From NCBI GenBank assembly GCA_963082975.1, contig OY720350.1, positions 43,974,734 to 44,038,733 of the forward strand: a stretch of 64,000 bases of DNA, given 5' to 3'. The position numbers were made by a program, and so were the translations under genes. How positions within the stretch are numbered: position 1 is the stretch's first letter; each line of letters opens with the position of its first letter. The notes beneath the pieces were generated by a model. That model was not told where the DNA came from and did no database searches. It saw only the letters and a program-made list of their open reading frames with translations. Origin of the DNA: Labia minor (taxonomy: Eukaryota > Arthropoda > Insecta > Dermaptera > Spongiphoridae). Below are positions 1 to 64,000 of this stretch, one piece after another.

Positions 1-1279
1 AAATAACGTGACTAATATTTTTCACTATTTCAATTTAATTATTTTGAACTACATATACAATTCTTTTTATTAATTTTATTTTTACATTATTTAGTTAATC
101 ATAACTATAAGAATAATTCTTATTATACTTTTGTTTAGTTATACTTATAATTATATTACTTGGAATTTTAATCAAAAGATTAAAATTATGTTTAAACGAA
201 TCATCTTTTTTCCAGTCAATAATAACTGTATAGTTCCCTCTTTCCTCATTTATGTAAACTTTAGTCCATTAAAGGAAGATGCAAAATTTCTAATCACATT
301 AAGTAACACAAACCAATATTGATAATATTAAATATACATATACATATTGTCGAGAGACTTGAATGTAAGTGAAGAAATGTCAAAATTCCATCATTTCACC
401 TTTCAATCTTCTCACAATCTTGCTTTAATACGTTTTTATTTTAAATCAAATTTCTGTTGTGGCTCGTTTATAAATTACCCACCGGCACCCATTCTTATAA
501 ACTTATAAATTATTCCCATACTCTTTTGTAATCCATTTATATAATGTATTACTAATCTGCATTTAGATCTCTGAACAGACTCGAATACCATTATATCTCT
601 CGCCCCCCCCCCCTCTCATTTTTCTTTCACTTGACGACCAAACAAGCGATAGAAATAGATCTTAAATAGATAGATAGAAGATGTAATGAAAAATAAAAGA
701 ACCACTGCATTTGTATCTGATATTGAAAGATATATATCAACTAAAATGAAAATTAATGATATTACAAATAATTTATAATTGATAGTTATCTAATCGTTCT
801 CTATATAATATTTTAATAGGATCTATAAATATAGATTATCATTTATTTTAATTTAATTCACATTATTTGAAAAATAAATTAAAAATAATTTTACAAAGAT
901 TTTCATTCAAATAATGATAAGTTATTTAAACAAATTTTAATTAATTAATTTTATTGTTTTTATCCATTGACATATAATCAATATATTTGAATAGAATTTT
1001 AATCATGAATTCTTTATTATATTAACTAATTAAAAATAACTATTAATATATTTTCTTTCTAAATAATATATACATAATGTAACATATCGAAAGGTCATAT
1101 AATTTTTCAATAATAATTGCTTAACTTTTTTAAATACTAAAAAGTATGGTAGGAAATAATTGGTGTAGTAATAATAATTAATAATTAAGTATTGTCTAAT
1201 TCTAAATGTTAGAAGAACTTTATGGCTTTATTCATATACTTAATTTTTTTAGGATTTAAATATTCTTTTTTATATTTTT
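1..1279. other. AT-rich noncoding stretch
   Basis: No gene is seen. It holds an 11-C run at 603-613, a short GATA-type microsatellite near 668-680 and otherwise A/T-rich sequence. The 63-codon frame at 131-322 has no recognisable motif and ordinary AT composition, so it is taken as chance. Confidence 0.6.
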
Positions 1280-2191
1280 ACTACCTCGCCACGAAAATTT
1301 TCGATGTTGAGATTTTGATGTTTTTATACGTTTTGTAGGTTCCTGAATCATTTTCACTAAGGTTGAGAAAAATGTCTGTCTGTCTGTGTGTGTGGTGTGT
1401 GTGTGTGTGTGTATGTATGTAACCAAGATTACACAAAAACGGTTTGAGCTAGAATGATGAAATTTGGTACATAGGCTTTATTCAAAATTCGTAATTTTCT
1501 ATCAACTTTTGATAAATGTAGCTCAACCGGAAGAGGGTCATTACCTACAACGTTTTGATTTTTTTTCCTCTAAAGTGACCGTAAAAATAAAGATATATGT
1601 TTGATAATTTTTCACATGATTAAGAATTGTATAAAACTGCTATATATAGAATTGCAGTTTGATTGATTCGCTGAAATTACAATAATTAATTTTTTAACAC
1701 TGCAAATCTGTATGTGTGTATGTGTGTGTGTATGTATGTAGACAAAATTACGCAAAAACGGTTTGTGGTGGAATCATGAAATTTGGTATACGGGCATTAT
1801 TCAAAGTCCGTAATTTTCTACTTCTACTTTTGAGAAATGTAGCTCAACAGGAAGTGGGTCATTACCTACAACGTTTTGATTTTTTTTTCTTCTAAAGTGA
1901 TAGTAAAAATAAAGATATATGTTTGATAATTTTTCACATGATTAATAATTGTATAAAACTGCTATATATAGAATTTCAGCTTGATTGAATCGCTGAAAGT
2001 ACCATAATTAATTTTTTAACACTGCAAATCTCACGCGCCAACACGTGATCCAAACATGCGCTGGTTTAATAAATATTATTTATTAATTTTAATTTATAAT
2101 TTATAATTAATTAAATTTAATTTAAATATAATATATTATGTTATTTAATCCAATTCAAATTTGTGAGATAGTCGAGTGGAGACACTCCAGC
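1280..2191 (+). mobile_element. Family A HINE-like element with internal duplication (A1)
   Basis: It starts with ACTACCTCGCC, a variant of the family 5' end ACTATCTCGCC, and ends with the inverted copy GAGATAGT followed by the hairpin GAGTG-GAGA-CACTC and CAGC. The middle is present twice. The block from the GT microsatellite through the core (GATGAAATTTGGTA, then ATCAACTTTTG, then CCGGAAG) to AACACTGCAAATCT occurs at about 1385-1709 and again at 1710-2035, with a period of about 320 bp. Layout and ends match non-autonomous Helentrons (HINE/DINE-1 type). No protein is encoded. Confidence 0.75.
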
Positions 2192-2599
2192 TTTTGTTAA
2201 ATTTATATCTGATATTTTTTTTCATAATGACTTTGAATTAATAATAACTATAGTTTGCTCTATAGACCATAGATTTTAAATAAATCACTCCTATTAATAT
2301 AAATATTAGATATTCAAATTATCATATTTATATTTAATTTTTAAATTCTTACTATATCCAAACAATTAGTATTGTTTTAAGCTTTTTTAAAAAATGCTAA
2401 AATAATTATTTATTTAACCATTTCAATCGTTTAAATAATGTAAAGAATATAATAAAAAAATTAAAAAGAAATGATAAAACTATGCTTTTCACTTTTTTTA
2501 AAAAATAAATATCTACTTATATAGCCTGTATATATATAGATAGATAGATAACAGAAAATTGTTTATTTAAATAAAAAAAAGACAAAAGAAAACTTGTAT
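2192..2599. other. AT-rich spacer
   Basis: No gene or recognisable element. It carries short homopolymers and a TAGA/TATA microsatellite near 2530-2550. Confidence 0.5.
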
Positions 2600-3262
2600 A
2601 TATATTTATATGGATTTGAAAGATTCCTTGTTCAATCAATCAAAATAAATAATTTACGAATGTAATTTCAAATAATATATAAATAATGAGTAATTTCTGC
2701 AGAAATAGAAATATTATTTGAAATTACATATATAATTTTAAAGCGTGTTTACTCATTATTTTCTGATAGATTAAATAATAATGAATTTGAACCTAAAATT
2801 TAATTTTATTATTTTTATCTCTAAATTTGGGAAAATTTAGTATCAATTTTCAATTAAAAGGGCGTTTATTCACCATGATTGAAAAACAGTTAAACCTGAA
2901 TAAAATAAATATATTAAATATATATAATAATATAATGTATATGTATTTATATTGATTTGAAAAATTCCTTATTCAATTAATCAAGTTAAATAATTTACGA
3001 ATGTAATTTCAAATAATATATAAATAATGAGTAATTTCTGAAGAAATAGAAATATTATTTGAAATTACATATATAATTTTAAAGCGTGTTTACTCATTAT
3101 TTTTTGATGGATTAAATGATAATGAATTTGAAACTAAAATTTAATTTTATTATATTTATCTTTAAATTTGGGAAAATTTAGTATCAATTTTCAATTAAAA
3201 GGGTGTTTAATCACCATTATTGAAAAACAGTTAAACCTGAATAAAATAAATATATAAAATAT
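2600..3262. repeat. Tandem duplication, two ~341-bp units
   Basis: Two head-to-tail copies (about 2600-2921 and 2941-3262) share the same landmarks 341 bp apart, for example GGATTTGAAA/TGATTTGAAA and GTTAAACCTGAA. Each unit contains an 18-bp inverted repeat, TGTAATTTCAAATAATAT with ATATTATTTGAAATTACA, separated by about 40 bp. A transcript could fold into a stem. The copies differ at few positions, so the duplication looks fairly recent. It has no coding potential and I do not recognise the family. Confidence 0.8.
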
Positions 3263-4284
3263 AAATGAGAAAAAAAAATATCCTGATACTAATATAAAAA
3301 CTTTTATTTTTGATTAAATCAACTTTTTAAAAATTTTAAAAATTTGGTTCGATAAATTTCATGAACATATAAGTATCTTATTTTTAGTAAACTAAATATG
3401 AATTAACTTCATTTAAATTTCATATATTAATTTACCACTAAATTGTTTATAGTTTTGATAACAACAGAATAAAAACAAAAATAATAATAATAATAATAAA
3501 AATTAAATAATAATAATATAAAGATGGAAATATCACTAAGTTAATTTTAATATATTTTATCATCTTATATACTTGATTTATTAACTTATTTTTATTAATT
3601 TTTATAATAAACATATATTTTTATTTAATAGTGTAACTTAAACAAAAAATAAAACAAAATTTCTTATTCCAATTCAATATATTCTTCTATATTCTAACTT
3701 ATTAAAAGGTGAATAAAATATATACGAATTATAGTGAATATATTAATAATACAAGTAATTATCATTATTATATGTATGTAAATGTAATATAATAAAGTTG
3801 AATTGGAAATTCTAATTAGAATTTAACGAACCTTCGAGGTGGAAAACCTGTGAAAAGCATATAAATTCATGCTATTAAGTAATAGTTAGGTATGCGGGTT
3901 AATGTGTATGTGTAGGTGTGTCTTGTACAAAGTGAGGTTTGAAACGTCTGGGTGACTTTGCTTAGGAACTTGAACATGACAAAATCTAGAACAAACGGAG
4001 ATATTATATAATACATTTATGATCAATATAGAAAAAAAGAGAACAAACGAAAAAAAAAAATGAACGATATAAATAAACTAAAAGGCAACCTATTTATTAT
4101 TATATAAATATATTATATTCTCATGAGCGTGGAATTGCGTTATTTGCTTAATTAATGAGATAGTTCATTAATTCGTTTGTTATAAAAAAAAAATTGTATC
4201 CTTTAAACTTATTAGTTATTGTTTTTTATTTCAAGTCGATTTAGCCAGCTTTCTCAGATTTGTTTATTATTTTTATTTTTATTT
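3263..4284. other. AT-rich noncoding stretch
   Basis: Contains an (AAT)n microsatellite at about 3476-3505. A slightly GC-richer patch at 3825-4010 shows no open frame or known repeat. Nothing else is supported. Confidence 0.5.
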
Positions 4285-4366
4285 ATATATCGACGCACTC
4301 GGCGAGGTTTGAACCCTCGAACTCGAGTCGGCGAACCGGTCACTATAACCTCGCGGCTAAGTTAAT
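4285..4366 (-). repeat. tRNA-like sequence, probable SINE head or tRNA pseudogene
   Basis: On the minus strand the GC-rich patch reads CTTAGCCGCGAGGTTATAG and later GGGTTCAAACCTCGCC. The latter resembles an RNA polymerase III B box (GGTTCRANTCC) with its T-arm stem. The A-box part is weak and no full cloverleaf is evident. AT-rich sequence follows on both sides. A tRNA-derived SINE or a decayed tRNA fits best; a functional tRNA gene is unlikely. Confidence 0.45.
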
Positions 4367-4415
4367 ACAAAATAAAAATAAAACCATAACACAAATTTAA
4401 ATTTATATATATATA

Positions 4416-4897
4416 CAGGAGCAGGTCAAGTCCGTGATTTTTTGAATGAAACACATGTTTTTGGATAAAAATTTTTTCTCCTTTGAGCTCTATACACTAC
4501 GTCTAACATTTCTTCAATTTTTTTATCCCTTCAAAAAATAAGTTTTGTCGAGGACATCAAAATAGATCTGTTTATGACATGATTTCATCGTGGGAGAAAC
4601 CTCTCAATCTTAATCTCTTTACTCCGAGTCATTTCTTCAGGTTTTTGAAACAAGAAATTGTCACTCGGAGCTCAATCCAGATTCGTATCCCAATTTATGG
4701 ATTTTCATGGAAATTCACTTTTTTCCATTTGCTTCTCAAAACATGAGGTATTCTGCTAATAATGAATGTCAAACGAAAACTAAAAGACCTAACTGGTTCA
4801 AATTTCACCAGGAGTCAGATGATAGTTGCCTGCCGACAGAATTTCACTTGAGAGACGGAAAATTCAAAAAGTTACGGACTTATTGATCTGTCCTCGT
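4416..4897 (-). mobile_element. Mariner-like element, internally deleted
   Basis: The ends are imperfect inverted repeats, CAGGTCAAGTCCGTGATTTT at the left and the complement of AAGTTACGGACTTATTGATC at the right, both flanked by TA. Minus-strand sequence near 4610-4660 corresponds to the end of a mariner transposase and aligns with the copy at 37370-37845 in the opposite orientation. At about 480 bp it is far shorter than a 1.3-kb mariner and has no intact frame. It is a dead internal-deletion derivative. Confidence 0.75.
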
Positions 4898-6130
4898 ATA
4901 TATATATAAATATTTAATTAAATAAAAATTAGTTTAATGTCATGCTGATACTTTTTTATTTTGATCTTTTGATTCGCAGTGGGAATTACTTAATTAATTT
5001 ATAATTTTTTAGTCTAAATTAGTATAAAATACAAAAATACTTAAATGTTGAATAAATAAAGAGTAGTTATTTTGCAATATACAGGTTTTATTTTTAAAAA
5101 TTAAAGGAGAAATTGAAAATTAAACACATCTTTAGTCAAAATGAAAAGGGAAGAAAGATTGACAAATTAATTAATACCCATTCATTTTTATTATTACAAT
5201 TGATGCCGACGTTTCGGTCACTATTCGCGGCCTTCTTCAATAGCTTATAAATTTATTCAAAAATTGTTTTCTTATTTTAGTACAACGCTATTTAAAAATA
5301 TTAAATACATAATTAAAGTAATATTCAAAAAAATTATAATACTTACAATAATAGTATAAGAATTGAATTATTATTCAAGGTAATAGTCATCAAGAGAAAA
5401 ATATTGGTGTCATTTAGTTAAAAAATAATATTAATCTAATATTTTATGAAAATTTTTGAAAATCCTTTTTAATTTAAGACTAAGCATTTTTCTTATAAAT
5501 AATTTAAATAAAAATTTCAAAAATAATGCTTTAAGATATACACATAGTCAATCATAAGTAGCTCAAACATCCAAAAAAATTTGAAACTTCTATAATATGA
5601 TTAATTCATGATATTTATAATGAAAATATAATCAAATAAATAAAAAATATATAATTTTTAATAAATCAAATTTTTTCATTCTATCACTTATTGTGAAGCA
5701 AGAAGCCCTTTATTCTTTCCTTTTATTATTTCAACAGAGTAATTCCTTCGTAAAAAATAACACATTTCTTCATTTCATATTTAATTTTACAAATGAAGTG
5801 GTATGTGTTTTTTCTTTTTTTTAATATCACTACAAATAAAATAGATCATTAAAGAAAATTAAATTACTTAGAAAGCAAATGATATAATATTTAAGTTACT
5901 ATTCGAAATTTATATGTTATACTTATTTAATTACTAAAATTAAAATTATATTAAGGCTAAGTGGTGAGGGCAAAAGATTACTTCACATCATATATAGAAA
6001 GAATAGATTGAATCCATTTTCAAATAATTATACTCTTATTATAACATTATATATCATCATAAAATGAAAGTTAAAATTAATAATTTATTAATTTTTTTGA
6101 GGTTACCACAATATCTCAAAATTGTTTTCA
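4898..6130. other. AT-rich noncoding stretch
   Basis: No gene. Apart from the Penelope-type motif at 5204-5243 it is featureless A/T-rich DNA with short homopolymers. Confidence 0.5.
5204..5243 (-). other. Penelope-type hammerhead-like motif
   Basis: The minus strand reads TTGAAGA, a hairpin-capable segment closed by GGCC/GGTC, then CCGAAACGTCGG. This order (CUGANGA-like, stem II, GAAA) is the hammerhead ribozyme core that Penelope-like elements carry in their terminal repeats. A close relative lies in the Penelope element at 32637-32674. The stem is short and one core base differs, so activity is doubtful. It is probably the last remnant of an old insertion. Confidence 0.45.
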
Positions 6131-6379
6131 ATCATCTAAAAATATAAATATAAAATTTTTTTATAAAATAACTTTTTTACAATGGACTAAAAATAATAAA
6201 ATCATTTTTCTATAAGCCTGACAAAGTTTATATGGATGAATTGCTTCATAATCAACGAAAAACGTTGGGCGGATTTAGTATTATTTATTTATAAGAAAAA
6301 TCAAGTCAAATTTTTGTAATAATAAAAATTTTATTAAACACATAAACTGACAAATTTTTTTAAATAAAATTGATAGGTT
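6131..6379 (+). repeat. Dispersed ~245-bp repeat, copy 1
   Basis: Nearly identical in sequence and length to 8146-8386 in the same orientation, including the landmarks GAATTGCTTCATAATCAACG and GGGCGGATTTAG. No terminal inverted repeat or coding frame is visible. The two copies are about 2 kb apart and differ by small indels. The family is not recognised. Confidence 0.7.
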
Positions 6380-6611
6380 AAGAGCTAAGAAATTAATCTT
6401 TTATTATTTTTCTCTGTAATATACTTATATCAAAGTATGTATCAAAATTTAAAAGAATTTTTATTAAATTTACATATTATCAATCAAATCCAAAATGGTT
6501 GATTATATTAGAAGAAATAGTGTTACTTGTTAATGAAGTGTTTTAGTGTGGTATGTATGTATATATTCATATATGAATAATAATTCTATAAAGGAAGTTA
6601 ATTAAGTTAAT

Positions 6612-6650
6612 TAAAAGTGTGCCTCGGTAAAAAAAAGTTTGAGAATCACT
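6612..6650 (+). mobile_element. hAT-like element end (relic)
   Basis: Reads AAAAGTGTGCCTCGG, an A-run, then GTTTGAGAATCACTG. This is the typical right end of a hAT element (complement CAGTGATTCTCAAAC). A similar end lies at 31380-31420. No left end was found, so only a terminal scrap remains. Confidence 0.5.
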
Positions 6651-6915
6651 GTACTAGAAACTAATCTTATTTAATGGATTTTTAGGAAAAAAAAATTACT
6701 CTTACTACTTAAAAAAAATCAAACATAAATATATTCATCGTTTTTTGAAAATTAAATTGTAATTAAAATTGAATTGAATTGATTATAATGGCAATAATAA
6801 ATAAAAAATAATATTTTAATTTAAATATTTCAACTTTGTTCTCTTCAGACTGATTACGTCATATGAGAACAAACAGACATCGTCAATTATTTGTATTATA
6901 GATCATTTTACAATA

Positions 6916-7360
6916 AGGTCTGAAAAGTTTCCGGCCTGACCAAGGAAAACGATGTTTTTCAATTTTTTTTGTTTTATTTTTCAAAATTCAAGATAGCTGA
7001 GACCTGTACGATGTCAGCTGAACGTGTGCGAAATATTTTGCAAAACCGTTTGAATATGGAAAGCTGTGTGCAATGTGGGTGCCGCATTTCCTAACGTTAG
7101 ACCAAAAATTGCTTCGAAAAACCATTTCTAACGACAATTTGGCGCTGTAGGCGTAATCCAAACGAGTTTTTGCGTCGATTCATAACTGTTGATGAGACTT
7201 AAATTAAATTAAATCAAATTTAATTAATTAAATTAATTAGAACACCGTTATGAGAAATGTATCAGTGTTGATGGAGATTATTTTGAAAAATATAGCAAAA
7301 AAAAAAATTTAAAAACATCGATTTTCTTGGACAGGTCGGAAACTTTTCATCCCACCCTCG
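6916..7360 (+). mobile_element. Mariner-like element, internally deleted
   Basis: Inverted ends match: GAAAAGTTTCCGGCCTGACC at the left and the complement of GGACAGGTCGGAAACTTTTC at the right, bordered by TA. Transposase pieces are visible on the plus strand. FLRRFITVDET contains the first catalytic Asp of the DDD triad, and LEHRYEKCISVDGDYFEK matches the extreme C-terminus. About 700 bp between them is missing and replaced by an AT-rich run at 7200-7240. It is a different mariner subfamily from 4416 and 37370, judged by the ends. Confidence 0.8.
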
Positions 7361-7981
7361 TATAATTACAATTCTATTTAGGTAAATAGTATTTATTCTC
7401 CTTCATTTATTGATCATAATTAATTAATATGATTTGAAATTATAATCAGAAATAAATATATTATGCATAATTTCCAATGCCTTTGTTTCATATTGATTCG
7501 ATGAGATTAATATAAGAATCTAAACGATAAGCCTTGGCTTCAATCAAATACCTTCGAAGTGAATTTCGTGTCTCATGTGCTTCATTTACAATCAACATCC
7601 TTGACACCTGTAGTTATTATTAAGGAATTGGAGAGAGAGAAGAGAATTTGAGAAAGAAAGAGAAAATAAAGAGAAAGACAGATGTGAGGAAGAAGGAGAT
7701 TCATAAAGAGAGTGGTAAATGAAAGAGTAGGTCCTCACCGGACGGGCATTTCGTTTCCGTTGATTACTTCACCGAAATTTATATATTGCCTAATCTATTT
7801 TAATGTGCAATCAAAATTCAAAACATTTTATAAACCAAGTTCAATATCTTTTTCTTTCTATTTTATTTACATTCGTTGAATATATAATTTTATAATATTA
7901 TGTACATTTGATTATATAACAAAACTGATTATAAGTTTAGGAGAAAATTCTAACCATATATTTATTAAATTATTTATTAAA

Positions 7982-8012
<31 letters not shown>

Positions 8013-8145
8013 AATTAAATTTAGAATGAATTTCAATATTTTATTAAAATTCTTTAAATAGAATGAAATTTATTCAACGGAAACACATGTATTAATCAAA
8101 TATTGCTAATAATAATAATAATAATAATATTCCAGCATTTATACT
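7361..8145. other. AT-rich noncoding stretch with microsatellites
   Basis: A purine-rich patch (GAGA-type) at 7628-7690, an (ATT)n tract at about 7984-8012 and an (AAT)n tract at about 8105-8128. No gene. Confidence 0.5.
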
Positions 8146-8386
8146 GAAAATAAAAATATAAAAATTTTTTATAAAATAACGTTTTTCCAATGGACTAAAA
8201 AGAATAAAATAATTTTTCTATAAGCCTAAGTTTATGGATGAATTGCTTCATAATCAACGAAAAACTTTGGGCGGATTTAGTTTTATTTATTTATAAGAAA
8301 AATCAAGTCAAATTTTTAAAATAATAAAAATTTTATTAAACACATAAACTCACTAATTTTTTTAGATAAAATTCATAGGTTAAGAA
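8146..8386 (+). repeat. Dispersed ~245-bp repeat, copy 2
   Basis: Second copy of the repeat at 6131-6379, with the same landmarks and small deletions. Similarity is lost just past both edges. No coding frame or terminal inverted repeats. Confidence 0.7.
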
Positions 8387-9560
8387 AAAGTGCGCTCAAT
8401 AATAATAATTTTAATAATGATAAGTAAGTAAAATATTACAATTAATATTAAGTTATTTATTGTTAAGCGTTAATTAAATATCTTATCAATAAATTTAAAT
8501 CTATATAAATGTTTTTCATTTTTTTACTGAAGTAAAACATTTCACTAAATAAAATAATTGCAATTATATTATATACAAACTAAAAAATTATATTAAATTC
8601 ACTACAACATGGGTCAGCAACTTTTTCTAATCAAAATGATCTAAAATTATATTTTTTGAAAACGTTTATTGTACATTATTGAGAAACTCATTAATAATAA
8701 TCATTATAAAATAGAAATAATTGATAATATCAATAATAATAGTGATAAGATTTTTTTCTTCATTTTTGTTTTTATTTATTTATTTTTTATTTATTTATAT
8801 TTAAAATATTATTTTCAAAACTTGGGTGTATCATTTAAAATTACTAAATGGATCACATTGTGCTGACCTTCGCATTACAATTTTCTTAAATAATTATTAT
8901 ATTATAATTATTGTAATCGATTATATATAATTATTAAATTAAACAAATAAAAAAATATGTTTTTGATTAATAATGATATAATATTAAAATATAAATGTCT
9001 TTAATATTGTTTCTAACTTTCTGAACTCGAAAGTTATTAATCGCAAAATCCTAAATTCTCTAAATGCCTCAATCAAAATCCTCTATTCAATTTCGATTTA
9101 TTTATTTATTTATTAACAATTATTCAGACTTCTATATGAAGTTTGGGATGTTTACATAAATATTAAAAGTTTATTTACATACAAATAATATAATTTAGAA
9201 ATTAACTAAACTATAATTCTTTAATTTTTTATTCGTTTCTTATTCTTGACTTGGTTGATATGTTCTTTCTAATAGTCTTCCTACTTGACACATATATTTT
9301 TCAATTACTTTAGTTGTTCTATTATCCTGCCTTCATTCAGTAGTTATTTGTCAATCCAAGGTTTGTTTACCGGGTTTAACTCTTTTCAAGTAGTCTCAAT
9401 TTATAATTTGGATTATATCTTTATTTTTTTTGTCACATAATCTAATATACATAATCGATTCCTCTCCGGATTACCTTTCACCCAGTCTTATCCCTTATAT
9501 TTTGTTATTGTGGTAGAAGTGGATAATTTTCCTAAAGTACATATGTAGTTTTTTATTTTT
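8387..9560. other. AT-rich stretch, possible decayed hAT MITE
   Basis: At 8611-8629 GGGTCAGCAACTTTT and at 8862-8875 TGTGCTGACC resemble degraded hAT ends (CAGGGGTCGGCAACC type), but no target duplication can be shown. The 65-codon frame at 8669-8866 lies inside this and is composed of low-complexity codons. The rest is A/T-rich, with a GATTTATT-type microsatellite near 9095-9117. Confidence 0.3.
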
Positions 9561-10174
9561 ACCGACCGACGATAGTAAGGGAGGTATTGTTTTCACACCA
9601 AATTTCACATGTGGAGATTTTTACATATCTCCACGAATCATGCATTTTCTTAACAGAAAAAAGTATTTTTAGCATGATGTCTGTCCGTCCGTCCGTCTGT
9701 ATAGATGTGTACAGCCTGAACGACTGAACGGATTTTGATGAAATTTGGTATATTTACTTAATGCATCAGTGGGATGAATTAATCAACTTTTGGTGCAAAT
9801 CCGGAAACCAGAAGTGGTAGTATTAGCGATCGACGATTGGAAGGGAAGGGTTATTTTCATACCAAATTTCACATGAGGAGATTTTTTACATATTATCACG
9901 AATCATTCACTTTGCTTTGGTTTTATACTCGAGAAAAATCATCTTTATTTTTTCTTAATTAAAATTATATGACGTCATCCAGCTATTCATGACGTCACAG
10001 CCTGGTCTTCCTATATATTATAAATAAAATAAAATTAAAAATATTTATGTTATATCCTTATCAGTTTTTTATTACATTAATAGATATATTAAAATTATTT
10101 GAAATTGTTTCTGTAGCTGGAAATTAATTTATTTCAAACCGTCGGTCGGTTCGGACCTGGCCACAGGTCAACTT
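9561..10174 (+). mobile_element. Family B HINE-like element, full length (B1)
   Basis: Starts after a T-run with ACCGACCGACG and ends with the inverted CGTCGGTCGGT, the hairpin GACCTG-GCCA-CAGGTC and AACTT. The GTCC microsatellite sits about 120 bp from the 5' end. The shared core GATGAAATTTGGTA, ATCAACTTTTG is at about 9739-9796. Two TGACGTCA sites start at 9970 and 9990. The architecture is that of a non-autonomous Helentron. Noncoding. Confidence 0.78.
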
Positions 10175-11651
10175 ATTTGGTAATATGGACACCCTTATAT
10201 CTTTCCTCAATTGGTTCTTTCTTTACACATTTGAATTTTTTTTTAAAAAAATCAAAAATTTAATTAAACTCTTTTGCCCTCTTTCTAAACTATTCTTAAT
10301 AACAAAATAAAATAAACATTTCTAAAATATTTTTTTTATTAATATTATTAAATATTTTCTAAAAATAAAATAATTGATTGAATATTTATTTTTAGGGATT
10401 GATGAGGTACAATACTCAAAAAATATAATTTATTATTATTATTATTATTATTATTGACAATTAAATTTAGATATAATAATATAATTAATGAACAAATCTA
10501 ACTTGGAATTTAATGATAATCCTTTAATTCAAAAATAATTTTCACTTATTCAATTTATTATCATAATTTATTCAATGTGTCGAATAAAATAATATATTAT
10601 AAAAATAAAAATTTCATATTTATTATCTATTACAAAAATTTAATTATACGTTACAACGTGGTTCATTCTTGTCTTATATAATTTTTAATATTTCATCAAA
10701 AAGCGTCTTAATCATTCATTTTAAAAAGTACTTCGTTATTCTCTACACACTTACATATATATATATATATAGAATTAAATTCAATATAATCATCATTATT
10801 ATTTCTTTCGTACATGTTTGTTAATATTTTTCTTTTAATTTCTTATTAAGTATGTCGTTGGAATGTCTGTTTATTTGTCTGTTTGTCTTCTAGCGATTTG
10901 TCTTCCTTGTGAAAGGGTTATACAAGTTTTGAGATAAATGTACTTACCGTGCTGAAATCAACCGTGTGCCCGGTTTTTTTTCTGCTGCTAACCTATTTCA
11001 TAGTATCTCTATCTAGATGACCTACCCATCTATCAACATATTTCCTTAGACTTAACAAAATTCACTGTCGCTACCTTTCCCATTAACTTTTAATTAGAAA
11101 AAGCTAAATTTCGGATAAAACTATTATTTCCTTATAAAGTTTATGTAAGTATTTAAATACCAATGTTATTTGTTTCTTGAAATATGCCTACCAATATTTC
11201 TCAATCTTAAAATCGAATATTTTTAAAGGTTCTTCAATCACTTTGAACATTTTATTAGATTCAAAATACATTTTTAAAGAAAAATATTTAACTTTTTGCC
11301 AAATCAACATTAATTTTTCTCTTAAATTAAATAATCATGATCAAAATTATATCTATATCGTATATATTTACACCTATAAACATATATAATATATATATAT
11401 ATATATATTTATAAATATAAATATTTATTTAATTTTAGTAGACAAAATTAATTTCATTATATAATCATATATTATTTTTGAAAATATTTTTCTGATATAT
11501 ATTTATATGTCTTTAATATACAATTTTTACTTATTTGGACAAAAGGTGTATTATACTAATAAAAATAGTATATATATATATATATATTGTATTTTTGAAA
11601 TATTAAATCGCTTTATGATTTTTGGAAATTCAGACCATATAATATTTATAA
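10175..11651. other. AT-rich noncoding stretch
   Basis: Contains (TTA)n at about 10428-10456 and TA tracts at about 10757-10771, 11388-11412 and 11567-11587. A patch at 10850-11060 is less AT-rich but holds no supported frame. The frames at 11177-11389 and 11507-11725 are dominated by Ile/Tyr/Lys/Asn codons and are taken as chance. Confidence 0.5.
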
Positions 11652-12051
11652 AGAAAAAACTAATAAAGATGATTTTTCCTGAGGATAAAACCAATACAAA
11701 GTGCATGATTTGTGGAGATATGTAAAAAAATCACCTCATGTGAAATTTGGTGTGAAAATAACCCTTCCCTTCCTATCGTCGATCACTAATACTACCACTT
11801 CCGGTTTCCGTATTTGCACCCAAAGTTGATCAATTCATCATACTGATGCATTAAGTAAATAAACCAAATTTAATCAAAATCCGTTGAGCCGTTCAACCTG
11901 TACACGTCTATACGGACGGATGGACGGACAGACATCATGCTAAAAATACTTTTTTCTGTTAAGAAAATGCATGATTCCTGGAGATATGTAAAAATCTCCA
12001 CATGTGAAATTTGGTTTGAAAACAATACCTCCCTTACTATCGTCGGTCGGT
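11652..12051 (-). mobile_element. Family B HINE-like element, 3'-truncated (B2)
   Basis: Minus-orientation copy whose 5' end is the right edge (CGTCGGTCGGT at 12041-12051). It runs through the GTCC tract and the shared core, then stops near 11652, before the TGACGTCA pair and the 3' hairpin. The 63-codon frame inside it is incidental. Confidence 0.75.
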
Positions 12052-12477
12052 AAAAATTCATTTAAATGTAGATATGAAATATAATATATTTTTGAGAATT
12101 GGTCGTATTAATATTTTGTAATTATAGTTGAACAAGTATAAACTGGCTTCTAATTTTATCTGATCATCATTCAACTTACCTATAATCAAACAGGTCAACT
12201 ATCTATTAATTAGTAATTTATCTAATGCTTTAATTAGTCCAAATTAGTCTAGTCAAATCGCCTCCGAATGAAAAAAAATATAATAATATATATAGTTTTA
12301 TAAATATATGAATATTATTATGGATAAATTGTATATTTACAATATATTATCTTTAAAAACAATCTCATTATTTCTTTTAATTACATTCCATTAATAAAAT
12401 GTCTATTATTAAGATAAATTTATATCTAATATATATACTAAAATATTAAATAAATATAATCTATTAGAATTATAAAA
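12052..12477. other. AT-rich spacer
   Basis: No gene or recognisable repeat. Ordinary A/T-rich sequence. Confidence 0.5.
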
Positions 12478-12735
12478 TCGAGAAGGCTGCGATGGGTAAG
12501 GCACGTGGCTATTATGGGAGAGGAAAGAATAGCGAAAAATATATTAGTGGGGAGACCGAGTGGGAAATGCCCGCTTAGAAGATCAAGGAAGCGGTGTGAG
12601 GATAATGTAGGAAGGGTCGTGAGAGAGGTGAGAGAGGGTAGGGATTGGAGGGTTGTGGCGCAGAATAGGGATACTTGGAGAAATGTGGTTGCTGCGGCCA
12701 AGAACTTTCGAGTTCCGTAGAGCCACAGAGATAGA
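12478..12735 (+). mobile_element. Non-LTR retrotransposon (LINE) 3' end, 5'-truncated
   Basis: A plus-strand frame to 12720 encodes the C-terminal tail common to many arthropod LINE polymerases. RRLRWVRHVA is followed by GEERIAKNILVGRPSGKCP, then WRVVAQNRDTWRNVVAAAK and the terminal NFRVP with a stop. Compared with relatives (RLRWAGHV, GRPRxRW) several positions have changed, including a His-poor, Cys-containing middle. A GATA microsatellite tail follows (12728-12739), as expected for target-primed insertion. Everything upstream of the last ~80 residues is missing. Most likely a Jockey/RTE-like clade; the clade cannot be fixed from this piece. Confidence 0.8.
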
Positions 12736-12884
12736 TAGATGGAAATATAATCTATACATTTCATTAAATTGAAATTTTTTTGAATAAATTTATAAATTTA
12801 AATGATATTAAAAATAATGAAATAAAAAAATCTTATATTTTATCACATTTAATCAATCATAGGCAAATAAAATAGAAAATTTTA

Positions 12885-13160
12885 AAAACCAATTTGCTAT
12901 TAAATTCAAAAATATGAGTTCAATTATAAGTCTTTAAAATTTGAATATTTAATTATAATATTAAAATACAGGAATTTTTTGACAATATTTAAGTACCTCA
13001 TGCAATTTAGAGGGGTAAATGAATTGGACTAGGGTAGGAGACTCAACTTATAATTTTTTTTTTATCTTGGGAGAACATCAATGCGGATTAAGACCAAATT
13101 GAACAAGATTAGATCAAATCTCGTTAAGAACATTCAATACTTCTTTACACCAATTATAAA
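12885..13160 (-). repeat. Dispersed repeat shared with 50770-50905
   Basis: Read on the minus strand, the right part (AAGTATTGAATGTTC, then GAGATTTGATCTAATC) and the left part (ATAATTAAATATTCAAATTT, then AACTCATATTT) match 50795-50890 in order. This copy has about 110 bp between the two parts that the other lacks. The family is unknown and noncoding. Confidence 0.55.
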
Positions 13161-13268
13161 TGACACTCAAGTTTAAATTAAATCGTATTTAAATTAAAAA
13201 AAATCTGGAGTGTCTCCACTCGACTTTCTTGCAAATTTGAATTGGATTAAATAACATATATTATTTAA

Positions 13269-14006
13269 CCTTTAAGTATACGCGTCATTTCTAACGAAAT
13301 AACGTCACGGGTGGGGTCTGCAGGTATCCCCATACAATTATTGTGTAAAAAAAAGTTTCTATAACATATTTAAGAATTTAAGGTTTATATTATATTAATA
13401 AAACTTTATTTTAATAGAAATAGCCTGTATTTTATTTTTAATTAGTTAACATCAGCCTTTGAAACTTATAACTAAAAAAAGTCCGGCATTTTCAAGGCAC
13501 TTATTTCTAACATAGAATATAAACATAACAATTAATTTCAAAACTAAACAGTCTTATTTTCCTTTAAAAAGAAGTATAATTGTAATATAACACTTAAAAT
13601 ATATGAAAAATGAACAAAAATTAAAATTTTGACAGCGCTAATAACTATCGCATTAGGCCATCTACGAGTTCTACGGGAACACGAATAATTTGAGCATTTC
13701 AAATCTAATGCATCAACTCCTCCTTTAGTGCTATTATAAAATTCTATAATCTCGGGTTTATTTGAAATCTCGTCCACTGATTACACTTTTATTTTTCTTT
13801 GGAACATGAGACACCAATGTCTTCGCTGATATCGCCTTCTTCCTCATCAATCCCCGCTTCAATATCACAGTCTTCATCTTCAGAACTACTAGATTCGGCC
13901 AATATTCTTGCCAAATCTTCGTCACTCAATGGACGATTCATCTTATAAGAATATCTCCAAAAAAACTGAATTATATCAATCATAATATTTATTAAAATAG
14001 TCACGT
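13269..14006 (-). mobile_element. piggyBac-like element, internally deleted
   Basis: The left end follows TTAA (13265-13268) with CCTTTAAGTATACGCG and later GGGTGGGGTCTGCAG. Two minus-strand pieces of transposase remain. One is an acidic N-terminus, MNRPLSDEDLARILAESSSS (start near 13940), followed by an Asp/Glu-rich run. The other is the later segment KPEIIEFYNSTKGGVDALDL, then TRRWP, which is the GGVD region holding a catalytic Asp. The roughly 1 kb that should separate them is gone and the C-terminal frame runs into unrelated codons. The right terminal repeat is not seen before the family A piece at 14012. A DDE_Tnp_1_7-type relic. Confidence 0.75.
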
Positions 14007-14068
14007 ATAATTGGTTTAATAAATATTATTTATTAATTTTAATTTATAATTTAATTAATTTAATTTAA

Positions 14069-14282
14069 CCTTTAACTACACGCGTGGGGTCTCCAGGTAC
14101 CCCATAACGTAGGAAAAAGTGCTCACCTATCAGCATTTATATGACAACCTTCCTTCTCTCAACAGCTCACGTGGCACTATGAGATTAGCTTGAATCGCGG
14201 TAAGCTACAATGTATAAAATCGAAAATACGAAAATAAAATAGCGCTTTGGGTCCGAGTAGACCCCACCCGTGTAGTTAAAGG
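14069..14282. mobile_element. piggyBac-type MITE with TTAA target duplication
   Basis: 214 bp bounded by TTAA on both sides (14065-14068, 14283-14286). Terminal inverted repeats are CCTTTAACTACACGCGTGGG and the complement of CCCACCCGTGTAGTTAAAGG, with a one-base difference. The ends resemble those of the neighbouring piggyBac relic, so it could have been mobilised by that transposase. No coding capacity. Confidence 0.8.
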
Positions 14283-14838
14283 TTAAATTAAATTAATTAA
14301 ATTATAAATTAAAATTAATAAATAATATTTATTAAACCAGCGCATGTTTGGCTCTTTGTTGATGGCACCACGTCACGTGTTGGCGCGTGAGATTTGCAGT
14401 GTTAAAAAATTAATTCTGGTACTTTCAGCGATTCAATCAAGCTGAAACTCTATATATAGCAGTTTTATACAATTATTAATCATGTGAAAAATTATAAAAA
14501 CATATATCTTTATTTTTACGGTCACTTTAGAGGAAAAAAAATCAAAACGTTGTAAGTAATGACCCTCTTCCGGTTGAGCTACATTTCTCAAAAGTTGATA
14601 GAAAACTACAAATTTTGAATAATGCCCATAATTTTGAATAACTAATAAGTACCAAATTTCATCATTCTAGCTCAAACCGTTTTTACGTAATCTTGGTTAC
14701 ATACATACACACATACACACACACACACAAAGAGACAGACATTTTTCTCAACCTTAGTAACCTTCAAAACGTATAAAAACATCAAAATCTCATCATCGAA
14801 AATTTTCGTGATCGCAATACTATCTCTGGCGAGATAGT

Positions 14839-15905
14839 AATAAATATGTGATATATATTGACAATTTTGTATGGTTGCGGAGAGAGATCTCAAATAAGTT
14901 ATAAAATTAAGTTTTAGATTTATAAATCTAACAAATGAAAATATATTACCTACAGACTTTCAACCAAATAATGCGTATTTCTTCGAAGGTACAGGTAGCA
15001 GAACTCCCTGTCTTGATGTGAAGACGATCTGAGTAGCTAGTATGTTTGTATAAATTTGTATTGATTTTAATTTTAATATTTTTTTTTTTTAATTTCCAGA
15101 ATTAATATTTTTGTATACATCAAATTTATTCTGAGTCTATAATGAGATAATCTTTTTAAATCAAGGGGCACTTTTCATTATTAGAAAAATTTTACAAGTA
15201 CTTAAAAATATTTTTATTTTTATTTGAGAAAAAACAAAAAATAGATAAATGAAGTTTATATATTATATTTTACGTTAATAGTATTTTTTTCCAATATATT
15301 ATTCTAAAATAGAATAGATACGGAATATTAATGATACAACCAACCTATTCTCATTCATTCATTCATTCATTAAAATAATACTCATCATTCGATTCCTTTT
15401 AAGTTTATATATTAAATATTAATAATGTGAACTTTCACTTTGTCTATGTTATACTTCTATTTTTTTCATTGAGCTATTTAATGACGAATATTATATTATT
15501 ATTTTTAGAAATTGATATTCAATTTGGAGTTGTTTTTATAGATTTTCAATCTATTCAATATTCATCACAGTATTCAATATTTTCAAATCTATTATTTAAT
15601 CAATTCAATTTATATATATTTTTTTGTCATATCGTAATATACATTACAAAAATTTTGACAGAAAATCTAACATGATGATTCTGGTGTAACAACCGAAATG
15701 CATCAATCACTTTGAAACTTTATCGACGGTTTTTAATAAAAAAATTAAAAAATATATTCTCATTAAGATTAGTATTTTTAAATTTAATAAAATTAATTTA
15801 TCAAAAGTAGAAGCTATTTTTTAAATTGAGAATAAAGATTGTTCTTATGGTGTATTACCCGAAATGATCGTAAAGGAAATACATAAATTTAATATTTTAC
15901 TTATT
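14839..15905. other. AT-rich noncoding stretch
   Basis: Includes a segment at 14945-14975 (CTACAGACTTTCAACCAAAT) whose complement recurs near 50610-50635, and an (ATTC)n tract at about 15353-15371. The 82-codon frame at 15427-15675 is Phe/Ile/Leu/Tyr-rich low-complexity sequence with no family resemblance. Confidence 0.45.
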
Positions 15906-16478
15906 ACTATCTCGTAAGATATTGTGATCACGACAATTTTGGATGTTGAGATTTTGATGTTTTTATACGTTTTAAAGGTTCCTGAATCATTGTCATTATC
16001 AAATGTCTGTGTGTGTATGTATGTAACCAAGATTACACAAAAACGGTTTGTGCTAGAATGATGAAATTTGGTACATGGGCATTATTCAAAATTCGTAGTT
16101 TTCTATCAACTTTTGAGAAATGTAACTCAACCGGAAGAGGGTCATTACCTACAACGTTTTGATTTTTTTTCCTCTAAAGTGACCGTAAAAATAAAGATAT
16201 ATGTTTGATAATTTTTCACATAATTAATAATTGTATAAAGCTGCTATATATAGAATTTCAGCTTGATTGATTCGTTGAAATTACCATAATTAATTTTTTA
16301 ACACTGCAAATCTCACGCGCCAACACGTGACGTGGTGCCATCAACAAAAAGCCAAACATGCGCTGGTTTAATATTTATTATTTATAATTTATAATTAATT
16401 AAATTTAATTTAAATATAATATATTATGTTATTTAATCCTATTCAAATTTCGAGATAGTCGAGTGGAGACACTCCAGC
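15906..16478 (+). mobile_element. Family A HINE-like element, full length (A3)
   Basis: Complete forward copy from ACTATCTCG to GAGTGGAGACACTCCAGC. The GT tract is short (about 16008-16022), followed by the core GATGAAATTTGGTA, ATCAACTTTTG, CCGGAAG and the conserved CACGTGACGTGGTGCC block. Confidence 0.78.
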
Positions 16479-17036
16479 TAATTTTTATTTAAGATATCAA
16501 TCACTGTTGAATAAAACACATATATATATATATATATATATACCGAAACATGTTTTAATTGAGATTAAATAAAAATGAATTTTAATTAAAACAGTTGATA
16601 CATAATTTAAAGATGATTAAAATATCATATGTCTTTATTTAACAAAGTGAAGATATAATTTTCAAAGAACAATAGAGGCTTATTGGTTTAACCTGGAAAC
16701 TCATCCAACCGTGCATGGAATATTCTTATTCTTATTTATTTACTAACAGTGATATAATCATCTTTAAGTAAAATTCATTTATTTTTATTATTCTTACCTT
16801 TATTTGTTACTAACTTTTGACCCCAATTTCACAATTAATATTATTCTTATTTATAATGATCTTTCATTTCATATAGAGAGTGAGAGGAAAACAATATTTG
16901 GATTATTGCTTTAATTAAAAATAAAATTAAATTAACAAAAATAAAGTATTACTTATAATAATTTTTGATATTTATTATATGTATTTACATTTAATATTTA
17001 CAACATACTAATGTACGTATGTCATGTAGTGTATCG
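16479..17036. other. AT-rich spacer
   Basis: A (TA)n tract at about 16502-16523 and otherwise plain A/T-rich DNA. No gene. Confidence 0.5.
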
Positions 17037-17044
17037 GGTTTTTT

Positions 17045-17200
17045 CAGGACCGTCTTAAGGAATTCGGCGCCCATGGGCTACTAAAAATAATGCGCCCTTC
17101 TTCCTAAGAAAATACTATATCGCAAATAAAAAATTGCCGCCTCAAAAGGCTTGCGCCCTGGGGCTATAGCCCATTTTGCCCTGTAGTTAGGGCGGCATTG
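17045..17200. mobile_element. Short hAT-type MITE with 8-bp target duplication
   Basis: 156 bp beginning CAGGACCGTCTTAAGG and ending GGGCGGCATTG. It is flanked by identical 8-bp GGTTTTTT (17037-17044 and 17201-17208). CAG-type ends and 8-bp duplications are diagnostic of hAT elements. The GC-rich interior (GCGCCC/GGGCTATAGCCC) folds back. Noncoding. Confidence 0.72.
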
Positions 17201-17208
17201 GGTTTTTT

Positions 17209-17733
17209 TTTAATGTACTTTCAATTATAATTTATTTTAAGATTTAAAAGCAATTAAAGAAGAATTTTTGAATCCAATAAAAATAGTTTTATTTAAATAT
17301 TTTATCGTTTATGGTGAGATGAATGACTCCAATTCTTCTTACGCCAAGGACTCTGATGGACTGTAATAATCAATAGGTATTAGTTATTTAATTGTTATTT
17401 GGAAATATTATGTTATTGATGCAATAATTTAACAAAAAAAGTATTTTAAATTATAATCAGCAAAAGAGGTACTATAAATTTAATCATTTAAGAATTGTCA
17501 TACTATCGATACCTACCCCTTTTAAAACTATTATAGTATTACAATAATTTATCAATTCTTTTTCAACAAAATTATAGAATCTTATTATTTAAACTTTAAT
17601 TAATTTTTAAGATTAATTACTGTAATTATTAATAATATTAATAATAAAAATAATAATAATAATATTGTAATTCAGTAAGAGTAACTCGAGTATTAAAACA
17701 GGAATTCAAAAGATTAATATCCATAATATTTTT
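17209..17733. other. AT-rich spacer
   Basis: An (AAT)n-like tract at about 17630-17665. No gene or recognised repeat. Confidence 0.5.
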
Positions 17734-18323
17734 ACTATCTCGCCAGGGATAGTATTGCGATCACGAAAATTTTCGATATTGAGATTTTGATGTTTTTATA
17801 CGTTTTGAAGGTCCCTGAATCATTTTCACTAAGGTTGAAAAATTGTCGTGTGTGTGTTTGTGTGTATGTAGACAAGATTACGCAAAAACGGATTGGGCTA
17901 GAATGATGAAATTTGGTATATGGCATATAATTCGTAGTTTTCTATTAACTTTTGAGAAATGTACATAGCTCATCCGGAAGAGAGTCATTACCTACCACGT
18001 TTTCATTTTTTTCCTCTAAAGTGACCGTAAAAATAAAGATATATGTTTGATAGTTTTTCACATCATTAAAAATTGTATAAAACTGCTATATATAGAATTT
18101 CAGTTTGATTGAATAGCTGAAAGTGCCGGGATTAATTTTTTAACACTGCAAATCACGCGCCAGCAAGTGACGTGGTGCCATCAACAAAGAGTCAAACACG
18201 CGCTCGTTTAATAAATATTATTTATTGATTTTAATTTATAATTAATTAAATTTAATTTTTAAATATAATATATGTTATTTAATCCAATTCAAATTGCGAG
18301 ATAGTCTTGTGGAGACACTCCAG
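17734..18323 (+). mobile_element. Family A HINE-like element with weakened 3' hairpin (A4)
   Basis: Full-length forward copy with a normal 5' end, GT tract and core. The terminal hairpin reads TTGTGGAGACACTC instead of GAGTGGAGACACTC, which removes two stem pairs. The sequence beyond it (18324 onward) is shared with the copy at 48110. Confidence 0.78.
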
Positions 18324-18530
18324 TTTATTCTTTTTATGGCTATTTTTTAAAAACTTTGAATTATTTGACAATTTCTTAACTTTTAAGAAGGAGGAGACTG
18401 GCGTTTATTTATTAATTAAACAAAGGATTGTTTATTATTTGTTTTTACCTTCCTGTTCCACTCCCATAAAAAATATTCGAATAAAAATTAATTATTCTTC
18501 TATAATTTTCTCCTTTTATTAATTTTTAAA
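18324..18530 (+). repeat. 3' flank shared with the element at 48110 (candidate transduced DNA)
   Basis: About 205 bp after the hairpin end, starting TTTATTCTTTTTATGGCT, is about 90% the same as 48687-48890. Similarity ends near the TAAAAAA run. No other family A copy in the window carries it. The upstream flanks of the two elements do not match. Confidence 0.75.
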
Positions 18531-19356
18531 AAAGACCAATATTAATTGTATTAATTGCAATATATTTATATAAAAATATTTATTTTTAATTGATTGATAC
18601 TATTAGTTAGTTCTGGTCATACATTTATTACCTACCACGTATTGATTTTCTTTCCTCTAAACTGACGTTACGTTCTTCATAAAAAGGTCAATGCTTTGTT
18701 TTTTATTCTCTCGGGGACAGGGTCTTTTATCTATGCCATTTGAGGGGAAACCTACCCCACTTCATTGGCGCTACAACTGATTAATAAGAATTTATCATTA
18801 ATTTCAATGCTATAAAATATTCTTAATTACTTTCAAAATGAAAATCTATCCTGAAACCAATATTTATGTTTCAGAATCCGTTGATCAAAAATTAATCGGA
18901 GCAATACAAAAGGAGTTAGTTACTAAAAGTAATTAATCGCTAATTAATTATATAATTCAATTATATTTCTTCTATACCTTTTAGGGATCCATTGAAATAT
19001 CTATAAAAATTTTCAAAAGTCTATCTCAATAAAAAGTTGATGAAAAATCGACTTCAATTTGTCAAAAGAGCGAACAGATAGACAGAGAGACAGACGCCAA
19101 GTGAAGTTAAGAAAAACGTTATAAAAATGAAATCTATTCTCACCCTCTTATGACAATTATCTTTTATTGTGTGGAAGAAAACCTTCAAAATTTGATGAAT
19201 GACTCTCCTTATACTTTAATGAGCTGTCCATTTATTAAATGATCGATTATAACATTATATTTATAATTAAGTACCGCGATAGAATCAAAATAATAATAAT
19301 TAATGTGTGAGATAACGATTTTTGAAAAACAAGAATACGCATTTCTTGTGTATGTC

Positions 19357-19387
<31 letters not shown>

Positions 19388-20493
19388 ATTTTTCAATCTT
19401 TAAACTTTTGATTATCCCGGAAGGTTGAAACTAAATAATCCCAGAGTTATATATCTAATTGATGATACTTTTCAAAATAATATCTAATAATAATTCTGTA
19501 TTAAAATTGTTTTAATAATAATAATAGTCTAATTTAATGGCGATTTTTATTTTATTTAATTTTATTTAACGAGTAATAATGTTGCTATAAGGAAGTCGCC
19601 ATTAATTATTTTATTTTCTATAATTATTTAAAAATTATCTATATTAATTTTTCTCTTAATAGTTTATTTTAATTGTATGATGATGAGAAAAACTATAATT
19701 GAATTTATTATACTGTTTTTTTTTATATATTATATTAGATATTAAAGAGTAATTAACTAAATAAAAATAGTTTCTTTAAATTGTGGAAATATTTATACTT
19801 TATTTTTTGATATTGTATAACTATTGGAGAAAGAAGGGGAAGTTTAAATGATCAATGTAGTTTCGATTACACAAAACGATTTGATTCATAACATTTCTTA
19901 TTTATAATATCCGTGATTAAGATAAATATGTATCAATGTGTCATTCTCTTATTCAATTTATAACCTTGAAATTGTTACTTAAGAAATCAATTATGTATCA
20001 TGATTAATTTGAATTGAATTTTCTCATTTTACAATAATTAGTCAATAATACACTATTTGATTTGATTTTCATTAATCTATTTAAATTTTTGAATAAGTTC
20101 GTTTACATGTTACAATTATTATTGTTTTGTAGTTTTAAATTCTCCAAAAATAGGATATTTTTGTACTTAATTTATTATATTATTAATTATATTAAACCAT
20201 AAAATAAAAGTATTTTTACATGATTTTAGGCTATAACTTTGAAAGGGAATTTTACTTACTTAAAAAAAAGTTAACGTTCAAACGAAACTTACCTATATAA
20301 ATATTATTTTTTAAAAAATTAATATAATTTTAAATTAATATTATAAAAACATTAATAAATAAAATATAATATTATTATTTCAATATTTCAACGTTACTAT
20401 CTTCAGATTGATATGCCACATAAGACAAAAAAGAGGAGTACGATATATTTTATATATATACGTTTGTTTTTAAATAATGATATTATAAAATAA
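18531..20493. other. AT-rich stretch with repeat scraps
   Basis: Holds a family A scrap at about 18620-18668 (CATTTATTACCTACCACG, then TTTCCTCTAAACTGACG). A GC-richer patch of unknown nature lies at 18708-18770. A relic at about 18985-19125 contains GACAGAGAGACAGACG and GTGAAGTTAAGAAAAACG and resembles 21836-21960. A (TA)n tract is at about 19357-19382. No gene. Confidence 0.45.
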
Positions 20494-20758
20494 GCTGGAG
20501 TGTCTCCACTCGACTATCTCGCAATTTGAATTGAATTCAATAAGATATATTATATTTAAATTAAATTATAAATTAAAATTAATAAATAATATTATTAAAA
20601 CAGCGCGTGTTGATGGCACCACGTCACGTGTTGGCGAGTGATTTACAGTGTTAAAAAATTAATTCCGGTACTTTCAGAGATTAAATCAAGCAGAAATTCT
20701 ATAGCAGTTTTATACAATTTTTAATCATATGAAAAGTTATCAAACGTATATCTTTATA
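20494..20758 (-). mobile_element. Family A HINE-like element, 5'-truncated (A5)
   Basis: Reverse copy retaining the 3' hairpin end (GCTGGAGTGTCTCCACTC), the AT-rich block and the CACGTG block. It stops within the region equivalent to AAAGATATATGTTTGA, so the core, microsatellite and 5' end are absent. Confidence 0.75.
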
Positions 20759-21085
20759 TAAGTTCAAAATTAAAAATTTATCCCCTAGACACGAACTATA
20801 CATACTTAGTTTTAATACTTTGCAATTGACTATAACTGGACCAAATTTCACGGACCTACATTGCTCGTTACTAACATCATTAATGACTCCATAGAAAAAT
20901 TAGTATTTTAAACTTCCTTACATATGTTCTTAATACAACTTAAAAATTTATTGCATGATGTAATAATGAACTCAATATAATCCCTGAAAATCAACTTCGA
21001 TACAAAAATAACCCTAAAAATGCTTATCAGTTATTAACAGAACTTAATTCTGTATATTTCTATCTCTTTCTTTATATACTACATG
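20759..21085. other. AT-rich spacer
   Basis: No gene or recognised repeat. Confidence 0.5.
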
Positions 21086-21310
21086 GGCTGAAAAGTTCAG
21101 GGATTTTTCAATAGGTGACGCCACTAGAAAATGAACATGACTCATTTCGAGAGGCTCATCTGTCACTAGTTTATGTATGAAGTATCATTTCATTTCGTCC
21201 ATTCGTTTACAAGCTACAGTGTTTGTTCTCGAAGGAGCAGATGTGGGATAACATTCCTGCAACCACTGCAATGATTGTTCACAAGTTTTGCCCATTAAAA
21301 AACAAAGTTT
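21086..21310 (+). mobile_element. Mariner-like element, 5' fragment
   Basis: Begins GGGCTGAAAAGTTCAGGG, typical of a mariner inverted repeat, and continues through an untranslated leader with CGTTTACAAGCTACAG to the region where the transposase would begin. The remainder and the right inverted repeat are missing. A dead fragment. Confidence 0.55.
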
Positions 21311-21374
21311 AATCAAGCCGCGATATTCCAGTTTTTCCATTTTTCTTATGTAGCTTGTATATAAGGGACATGTA

Positions 21375-21422
21375 GTTAAATGTGGTTGCTGCGGCTACTT
21401 TCGAGTTCACAAAGATAGATAG
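21375..21422 (+). mobile_element. LINE 3' terminus scrap
   Basis: AAATGTGGTTGCTGCGGC, ACTTTCGAGTTC, CACAAAGATAGATAG matches the last bases and GATA tail of the LINE at 12478-12735 with small deletions. An extremely truncated insertion or decay remnant. Confidence 0.7.
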
Positions 21423-21683
21423 AATATTATAAATTTAAGTAAAAAGAAATCTTTTTAAAAAATACACTTTACTTAAAATTGCACTAAAAAGTAAAAAATA
21501 AAATCACTTTAAAGTGTGTGCTCTCAAATTATAATAACACCGTAAAACATTTGCTTCCATTTGCTGTTATTATTATTTGAGCGCACACACTTTAAAGTGA
21601 TTTTATTTTTTACTTTTTAGTGCAATTTTAAGTAAAGTGTATTTTTAAAAAGATTATTTTTACTTAAATTTATTTTATACTTT
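21423..21683. mobile_element. Palindromic MITE with ~105-bp arms
   Basis: The left arm (about 21423-21540) and right arm (about 21562-21683) are near-perfect reverse complements, including CACTTTAAAGTGTGTGCTCT against GCGCACACACTTTAAAGTGA. A loop of about 20-45 bp separates them. Almost the whole 260 bp would fold into one hairpin. No coding frame. Superfamily not determined; no clear target duplication was found. Confidence 0.75.
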
Positions 21684-21835
21684 TTAGTCGTATTCAGCGC
21701 TTCTAGAACTGCTATCGATTGAAATAGTGAACTATTCCATATTCCGCATATGAAAGTTTAGTTAATTAATTAATTACCACTAATAGATAAATAATTCAGT
21801 GGATTTTTCAATTGATTCCTGTATTATTAGCAGGA

Positions 21836-21960
21836 GCAAGCGCGTATGCAAAATTTCAAGTTGATTGAATGACTGGAAGTTGTTGAAATATCGATTATAA
21901 AATGCCGCGGACAAACAAACATCCGGACAGAGTGAGTTAAGTAAAAGTGTATAATAAAAG
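21836..21960 (+). repeat. Unclassified repeat relic
   Basis: Contains CAAAATTTCAAGTTGATTG, GGACAAACAAACATCCGGAC and AGTGAGTTAAGTAAAAGTG. The tail resembles the relic near 19060-19125. This type of sequence recurs in arthropod repeats, but ends are not visible and I cannot assign a superfamily. Confidence 0.35.
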
Positions 21961-24130
21961 GGGCTAATTTTGATAATTTAATTTCAAAAATAAATACCCT
22001 ACTTTAAATTATTAATCAATAATTTAAATTTTTGATTGGAATATTAATTTATTTAGTGTATATTTTTAAAAGAAATGGTATGAAATATTTTTTTTAAATT
22101 AAATTTAAATTTTTCATAAATGTTTTCAATTGGTAGAAGAAGAAATCAATATTTCTTTTTTTATCAAGAAAATTTTAAACTTGTAAATTGTATTTATTAA
22201 TTGAAATGACAAAGATTTTATTAAAAATGAAAAATTTTATCAATAAAATAAAATATTTAGAAAATTTTTTGAAAAAAATAATCGAGGATATTTATTCTAC
22301 CATCCATACAAGACACTCTGGCATAATTCCCTTCACATAAACAGACAACATGTGTACTTTCATTAATTACTTGCTTAGCGGATATTGAGTAATTGAATTC
22401 TCTCTCTCTCTCTTTCTTATTCTCATTCTGTCAATCTATCTTTACTTAGTTTCAGTACAAATGTAATACTCTCAAATCATGAGAAATTATGTCAAAAATT
22501 ATTTTAATTTTGAACTACTATTAATTTAATTATTATTAAATTTATTATTAAGTTAACTTAAACTTTTTATTTTAGAATTATTTTAATTGAAAATATTATT
22601 CATTAATATTTTATTATTTTTTTATTATTGGTTCAAGGAATCTAAGCCTATATTAGTTGATTTTGTCACATTAAATATTATATTTTAAAATTTGTGTAAA
22701 CTTCTTGAAGTTTGGACTTTTATCATCAAGATCAGTATTTTACTACTGAACTCTTGATATATTTCATTATTAAACTTCAAATTAATGTTGTGTCTTAAAT
22801 ATCATTTTTTCGAAATTATAATCATTCATTATACTTAATCTTAACTAATATTAATTTTAAATTAACAATAACATTAAATTAATTAATTTGTTAACTTTAA
22901 ATAAAAGAAATTGATTTTCATTTTAATGAAATCAACATAAAAATATATTTTCTCCATTGCATAAAAGTTTCATTGATTGAAATTACTATGATGATTTAAA
23001 TACCACGTTCACCTGTAGTTTTCAATCAATTGCCATATTAATTTTCCAATTTTATTTAAAAATTTTCCAATTAAATTACTCAAAGCAATTTAAAAATAAT
23101 TTTTGTTTAATATATATTATATATAATTATTAGAACCATTAAAAATTAATTAAATAAATTTCAAAATATTATTAATAAATAATTGAAGTAAAAAAATACT
23201 TTTTTTGAAAATGCTTTTTATTTATTTAAATATCTGTCTCTATTTTTGTCAAATTTTTAAAAATTTATTTATACTGGTATATATATTTTTTATTGAACAT
23301 TTCAAAATTAATCTTGCTTGAAGAAACATCTTTAACATTCAAAATAATTTTTTTTTGATATTTTTGAATATTTTTTAATTTTCTATAGTATATTAATAGT
23401 CAAATATTTTAATTTTTAAACACACATCTTAGAGACTATATAAATACTTTTCTTTTGTTTCAATGGATTTCTTTCTCTTATTTATTTTTCCTGACCTATC
23501 TCATTACTCTGATATTATCATACCTAATAAGCCTCTTTTTTTTATAAATCTCATATTCATCAACCACTCAATTTATTTAATTTCTAATTTTATCGGATCA
23601 ATTAATAAATAAATAAAACCCATATTTTCATTATTATTAGTAGTAGTTTTCTTTTCACTCTCATTGTTTTATGCTAAAAGCTATGAAATCATCAAAGTTT
23701 GTATGAGATTAAATCTCCTGGAAGAATTTCACTTATTATGGCCTCTTTTAAACAAAACATTGTAGCCCGAGGGGTCACGAGTAAGAAATATTGAATTTTT
23801 GCGATTTAATTTCCCATTCCTGGCTTTTAGACATTCACCCTGACCCACAAATAAGAACTCGTTTCCTTTGGACAGTTTAAACTAAATATTTTATTATATT
23901 TTATATGAGTTTGATATAAATAATTGTGAAAATAATATAGTTTTTCTTTGATTAAATATTCAATGTAAATCATTTTATTCTTCTACATTATCTAAATAAA
24001 TTTATCCATTCTTATATACTAGGAATATTTCTTATATTTGTATAAGTAATAATATAAAATATAGTATAAAATATAATTAATTAAATTAATGGAATTTTTA
24101 ATAATTATACGTTTACTTTTGAATTTGTAG
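21961..24130. other. AT-rich noncoding stretch upstream of host exon
   Basis: About 2.2 kb without a gene or recognised repeat, apart from a (CT)n tract at about 22399-22415. The last bases, TTTTGAATTTGTAG, form a plausible splice acceptor for the exon at 24131, so at least the distal part is probably intronic. Confidence 0.45.
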
Positions 24131-24395
24131 TGGCGGATCGCGGCCGGCAGCCCCGAGATGACTTGGGGACGAGCCGGATGCTGCGCTGGCTGCACTCCGC
24201 CGCAGCTAAGCAGCATCAGCATCAGTTGCAGCAGCCGGCCGCATCAGGCTCCAAGGGCTCAAAAACTTCGAAACTCTCGAAAGTTTCGAAAGGGTCCAAG
24301 GGCTCTTCGTCGCCTAGTAGAGGGACCCTCGTGAGCTCGGACCCGCTGGCAACACTCAGCTTCAGCGACCCGAGGCACATTTATGCCGTCAGCAG
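24131..24395 (+). CDS. Internal exon of an unrecognised host gene
   Basis: A GC-rich island in very AT-rich DNA, bordered by an acceptor-like ...TTTGTAG (24124-24130) and a donor GTAAAT (24396-24401). The open frame uses the last two bases of a split codon at its start and ends with two bases (AG) of the next. It encodes about 88 residues: an Arg-rich start, LRWLHSAAAKQHQHQLQQ, then an SKGSK/SKLSKVSK Ser-Lys repeat, a Ser-rich patch and SFSDPRHIYAVS. The segment looks disordered, with no catalytic or membrane motif. The unfinished AG joins the leading G of the exon at 36530 to give an Arg codon in frame, which argues for one gene across a 12.1-kb intron. Identity unknown; translation starts upstream or at an unseen exon. 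Confidence 0.7.
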
Positions 24396-24504
24396 GTAAA
24401 TTTAAAAAGTATTTGAAAATATTAACGTAATCAATTGGTAAATGGTTTGATTTTAAATATTATTTTAAAGAAATTGGGTAAAATAAAACATAAGCCGTGG
24501 AAGG

Positions 24505-24595
24505 ACCAATCTATCAATCTCTCTAATTGTGTGACTTTACGGAAAGTTCTTGGGAGTACCAATCACATTTCTCTAAACGTCTATATCCTTCATTT
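24505..24595 (-). mobile_element. LINE 3' end relic in the intron
   Basis: Reverse-oriented remnant: CTCTCTAATTGTGTGACTTT, GAAAGTTCTTGGGAG, CATTTCTCTAAACGTCT. It aligns with the terminal part of the minus-strand LINE at 42448 (GAAAGTTCTTGGGCG, CATTTCTCCAAATGTCT). Only the 3' end survives and it is strongly diverged. Confidence 0.6.
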
Positions 24596-24599
24596 GTTT

Positions 24600-25711
24600 T
24601 GCCCCATTTATTTAAATTTGAATTTAATAAACCAAAAAAAAATATGATATAATAAAAAAAGAAATCAATCGGAAAAACTCTTTAAATGAAAATTACAGTT
24701 AGCCTCGGGTTATAGTCAGGAGCAGATATGTGTCAGGGGTAGTGTTAGTGCCAGGATTCTACGGAGCTTCGGAAAACATTAAGTCCAAAATCTTCCACCC
24801 ATTCAATCAAAATCCCCACATCGACTATTAGAGACTCAAATCTCACAATTAAACGTGAAAATAATTCTCAAATTATTTTTCATAATATATATATATATAA
24901 ACAATACTAACTTTATACGATATCATTCTTAATTATTTATAACGTAACTCAATCTCACTATTTTTTGCTGCAAATACTTTGTATGGCTTTTCTTCTCTTT
25001 ACTAATTTTTTCATTTCACTATAAACCTATTTATTATCTAAATTATTCTTTAATTAAATTTATATTAGATATATATAATCAAAAATGGATTTGGAAAGGA
25101 AGAAAAACAAATTAATATTCTCCATGATAATAATTCTTTCATTTTAATTGTAAAACCTTCTGTCACATTACAAAAATTGATTTATTTTATATAATTAATT
25201 AATTTAATTTTTTTAAATTCATTTTTAATATGAGAAATTGATTTATTTATCATTCATATTTTTGTTTTAGAGAACTTACATTAAAAATTCATTATTTCTA
25301 TATAATGATTCTGTTTACTAATTTCTCTCTCTCTCTTTAGGTACTTCATATTTTCCCAATCCAAAATTATAACAATAATTTTTTTTAAAAAAAGCTTCAC
25401 ATGGGAGACAATTTTTCTTCCGTATTCATTTGTTTTTTTATCTTTTTCTTTTGTCACTTGAATAAGAAAAATCAAAATCATAAAAAGGGCCATATGTTTT
25501 TAGTTGAATAAATTCTTATATGGCACTGACAATGGAAACTATTTCTATTAATACTAAAAATTTTATTAATTAATCAAATTCACTAGAGATTTATTATTAT
25601 TATATTATTTTATTTCTATTAATGTTGTTTTTTCACTCTCATTATCTAATATCATTTTGTTATTATGAATAATTAACTCTTCACTAAAATCGAATAAAAA
25701 ATAATATTTTT
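24600..25711. other. AT-rich intronic stretch
   Basis: No gene. A slightly GC-richer patch at 24700-24830 is unassigned. A (CT)n tract lies at about 25324-25338. The minus frame at 25281-25493 is Lys/Ile-rich and has no family resemblance. Confidence 0.45.
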
Positions 25712-26350
25712 ACCGACTGACGATAGTAAGGGAGGTATTGTTTTCACACCAAATTTCACATGTGGAGATTTTTACATATCTCCACGAATCATGCATTTTC
25801 TTAACAGAAAAAAGTATTTTTAGCATGATGTCTGTCCGTCTGTCCGTCCGTATAGATGTGTACAGCCTGAACGGCTCAACGGATTTAAATGAAATTTGGT
25901 ATATTTACTTAATGCATCAGTAGGATGAATTGATCAACTTTTGGTGCAAATCCGGAAAAAGGAAGTGGTAGTATTAGCGATCGACGATAAGAAGGGAAGG
26001 GTTATTTTCGCACCAAATTTCACATAAGGAGATTTTTTTACATATCACCACGAATGTATTGGTTTTGTCCTCGGGAAAAATCATCTTCATTATGTTTTTC
26101 TTAATTTAAAATTATATGACGTCACTCAGCCCTTCATGACGTCACAGCCTCCTTATTATGATCACGGGCAACGCCGGCTACTTCAGCTATATATTATAAA
26201 TAAAATAAAATTAAAAATATTTATGTTCTATCCATATCTGTTTGTTATTACATTAATAGATATATTAAAATTATTTGAAATTGTTTCTGTAGCTGGAAAT
26301 TAATTTATTTCAAACTGTCGGTCGGTTCGGACCTGGCCACAGGTCAACTT
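25712..26350 (+). mobile_element. Family B HINE-like element with extra internal terminus (B3)
   Basis: Full-length forward copy, ACCGACTGACG to AACTT after the GACCTGGCCACAGGTC hairpin. Paired TGACGTCA sites start at 26117 and 26137. Unlike other copies it has about 30 extra bases near 26150-26185, including CACGGGCAACGCCGG and ACTTCAGCTA. That matches, from memory, a 3' terminus common in insect Helitron-like repeats. It may preserve an older end of the family. Confidence 0.78.
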
Positions 26351-26419
26351 ATTTCATTTAAATTTAAATTAATCAAGCTCATAAAGAATGTTTAAGTTTT
26401 ATTTAATTTCAAAATAAAT

Positions 26420-27068
26420 AAGTTGACCTGTGGCCAGGTCCGAACCGACCGACGGTTTGAAATAAATTAATTTCAAGCTACAGAAACAATTTCAAATAAT
26501 TTTCATATATCTATTAATGTAATAAAAAACAGATATGGATACTTAAATAATAAATATAAACATTTTTAATTTTATTTTATTTATAATATATATGCAAGAC
26601 CAGGCTGTGACGTCATGAATGGTTGGATGACGTCATATAATTTTAAATCAAGAAAAAACTAATAAATATGATTTTTCTCGAGGATAAAACCAATACAAAG
26701 TGCATGATTCGTGGTGATATATAAAAAAATCTCCTTTGGTGTGAAAATAACCCTTTCCTTCCTATCGTCGATCGCTAATACTACCACTTCCGGTTTCCGG
26801 AATTGCACCAAAAGTTGATCAATTCATCCCACTGATGCATTAAGTAAATATACCAAATTTCATCAAAATCGGTTGAGCCGTTCAGGCTGTACACATCTAT
26901 ACGGACGGACAGACGGACAGACGGACAGACGGACGGACAGACGGACAGACATCATGCTAAAAATACTTTTTTCTGTTTAGAAAATGCATGATTCGTGGAG
27001 ATATGTAAAAATCTCCACATGTGAAATTTGGTGTGAAAACAATACCTCCCTTACTATCGTCGGTCGGT
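26420..27068 (-). mobile_element. Family B HINE-like element, full length (B4)
   Basis: Reverse copy facing B3 tail to tail, 69 bp away. It has an expanded GGAC/GACA tract at about 26902-26950 (GTCC/GTCT on its own strand) and TGACGTCA sites starting at 26608 and 26628. It shares private features with the copy at 29109, namely a deletion next to CTCCTTTGGTGTG and an AATAAATATAAACATTTT insertion, so those two are sister copies. Confidence 0.8.
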
Positions 27069-29108
27069 AAAAATATTATCATGTTTATTATTTACGTTTT
27101 CGGTTTACGAATTACATACTTATGTCGATGATGTCATTCTTTAAGTGGATTATGTTATTTTTTTTATTACTTATAGGAGCAAACGAACCAAAAAGTAGTC
27201 CATCCTTTCCGCTTGGAAATAACTAATAATTTCTTCTTACTTACTACAAAAGCCGGTGGTTGTAAAACAAAAAGTGTAATTAATCATTTTTTTTTTATTT
27301 GTTTTATTAATAATCCATTTAATTATAAATAATATAATATTATTTAGAGAAGAAAAAAAATACCTATTTCCTTGTAAATAAATTTTTCTTTTCCCATTCT
27401 ATCCAAGTGCTCCATAGCATTGTAACCTCGATTTTAAATTAATCATTAGGTTATTGATAATTCTGAAAATTTGGCAACAAAAGTATAAAAATTAATTTCA
27501 TTCATCGAATAATTGAATGTATCAAATATAAATTAAATATATAGTAAAAATTCGAAAATTTAATTTACTTATATTTTTTTTCAATTCATTTTCATATTCA
27601 TATTAATATATTTTTAATTATGTTTAAGTCAATTAGTATCTTAGTGGAATTGAATACCACCTAATCGCTTAAAAAAGTTAGATTTTTTACAAATTCTATT
27701 AAAAAAGCAATATTATTAAAAAAAAAATAGCAAAATAGAAAAGTTTGTACTTTGTTAAAACTTCAAATTCGTAAATGCTTTAATCATTTAGGATTTTAAT
27801 TACATTTTATTTAATTCAACGTTTTCTTTTCTTTTCAATTAAATTCCTAAATAAAAATTGATAAAAACTATCCCTGATAGATTCATCTAGCTTCACTTTC
27901 TTTTCATTTTTTAATTTCCTAGATAATTTATAGATTTAAATGGACCGTTGGGAAAGTAAATATGCATAAAACGATATATATATATATATATGTATATTTA
28001 TATGAGAAAAGGAATATCATTTTAAAAAAATAATATTATATAATCACACACACACATCTAATACGATTTCTTTTTTCCACATAATATATTTATTTTTGTT
28101 TATACATAAATATTTAATAAAGAATCTTTATTAAATTGATTATATTGAAATAAGAGAGGGATAATAGAAATGTTTTTTAAGTATTTAGAAAAAAAAACTG
28201 TCAATTTCGCGAGTAGTATGACATAATTTTAAAAGTAAATAAATCCTAACTATTAAGTGAATCCAAGATTTCGTGCTCATAGGCCACGATTAAAACTTTA
28301 ACCAATAAATGAAAAATATGAAAGATTATAATTTATTAATTCAGCTGTCTTCCTTTTAACTTTTTATTTATTTGTTTAGTAGGTGAAATGGAATGTGATG
28401 AAATTTCAATGATTCATTTGAGAGATTTTTATAATTTCAGTTTGAATTTATAAATGAGCACATATTTGATATTTATGAGAAAAATTAACAAATAAATAAA
28501 AAATTTAGATAAGTTGCTTTATATATATTTTCTTATTATTAAAGTTACTTTTTTCTCAAATATGTAATAATCTATTTTCAAAATTTTAGGAAAAATAATT
28601 ATTTATTACTATACAAATAGATATAAATATTGATTTTAAATAGTTAATTGAATTTAAAATAGCTTTATTCTTTCATAGTAAAAAGAGTGAACTTTAAAGT
28701 TTAAAAAAACTGAATTTTTTTTTATTTTTCAAAAATTCATATAAATATATTATATATATATATATATAAACATGTTTTCAAAAAAAAAAAAATACTTCTC
28801 TTATTTTACCATCTTAATTATAAGTTATACTTTTTCTCAATTTAAGCTTAACAAATTTCTTTTTCTAAAGAAAGTATGAAAGAATGAAATGAAATTATAA
28901 TTTTTTATAAGTTTAAATTATTTTTTTTAATTATAAAAGAAATTTAAAAATAAAACAATTTTTATATTTTCTGTTTGATTTATAAATTTTTTTATTTTAA
29001 ATTTCAATATAAATTTGCTTCATTTATTTTTTTCAATCTTTTTCAATTAATAAAGTTAAGAAAATATATTTTAAATATTTTAACATTATTATTTAATATT
29101 AAATTTTT
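27069..29108. other. AT-rich intronic stretch
   Basis: Two kilobases without a gene or recognised repeat. Holds TA tracts at about 27975-27991 and 28747-28768, a CA tract at about 28047-28056 and several long A/T homopolymers. Confidence 0.45.
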
Positions 29109-29745
29109 ACCGACCGACGATAGTAAGGGAAGTATTGTTTTCACACCAAATTTTACATGTGGAGATTTTTACATATCTCCAGGAATCATGCATTTTCTAA
29201 ACAGAAAAAAGTATTTTTAGCATGATGTCTGTCCGTCCGTCTGTCCGTCTGTCCGTCCGTCCGTATAGATGTGTACAGCCTGAACGGCTCAACCGATTTT
29301 GATGAAATTTGGTATATTTACTTAATGCATCAGTGGGATGAATTGATCAACTTTTGGTGCAATTCTGGAAACCGGAAGTGGTAGTATTAGCGATCGACGA
29401 TAGGAAGGAAAGGGTTATTTTCACACCAAAGGAGATTTTTTTATATATCACCACGAATCATGCACTTTGTATTGGTTTTATCCTCGAGAAAAATCATATT
29501 TATTAGTTTTTTCTTGATTTAAAATTATATGACGTCATCCAGCCATTCATGACGTCACAGCCTGGTCTTGCATATATATTATAAATAAAATAAAATTAAA
29601 AATGTTTATATTTATTATTTATGTATCCATATCTGTTTTTTATTACATTAATAGATATATTAAAATTATTTGAAATTGTTTCTGTAGCTGGAAATTAATT
29701 TATTTCAAACAGTCGGTCGGTTCGGACCTGGCCACAGGTCAACTT
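29109..29745 (+). mobile_element. Family B HINE-like element, full length (B5)
   Basis: From ACCGACCGACG after TTTTT to AACTT. The GTCC/GTCT tract is at about 29229-29266, TGACGTCA sites start at 29530 and 29550, and the hairpin GACCTGGCCACAGGTC lies at 29725-29740. Closest to B4 in the window. The 81-codon frame crossing its 5' end is incidental. Confidence 0.8.
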
Positions 29746-30929
29746 ATTATATTTAATTTTTCTATTTTGGAAAACTGACTCACTTCTTGTATAATAAATA
29801 AAATAATTTTATTTAAAATTCTATATACAATTAATTATTTATTTTTTATATAGAAATATAGCAATATATATAAGATATATAAATAAAAAAGATAAAAAAC
29901 AAATCAAAGAAAAATATATATTTTCTCTTGTTATAATGGAATTTTTATGATAATAAAAATATTTAAAATTAAATATATATATAGATATATATTATAAATT
30001 TAAATTAGAAAAACAAATAAAAATAATTATAAATGTGAAATATATTCATATTCGATACAGATTATCCATTAACCTTGTATATTTATAAAAGTATCTAATT
30101 TATTTATTTATTAAAAAGATAATTACCTATTTACTTGTTACATGAACACTTTATATATAATTCGTAACATTGATTTTTACATTTGATTAACATTTATTAT
30201 TTATATATTTGTTTATTAACATTTTATTTATATGGGTTTATGAGATTACTTCATAAGTATAAAGTACTTAGTTCCTACTCATTTTATCATTGTACAGAAT
30301 ATTCAATAAAAATGTAAATAATTTCGAATATCATTAATTAATTTTTATGCTATATTATATTATATTTATTGAAAATATATTCCCATTTTTTGAAATTAAT
30401 AAATTTATAATACCTAAATAAATACCTTACGGCTTATGAAAGTTGATTTGTGATTGCAGATTAACTGCTTAAAAATTATTTACCAGGAAGTATATTATAT
30501 TAATAAAAAGTTAAAAAAAAAATAATCAAATTAATTAATTAAAATTAATTAGTATAACAAAATAGACCATTTCATTATTAAATGAGTTCGGTTCCTTTGA
30601 TAGAAAGAAATTTCAAAATTTGTACCAATTAAAATTTCCAAATTTTTAAAAAAATATTTATAAATGTTTGTATATGTTTGTTTTGAAGCTGTATGCAAAA
30701 GTATTCCAATCGAGATAACAAACTGTATATGATAATTTGATATTTCTTTATACATATATAGATAACTTAAAGATTAATTTCTTTTTATGATATAATATGT
30801 GTGTTTGTGTGAAATAATAATGTTTGAGGTGAGTTAGTGTATAAGTTTTAAATTTTACATATGGATTATTCCTCTAGCTGGATTCTCAGTCACAAATTTT
30901 ACAAATGTAAAGTTCAAATTAAAAAAAAG
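29746..30929. other. AT-rich intronic stretch
   Basis: No gene. The minus frame at 30549-30755 has no recognisable motif. Mostly A/T with short TA runs. Confidence 0.45.
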
Positions 30930-31330
30930 CACTTATTTATTTTATATATATGTAAAAAAAAAAGTTAAAATGTTTTTGCGATTGGGCTCTTAAACATTTT
31001 CGATTTTTCAATATCACCAAGTGTGCCCATGTATTTCCGAAATGTGCCCAACTATTGAAAAAGGTTGCCGACCCCTGATTATTATCATAAACTATATTAC
31101 ACAGTCTATTATAGGTAAGTAAAAACTTTATTTATTTTATATATATGTAAAAAAAAAAGTTAAAATGTTTTTGCGATTGGGCTCTTAAACATTTTCGATT
31201 TTTCCATATCACCAAGTGTACCCACCCTTGTTATATTATTTCCGAAATGTGCCCAACTATTGAAAATGGTTGCCGACGCCTGATTATTATCATAAACTAT
31301 ATCACACATTCTATTATAGGTAAGTAAAAA
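30930..31330. repeat. Tandem duplication (~195 bp) containing a hAT-like end
   Basis: Two head-to-tail units share TTAAAATGTTTTTGCGATTG (30965 and 31160) and CTATTATAGGTAAGTAAAAA. The second has about 14 extra bases. Each unit includes GGTTGCCGACCCCTG or a one-base variant, the complement of the common hAT end CAGGGGTCGGCAACC. The duplication probably copied a decayed hAT MITE. Confidence 0.65.
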
Positions 31331-31425
31331 CTTTTACCCTTATCTTTTTCTTTGTGTGCCGCAAAATTTTTAAACTGTTAAAAGTGTGCCACGGTAAAAA
31401 AAAAGATTGAAAATCACTGTTCTAG
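31331..31425 (+). mobile_element. hAT-like element right end (relic)
   Basis: TGTGCCGCAAAATTTT, AAAGTGTGCCACGG, then GATTGAAAATCACTG. Similar to the relic at 6612-6650 and typical of a hAT right end. The left boundary is obscured by the adjoining duplication. Confidence 0.5.
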
Positions 31426-32539
31426 CAACTACACTGTTTATCCATTTAGATTCAAAATATGTATTTGAGCAAAATCATACTATTGAATTTTCAAGTAGTG
31501 TTGTAAAATTATTTTTTAAACATTGTATGAAAAAACATTTAAATTATTAATAAAATCTTTATATTGAATCATTAAACATTTTAATAGTTTAAAAAATTTA
31601 TATTTTTTTAAATATTAATTACATATACTATGATTAAAATTGTTTTATACCGGTTTTATTTCTGAGTTTCTATTTCAACATTTAAGTTGATTTTGATCTT
31701 GAAAGATAAATACTCTTAGTAATTTCAAAGAAGGTAATCTGAATACTTATCATTATAAATTCCTTTTTTTTTAATTAATTAGGTAAACTTTATCAATTAT
31801 AGAAAAAAATACAGAAGTTCCTCCTAAGATTCTAAGAAAATCATGTTTTAAAGTAAATTTATCTCTTATGATTGCATTAACACACCTGTAAAATATTAGT
31901 TTCCACATTCAAACGATTGATTGCTTGACAAATATTTAATTTTTCACGTACCTATATATTCAATTTGTTTCTTAGATTTAAAAAAAGTAAGTTATTAAGT
32001 TCTAAATAAGTAACAACACTTATTTTATTAAAAACAAATATCAATCTTTTAATTATCAAATTTATTATTTATTTGAATTATTTTTCTTTTACAAATAATT
32101 TTTAACAATATCCTAGATATTAAAACCCCCACTTTCTAATATGCCAGTCATTTCAACAGAATTATTAAAAAAAAAATTCATATTGACTCTTTTAAATGAT
32201 TAATCATCAAGATGTTAGAAAGATGATTAAACCTGTTATATATATATACATATAATATGATTTTTTATCAGGAGGCAGGATTTTCCAAATAAATTAACCA
32301 AATTAGTTTCTCTGTACATAAGAGTTTTTTATTTTAACCAAGAATATAATATTTACAATAAAAAGTTTATAAGTTACCTGTAAATAAGAGAAAAGACAAT
32401 TAAAGTTAATTATTCGAATCTTTCACAACTATCTCTACTATAATATTTATAAAATTTAAAATATACAATTTTCACTTATTCACTACTTGTTTATTATTCA
32501 TAAATTTTATATTAAATGAGACACCTATAGACTGTCATA
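31426..32539. other. AT-rich intronic stretch
   Basis: No gene or recognised element. Confidence 0.45.
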
Positions 32540-32554
32540 GAAGGGTGCGCCAAA

Positions 32555-32580
32555 TTTAAAGAGAATATATTCTCTTTAAA
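32555..32580. repeat. 26-bp perfect palindrome near the Penelope 3' end
   Basis: TTTAAAGAGAATA followed directly by its exact reverse complement TATTCTCTTTAAA. It lies just inside the presumed 3' boundary of the Penelope-like element and may be part of its end or a target-site structure. Confidence 0.7.
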
Positions 32581-32636
32581 TATATATTACTATCAGATTT
32601 ATCAGGGATATAATCACGTATTGTGAGATTGTTTTC

Positions 32637-32674
32637 CCGACGTTTCGGCACCCATTTTGGCGCCATTTTCAAGA
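32637..32674 (-). other. Hammerhead-like motif in the Penelope terminal repeat
   Basis: The minus strand reads CTTGAAAA, then GGCGCC-loop-GGTGCC (a six-pair stem with one G-U), then GAAACGTCGGG. This is the CUGANGA / stem II / GAAA order of hammerhead ribozymes known from Penelope-like terminal repeats. The first conserved box is altered, so cleavage activity is uncertain. Confidence 0.5.
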
Positions 32675-34423
32675 GATTATTTAGGTGGGAATATTGTTGG
32701 GATTTTGGGTTGATAAGTTGAATAGTTTTGTACTCACTGCGTTGCTGTGGAGCTCCGAAGAATCCTGTGCAATCCTGACTCTGGCACACGTCCGTACCGG
32801 ACAATAGCCCGAGGCCAACTGGGACCCGACCCTTTGAATTCTACCTGAGCTTGCCACCTGCGCATGCGCAATGGGCTTTTGTGTACTCTGGTGGGCGGAG
32901 CTTAACTTGGGATTTTTTTTGGTTCTGGATCTGAGGCGGGTATTCCAGCTGTTTGTGCGATCAACTTTATTAGTGGCAAGGTTTTTAGGAGTTTGTGAAT
33001 TAATGATGGAGATGAAGTTGATTGGGTTGGAGTTTTGACGGGAGGTTGGGTGTGTGATTTCAGAGCTAATTTCCAGGACGGAGGGAGGTTCAGGGCGTTG
33101 TCTCTTGTGTTGAGGCAATTGGGACGTTTTTCAATTTCAATTGCTTCACACAGGAGTCTGTGATATTTGAGCTGAATGGGAGCTAAGGTTTTGGTTTCGG
33201 AGAAATTGATGTTGTGACCGGTCTCATTGTGGTGCTTGGTCAAAGCTGAGGCCGGATCTAATCTCCTTAGAGACAGCTCATGCTCATAAATTCTATTTTG
33301 TATTCTCCTGTTCGTCTGTCCTATGTATGATCTCGGGCAGTCTGAGCAGGGAATCTCATAGACACCCAAACACTCTTTGGGAACTATGTCTTTGGAAGTT
33401 CGGTTTAGGTTGGAGAGTTTCATGTGGGTCTTAAAAATGGGTTTGATCTCAATTCTGGAAAGAATTCGCCCAATTTTATCCGTGATACCTTTTATGAATG
33501 GGAGTACTATTTTATGTTTTTGATCTAAGGGATCTTTTTCTGTTGGGGGAACTGTTGGTGAGAATCGAAGATATTTGTTTTTGTATAAGTTCTGGGGAGT
33601 AGCCATTTTGAACCAGAGCACTAGTCAGTGTCGTGATCTCCTGTTCTCTGTGTTGTTCATCTGTGAGGCGAAGAGATCTAGACACAAGCGTTTGTACGAC
33701 TGAGTTCAGTTGGGCTGGGTGGTGGTGTGATTTGGTATTTAGGTATCGGTTGCTGTGTGTAGGTTTTCTATAGATGGTGTGGGTAAAGCCTTGGATGGGG
33801 TCTTTATTGATCATTATATCTAAGAAGGGTAGTCTGTTATTTACTTCTATCTCCATTGCAAATTAAATTTGTGAGTTGATAGAGTTGAGATGGTTTAGAA
33901 AGCTATCAAAGGTGTGTCTACCGTGTGGCCAGATCATCAACATATCTGAGCCAACATGTTTGTTTTAGAATTGATGATGATATGACTTCCTTTTCTCAAA
34001 GTGAGACATGAAAATATTAGCAAGAACGGGTGAGAGTGGTGATCCCATTGGTGCGCCTTCCACTTGTCTATAGAATAGGTTTTGGAAGAGGAAGTAGGTG
34101 TTAGATGTGCAATGTTGAATCAGAGACAGGATGGATTTGGATATTTGGTGTTGTTTTTTAAGGATATCAAAGGTTTGTAAAAGGGGGATTTTGGTGAATA
34201 GAGTGTTACTATATCAAAACTCACAAAAAGATCGTTTTCGTTCAATTGGATATTACGAAGGCGCTCCAGGAAATGAAAACTGTTTTTGATATAGGAATCA
34301 GCTTGTTCTACTAATGGTTGGAGGACTTTTGCTAGGTGCTGGGCGCTAATTTGTGTGTGGGGGAATTGAATGCACTGATTATAGGACGGAGTGGGGTTCC
34401 AGGTTTATGGATTTTTGGAAGGC

Positions 34424-35133
34424 CAACATATATATATATATATATGTATATATCGTATTCTAATAATCATATATAGTATATATTTTTATACTTTTACATA
34501 TATAGTCATGTATTATATAGAATGTCTAAAAAATACCCACCAGCTCCGATTCATTAATCATTTTTAATCCATTTCGTGTTGAAGTGAATATGTAATACAT
34601 TTATAAATATGTACATTCTAGAATTAATAAAAAGTCCTATCAAGAGAAGGATTACACAATAAGAATATTTAATAAACATATATTATCTTTGTATTTTGTG
34701 CAAGATTTATTCATAAGGAGGTTGTGTATTTTATTTTATCATTTTTTATAGTTTAGATTAAATCAGGCCAATTAAATTTACCTTTTCTATTTCCTTTCAC
34801 TCTAGAATAAATACTTAGAGGGAAGAAGCCTTTATATTTTTAAAATAAAATAAATCTTGTTTAATAATATAAATATAATAATATGATAAATGTTTGGTAA
34901 ATATTAAATTAATAAAAAAATAAAACTTATATTGATAAACTAAAACAAGTTTTTATTTTAATTTAAAAATTATAATAAATTTTTACATAGTTATAAAAAA
35001 AATGAAACAAAAAACATTAAATAAAATTCTTATTAAAATTAAAGGAGTGTTCGAGATTTTTATGATTGATTATTTTAATTATTTTTTTTTTGCCTAAATC
35101 CTTTTATCAGTTACGTATATTTTTTCATTTTTT
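34424..35133. other. AT-rich intronic stretch
   Basis: Starts with a TA tract (34430-34445) at the Penelope break. No gene. Confidence 0.5.
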
Positions 35134-35164
35134 ACCGACCGTCGATAGTAAGGGAGGTATTGTT
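35134..35164 (+). mobile_element. Family B 5' end scrap (B6)
   Basis: ACCGACCGTCGATAGTAAGG plus GAGGTATTGTTT only, then unrelated A/T-rich DNA. Just the first ~31 bp of the element remain. Confidence 0.7.
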
Positions 35165-35449
35165 TATTTATATATTTATATTTTATATTAATTTTTCTTT
35201 TTCTATTTATTAAAATATAAATTAGTTAAACTTAGCTAAACTTAGCTAAACGGTCTGGTCTTTGATGGGTTTTATTTGCGCATTTCGATGCTTTAGAAAC
35301 AAACGTTTTTTTTAATTGTCAGGAAATTAATATTTTTTTTTTCTAAATATAATTCACCGTTAACATAAACGTATAATTTTCACCATTCCAAGAGGTCAGA
35401 ACCAAAAACGATTGTTGTTGAAATTTTGTTATCTCGATTGTATCAAAAT

Positions 35450-36033
35450 CTGGAGTGTCTCTACTCGACTATCTCGCAAATTTGAATTGGATTAAATAAC
35501 ATATATATATTTAAATTAAATTAAATTAATTAAATTATAAATTAAAATTAATAAATAGTATTTATTGAACCAGCGTATATTGATGGCACGTGTTGGCACG
35601 TGAAATTTGCAATGTTAAAAAATTAATTCTGGTACTTTCAGCGATTCAATAAAGCTGAAATTCTATATATAGCAGTTTTATACAATTTTTAATGATGTGA
35701 AAAATTATCAAACATATATCTTTATTTTTACGGTCACTTTAGAGGAAAAAAAATCAAAACGTTGTAGGTAATGACCCTTTTCCGGTTGAGCTACATTTCT
35801 CAAAAGTTGATAGAAAACTATGAATTTTGAATAATGCCCATGTACCAAATTTCATCATTCTAGCTCAAACCGTTTTTGCGTAATCTTGGTTACATACATA
35901 CACCCACACATACACACACACATTGTTCTCAACCTTAGTGAAAATGATTCAGGAACCTTCAAAACGTATAAAAACATCAAAATTTCAACATCGTAAATTT
36001 TCGTGATCGCAATACTATCTCTGACGAGATAGT
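35450..36033 (-). mobile_element. Family A HINE-like element, full length (A6)
   Basis: Reverse copy with the 3' end CTGGAGTGTCTCTACTCG at 35450 and the 5' hairpin ACTATCTCTGACGAGATAGT at 36014-36033. Core and CA microsatellite are present; the CACGTG block is shortened. It faces A7 head to head. Confidence 0.78.
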
Positions 36034-36179
36034 AAAAATGAGTCGATATTACCTTCACATTGTCAAGTTCTTTATCATATAAGTTTTTATTAATTTTAAG
36101 GTATACAAATTTCAAACCTAATATTATCCATTTTGTATGTTACTCCTGGTCAGAAAATACGATAAGAATCTCTATTTTT

Positions 36180-36393
36180 ACTATCTCGCCAGATTTTTTA
36201 GCACATTGACTGGCAATCACGCGCCAGGACGTGACGTGGTGCCATCAACAAAGAGCCAAACACGCGCTGGTTTAATAAATATTATTTATTAATTTTAATT
36301 TATAATTTAATTAATTTAATTTAATTTAAATATAATATATGTGTTAATTAATCCAATTCAAATTTGCGATATAGTCGAGTGGAGACACTCCAG
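36180..36393 (+). mobile_element. Family A HINE-like element, internally deleted (A7)
   Basis: Keeps ACTATCTCGCCAGA at the 5' end and the 3' half from TTTTTTAGCAC through GACGTGGTGCC to GAGTGGAGACACTCCAG. The microsatellite and core are deleted. Its break is next to TGACTGGCAATCACGCGCC, a 3'-block variant shared with the copy at 45522 (GACTGGCAATCACACGC). Confidence 0.75.
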
Positions 36394-36529
36394 ATTTTTT
36401 CAATAAATAATTTTATTTTACGTTTAATAATATTAGTGAAAATAAATTTTATTGAGAATAAAGTATTCATTGATTTAATTAATATATATATTCATATATT
36501 TCTATATTTATTTTATTGGTTGTTTTTAG

Positions 36530-36908
36530 GGTAAATCCTCTATTCGAAGAAGAGGCACCCGTTGCCGGTGACAGTTCCGGGTACGCCAGTCACCGGGGCT
36601 CGAGTACAAGCACGACAGTCTCATGTTGCTCCGACCCCGGTGCTCAACCCTCGCCGCCTACAACCCCTGCGCTACAACCTTCGGATACGCGGTCCGTTAA
36701 TGTGCTACGACCAATTCCGGAGGGTGTAGCGGTACTCGCCACCGAATCGTCCTCCGTCCCCCGGCCAGTTTGGCCACGTCTTTTGCATTCAGCGTTGATT
36801 CCCTCTCAGTTGGACAAACATCAACTGCTGCCCGGAAAACTAAACGCCACGACGAATGCAGGCGCTACCGTTGCTACCGCCCCCAAAGTTCACGACCCCT
36901 TCTATCAG
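36530..36908 (+). CDS. Internal exon of the same unrecognised host gene
   Basis: Acceptor TTGTTTTTAG at 36520-36529 and donor GTAAGA at 36909-36914. The frame opens with one base (G) that completes the AG left by the exon at 24131-24395, and it ends exactly on a codon. It encodes about 126 residues: VNPLFEEEAPVAGDSSGYAS, a Ser/Thr run with SCCSDPG, a Pro-rich part (PSPPTTPALQP), VLRPIPEGVAVLATESSS, RPVWPRLLHSALIPSQ, and KVHDPFYQ. No known domain, signal peptide or membrane span. The composition suggests a flexible regulatory region of a larger intracellular or cytoplasmic-tail protein. GC content is far above the flanks, as expected for selected coding DNA. The next exon would start in phase 0 and was not identified with confidence. 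Confidence 0.78.
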
Positions 36909-37080
36909 GTAAGATCTTAACCAATATTCTTTTTTTCATAACAATTTGGTTTTTGTTTTTTTGTTTTTTTTTTATAATAAATATAATCAATATTGTTTTT
37001 CAATCACAAGATAAATATCTTAAATAATAATAGTAATAATATTCTATTCACTTGTCACTGGACGCTCGAACAGTGCAGTC

Positions 37081-37120
37081 GCTTGATAACGATTGCAGAA
37101 GTAGCAATCGAAACGTTGTG
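37081..37120 (+). other. Hammerhead-like motif of Penelope type
   Basis: CTTGATAAC, then the perfect six-pair stem GATTGC-AGAAGTA-GCAATC, then GAAACGTTGTG, with an AATAAA-containing tail after it. The arrangement parallels the motif at 32637-32674. It sits alone in the intron 170 bp after the exon, so it is probably a remnant of a Penelope-like terminal repeat. The first core box deviates from CUGANGA. Confidence 0.45.
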
Positions 37121-37369
37121 TATATGTTTGTATTTTTTGAATAAATTTACAATAACAAATATCAATATGTGGTTTAATTTACAAAATTCTGTTATAAATA
37201 TTCTATTACTATTATTTATATGAATTTCTCTAAATGAAATAAGGTTCTATTACATTATAATATTAGTAACATTATATATATTATTTTAAAAATAATAAAT
37301 TTCTTTAATTGATTTTATAATATAAAATTTTATTTTATTTTTACCATAGTACATAGAGAACTAATAATA

Positions 37370-37845
37370 CGAAGGCAGGTCAATAAGTCCGTGATTTTTT
37401 GAATTTCCCGTCTCTTAGATAAAATGCCAACACTGCTATCCTAATTTGAACCATCTGGGTCTTTTAGTTTTTGTTTCACAACCATTAATAGCAGTCTACA
37501 TCGTGATTTGAGAAGAAAATGGAAAAAAGTGAATTTCCATGAAAATCCATGAATTGGAATACGAATTTCTCCCTCATCCGCCGGATTTAGCCCCAAGTGA
37601 CTTCTTCGTATTTTCAAACCTGAAGAAATGGCTCGGCGGAAAAAGATTTGACTCCAACGATGAAATTATCTCGGAAACAAATAAAATTAATGTTCTCGAC
37701 AAATTTTATTTTTTGGAAGGGGTAAAAAATTATAGAAACGTTGGATGTGAAGTGTATAGAGCTCAAAGGAGACTACGTCGAAAAATAAAATAATTTTTTA
37801 TCAAAAATATGTTTCATTCAAAAAGTAACGGACTTATTGACTTGT
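37370..37845 (+). mobile_element. Mariner-like element, internally deleted, C-terminal transposase kept
   Basis: TA-flanked inverted ends: CGAAGGCAGGTCAATAAGTC and the complement of ACGGACTTATTGACTTG. From about 37545 the frame reads FLPHPPDLAPSDFFVFSNLK, which carries the third catalytic Asp of mariner (usual form HPPYSPDLAPSD, here lacking YS). It continues KKWLGGKRFDSNDEI and ends near RRKIK with a stop. The N-terminal half is gone. Same family as 4416-4897, opposite orientation. Confidence 0.85.
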
Positions 37846-38093
37846 AAATTAAGTACTTTAATTATATAAATATTAGAAACTTAAATAAAAATTTCTATAT
37901 TTTAAAAATTATGGGTATGAATGCTAAAATCAATATTTTTATATTCACTAAACAAAATAATATGACATGTTCTTTAAACTGAAGTAGATATCGAATGATA
38001 TGTGAAGTCTAACATATATTATTATCAAAAGTTTTAAATCAAATAATAATTTCTGGATTTTTGGGAAAAGAAATTGTTTGAGGAACTATTTTT

Positions 38094-38689
38094 ACCGGCC
38101 GACGATAGTAAGGGAGGTATTGTTTTCACACCAAATTTCACATGTGGAGATTTTTAGAATCAAGCATTTTCTTAACCGAAAAAAGTTTTTTTAGCATGAT
38201 GTCTGTCCGTCCTTTCGTCCGTCCGTATATATGTGTACAGCTTGAACGGCTCAACGGATTTTGATGATATTTGGTATATTTACTTAATGCATCAGTATGA
38301 TGAATTGATCAAATTTGGTGCAAATCCGGAAACCGGAAGTGGTAGTATTAGCGATCGACAATAGGAAGGGACCAAATTTCACATGAGGAGATTTTTTACA
38401 TATCACCACGAATCATGCACTTTGTATTGGTTTTATCCCCGAGAAAAAAATCTTTATTAGTTTTTTCTTAATTTAAAATTATATGACGTCATCCAGCCAT
38501 TCATGACGTCACAGCCAGGTCTCACATATATATTATAAATAAAATAAAATTAAAAATATTTATGTTCTATCCATATCTGTTTTTAATTACATTAATAGAT
38601 ATGTTAAAATTATTTGAAATTGTTTCTGTAGCTGAAAATTAATTTACTTCAAACCGTCGGCCGGTTCGGACATGGCCACAGGTCAACTT
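38094..38689 (+). mobile_element. Family B HINE-like element (B7)
   Basis: ACCGGCCGACG to AACTT, with a hairpin carrying one change (GACATGGCCACAGGTC). Small deletions lie near 38155 and 38370. TGACGTCA sites start at 38484 and 38504. More diverged than B4/B5. Confidence 0.78.
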
Positions 38690-39779
38690 ATTTTTATGAA
38701 TATACAAATTAAGGAAATTGCTATGCTATGAATTGTAGAATGAAGGATATTCATTATAGTTATTTTTTATTCAAATTTACAGACACCCAGGGGGACTAAC
38801 CTTAAAACAAAATACTCAGATCGTAATGTATCATTTTTTTTTTTTTGAACTACTGATCAACTTTTCGATGAATCAGTTACTATTCTTTTATGTTCTATCT
38901 ATGATTTTATTTTAATTTTGTAAATGATATGATTCATTATGATAGTTTTTTTAGAATTGTAAAACACAATTGGTATTAATATGAACTTTGGAGAATTTCT
39001 TCAATGCAAATGCTCTAAATAGTAGGCGTGATGTAATGCTTTGGGGCTACCCTGTTAATCGGTATGCAATCTCCCGGTTATGCAACACCAAAGGCGGGTG
39101 CTGGGGTTGCCTCCACATTGGCCCATCATCATTTGCCCTCCTTTGCTTGTGTCCCACAAATTATTCGATTAATTAGCTTATATAAGTTTCAATCTTTCCC
39201 TTTCACAAATCGTATTATATCGATCAAGTTATATTATATTTTAAAGTCTCCTGTCGATCGAGAAAGAACAATCTTTTTGACAGATCTTGATGAAAAGCCA
39301 ATGATAGAATTTATATATATATATATTACTGTTTTATAAAATGGAATAAATATCAGCGGTATTCGAAAGTTTTTTTTTTTTTTAAATCATAAGTTATTTA
39401 ATAATTTTATTGATGTTATATACTAATTTTAATTACTCATAATAACTATTTTATTTAAAAAATACTTTTATATGAGAAGGTACCAAATATGGAGAAAAGT
39501 GTTCAATGAACTCTGTTAGTTATCGTAATTGCACCATAACCCCTTCACAAAGGTATTATACTCACCTAATAATTACACTTGTAACGGACAAAGTATTTAT
39601 ATTCTTAGTTATTTAATTTTTATTATACATTTTATTTTGTTTATCTATTTTTTTTAGTTTATTTTGTTTTCTATTCTCTTTTATTAACAAAGTTATTTAG
39701 TCGCATTATTCTTAAAATGTAATATATATATAGATATTATATTTCACATAAGGGGAGGGACCATCCCTCCAAGTTTTAA
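38690..39779. other. AT-rich stretch with one GC-richer island
   Basis: The island at 39020-39165 (GGCTACCCTGTTAATCGG, CCAAAGGCGGGTGCTGGGG) has overlapping short frames, such as QSPGYATPKAGAGVASTLAH, but no suitable splice acceptor in phase with the upstream exon. It could be an unrecognised repeat or an exon of another frame. The rest is A/T-rich. Confidence 0.35.
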
Positions 39780-40345
39780 TATTTTTAGACAGTTGAGAAT
39801 GGACAGTGGAACTAGTGAGATATCATCCTGATATGACCTGTATTTATCACGTCCCGTGATATAATTATTTTGTATATAATCATTTTTATCACACCCTGTG
39901 ATACAGTCGAACAAGTGATATCATCCTGATATAACCTATACTTATCACGTTCCGTGATATAATTATTTGTGTATAATCCTTATCATCACCCCCTGTGATA
40001 ATTATTTCTGCTAATTCCAGTGACAATAGTGAATTACATTTTCTTATTTTTTTTCTATTTAAAATTTGTATACTTTATTTGTTAATTTTTTTATTTTATT
40101 TAATTAAAGTGAATTAATGTGAACATTATTATTGTTTTCCCTTTTCCCTTAATTTTTCAACACTATTTTATACTTTGGGATATCCAAAGTTGGCGCCCAT
40201 CATTAACTTAACATAATTAACAATTCGCGGTCATCGTGGATCATTACAAGTGCCCCATACTTAGATCCCCTTATAAATTGGCACCCAACATTAGAGGATC
40301 GTCTATAAAGTGACCCCAACTTGAAACGGTCCTCCTTACACACTA
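39780..40345 (+). mobile_element. LTR-retrotransposon relic, probably Gypsy-like
   Basis: Fossil. The piece up to about 40190 looks like an LTR. It holds two ~95-bp direct repeats (about 39810-39902 and 39903-39999), each with TCACGTYCCGTGATATAATT. TTGGCGCCC at 40190-40198 has the form of a primer binding site just after an LTR. A short leader follows to about 40345. No coding region is present. Broken and incomplete; probably old to middle-aged. Confidence 0.4.
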
Positions 40346-40493
40346 CAATTAATTTCATAAATAAAAACGGATATGTAATTTTATTTGGAAAGTATTTAAT
40401 CTAAGAATAGATCATATTTTTATATTTCCAATTCACATACAAAACGATTACATATAAATAATATATCTTCAAAAACCAAATTAAATCTTTTTT

Positions 40494-40618
40494 ACTATCT
40501 CGCCAGAGATAATATTGCGATCACGAAAATTTTCGATGTTGAGATTTTGATGTTTATATACGTTTTGAAGGTTCCTGAATCATTTTCACTAGGGTTGAGA
40601 AAAATGTCTCTGTGTGTG
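40494..40618 (+). mobile_element. Family A HINE-like element, 5' part only (A8)
   Basis: From ACTATCTCGCCAGAGATA to the start of the GT tract (CTCTGTGTGTGG). Everything 3' is replaced by the GC-rich repeat at 40619. Confidence 0.75.
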
Positions 40619-40691
40619 GCAACGGGTATAAATACCCGCCCCGCTTATAAGTGGCAGTCCCCGCAACGGGTACAAATACCCGCCCCGCTCA
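40619..40691. repeat. Tandem pair of palindromic GC-rich units
   Basis: GCAACGGGTATAAATACCCG and GCAACGGGTACAAATACCCG, each followed by CCCCGCT, lie about 45 bp apart. Each contains the inverted pair CGGGTA/TACCCG. It resembles the end of an unrecognised DNA transposon, but no partner end was found. Confidence 0.55.
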
Positions 40692-42447
40692 TAGTGAAAA
40701 AAAATTTTTTAAATAATTTTAAATAATTAATATAAAAATTTAAGCTACACCCTTTTCTTTTATAATTTTAAATATGAGTATAATATTACATTAAAATTAA
40801 TACATATATATCTTTCAATTCTATAGAACATACATTTTTCTAACTTTTTATTAATTTTACTCACAAATTTTTGTTTATTCTCATTTCCGAAGACATTAAT
40901 TTTTACCTTTGACTGATAGATGGTGCTGAAGTCATCATAATCTAATTATATAAACTTCCTTATGAAAGGAAAATTAAAACTGAATAAAAATTGTGAAAAT
41001 TAAGAAAAAAAATAATGTTCTAAAAAGTCAAAAGTTTCTTTTAAAAATATATTTTTTATTTTTAATCATAAATCATTGAGATTTCCTTCTGTTTTCTTTT
41101 AAAATCTTATAAAACTACTTCATCACGTTTGAAATATAAAATTTACATCAAAATAAACATATTTATTAGAAAATTTTATATTTTTTTTCGTGTAAAACTT
41201 TTAACAATTATTTTTTGATAAATTTTTAAAACTATTTTTATTTTGACATTTTCTTAATGCTTAAAATAAATATTCTTTCAATTTATTCTAGAAAAATTAA
41301 TTTCTTTTTTTTTTATGAATAGTTTTATTTTAATTCTCTCACATTTATTATTATTCTTTTTACAAGGTTTCTGCAACAAAATTATTATAATATTAATATT
41401 TATTTAAATAGATACCTATAAATAAAGTTCAAAAAATTTATTCATTTATTGAATACCAATTCTTTTCAATAAAATAGAAAATCGTTAATACGATGCATTA
41501 TTCCTCTCGAATACTATAATAATAGTTTCAAAAGAAGAGATAAGTGTGATAATTATAGAGGAGAGGATTAATGACCCTGAAATGTGGCTTTGCTTGCAGT
41601 TATAACACCAGCTTAACCAATTGAGCTGCATATAAATTATAAAGAAAGGTCAAGTTGCGACTTTTTTTTAAACCCCTCGAGGCTGAACTTATTTTATCGA
41701 TGTATTTTCTTTTCAACTAGTGATAAAATTAAAAATAAAAAAAAAAAAATAATAACACTCTCATCGAGATCTAGTTCAATTGCCTAATTCATTTCATTTG
41801 ACACAACCAGTGAGTGAACTAAAAAATAATAATAATAATATTAATGTCGAAAAAATAAATATCGTGCTCGAGACACTGACTTGTTATATAAATGTTAAAT
41901 AACACACCGGCCGGCCGGCTGGCTGTCTTGATTTACTCACGAATCAGGCAGGATCGAGTAAAAGTAGCCAATATGCATCTAATTTTGAGACTGGGACTAA
42001 TAAGATATTGCAAGAGGAGCGTTTTGCTACGCATCGATAATTGATAATTGAATTAGTAATTGATTGATAAGCTTAAAATTCACTTGTATGGTATCAATCA
42101 TCGATAATAACCGTAATAAAATGAATAGACATAAACGACTAATGTTATAAAGATATAATAACTATTATTCTACCATAAAAAAATACAATCTATCTATTTT
42201 TCTACATCTACTGAACACGAAAGTTCTTGTCCTCAGTAATTTACTTAAACGTCTTTATTCAGAATTTTAAACTCCTTCTATCCAATTTCTATCTTCTTCT
42301 AATTCCAAACAAACTATACACTATACTTTCGAATTACAGGTCCGGTAGTTATATAGATTTATGGATACTTGGAAATATAAATTTTGTTTAAAATTAAATG
42401 AAGAATAATTAATTAATTCATTCATCTATTCATATCATTTCGTTTCT
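40692..42447. other. AT-rich noncoding stretch
   Basis: Apart from the tRNA-like piece at 41562-41636 and a CCGGCCGGCCGGCTGGCTG stretch at 41908-41926, no gene or repeat is recognised. Confidence 0.45.
41562..41636 (-). repeat. tRNA-like sequence, SINE head or tRNA pseudogene
   Basis: The minus strand reads GCAGCTCAATTGGTTAAGC, a good pol III A box and D-arm, then an anticodon-arm-like segment, then CAGGGTCATTAATCCT at the position of a B box. The length suits a tRNA body, but the T-arm consensus (GGTTCRANTCC) is degraded and the acceptor stem does not close. Probably a tRNA pseudogene or SINE head. Confidence 0.5.
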
Positions 42448-43400
42448 ATTTATCTATCTCTGTGGCTCTAAGTTACTCAGAAAGTTCTTGGGCGAAAAAA
42501 CTACATTTCTCCAAATGTCTCTGTTCTTAGCTCACCCATCCAACTTTTATTTTCTCCCAGTTCTCTTACGTTTCTTCTTATATTATCTGCCAACCACGTC
42601 CTTCATGTCCTGTCCATCGCAACCTTCTCTATTTTTTAATCCTAACTATGTCTGGAGATGCATAGAGGTCATGCAATTCTTCATTATGCAGTCTCCGCCA
42701 TTCCCCGGTGACCTCATCTTTCTTTGGCCCATAAATGCTTCGCAGAATCCTATTCTCCAATAATCTAAATCTACTCTCGTCTCCTAAGGTCATAGATCAT
42801 GCCTCACACCCATATAATAAATACAACAGGCAAAATAATTGTTTTATATATTTTAATTTTGATTTCCCTTGATAATAATTTTTACGAGATTAGCCTCTTT
42901 AATGCTTGAATCCGCAATTTAAATTCCTCTGAATATTATATATTCTTCGTGATTACAGAACCTAAGGATTTACATTTGCAATATCTATGTTTTGTACAAT
43001 AAGATTTTATGTGTTATTTCTGTACCTTTCTGCTGCTAAATATTTTGTCTTACCATTATTAGGTTCGATCCCCCTCTCTTTTCCATCGTCGATTAATATT
43101 TTTAGGTTATCTTTAATTGCAATTTCCGAATCTCCTTTACTAGCTTCTATAAAAATCCGAATCAAACGTACTAATTTTTGGGGGATTTCCATTAAAATCA
43201 AAATTTGAAAAAGTTTCTTCCGAACTATTGAGTCCTATGCTTTACTAAAGTCTACGAATAATTGATGTACAGAAATATTGAATTCGCGTTTTTTTTTCTA
43301 ATATCTGTCATGGTCAAGAAAATTTGATCTAATATTGATCGATTTTCAATTCGAATTTTAATTTTATATAATTATGAAAATGAGATTCAATAAATCCTTC
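42448..43400 (-). mobile_element. Non-LTR retrotransposon (LINE), internally deleted and decayed
   Basis: Minus strand, 5' to 3'. A reverse transcriptase piece ends in QLFVDFSKA and DSI (motif A, with the catalytic Asp in FVDF). LMEIPQKLVRLIRIFIEAS follows (the GIPxKLVxL region). The YxDD region is then missing, the sequence jumping to PNNGKTKYLAAER. Later pieces resemble YKTIILPVV, RSPGNGGD and the C-terminal RDIWRNVV. The 3' end at 42448 abuts a TATC/GATA tail, as in the copy at 12478. Many stops and frame changes; inactive. Same broad family as 12478-12735. Confidence 0.8.
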
Positions 43401-44773
43401 TGGAGTTATTGATTTATCAAAAAACTTAAATATAATAAACTTCTACAACTAGACAGGAGGAATAGGGCCACTTGACAAAGGCCTAGTACAAAGAGACCTT
43501 AAAAATATATCTAAAAATAATGAAGGATCAAATAATTTTGTATTTATTTATTATACTGGGATAGCATAAAAAGAATAGGAACTTCAAAAATATAGTATAT
43601 ACATGGCTATTTTTTTAATATTAGAGGGGGATTTGACTTTCTTGCCCAGGGCTCTCAAAAAGTTGATTAAGATCCTACGAGTATGACATCACAACAAATA
43701 TAGAAAATAATAAAAAATTAATTAATTTTAAACATTAAAAATTTAATTTAACTAATAGTGGAAAAATTAATTTAAAAAAAAATACTAAAAAATATAAAAT
43801 CACTATAATGATTATTTAGATATAAACTTTTTGAAAAAACAATCTTCAATAATAAATTTAATAGTCTTGGAGAGATTGGTGGTTGGTGGAGCATATGTAT
43901 GTTTTATTTGGGATATATATAGAAAAAATTTATGAAAATTATATTATAGGATATTAATTTATAAATAGTTGAAAAATTATAATTATTCAATTGTTATTGT
44001 ATAGGTCAAATCACAATTTATCCCAATAAATTAAAAAAAAGAAAAATTTCTATTTGAAGTAAAATTCCAAATTATATAAATTGATACTTATTGATTATCA
44101 TATCCTGTTAACACTAATTATCTTATCTCAATGTATGTGTGAGTGAATTAAGAAGGCGTTCTATGTTTTGATTCCATTTCTCTCCTTCCTCGCACCCCCC
44201 CCCCCCCTCTCTCAGGCTTTCTTTTCGCAATTTGCATTTAGCGAACGCAAGTAGCCAAAGGATTGGGCAATATTTTTATTACCTAAATTGTATGATAATT
44301 TTTTTATCATTATCACAATTATGTAAAAAAAAAAAATAATAAATAAATAAAAAATAAAAAAAGTGTCATCTTGACATCGTGACATTAAGGAATATACTTC
44401 ACATTTGTTGCTGTTGTTTTGATATGCAACGAAAGAAGAATTCCCTTATTTTATAATCGAAATGAGAAAATAGTAATATATACTTACTTTCCTTGAAAGG
44501 ATTTGTAAATCAATCTTCAAATGAGAGTATCATTTCATTTCTGTGTAATTTATTTCCAATGTCATCAAAAAAAAAAAAATAAATAAATAAATACAAATAA
44601 ATATTACAATTTCATTAAAAGTAATTATTGAATTATTTTTTTAAAATATATATTTAATTATTTTTATCTATATAAAATATTATAATCAGAATTCATATAA
44701 AATTAAGATCAATATTTATGTGTAAATTACCTTTCTTATTTCCCCCTCATCCCCAACATCATTATTCAATTTT
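43401..44773. other. AT-rich noncoding stretch
   Basis: Includes a GC-richer patch at 43450-43510 (AGGGCCACTTGACAAAGG) and another at 43620-43690 (TTGCCCAGGGCTCTC) that might be ends of a decayed TIR element. A C run lies at about 44196-44208. No gene. Confidence 0.4.
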
Positions 44774-45239
44774 ACTATCTCGCCAGAGATAGTATTGTGA
44801 TCACAAAATTTTCGATGTTGAGATTTTGATGTTTTTATACGTTTTGAAGGTTCCTGAATCATTTTCACTAAGGTTGAGAAAAATGTCTGTATGTGTGTGT
44901 GTGTGTGTATGTATGTAACCAAGATTACGCAAAAACGGTTTGAGCTAGAATGATGAAATTTGGTACATGGGCATTATTCAAAATTCATAGTTTTCTATCA
45001 ACTTTTGAGAAATGTAGCTCAACCGGAAGAGGGTCATTACCTACAACGATTTCATTTTTTTTCCTCTAAATTGACCGTAAAAATAAAGATATATGTTTGA
45101 TAGTTTTTCTCATGATTAAAAATTGTATAAAACTGCTATATCTAGAATTTCAGCATGATTGAATCGCTGAAAGTACCAGAATTAATTTTTTAATTTTTTA
45201 CCATCAACAAAGAGCCAAACATGCGCTGGTTTAATAAAT
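44774..45239 (+). mobile_element. Family A HINE-like element, 3'-truncated (A9)
   Basis: Intact 5' hairpin, GT tract and core. The 3' block is partly deleted, jumping from TTTTTTAA to CCATCAACAAAGAGCC, and the element stops in AATAAATTTT without the terminal hairpin. Confidence 0.78.
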
Positions 45240-45521
45240 TTTTTACAAGATAGTTTTAAGAAAGATATTGAATTAAAAATTAACGTTGATGGAAATACAG
45301 GGGCGGATCTCCTTGTCTAGGTGCGAAAGACTTGGCTAGTAACAAGTAATGGTATTTTTATATAATTCATTTAGAGTATTTTTTTTATTTAAAAAAAAGA
45401 TAATCCGATTAGTAAGAAAAAAATTTTTTCTAAGAAAGGATTATTATATTTTTATTTAAATGCAATAGAAATATACTCGTATTTATAGTCTGTCAGTCTA
45501 TTGGGAACTATCAAACAAGTC

Positions 45522-46343
45522 AGTCAATTACGTAGCACGTTTTCATTTTTTTCCTCTAAAGTTTAGAGGTTCTTAAACTGTGGTCCGCGGACCCCTGGGG
45601 GTCCGCGAAGCCTTTACTGGGGGTCCGCAAAGCCATCGTACCTGTGCACGAGAAAATGATGAGTCGGTTAAAACTTTATTTAATATAAAAGAAGCGATGG
45701 AATGGCTTTGTGAGGAAACAGAGATCAAATACCCAAATTCAACGAAATGTGCAAGAAAACTATTGCTACCGTTTCCATCTTCAAATTTGCAGAATTTTCT
45801 TTCTTCAATATTATAATTTCTAATAAAATGTGTTCTACAATATGCAAAAAAATCGTTATTCACCAATCACTGTTAGAAATATTCATCATATATCCTTGTT
45901 CTGATGAGATCGTAAGCCAGAAATTAACTAATAAAATGACGTAAAGTACCTAAAGTTGGAATGGGGTCCGTCAAAAAAAATTTTTTCAAGTGGGGGTCCG
46001 CAGAGTACATAAGATTAAGAACCTCTGCTCTAAACTGACCGTAAAAATAAAGATATATGTTTGATAGTTTTTCACATAATTAAAAATTGTATAAACTGCT
46101 ATATATTGAATTTCAGCTTGAATCGCTGAAAGTACCGGAATTAATTTTTTAACGCGTTGACTGGCAATCACACGCTAGCAGCGTGACGTGGTGCCATCAA
46201 CAAAGAGCCAAACTCGCGCTGGTTTAATAAATATTATTTATTAATTTTAAATGATTATTTAATTAATTAAATTTAATTTAAATATAATATATATTAATTA
46301 TTCCAATTCAAATTTGCGAGATAAGTCGAGTGGAGACATTTCA
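45522..46343 (+). mobile_element. Family A HINE-like element interrupted by hAT (A10)
   Basis: The left part (45522-45561) is the segment around CCTCTAAAG. The right part (46028-46343) resumes with CTCTAAACTGACCG and runs to the hairpin end (GAGTGGAGACATTTCAG, altered). The 5' half with microsatellite and core is missing. A hAT element occupies the gap. Confidence 0.75.
45562..46027 (+). mobile_element. hAT element, non-autonomous, ZBED-like transposase remnant
   Basis: Ends TAGAGGTTCTTAAACTGTGG and the complement of GATTAAGAACCTCTG are inverted repeats. The flanks CTCTAAAG and CTCTAAAC are an 8-bp target duplication with one change, expected from the family A sequence it entered. Near the ends GGACCCCTGGGGGTCCGCG is a subterminal palindrome. 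Inside, a plus frame reads NIKEAMEWLCEETEI and CARKLLLPFPSS, resembling the C-terminus of ZBED-type hAT transposases. The rest of the transposase is deleted, with stops after it. Confidence 0.82.
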
Positions 46344-46459
46344 GATTTATAGATAAAATTTATACCATTCACTTTTAAATTGAAAAGAAGAAATATTCAA
46401 ATATATATATTTTAAGAATAAATAAAAAATAATTTAAGACAAATATGTATGATCTAAAT

Positions 46460-46735
46460 CAGAGGTGGCCAACCCAAATGATTTTGCGGGCCACTTTGGA
46501 AATGCATCATAACTTCTGGGCCGCATATAAAATTATACATACCCATATTAGATTTAGACCCATTGTAGATATTGTTTGGTGGGACAAATTGAAAAATAAT
46601 GAATTTTTATTATGTTTACTATTATTTTTACATATAAACATATATAATATAATAAAGTGTGATGAATCTCGCGGGCCGCAAAAATGTTTACGGCGGGCCG
46701 CATGCGGCCCGCGGGCCGCGGGTTGGCCACCCCTG
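46460..46735. mobile_element. hAT-type MITE with perfect 8-bp target duplication
   Basis: 276 bp from CAGAGGTGGCCAACC to GGTTGGCCACCCCTG, between two copies of ATCTAAAT (46452-46459, 46736-46743). The right subterminal region is very GC-rich (GCGGCCCGCGGGCCGCGGG). The terminal repeats match over about 15 bp with one mismatch. No functional transposase. Confidence 0.88.
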
Positions 46736-46885
46736 ATCTAAATATTTTTATTAAATTAATTAAAATGAGAATTTTTAGAATAAATTATTTAATTGAAATG
46801 ATATTTCATTAGAAATGAAAATTAGAATGTAAATATTATAATAATTCTTTGTTTGGAAATTGCTAAAATTATTAATTTATATTCA

Positions 46886-47072
46886 TTTTTTAGCACTGCA
46901 AATCTCACGCGCCAACACGTGACGTGCCATCAACAAAGAGCCAAATATGAGCTGGTTTAATAAATATTAATTAATAATTTTAATTTATAATTTAATTAAT
47001 TTAATTTAAATGAATATATGTTATTTAATCCAATTCAAATTTGCGAGATAGTCGAGTGAAGACACTCCAGCT
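46886..47072 (+). mobile_element. Family A HINE-like element, 5'-truncated (A16)
   Basis: Starts at TTTTTTAGCACTGCAAATC and runs through the CACGTGACGTG block to GAGTGAAGACACTCCAGC (one loop-side change). The 5' two thirds are absent. Confidence 0.75.
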
Positions 47073-48109
47073 ATTTTTAATTTTTTTATTCCATACTACA
47101 AAATAAAATTATAAAAATTATTATATAATTTGATAACTAAATATCTTTATTTTCATTATCTTCTACAAAACTACGCGAATTGAATTTTATTGAATCTTTG
47201 ACCTGAATCTCACTTCGATTTATATGATAATGATTGTATTTTATTTTTCAACTAATATTAAAAAGATGAAGTAATAATTGAAAATCTTAAAAAAAAATCA
47301 TTTGAATTTAATAAATTAATGTAAATCATTGAATAAACTAAGGAGTGGGGTAAAGTAGCCAAACAACCAGTCGTGATAAATTGGATTCACTGGCGCCAAA
47401 GATGAGATCTAGGAAGAAGGGAGATATAATCTTTAATATAGATGTTACTTAATCCTCTTTGTGAATATCCAAAAGGTATGAAGAAGCTTAATTTATTTGT
47501 AATAAGCCTATATATATATATGCGTACATATGTTTATAATTTCGATAATATGACGTACTTAGTACCACCCAAAAAAATATAAAAAAAGCTGGATTGTGCA
47601 CCAGAAACCTTAAGAAATTATCATTTAATAATATTATTAAAATAATAATTAATTTTTTTTATTATTTAATTCTTGACAATTTATAAGACACATCTAAAAA
47701 TATTTTAAGAAATTACTACTTTGCAAAAATCATGAAATTGTATATCTGATTGGTTTTCAAATTATGATTAAAAAAATAAAAAAAAAACCTCTGACTTGTC
47801 CGTCCTACGCAAGGACAACGCCTATGAAGTCGGTTATATCAATGAGGTGTCCTATGATCAGTAGAACGGGTCCTCTCAACCTTTACCTTGATTTTCTTGA
47901 TCGGAGGCGCTACTTTTTATCAAGTAGCTATTCCCCAATGTTGATCCCGGAGGCTGGGTTGACTCCGTCCCATAGACCCCAGGCCCAGGACTTTCAAATT
48001 ATCAATAGTATGAATAAATTTTTTAATATGATAATTTTAGAATAAACTGAATTATATATATATATACCATATAAAATGATTATTAACCCTTTCACTCTTT
48101 AATATTTTT
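47073..48109. other. AT-rich stretch with one GC-richer island
   Basis: The island at about 47790-48000 (TGACTTGTCCGTCCTACGC ... CGGAGGCTGGGTTGACTCC) stands out in composition and carries a 93-codon frame without recognisable motif. Neither strand gives a known family. It may be a SINE or other repeat, or a decayed coding fragment. Confidence 0.35.
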
Positions 48110-48686
<577 letters not shown>

Positions 48687-48890
48687 GTTTATTCTTTTTA
48701 TGGCTTTTTAAAAAACTTTCAATTATTTGACAATTTCTTAAATTTTAAAAAGGAGCAGACTGGTGTTTATTTATTAATTAAACAAAGGATTGTTTATTAT
48801 TTGTTTTTACCTTCCTGTTCCACCTCCATAAAAAATATTCAAATAAAAATTAATTATTATTCTATAATTTTTACTTTTTTTACTTTATAA
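48687..48890 (+). repeat. 3' flank shared with the element at 17734 (candidate transduced DNA)
   Basis: Starts GTTTATTCTTTTTATGGCT and matches 18324-18530 at about 90% over about 205 bp, including AATTAAACAAAGGATTGTTT. It ends just before the reverse family A element at 48896. Confidence 0.75.
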
Positions 48891-48895
48891 AAAAT

Positions 48896-49468
48896 CTGGA
48901 TCTCGCAAATTTGAATTGGATTAAATAAAATATATTAATTTAAATTAAATTAATTAAATTATAAATTAAAATTAATAAATAATATTTTTTGAACCAGCGC
49001 ATGTTTAGCTCTTTGTTGATGGCACCACGTCACATGTTAGCGCGGGAGATTTGCAGTGTTAAAAAATTAATTCTGGTACTTTCAGCGATTCAATCAAGTT
49101 GAAATTTTATATATAGCAGTTTTATACAATTATTAATCATGTGAAAAATTATCAAACATATATCTTTATTTTTACGGTCACTTTAGAGGAAAAAAAAATC
49201 AAAACGTTGTAGGTAATGACCCTTTTCCGGTTGAGCTACATTTCTCAAAAGTTGATAGAAAACTATGAATTTTGAATAATGCCCATGTACCAAATTTCAT
49301 CATTCTAGCTCAAACCGTTTTTGCGTAATCTTGGCTACATTCATACACACACACAGAGAGAGAGAGACATTTTCCTCAACCTTAGTGAAAATGATTCAGG
49401 AACCCTCAAAACGTATAAAAACATCAAAATCTCAACATCGAAAATTCTCGTGATTCTGGCGAGATAGT
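48896..49468 (-). mobile_element. Family A HINE-like element lacking the hairpin (A12)
   Basis: Reverse copy with CTGG directly joined to ATCTCGCAAATTTG, so the 17 bases of the hairpin are deleted. The remainder is intact to the 5' end TCTGGCGAGATAGT at 49468; its 5' hairpin has also lost bases. Confidence 0.76.
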
Positions 49469-50769
49469 AAAAATAATAAAAAAAAAAATAGATTCGGTGA
49501 TTTAATTAATAAGAAACCGGTCATATTAAATCAATTGGGACCCAACCTACACAAATGATTAGCTAATCTCATTAACCAATCGACGGCTCTCATGCAATGA
49601 TGAATGAAAAACCAATTAAGAAAGTAAATCGGTAAATGAATTGGTCAATCACCCCTCCATCCCTTTAGTGTTACCCCTCCCTCCTTTTATTTTTAATTAA
49701 TGAGCATCATTCATTCATTTTGTCGTTTTACATTTCAAGTACCTATTAGAAATTCGACATGAAATGTAGCGGTATTTCCTTTTAATTAATCGATAGTAAA
49801 TAAAAAAAAATCGTGCTAAAAATGTTTCTTCCTTCTTCTTTTCTTAAATTATTATATTTCGGAGTTTTTTTTTTTCATTAGGAGTAATTAGTATGCAAAG
49901 TCTAACATGTTTTTTGACACTAATTTAATAAAAAGTTGTGCTTTAATTTAATTAAATTTGATCTAATCCCTTTAGGGTGAATTTTGACTTGGATCATTTT
50001 AAATTGCTGTTTTCTTTTATTTATTTAAGATTAATTATATTTAATTACAAAAATATAAAATAAATCCTATTGAATTGAATTCTATTCTCCACGGCTTTTC
50101 TTTTACTCAGGGTTCATTGATCTCAATGCAAAGGTAATTCACGGGTCCTGTACCGCTCCTTTAATGACTAGCCGGAGGCCAGCAACCTCTTCATTACTTC
50201 TCTACTCACTCTTACATAATATTTATAAATTAGGGATCATCAAGGAATAATATGCAACATAGGACCAAAGTAGAGTACCTGATGTAAAATGATTGAGCAA
50301 CTCTTAATCTTCCATACATTGCTTTAATAGACAAAATAGCTTATAAATATATAATAATAATATTAGTTTGTTATATAAATCAAACTTGCTTTGTGTGCAT
50401 TTCGGTAGTTACACCATCTTCTTCTCAACTTTTTACTCAAAGTGATCATATTTCATCAACTAGTCCCTAAATCTATGATAATTGATAATTTAACTCAGTG
50501 ACAAGACCCGTTGAATTATTTGTAAGTAGCTGCTCAGTCCGCCTTCAGCACTCTTTGCACTCTTCAGGCCCTACCATCTGTAATCCCGATGTATTATAAT
50601 ACGTATTATTTGGTTGAAAGTCTGTATGTAGTAGGTTTTCATTTATTTTATTTTTAAAACTAAAACTAACTTTTTTGACCTATCTGATCTCCCCACGATC
50701 GTACAAAATTTAAATAAATTAAAACATTTTTTTTTTAATTTAAATATAATTTAATTTCAACTTGTGAGT
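49469..50769. other. AT-rich noncoding stretch
   Basis: Patches of moderate GC at 49545-49690, 50090-50220 and 50525-50600 have no open frame of note or known repeat signature. They could be conserved noncoding or single-copy DNA, but nothing more can be said. Confidence 0.4.
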
Positions 50770-50905
50770 CATAATAATGGAGGTACGGAAAGTATTGAAT
50801 GTTCCTACCGAGATTAGATTTAATCTAATGTATTATAATTAAATATTCAAATTTCAAAGTATTATAATTTAACTCATATTTATGAAATAATGAATAGCAA
50901 GTCCA
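50770..50905 (+). repeat. Dispersed repeat shared with 12885-13160
   Basis: AAGTATTGAATGTTC, GAGATTAGATTTAATC, ATAATTAAATATTCAAATTT and AACTCATATTT follow the same order as on the minus strand of 12885-13160, without the ~110-bp middle of that copy. Diverged and noncoding. Confidence 0.55.
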
Positions 50906-51070
50906 TTTTCAAAATTGTATATTTTAATTGCATATAATTACATGTATTAAAATTTAAACAAATCAAATATTCTAATTTTTAAACTTATATAAAATTTAAT
51001 ATTGCTTTTTATTAATAAATCATCACAAAAGAGAATTTATTAAACATAATAAATATAAAATAATTTGATC

Positions 51071-51416
51071 AGTTGTCAGGCACAGAACCAACCGACGATT
51101 TGAAATAAATTAATTTGAGCTACAGAAATAATTTCAAATAATTTTAATATATATATTAATGCAATAAACATCAGATATGGATATAACTTAAATATTTTTA
51201 ATTTTATTTTATTTATAATATATAAGGAGGCGCTGTCTGTGACGTCATGAAGGGTTGGGTGACGTCATATATTTTAAATTAAGAAAAAAATTAATGAAGA
51301 TGATTTTTCCCGAGGGTAAAACCAATACAAAGTGCATGATTCGTAGAAGAATGTAAAAATCTCCAAATGTGAAATTTGGTGTGAAAACAATACCTCCCTT
51401 ACTATCTTCGGTCGGT
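51071..51416 (-). mobile_element. Family B HINE-like element, internally deleted (B8)
   Basis: Both ends are present (degraded 3' hairpin at 51071, ACCGACCGAAG-type 5' end at 51416). The microsatellite and core between about 51335 and 51345 are lost. TGACGTCA sites at 51240 and 51260 are perfect. Confidence 0.75.
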
Positions 51417-52277
51417 AAAAAGAAACCTTTTAATAAATTATATAATATATTATAATATAATTATACAAAATAATATTTTTTTAGACTTTTGAGTTTAGTA
51501 GATTGTATTACAATAATTTTATATAAAATCTTGGGTTATAAATCAATTTATTTATTAGCTAGTACTATTAAAAAAAAATATTTATTATTTAATAATTTTA
51601 ATAATTATTTTAATAATTTTATTTATAGAGAAGAAAAAATATGAATTTATGTGCTTCCAATTTAAATTTATTGATGGACAATTGGCGGTTTGTCTATTAA
51701 TTTATTTCATTAAATAAACATATTTTTGGCCTTGGATATAATAATAAAATATGAAGTATCTTTATTAAAATATATTACATAAAACCACATAATTTTACTT
51801 AAAATATTTAATACTATATTTAACTCAACATTCCAATACAAATAATTCAATCATAATATCAATTATGCGGTTTTAAGTGTTTTTTTAATAGTAATGATAA
51901 TACTACAGTAAAAAAAATCACTTTATTTATTAAATAAATATTAAAAATATCAGTCCTTGAAACTTTAAATTTCATTATCTTATTTATTTCAAATGAGTCT
52001 ATCTATATATTAATATTTATTATTAATTTGTGTTTAAGTAAATATTATTATAAAAAAACATTTCTAATATGTAATAATAATAATAAAAGATATGTTAAAT
52101 ATGATGAAATATTTTATTATTATACTAAAATTCTTTTGAAAATCTTACAAATGAAAAATAAATAACTATGAATTGTAATCATTGAAAGATAAAATAGTGT
52201 AGGTATGTGTACATGTTAGAGAAGTTAGTATATATATTTAATGAAATATATTGGTTTGGTAATAATTTTCAATATGA
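51417..52277. other. AT-rich noncoding stretch
   Basis: No gene or recognised repeat. Confidence 0.5.
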
Positions 52278-52285
52278 AATAAGAC

Positions 52286-52720
52286 CAGTGGCGTACCTAA
52301 GGGGGGGGGGTGCGGTCCGCACCGGGCGGCACTTATCTTGGGGCGGCATTTTTTATATTTAGTTATGGTTGTAAAAAGCAACTTATTCAATTCATATTTA
52401 TTTTTTTTTCTTTCTTAAATAATAAATGATTATTATGATTATTATAAGTTTACTATTTGATTTATATAAATTATGATTAACTATATGATTTCGAATATTA
52501 TTCCTCAGGGTATATAAATGCATTTTAGTGTAAATTTTGAATTCTAATTCCAAGAACGGGATAATAATTGATTAAATAACTTACTAATTTATTTATGTGT
52601 ATACTTAATAATTTATTTATGTGTATTAATTTATAAAAACCACTATGGGATTGACTTATAATAGAAGGGGCGGCAAACTGGAGATCGCCCCGGGCGGCAA
52701 AAGTTCTAGGTACGCCACTG
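52286..52720. mobile_element. hAT-type non-autonomous element with perfect 8-bp target duplication
   Basis: 435 bp from CAGTGGCGTACCTA to TAGGTACGCCACTG, a 14-bp perfect inverted repeat, between two AATAAGAC copies (52278-52285, 52721-52728). Subterminal GC-rich blocks (GCACCGGGCGGCA and CGCCCCGGGCGGC) flank an AT-rich centre without a frame. The preserved ends and duplication suggest a fairly young insertion. Confidence 0.9.
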
Positions 52721-52728
52721 AATAAGAC

Positions 52729-53132
52729 ATTTAATAATTAAAGCAAATGACTTATTTTGACAATTGAATTAGGGTGAAAAGGGTGTTATTAATTTTATAA
52801 CAATTTTAAAAACTTTAAAAATTGACAATGGTAGTTGCTTATAAGCTAGCCCTGACCCATCGAACTTAAGGTTGAAGGATTAAACCTTTAATTTCAAATA
52901 ATTGCGAAATCTGCCCTAAATGACCATAGTTCTCGAAAACATCAAACACCGGCATTTATCTTATTCCCGTACGCTTCTAATTCTTTCAGAAATATATTTG
53001 TACGATCGACCCACACCATTCTTGGTATACCCTCCGATATTTTCAGTTGGTTGTTCCATCTTTTCACGAATTTTTCATTTTCCAATCAAACTAAATGACA
53101 AGCTCATTTGAACTTTCTCCATTTTATCTATT
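52729..53132. other. AT-rich spacer
   Basis: The 63-codon frame at 52920-53111 shows no family resemblance. The patch 52925-53060 is a little GC-richer than the surroundings and is unassigned. Confidence 0.35.
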
Positions 53133-53709
53133 ACTATCTGGCCAGAGATAGTATTGCGATCACGAAAATTTTCGATTTAGAAATTTTGATGTTTTTATAC
53201 GTTTTGAAGGTTCCTGAATCATTTTCACTAAGGTTGAGAAAAATGTCTGTGTGTGTGTGTATGTATGTAACCAAGATTACGCAAAAACGGTTTGAGCTAG
53301 AATCATGAAATTTGGTACATGGGCATTATTCAAAATTTGTAGTTTTTTATCAACTTTTGAGAAATGAAGCTCAACCGGAAAAGAGTCATTATCTACCACG
53401 TTTTGATTTTTTTTCCTCTAAAGTGACAGTAAAAATAAAGATATATGTTTGATAGTTTATCACATGATTAAAAATTGTATAAAACTGCTATATATAGAAT
53501 TTCAGCTTGATTGAATCGCTGAAAGTACCGGAATTAATTTTTTAACATTGCAAATCACGCGCCATCAAGAAAGAGCCAAACATGCGCTGGTTTAATAAAT
53601 ATTATTTATTATTTATAATTTATAATTAATTAAATTTAATTTAAATATAATATATTATGTTATTTAATCCAATTCAAATTTGCGAGATAGTCGAGTGGAG
53701 ACACTCCAA
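53133..53709 (+). mobile_element. Family A HINE-like element, nearly full length (A13)
   Basis: Starts ACTATCTGGCCAGAGATAG (the first inverted repeat has one change), carries the core, and ends GAGTGGAGACACTCCAAA. The CACGTG block has lost a few bases. Confidence 0.78.
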
Positions 53710-54589
53710 ATTTTTTTGTAAAGAAGTTATGTAATTCTTTATTAGAATTTTTTTTTTTATAAACTAAAAACGATTTATTTTTACAAAATTTAATATAATA
53801 TTTATTTATTTATTTATTTTAATATAATATAGTTAGAATGATTATTTTAAAATTGAAAGAAATTGATTACTTTCACAGTATCATTAGAAGTCAAAGTTTA
53901 CATATTTATTACCATAGATTTAATTTATTAGTATTTGTCAATTATACTATCGATACTTTAAGTTAAATGCGGCACCAACTTTTGGCTGTTAAAGAGGGTG
54001 GAGATAGATGTTGAATTTATAATACCAATTATTATTATTATTATTATTCTAATAACTCCCAATTTTCAAGTAATTCAACTTAAAGTAGTGTCGATTTAAA
54101 AAAATTAACAAATTTATTATTTTTGATTTATTTTATAATTAAGTTTTGTCCCTTCACTTATTTAACACAAAAGTTTTAAATGTTACGGGAATTTTATTAC
54201 CAATAAATTGTAATAAAACATTCAATAGATTAAATTCGTGTAAATCTGAGTAATTTCAATTGGAGAACAACAATAATTTCAAGAAAATTATTATAATTAT
54301 AATAATTCAGTTCTTTTTTTTAAAAAATCGAATCTATTTTTTGATATGAGAAAGTCCGCGGTAAAAAACAATTTTTTAATTGATATTTTGAATAAAAAAA
54401 AAAATGAAATTAGAAAAAAGGATAATTGAAATTATCCAATTTGCGTTCGATTTCAGTCAATTGAACTTTTTAAGGTCAAAGTGTTTTGTTTTTTTTTTAT
54501 CTTGCTCTCTTTCTTTTTCTACTTTTCTATTCCCTGCCTCTTCCCGTACTCTCTTCTGTAGTTTTTTTTCTTTGAAATAACGTTATATA
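53710..54589. other. AT-rich noncoding stretch
   Basis: An (ATT)n tract at about 54030-54048 and a pyrimidine-rich run at 54490-54560 that could serve as a splice-acceptor tract for the island downstream. No gene. Confidence 0.4.
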
Positions 54590-54845
54590 ATCACGGGTCA
54601 GGTTGAGTTGTCTGTCAAGCATCTTCACGGGCAGTGTACTTGGCTTTTCTCGCTCTCCCTCATTCTATGGTCCATGGCGCAACCCGCAACCGCTCTGCAT
54701 CTCCTGGCCTTCGAAGGCCGTCTTCGGGTTTCCCTCCTTATCTTTCGTTTTCCAATGCAATGTAGGAGGGAGGATCGTTTCAACATCATCCGTCACCTGG
54801 CCTTGGTGCAGCCAAACACATACTTTTTTAAGAGGTTGATTACTA
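54590..54845. other. GC-richer island, possible exon of unknown strand
   Basis: About 55% GC against about 20% around it. On the plus strand, after a candidate acceptor CGGGTCAG (54594-54601), a phase-0 frame stays open to 54862 (VELSVKHLHGQCTWL..., then FNIIRHLALVQPNTYFFK). That phase fits the exon ending at 36908. A minus-strand frame (VWLHQGQVTDDVETILPP, then HWKTKDKEGNPKTAFEGQ) looks equally protein-like. No family is recognised on either strand and there is no clear donor on the plus strand. It could be an exon or a transposon fragment. Confidence 0.3.
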
Positions 54846-55300
54846 ATTTGGTAAAGAAATAAAAACAAACATCGTTGATCATCTGCCACAAATAAATTCT
54901 TCTTAATTTATTAATTCTTTCAATATATATATATGTAAAGATGTTTTATTTTCGAAATTTTATTCTGTTAAAAGAATATACAAAATATATTAAAATTATT
55001 AAACATTATTTACATTAATATTTAAATTACAAATAAATGTGTTAAAAGAATTAAATTATTCGTTAATTAAACAGTAGTTTACATTATTTAAACAATATAA
55101 AGTTAAATATCCAATCTTAAATATAATTATAATTTTATTAAGAAAAACTTATTTTTAGTTACATTGAAAACTAGTGTCTTAGATATAATGAAGATGTCGC
55201 AGTAAGCATAGCTTTACATATATACATCGTATAATATCTTATATATATATATACATCGTATAATATAAATATATAAATAAAATATAAAAATATATAAAAT
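54846..55300. other. AT-rich spacer
   Basis: TA-rich runs near 54923-54933 and 55235-55260. No gene. Confidence 0.5.
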
Positions 55301-55547
55301 AAGCCAGGCGCAGAACCGACCGATGGTTTGAAATAAATTAATTTTCAGCTACAGAAACAATTTCAAATAATTTAAATGTATCTATTAATGCAATAAAAAA
55401 ACAGATATGGATATAACATAAATATTTTTAATTTTATTTTATTTATAATATATAAGTAGGAGCTGGCTGTGACGTCATGAAGGGGTGGGTGACATCATAT
55501 AATTTAAAATTAAGAAAAATCTAATGAAGATGATTTTTTCCGAGGAA
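55301..55547 (-). mobile_element. Family B HINE-like element, 5'-truncated (B9)
   Basis: Retains the 3' subterminal repeat (CCGACCGATGG) and the region with TGACGTCA at 55470 and a mutated TGACATCA at 55490. It stops at TTTTCCGAGGA, so the core and 5' end are missing. The terminal hairpin is degraded (AAGCCAGGCGCAGAACC). Confidence 0.72.
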
Positions 55548-55808
55548 TTATTAAAAAGAATAATTATGAAAATTTTAAAAATGCAAAAAATTTCAAAAAT
55601 TCAAATAACATGAATATTAAGTTATTTTTTTTAAAGTCATTAAATATTCTCATTTCAGTTTCTTAATAACTTCATTCCTACTATAGATATATTCAATAAA
55701 AAGGATTTTATGAATTTAATTTTAAACACAAATATAGTATCATAATTTATTTTTATGTTATAGATAAATTAATATAATACAATGTATGATAAATATTTAA
55801 TAAAATAA

Positions 55809-56367
55809 GCTGGAGTGTCTCCACTCGACTATCTCGCAAAATGAATTGGATTAATTAACATATATTATATTTAAATAATTTAATTAATTAAATTATAAAT
55901 TAAAATGAATAAATAATATTTGTTATACCAGCGCGTGTTTGGCTCTTTATTGATGGTACCACGTCACGTGTTGGCGAGTGAGATTTGTAGTGTTAAAAAA
56001 TTAATTCTGGTACTTTCAGCGATTCAATCAAGCCGAAATTCTATATATAGCAGTTTTATACAATTTTTAATCATGTGAAAAATTATCAAACATATATCTT
56101 TATTTTTACGGTCACTTTAGAGGAAAAAGGAGTTACATTTCTCAAAAGTTGATAAAAATTTTGAATAATGCCCGTATACCAAATTTCATGATTCTAGCTC
56201 AAACCGTTTTTGCGTAATCTTGTCTACATACACACATATACACACACAGTAAGACATTTTTCTCAACCTTAGTGAAAATGATTCAGGAACCTTCAAAACG
56301 TATAAAAACATCAAAATTTCTAAATAGAAAATTTTCGTGATCGCAATACTATCTCTGGCGAGATAAT
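55809..56367 (-). mobile_element. Family A HINE-like element (A14)
   Basis: Reverse copy from GCTGGAGTGTCTCCACTCG to CTCTGGCGAGATAAT. About 50 bp between the AAAG/GAGGAAAA segment and the CCGGAAG site are deleted (near 56127). CACGTCACGTG and the 3' hairpin are intact. Confidence 0.76.
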
Positions 56368-56770
56368 TTCAAAAACACAAATTTATTTTGATATTTTTTA
56401 ACCCATATTAAATCAATATGAAAAATAAATCTTCCAAAATGTTAATAATAACCGATATTAGATAGGTGAGAAACAGTAAATTAATAGTAATATTTTTCTT
56501 CAATAATAAACTTATAATTGTAGTAACTTAATGATACTATCTCCAATCCGAATAAATTTTATCCCAAAAATTTATGTAACAAAATACTCCTCCTATTATT
56601 TATATTAAGAAAAAGATTTTACGATAAATAATTATTCCCACGACTAGGTTTATCAATTTTAATAATCAGAAAAATTCTATTATGAAATTTTAATTTAAAT
56701 AATAAAAATTATCAATTTTTTATTTTGATATTTATCTTATTTTAAGGGTTTATTACAACATTTATAAGTA
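56368..56770. other. AT-rich spacer
   Basis: No gene or recognised repeat. Confidence 0.5.
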
Positions 56771-57250
56771 TATATGTTACGGTAAATGTACACTCTTGGG
56801 AAATGTACACATTTACCGGAAAATGTGTACATTTCCCAAAAAGTTAGATATATGTGAACTGAATGTAATGTATATGTACATATACAATATTTTTGTTTTT
56901 TGTGATACAGTCTGTTCTAGTTGGTTTTTAAATTTTTCTTTTTGTTCCATTGTTTTTCAAAAATTCTAACTAAAAAATAATTTTTTGTAGAAAAATTAAA
57001 ATTTTAACTTACCTGAGTCGTATTTCTCTAAATATCTTAAATTATATCAGTATACTATGGCATTAATTAGTAATCTATGCTCACATTTACCAAAACGACA
57101 TGGTCATTGTGAATTCAATGTACATTTCCCTTATTTGAAATTGTAAATGTTAGTTGAATGCACATTACCCAAATGAGGAGGCTAATGTGCACATTTACCG
57201 GAAAATGTGTACATTTGCCACAATATCTACTTTTACCGTAACATATATAT
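56771..57250. mobile_element. TIR element with repeated TGTACATTTCCC-type motifs
   Basis: The ends ATATGTTACGGTAAA and TTTACCGTAACATAT are inverted repeats set in TA-rich flanks. Near each end lies a palindromic block (CACATTTACCGGAAAATGTG). Variants of GTGTACATTTCCC or GTGCACATTACCC occur at least six times, on both strands. The interior has no transposase frame. It looks like a non-autonomous DNA transposon with subterminal binding repeats; the superfamily is not identified. Confidence 0.75.
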
Positions 57251-58189
57251 ATATTATAAACAAAGAATTGATTATTATTCCCCATTTTTGAATCATTAAC
57301 TTATAAATAAATATTTATTTCATTTTATTTATTTCATTTTTTTTTATAATGAGACTAAATTCCAATTGTTTCACTCTTAAGATAACAAATATCAAGGGTG
57401 AAAATATGAACCAGGAAATAATTATCGGTATGTTTATTTAACATTAATGGGTTTAAAGTATATAATAATACATAATTCTCTCTTGTAACTTTAGTATCAC
57501 TTTTCAATTAGTCAAAGTATGCGAAAACTGAAAAAATAACATCTTTGTATTCATTCATGAATATAATAAATCGTATGTCATCAATCAGGAAATCAATCAT
57601 GAAGAAAAAAAAATTTGATTGATTGTATCAAATTGTATGGGGGATTTTATTTTTATAAAGGAAACATTTATTAATTACACTTGAAAATAAACATACATAA
57701 ATTCTATTTGCATTGGCTGAGGTTTTATTAATTTTAATGGTCAAAGAGGTCAAGTATTAAAAAAACAACAACTAATTAAATATAAAAATTATAAATGATG
57801 AATTTACAAATCGTTTTAATTAATTTAATTTTTTTTTTTTATTAATTATTTTTTAAAATATTGAACATGTGTTTCACTAGAAATTGAAAATGCTTTAATG
57901 ATTGTCTATTTATGGAAACTAAATAAAATCATTTCGAAATTTTGTTTTTTATATATTAAATATTACAATTTCTACATCAAAGTAAGCGATATGCTATAAA
58001 AAAAACATGTAAATATAACTATTATTAAATCATAAAACAAACAAAAATTTAATAACGCAACATTAATTAGAAATTACAAAATTTGTATATTATTCAAATA
58101 TTATTAATTGATTTATATGAATTATGTATTTACCTTTTCCACTGGTATTGTGATTAATTAAAAGGTATAAATTAAAGGCAAGATTTATA
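57251..58189. other. AT-rich noncoding stretch
   Basis: No gene or recognised repeat. Confidence 0.5.
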
Positions 58190-58429
58190 GTCCGAGTAAG
58201 AGTTGGTGCATGAGGGGTGGCGGCCAAGAGAGGTGGGGCTACTCCCTCCTAGAGTGATTTCCCCTACACCACAGTCTTCTACTCTTTAAATCTAAAATAT
58301 AAAAAATTTGTTATGCGGAACAAAGTTGCGCGGTGTGGTTTTGTAGGAATGGTGGGGGCAAGCGCGGGAACTACTTGGCTGAAGGTGGGGGTCGGCTCAT
58401 GCACCAACTCTTATCTCCTCGAGTATAGT
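58190..58429. mobile_element. GC-richer MITE with ~16-bp core inverted repeats
   Basis: TATAGTCCGAGTAAGAGTTGG...GCATGAG at the left and CTCATGCACCAACTCTTAT...CGAGTATA at the right are reverse complements over AAGAGTTGGTGCATGAG, with weaker pairing outside. The interior is GC-rich (GGTGGGGCTACTCCCTCC, GTTGCGCGGTGTGG). Noncoding; superfamily unknown. Confidence 0.7.
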
Positions 58430-58501
58430 CAAGAAAGGAAAAAATTTATTTGTGAGTTTAGTTACAAAGATGTTTAATCATAAAAGGGGACGAATACGGA
58501 A

Positions 58502-58799
58502 TGTCATGATCACACTCCAGTCACTTCTAAGTCTCTCTGCGGGATACTATCTCGATACTGACTACATCTTGTCTGCACTAACTCTAACACTGACCCAATA
58601 CTGTCTCTTATATATTACTTTAGTTATTAATTTATTACATTACAACTATCTTAACACATGTATTTTTTATATCTATTGTGATCTTGGCAAGTGTCGCCCT
58701 TTATAATGTTTTATAGCGTTCGGCTGAACGACCCTTACCAGATGTTAATTGCTAACAGACTTAATAGATCTTAACCATTTAACTTACGTGCTCGTGACA
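58502..58799. mobile_element. Candidate solo LTR
   Basis: Fossil. About 298 bp starting TGTCATGATCACAC and ending GCTCGTGACA, that is TG...CA with a short imperfect inverted repeat at the tips, and a composition unlike its flanks. No internal retroelement sequence adjoins it and no exact target duplication is seen. Family not assigned; incomplete by nature. Age uncertain, since there is no second LTR to compare. Confidence 0.3.
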
Positions 58800-58829
58800 T
58801 ATACGAGCGGTATACCAATGGTTTCTCTA

Positions 58830-59405
58830 GTTATCTTATCACTTATGGAAAGATTGTTAGGTATTGCCTAACAACAGACAATTTTTACACGTCTCCTCAA
58901 TTGGCAGACAAGCTAAAAAAAGACACGTATGGAACTTCGTATATGAATCGGAAAAAAATTCCCATGGAATTACAGAAAAAAAGTTGAAGAAAAGAGAAAT
59001 TATAGCATTTCAAAGTTATGGTACTAAAATGGAAAGACAAGAAAGACGTCTGTCATCTATCTACAGTCCATAACCCACAAATGGAGGCAACAAAAAATAT
59101 AAGAAACATGGAAATGTTATTTCCAAACCAAAGGTCGTCATTGACTATAGTGATACAATGGGGGTGTTGATCCAGCCGATCAACACCTTCATGACTATCC
59201 CACTATAAGGAAGAGGGGGAAAAAAATATTATAAAAAAATATTTTACCATTTATTAGATACCTATTTCAGTGTGGAATGCTTATATTTTTTATCCAAAAA
59301 AATGGTGGCCAATAAAGTAATTTGGAATTTAGAAAAACATTGATAGAAAAGATAATTGCAACGTTTCATACACCAACAAAAAGTAGGTAACTTACAGCAG
59401 TAATT
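58830..59405 (+). mobile_element. piggyBac-like transposase relic
   Basis: Pieces of a DDE_Tnp_1_7 transposase follow in order: TTDNFYT (a catalytic Asp region), LADKLKKDTYGT, KKLKKREIIAFQS, ADQHLHDYPTIRKRGKKYYK (just after the GGVD motif) and LLDTYFSVECLYFL. They lie in different frames, at least one shift falling in the GGVD region, and the N-terminal third is absent. No TTAA-flanked terminal repeats were found nearby. A different lineage from the relic at 13269, judged by residues after GGVD. Confidence 0.82.
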
Positions 59406-60245
59406 TTGTTTTGTTTGTTTTGTTGTAATATACTAATTATATATATATAAATTATATATATAATTAGTATATATATATTCAACTAATAAACAATATTGTA
59501 TATTTACAAAAATATAATTTATTAATGCCTCAACCCCAGGTAAAATACACTTGCTACACAACTGAAATATTTTTTTTCATTTTAATTGAGTATCAAGACT
59601 TAATTCCAGCTGTAAAAAAATAGGATCATTTTTGGACCGTTAATTCTAAAAAACCGTGTATGTTAAGTGGTTAAATCAAAAAAAGGTTGATTGACTTATT
59701 GTAAATTATGTCAATCTTTGTAATAAACTTATTCTTAATTGTATGAGCACATGTGAGCGTGTGAACCTGTGACTTATGTGAAGATTAACTTACAGTATAT
59801 ATATATATATATATATATTATATTATTGATATAATAATAGTCAAGACATTTAATATAACACAACTTGAACAAGATTATACAAGTTCGGACTGATGAAAAT
59901 AAATGCGTACTAGGAAAAAAATAGATATACAAGGTGATAATAAACAAGGTATTATATAATATAATAAATATGTAGTAATTTATTATTAGAACAATTTTTT
60001 TATACATATCATAAATTAATTAATGAGAATTGATCCTTCTTTTAAGGAGCGGATCTACAATTCTTCCTCCCTGTTCTCATATGCCTTCCGTTTCCAAATT
60101 TAAATAAAATTAATAAACAATGATTTTATCCAATTGATAATAGAATAAGTCAATTAACATTATTATATTATATAAATGATATAAAATTTGATTTAAAATT
60201 AGTATCTTAATATAATATGAATAAATGTTTAATATAGGCGTGACC
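59406..60245. other. AT-rich noncoding stretch
   Basis: An AT palindrome at about 59428-59482 (TACTAATTATATATATA and its complement) and a (TA)n tract at about 59797-59818. The minus frames here are Tyr/Ile-rich chance frames. Confidence 0.45.
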
Positions 60246-60780
60246 AGGGAGACTTTGGACAAGGGGAGACAATATACAACTTGAATTTCCAATTCAATCT
60301 TTACATTTTAGAACTAACATAATTTTGTAATGTGAGCATTACGATGAACATTTCAAATAGTGAAAATGGCTGAGATTCTCTAAAAACTTTCGAAGAAAAT
60401 TCCAAAAAACTGACTTTTGCCACTTTTCTACTATATTTTAAGGGTAAAACGTTAATTAAAACAGTATTATTTATTTATTTTTTACATCAGGTACAAGTTT
60501 GTTTGGTGTTTAACAGTGTTTCAGCAGGCATTATACATACCTCTTTAAAAACTTTCGAAGAAAATTCCAAAAAACTGACTTTTGCCACTTTTCTACTATT
60601 TTTTAAGGATAAAACGTTAATTAAAACATTATTAATTTTTACATCAGGAACAAGTTTGTTTGATGTTTAACAGTGTTTCCGCAGGCATTATACATACCTC
60701 TTTAACGTGATGACATTTTTTGTCTATAAATGTCGCCTGGGGAGGGAGACCCAGAACTTTTGTCCAGTCTCCCCTTGCCG
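60246..60780. mobile_element. TIR element containing a 165-bp tandem duplication
   Basis: The outer parts CCAGGGAGACTTTGGACAAGG and the complement of TTTTGTCCAGTCTCCCCTTG are imperfect inverted repeats, with further GGGGAGAC/GTCTCC motifs near each end. The middle holds two direct copies of a ~165-bp unit (about 60380-60544 and 60545-60707, landmarks AAAAACTTTCGAAGAAAATT and CAGGCATTATACATACCTC). No transposase frame. Superfamily unknown. Confidence 0.65.
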
Positions 60781-61484
60781 CTTTGTGTCATTAATATATT
60801 GAAAATTTTATATTTTCAGCTATTACATATTTATATTCATAATTTACTTTTATAAGCAAATTTTTGTGTGACGGTACATGGTCCGGAGAACCGAAATATA
60901 ATTACACAACTTCTCAAAACAGTCATTCATGGAAAAAATTGGCCATACAAACCAAATTATTTGAGAAAGAGTGGCTTTGAGAAAATCCACCCCTCTATGA
61001 AATAAGATTAATAAATGAATGAAATGTTCTTCAAAGGGGCATGAAAGGCGAAACTTGAAAAAATAAAAATGTTTACCCCGAATTGGGTCGGCAGTTGTAT
61101 TTACATGTAACTCCTTCACGTAGAGTTCGAAGAGAACTAATTATCTGCAGACTCCAACGATTGATGAAATATCCAAAATCTTTTCATTCATCACTTGGAT
61201 TTCCAGGTCTCCCCTATTTGATTTATGCGCATTTCCATTGTTACATCATCATTCTTCTCCATGAAACAAGCTTCTCGAGTAACAACACAAATTCGTATAA
61301 AACAAATTCAAATGTCAATTAAATTAATTCATCGAATTTCCTTAAGAAAAAGTTATACATATTGACATTTATATTTTGAAGTTTAACTTCAGTTTGTATA
61401 AATTATTAAACTGTTTCTACTACAGCTAAATAAATAAATTTATATATATCATTTTTAAATCGATTTATTCTTTTTTCAAAAAAA
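60781..61484. other. AT-rich stretch, weak frames only
   Basis: Overlapping frames on both strands at 60850-61322 reach 89 codons, in slightly GC-richer DNA (61020-61230). No motif or splice arrangement supports them. It could be an unrecognised repeat or a pseudogene fragment. Confidence 0.35.
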
Positions 61485-62068
61485 GCTGGAGTGTCTCCAC
61501 TCGACTATCTCGCAAATTTGAATTGGATTAAATAACATATATTAAATTAAATTAATTAAATTATAAATTAAAATTAATAAATAATATTTATTAAACCAGC
61601 GCATGTTTGGCTCTTTGTTGATGGCATCACGTCACGTGTTGGCGCGTGAGATTTGCAGTGTTAAAAAATTAATTCTGGTACTTTCAGCGATTCAATCAAG
61701 CTGATATTCTATATATAGCAGTTTTATACAATTTTTAATCATGTGAAAAATTATCAAATGTATATTTTTATTTTTAGGGTCACTTTAGAGGAAAAAAATC
61801 AAAACGTTGTAAGTAATGACCCTCTTCCGGTTGAGCTACATTTCTCAAAAGTTGATAGAAAAGTAAGAATTTTGAATAATGCCCATGTACCAAATTTCAT
61901 CATTCTAGCTCAAACCGTTTTTGCGTAATCTTGGTTACATACATACACACACAGAGATTTTTCTCAACCTTAGTGAAAATGATTCAGGAACCTTCAAAAC
62001 GTATAAAACCATCAAAATCTCGACATCGAAAATTTTCGTGATCGCAATACTATCTCTGGCGAGATAGT
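61485..62068 (-). mobile_element. Family A HINE-like element, full length (A15)
   Basis: Reverse copy with a perfect 3' hairpin (GCTGGAGTGTCTCCACTCG) and perfect 5' ACTATCTCTGGCGAGATAGT. Core, CACGTCACGTG block and a short CA tract are present. Among the least decayed copies, useful as a family reference. Confidence 0.82.
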
Positions 62069-62480
62069 AAAAATATTCCTACATCTCAGCATTTACCCAT
62101 TCGATACTCACTGTCTTCTATTTTTAAATTTATTATGATTAATCGCTCCCTAAACATATAAGGTATGCATTACCTTCGGCCTTCTCTTATACTTCAAATC
62201 TATTTAAACTATTACTCACTTTGATAATCTATTCTTATAAATATAATGAATTTCCTCCACTGACATAAACTAGCGTGATACATGTTAAATATTATTCGTT
62301 CTTTCACTCTTTTCCCTCTCTTGCGCCATCACACACTATCATTAATAATCATTCAGTGACGACTTCGTTTCATTCATCTCTAAATAGTTAGTAAAATGAA
62401 TGAATTGTTTTGTTTTATATTATTTTTCAAAAGAAACTGCTCTAGTAATTTTTTTTACTTTCACTTCATCTAGAATTTAG
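62069..62480. other. AT-rich spacer
   Basis: Moderate AT content with no gene or recognised repeat. Confidence 0.45.
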
Positions 62481-62499
62481 ATGTAAAATGATAATAGAG

Positions 62500-64000
62500 T
62501 TTTTACATATTGGAGAAGCACCAAGCTTCGAAGAATTAATATAGGGGGTGCTACAAGCCCTGAAATGCACCATCTTCGACGCCGCCAGAGAGATGTACGC
62601 CACTTCAGCGAGACGCCATGTTCATTCATTCTTGGTTTGAACATACATTGAAGCACATCATTGCAGGACATCAGTCCACATCATCGGATTTCTTTGAACG
62701 TGTATCATAACACATTAAATGTTTATGTTTCATTAAAACACATCAATAAATATTATATTATTTGCAAGCATTTGATTTATAAACATTTATTCATTTCACG
62801 TTATTTCTCCAGATTACATTATTACAGATCACAACAGCTTTCTTCAAATAATTCGTCAAGCATACACACATCATCCTTACATTTGATCCAATTGAGCCGG
62901 ATTCATCCAGTATATTCAATATTTAGTTCAATCGAGCTAGATACAGCAAGTAATTCAACATATTGAGACGAATCATATTTGAGAAGCAAAAAACAAGCCG
63001 AGAAATCCGAAAACAGTATTTGTATCTGGAGAAATTGAGCAACTTGATTTAACAAACAATTAATATTTGTTGCTGGAATTAATTTGTGCGGTAAGTCCTT
63101 TTCATTCCTTTCATTAATTCATATAATTCATTATAGTTGCATAATTGGTGTAGCCTTTATTCAATATGGAATTGCAGCATTTAAAAAATTCAAGAAAATT
63201 AATAAAAGCACAATTGACTAAATTCAAAAATTATGTTGAGTCCATACAAACTTTCGACCAAGAATCAATTATTCAATCAGTAGATCGTTTAGAAAATTTT
63301 GAATCAAAATTCGAAAAATTCAATACAATTCAGGATCAAATTGAACTGAAATGTATTGATAACGAGGAATCTTTCGAAATAGAAATTGAGGAACGATCTA
63401 CTTTTGAAAATCGTTATTTTGCATTAAAATCCAAAATTAAAAAAGCGGTTCATGAATTTGAGAGAGCGTCTGTCGTTAGGCCAGACGCTGATGTAATTAG
63501 CTTAGCATCATCGTCCTCTAAAAATCAATTCATACAATTACCTACCATAGACCTACCTAACTTCGATGGGAATTTTAACAATTGGCTCGAATTCAAAGAT
63601 GCATTCTCAGCTCTAATTGATCAAAATGATCAATTATCTGAGGTTCAAAAATTATATTATTTGAAATCAACTCTAAAGGGGCGGGCTTTAGAAATTTTGG
63701 AATCAATGAAGGTCACGGCTCAAAATTATAAAATAGCATGGGATCTTCTTAATGAAAGATTCGAAAATAAAAAATTATTAATTCACAATCATGTAAAGTC
63801 TATATTTGAACTGCCCTCACTACAAAGAGAATCGGGGAGCCATCTACAGATGTTACATGATGATATAAACAAAAATTTAAGAGCATTAAAAGCATTAGGT
63901 GAACCAACTGATTCCTGGGATACATTATTAGTTTATTTAATTTCATCAAAATTTGATAGTAAAACCAGAAGGGATTGGGAAATACAGACAACCAGGGTCG
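62500..64000 (+). mobile_element. BEL/Pao LTR retrotransposon, 5' part, runs off the window
   Basis: Fossil by convention, though it looks whole as far as visible. Parts: a probable 5' LTR and leader (about 62500-63165, exact LTR borders not resolvable because the 3' LTR lies outside) and the beginning of the gag-pol frame from an ATG at 63166. That frame is open without interruption to the window edge, about 278 codons. The protein starts with a charged coiled-coil-like region, followed by the gag segment annotated as DUF1759 in BEL/Pao elements (recognised from family resemblance). No breaks are seen. Probably young. Whether the pol part is whole cannot be judged here. Confidence 0.75.

Follow-up and report, generated by a model that had tools for sequence, protein, structure and literature searches.

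The window, by which we mean the whole stretch of 64,000 nucleotides of Labia minor DNA that was analyzed, contains 19 merged match intervals of an element family of about 600 bp, here called family A, which together cover 8,065 of its 64,000 bases. For comparison, twenty places were drawn at random and a 4-kb stretch was taken at ten of them; family A accounted for 730 of these 40,000 bases. The family is abundant genome-wide and, by this small sample, several-fold denser in the window. The genome searched was an assembly of 604 Mb in 71 contigs, and we read the genes and repeats of the window as eukaryotic in character.

Full copies of family A start with TTTACTATCTCGCCAGAGATAGT and finish with GCGAGATAGTC-GAGTG-GAGA-CACTC-CAG, the terminal sequences being ACTATCTCGCC...GCGAGATAGT. 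They carry inverted subterminal repeats of 10 bp, ACTATCTCGC on the 5' side and GCGAGATAGT near the 3' end. The 5' repeat is itself palindromic; an inverted copy of its 10 bases lies near the 3' end, ahead of a hairpin. The usual 3' palindrome, GAGTG-GAGA-CACTC, gave a predicted DNA fold of -3.6 kcal/mol (z -2.0), and a TG microsatellite lies inside the element. The 3' flanks are T-rich, with a mean of 8.7 T in 12 bases over 61 ends (A4 and A11 included, and in a sample biased towards A11-like ends) against a window background of 4.5. For one copy, a paralogous empty site was found, which indicates insertion into a T-run without target duplication (Table 1).

These features resemble those of HINE/DINE-1 elements, which have been described as non-autonomous Helentrons (Thomas et al. 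2014, PMC4067079). In the sections of that paper used here, the common features are short, partly palindromic inverted subterminal repeats, a palindrome near the 3' end, an internal microsatellite, a T-rich target, and no evident coding capacity. The same sections give an inverted repeat of 12-15 or 13 bp for HINE/DINE-1, compared with 10 bp in family A, and a distance from repeat to 3' end of 38-60 bp for mite families, compared with about 18 bp (PMC4067079). Judged by its sequence, family A is built like a non-autonomous, HINE/DINE-1-like rolling-circle family of the Helentron type, and we infer a rolling-circle route for its movement. A search of Rfam gave no match, and scans of bacterial, archaeal, and viral contigs gave nothing.

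Table 1. Features of the window discussed in the text (positions are those of the window)
Feature	Position	Strand	Remarks
Element A4, HINE/DINE-1-like	17731..18323	+	5' palindrome 17734-17753; 3' inverted partner GCGAGATAGT at 18296-18305
A4 3' hairpin region, TTGTG-GAGA-CACTC	18307..18320	+	
Shared segment behind A4	18324..18533	+	homology firm to 18509; last bases A/T runs
Element A11, same family as A4	48107..48687	+	TG array in place of internal part near 5' end
A11 3' hairpin region, TTGTA-GAGA-CACTC	48671..48684	+	
Shared segment behind A11	48688..48894	+	
Element A12, inverted	48896..49471	-	deletion in 3' hairpin region; 3' end where A4/A11 similarity stops
Paralogous empty site of the A copy at about 13204-14841	50571..50878	+	one clean case
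Second family, about 650 bp	9554-10178, 25705-26354, 26416-27075, 29103-29748, 38088-38692, 51058-51418		

Two of the elements, A4 and A11, share one orientation and are separated by 30.4 kb; both are adjoined by the same ~185-210 bp, which begin at the first base past the canonical 3' end and are 92-95% identical. Element and segment together occupy C9:43992464-43993266 for A4 and C9:44022840-44023627 for A11. Alignment of 18324-18530 with 48688-48891 gave 91.8% identity over 207 columns (E 2e-81); the other matches of the segment in the window were two, of 25-28 bases. According to the initial annotation, A4 and A11 alone carry this sequence of ~205 bp, and searches of the assembly place the segment at these two loci only. 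DNA searches, which skip very common words, returned two candidates for the segment, both of them scored and identical to the A4 and A11 loci. When the A11 end plus segment was used as query, the segment was present in two of 40 scored matches (856 candidates). A 34-nt core pattern allowing up to three mismatches had two matches assembly-wide, and the controls had 0 and 0. The donor locus and the several further copies of element plus segment that had also been predicted were not found in these searches, nor was the segment found as a normal part of many copies with intact hairpins.

Two simpler identities of the segment were rejected. The first was a normal tail of the family: the remaining 38 of the 40 scored matches (856 candidates) consist of the 3' end of the element plus at most about 41 bases, mostly T-rich, and the flanks of 28 of these 38 were inspected. 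The second was a dispersed repeat: no third place appeared in the assembly searches.

On the 5' side, homology between the flanks of A4 and A11 is limited to 7 bases (TAATATT), after which they are unlike. The best local alignment of about 510 bases of 5' flank scored 43; 200 random window pieces had a median of 36, and at least 10 of them reached 51. The annotated difference of the 5' flanks beyond a few bases was thus confirmed. With A copies masked, no longer colinear block was found between the two regions, and with sharing that ends at 7 bases, a segmental duplication with long shared 5' flanks was rejected.

At the other limit, the segment probably ends as given in Table 1, to judge from the alignment: of its last 21 bases, 19 could be aligned and 15 of these were identical, which 69 of 3000 random pairs also reached. 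Similarity in A11 breaks off one or two bases short of A12, whose terminal CTGG begins at 48896. With A12 at this position, the common 3' limit does not count as independent evidence. The 3' flank of A12 has the usual T-rich form, so that A12 was most likely inserted later, into an A-run. An earlier true limit near CTATAA, similar to an ordinary end, is faintly suggested by the T-rich runs past this motif (7-9 T in 12 at cuts 18504-18518 and 8-10 at cuts 48864-48877, against the ordinary-end mean of 8.7), in a post hoc comparison within a segment that is itself T-rich.

Searches of the assembly with the flanks yielded no empty site of the A4 or A11 composite. The tail beyond A12 had one candidate, itself, and the tail after the A4 segment shared with other places only a widespread motif of 40-50 bases (40 scored of 265 candidates). 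The 40-base motif at 18627-18666 also occurs inside A copies and in many places of the genome, at 90-98% identity among the same 40 scored. The A4 5' flank had 16 weak matches elsewhere, mostly A/T-rich, the best at 73%. The A11 5' flank runs, up to 47982, through the end of a high-copy repeat. This repeat end (47850-47982) is very uniform, 39 further places among those scored (of 899 candidates) being 96-100% identical, and lies ~124 bases before A11; among 40 scored of the 899 candidates, matches extended at most about 10 bases into these ~124 bases, which does not by itself prove them unique.

Elsewhere in the genome, a second pair of A copies with a common 3' flank was observed at locus L025 (C9:37615624-37618684; 3' ends 1539- and 370-). 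One copy has a TAGTG arm and the other a GAGTG arm, they are 1.2 kb apart, and they share ~82 bp of 3' flank at 83% identity, with what we read as another HINE-like element in between. Flanks shared over short distances may thus have other causes here. When 48 3' flanks were compared all against all, the remaining matches either were short or A/T-rich or did not begin at the start of the flank.

The bodies of A4 and A11 are 93.9% identical over 442 aligned bases (K2P 0.064), and the segments 93.1% over 203 aligned bases (K2P 0.072), or 94.6% over 184 (K2P 0.056) when the last stretch is left out. This equal divergence of body and segment suggests joint duplication. Combined with a segment that starts at the canonical terminus, unlike 5' flanks, and no longer colinear block, it supports duplication of the element and its 3' neighbour DNA as a unit whose 5' limit is the 5' end of the element. 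The kinship of the two copies is closer by some measures than by others. The nearest of 45 other copies to A4 is A11; the nearest to A11 is the copy at L011, followed by A4. Their identity ranks 260th among 1035 pairs, which is not exceptional for the family, and they share 5 rare states, tied 5th among the same number of pairs. A tree of 46 of the 61 3' ends (15 were dropped for coverage) did not resolve A4 and A11 as sisters, with a bootstrap that had not settled.

This kinship bears on a reading in which the segment was duplicated beforehand, and two A elements were inserted independently at the same T-rich site beside it. The unexceptional identity of A4 and A11 agrees with it, as do the T-rich sequence 3' of A ends (in the biased sample of 61) and the same ~80-bp flank behind two different A copies at L025. 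However, the identical base would have to be hit twice, the body and segment are equally diverged, the 5' flanks are not shared, and A4 and A11 agree in 5 rare states as well as in the TTGT arm. We consider independent insertion very improbable.

We regard 3' end bypass, or read-through, during transposition as the best reading of A4, A11, and the segment, and as moderately probable. At first, an A copy with a normal end would have occupied a T-rich site next to the future segment. In a later round, copying would have begun at the 5' end, failed to stop at the 3' end, and run on for ~185-210 bases of adjoining DNA; insertion of the read-through product elsewhere would have followed. A4 and A11 could then be donor and product, in either order, or both could be products, with A12 most likely arriving later at the end of the segment in A11. 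The close spacing of A4 and A11 and their weak sisterhood speak against bypass, as does the segment itself, which has no obvious hairpin: no unusual fold that could represent a new terminator was detected within it (z -0.99).

The bypass of 3' ends in Helraiser and Helibat was reportedly studied by Grabundzija et al. in 2016. Helraiser is a canonical Helitron, in which the 5' end is essential and the 3' hairpin acts as terminator; flanking DNA went along in about 11.7% of events when the hairpin was intact and in at least 36% when it was missing, according to the part of the study drawn on here (PMC4778049). By analogy, an ordinary A element might overrun its end without any defect. As far as that part of the study goes, A4 and A11 resemble Helraiser and Helibat in having a fixed 5' end, an overrun 3' end, and flanking DNA carried along; the new ends in bypass have no palindrome, and none is evident in the A4/A11 segment (PMC4778049). 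The element and the adjoining 3' DNA do occur together behind a fixed 5' end, and it is from these two copies that movement is deduced. Helraiser differs in being an experimental system with canonical Helitron ends, and the same part of the study describes no clustering around donors among 701 retranspositions, in contrast to the 30.4 kb between A4 and A11 (PMC4778049). For HINEs, capture of host sequence has been proposed as likely in the sections cited above (PMC4067079), and narrow literature searches brought up no HINE case of exactly this kind by title or abstract. As read-through capture by Helitrons is already known, A4 and A11 are a plausible small example of it. The pair illustrates compactly, in a natural setting, how fragments of host DNA may be dispersed by small Helentron derivatives; as a single event with two copies, it changes little in the field.

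The main rival, owing to the distance of 30.4 kb, the single orientation, and the absence of another copy from the searches, is a local duplication without transposition. A piece of ~0.8 kb, comprising the segment with the element or its 3' part, would have gained a second copy 30 kb away, either through faulty replication or repair or because A copies recombined or underwent gene conversion; its 5' breakpoint would be masked by the repeated A sequence. No third copy was found in 604 Mb, and the two different A copies at L025 have their common ~80-bp 3' flank within 1.2 kb. The 5' part of A11 is uninformative: as it consists of TG repeats, a breakpoint could lie inside the element. The array itself, an uninterrupted (TG)48.5 at 48126-48222, replaces the part behind the 5' palindrome, and the copies at L009 and L012 start similarly. 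Against a local duplication, the 5' limit coincides with the 5' end of the element, of which the first 20 bases or so are intact in A11, and no other sequence is common to the surroundings of A4 and A11. Whereas the closeness of A4 and A11 favours duplication, the exact 5' end favours transposition, and we consider local duplication unlikely, if still a serious contender. A further scenario, bypass followed by insertion of the HINE read-through product near its donor, appears unlikely to us. If true, such local reinsertion would set the family apart from Helraiser, whose reported behaviour is episomal and non-local, and might be one reason why A copies are so dense around the window.

In the initial annotation, the overrun was ascribed to a hairpin change, GAGTG to TTGTG, unique to A4 and A11. 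In the window, the change does set these two apart. Of 15 rows, 13 had a readable left arm (the arm of A12 is lost, and the row at 44771 has no genuine 3' end); A4 has TTGTG, A11 has TTGTA (and CCTG for CCAG), and the other 11 have GAGTG (10) or GAGTA (1). In the genome, the uniqueness is lost, as the 28-mer TTGCGAGATAGTCTTGTGGAGACACTCC with TTGTG has 16 exact occurrences. In the 15 copies besides A4, the segment is absent, and the end CCAG (13) or CCAA (2) is followed by flanks unlike one another and unlike the segment; a recognisable element 5' end lies upstream in 9 of the 15. Among 48 ends, in a sample biased towards A11-like ends, the left arms were GAGTG (17), TAGTG (9), GAGTA (8), TTGTG (4), and others (10).

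A weakened hairpin as the cause of the overrun in the A4/A11 lineage would agree with the TTGT arm of both copies and with their predicted folds, -2.9 kcal/mol for A4 and, through another pairing, -2.1 kcal/mol for A11, against -3.6 kcal/mol for the usual end. In Helraiser, hairpin loss raises read-through, as reported in the part of the study used here (PMC4778049). The 15 other TTGTG copies argue otherwise: they end canonically with unrelated flanks, so that elements with this arm have transposed with normal termination. Among the sampled ends, arms such as TAGTG and GAGTA are also common, and a shifted 5-bp stem (TGGAG-ACA-CTCCA), with the fold of -2.9 kcal/mol, is still available to A4. 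On the tree, the TTGT labels need about 7 changes, at least 4 of them forced by supported branches, with the TTGT copies nonetheless clustered (0 of 500 shuffles were as low). Of the annotated account, duplication of the element with its 3' neighbour DNA as a unit is supported, while the hairpin change is not supported as the cause and does not alone account for failed termination. We consider this cause improbable; a raised rate of read-through in TTGTG-arm copies is possible.

Other repeats were observed in and near the window. The second family of about 650 bp (Table 1) has many copies in both orientations, which are 77-97% alike. Finally, a direct repeat of 371 bases is found at 62511-62881 and at 2186-2556 of locus L034, with 98.4% identity and a spacing of about 3.7 kb. 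A long open frame starts at 63154 between the two repeats, which resemble the ends of a young LTR retrotransposon.
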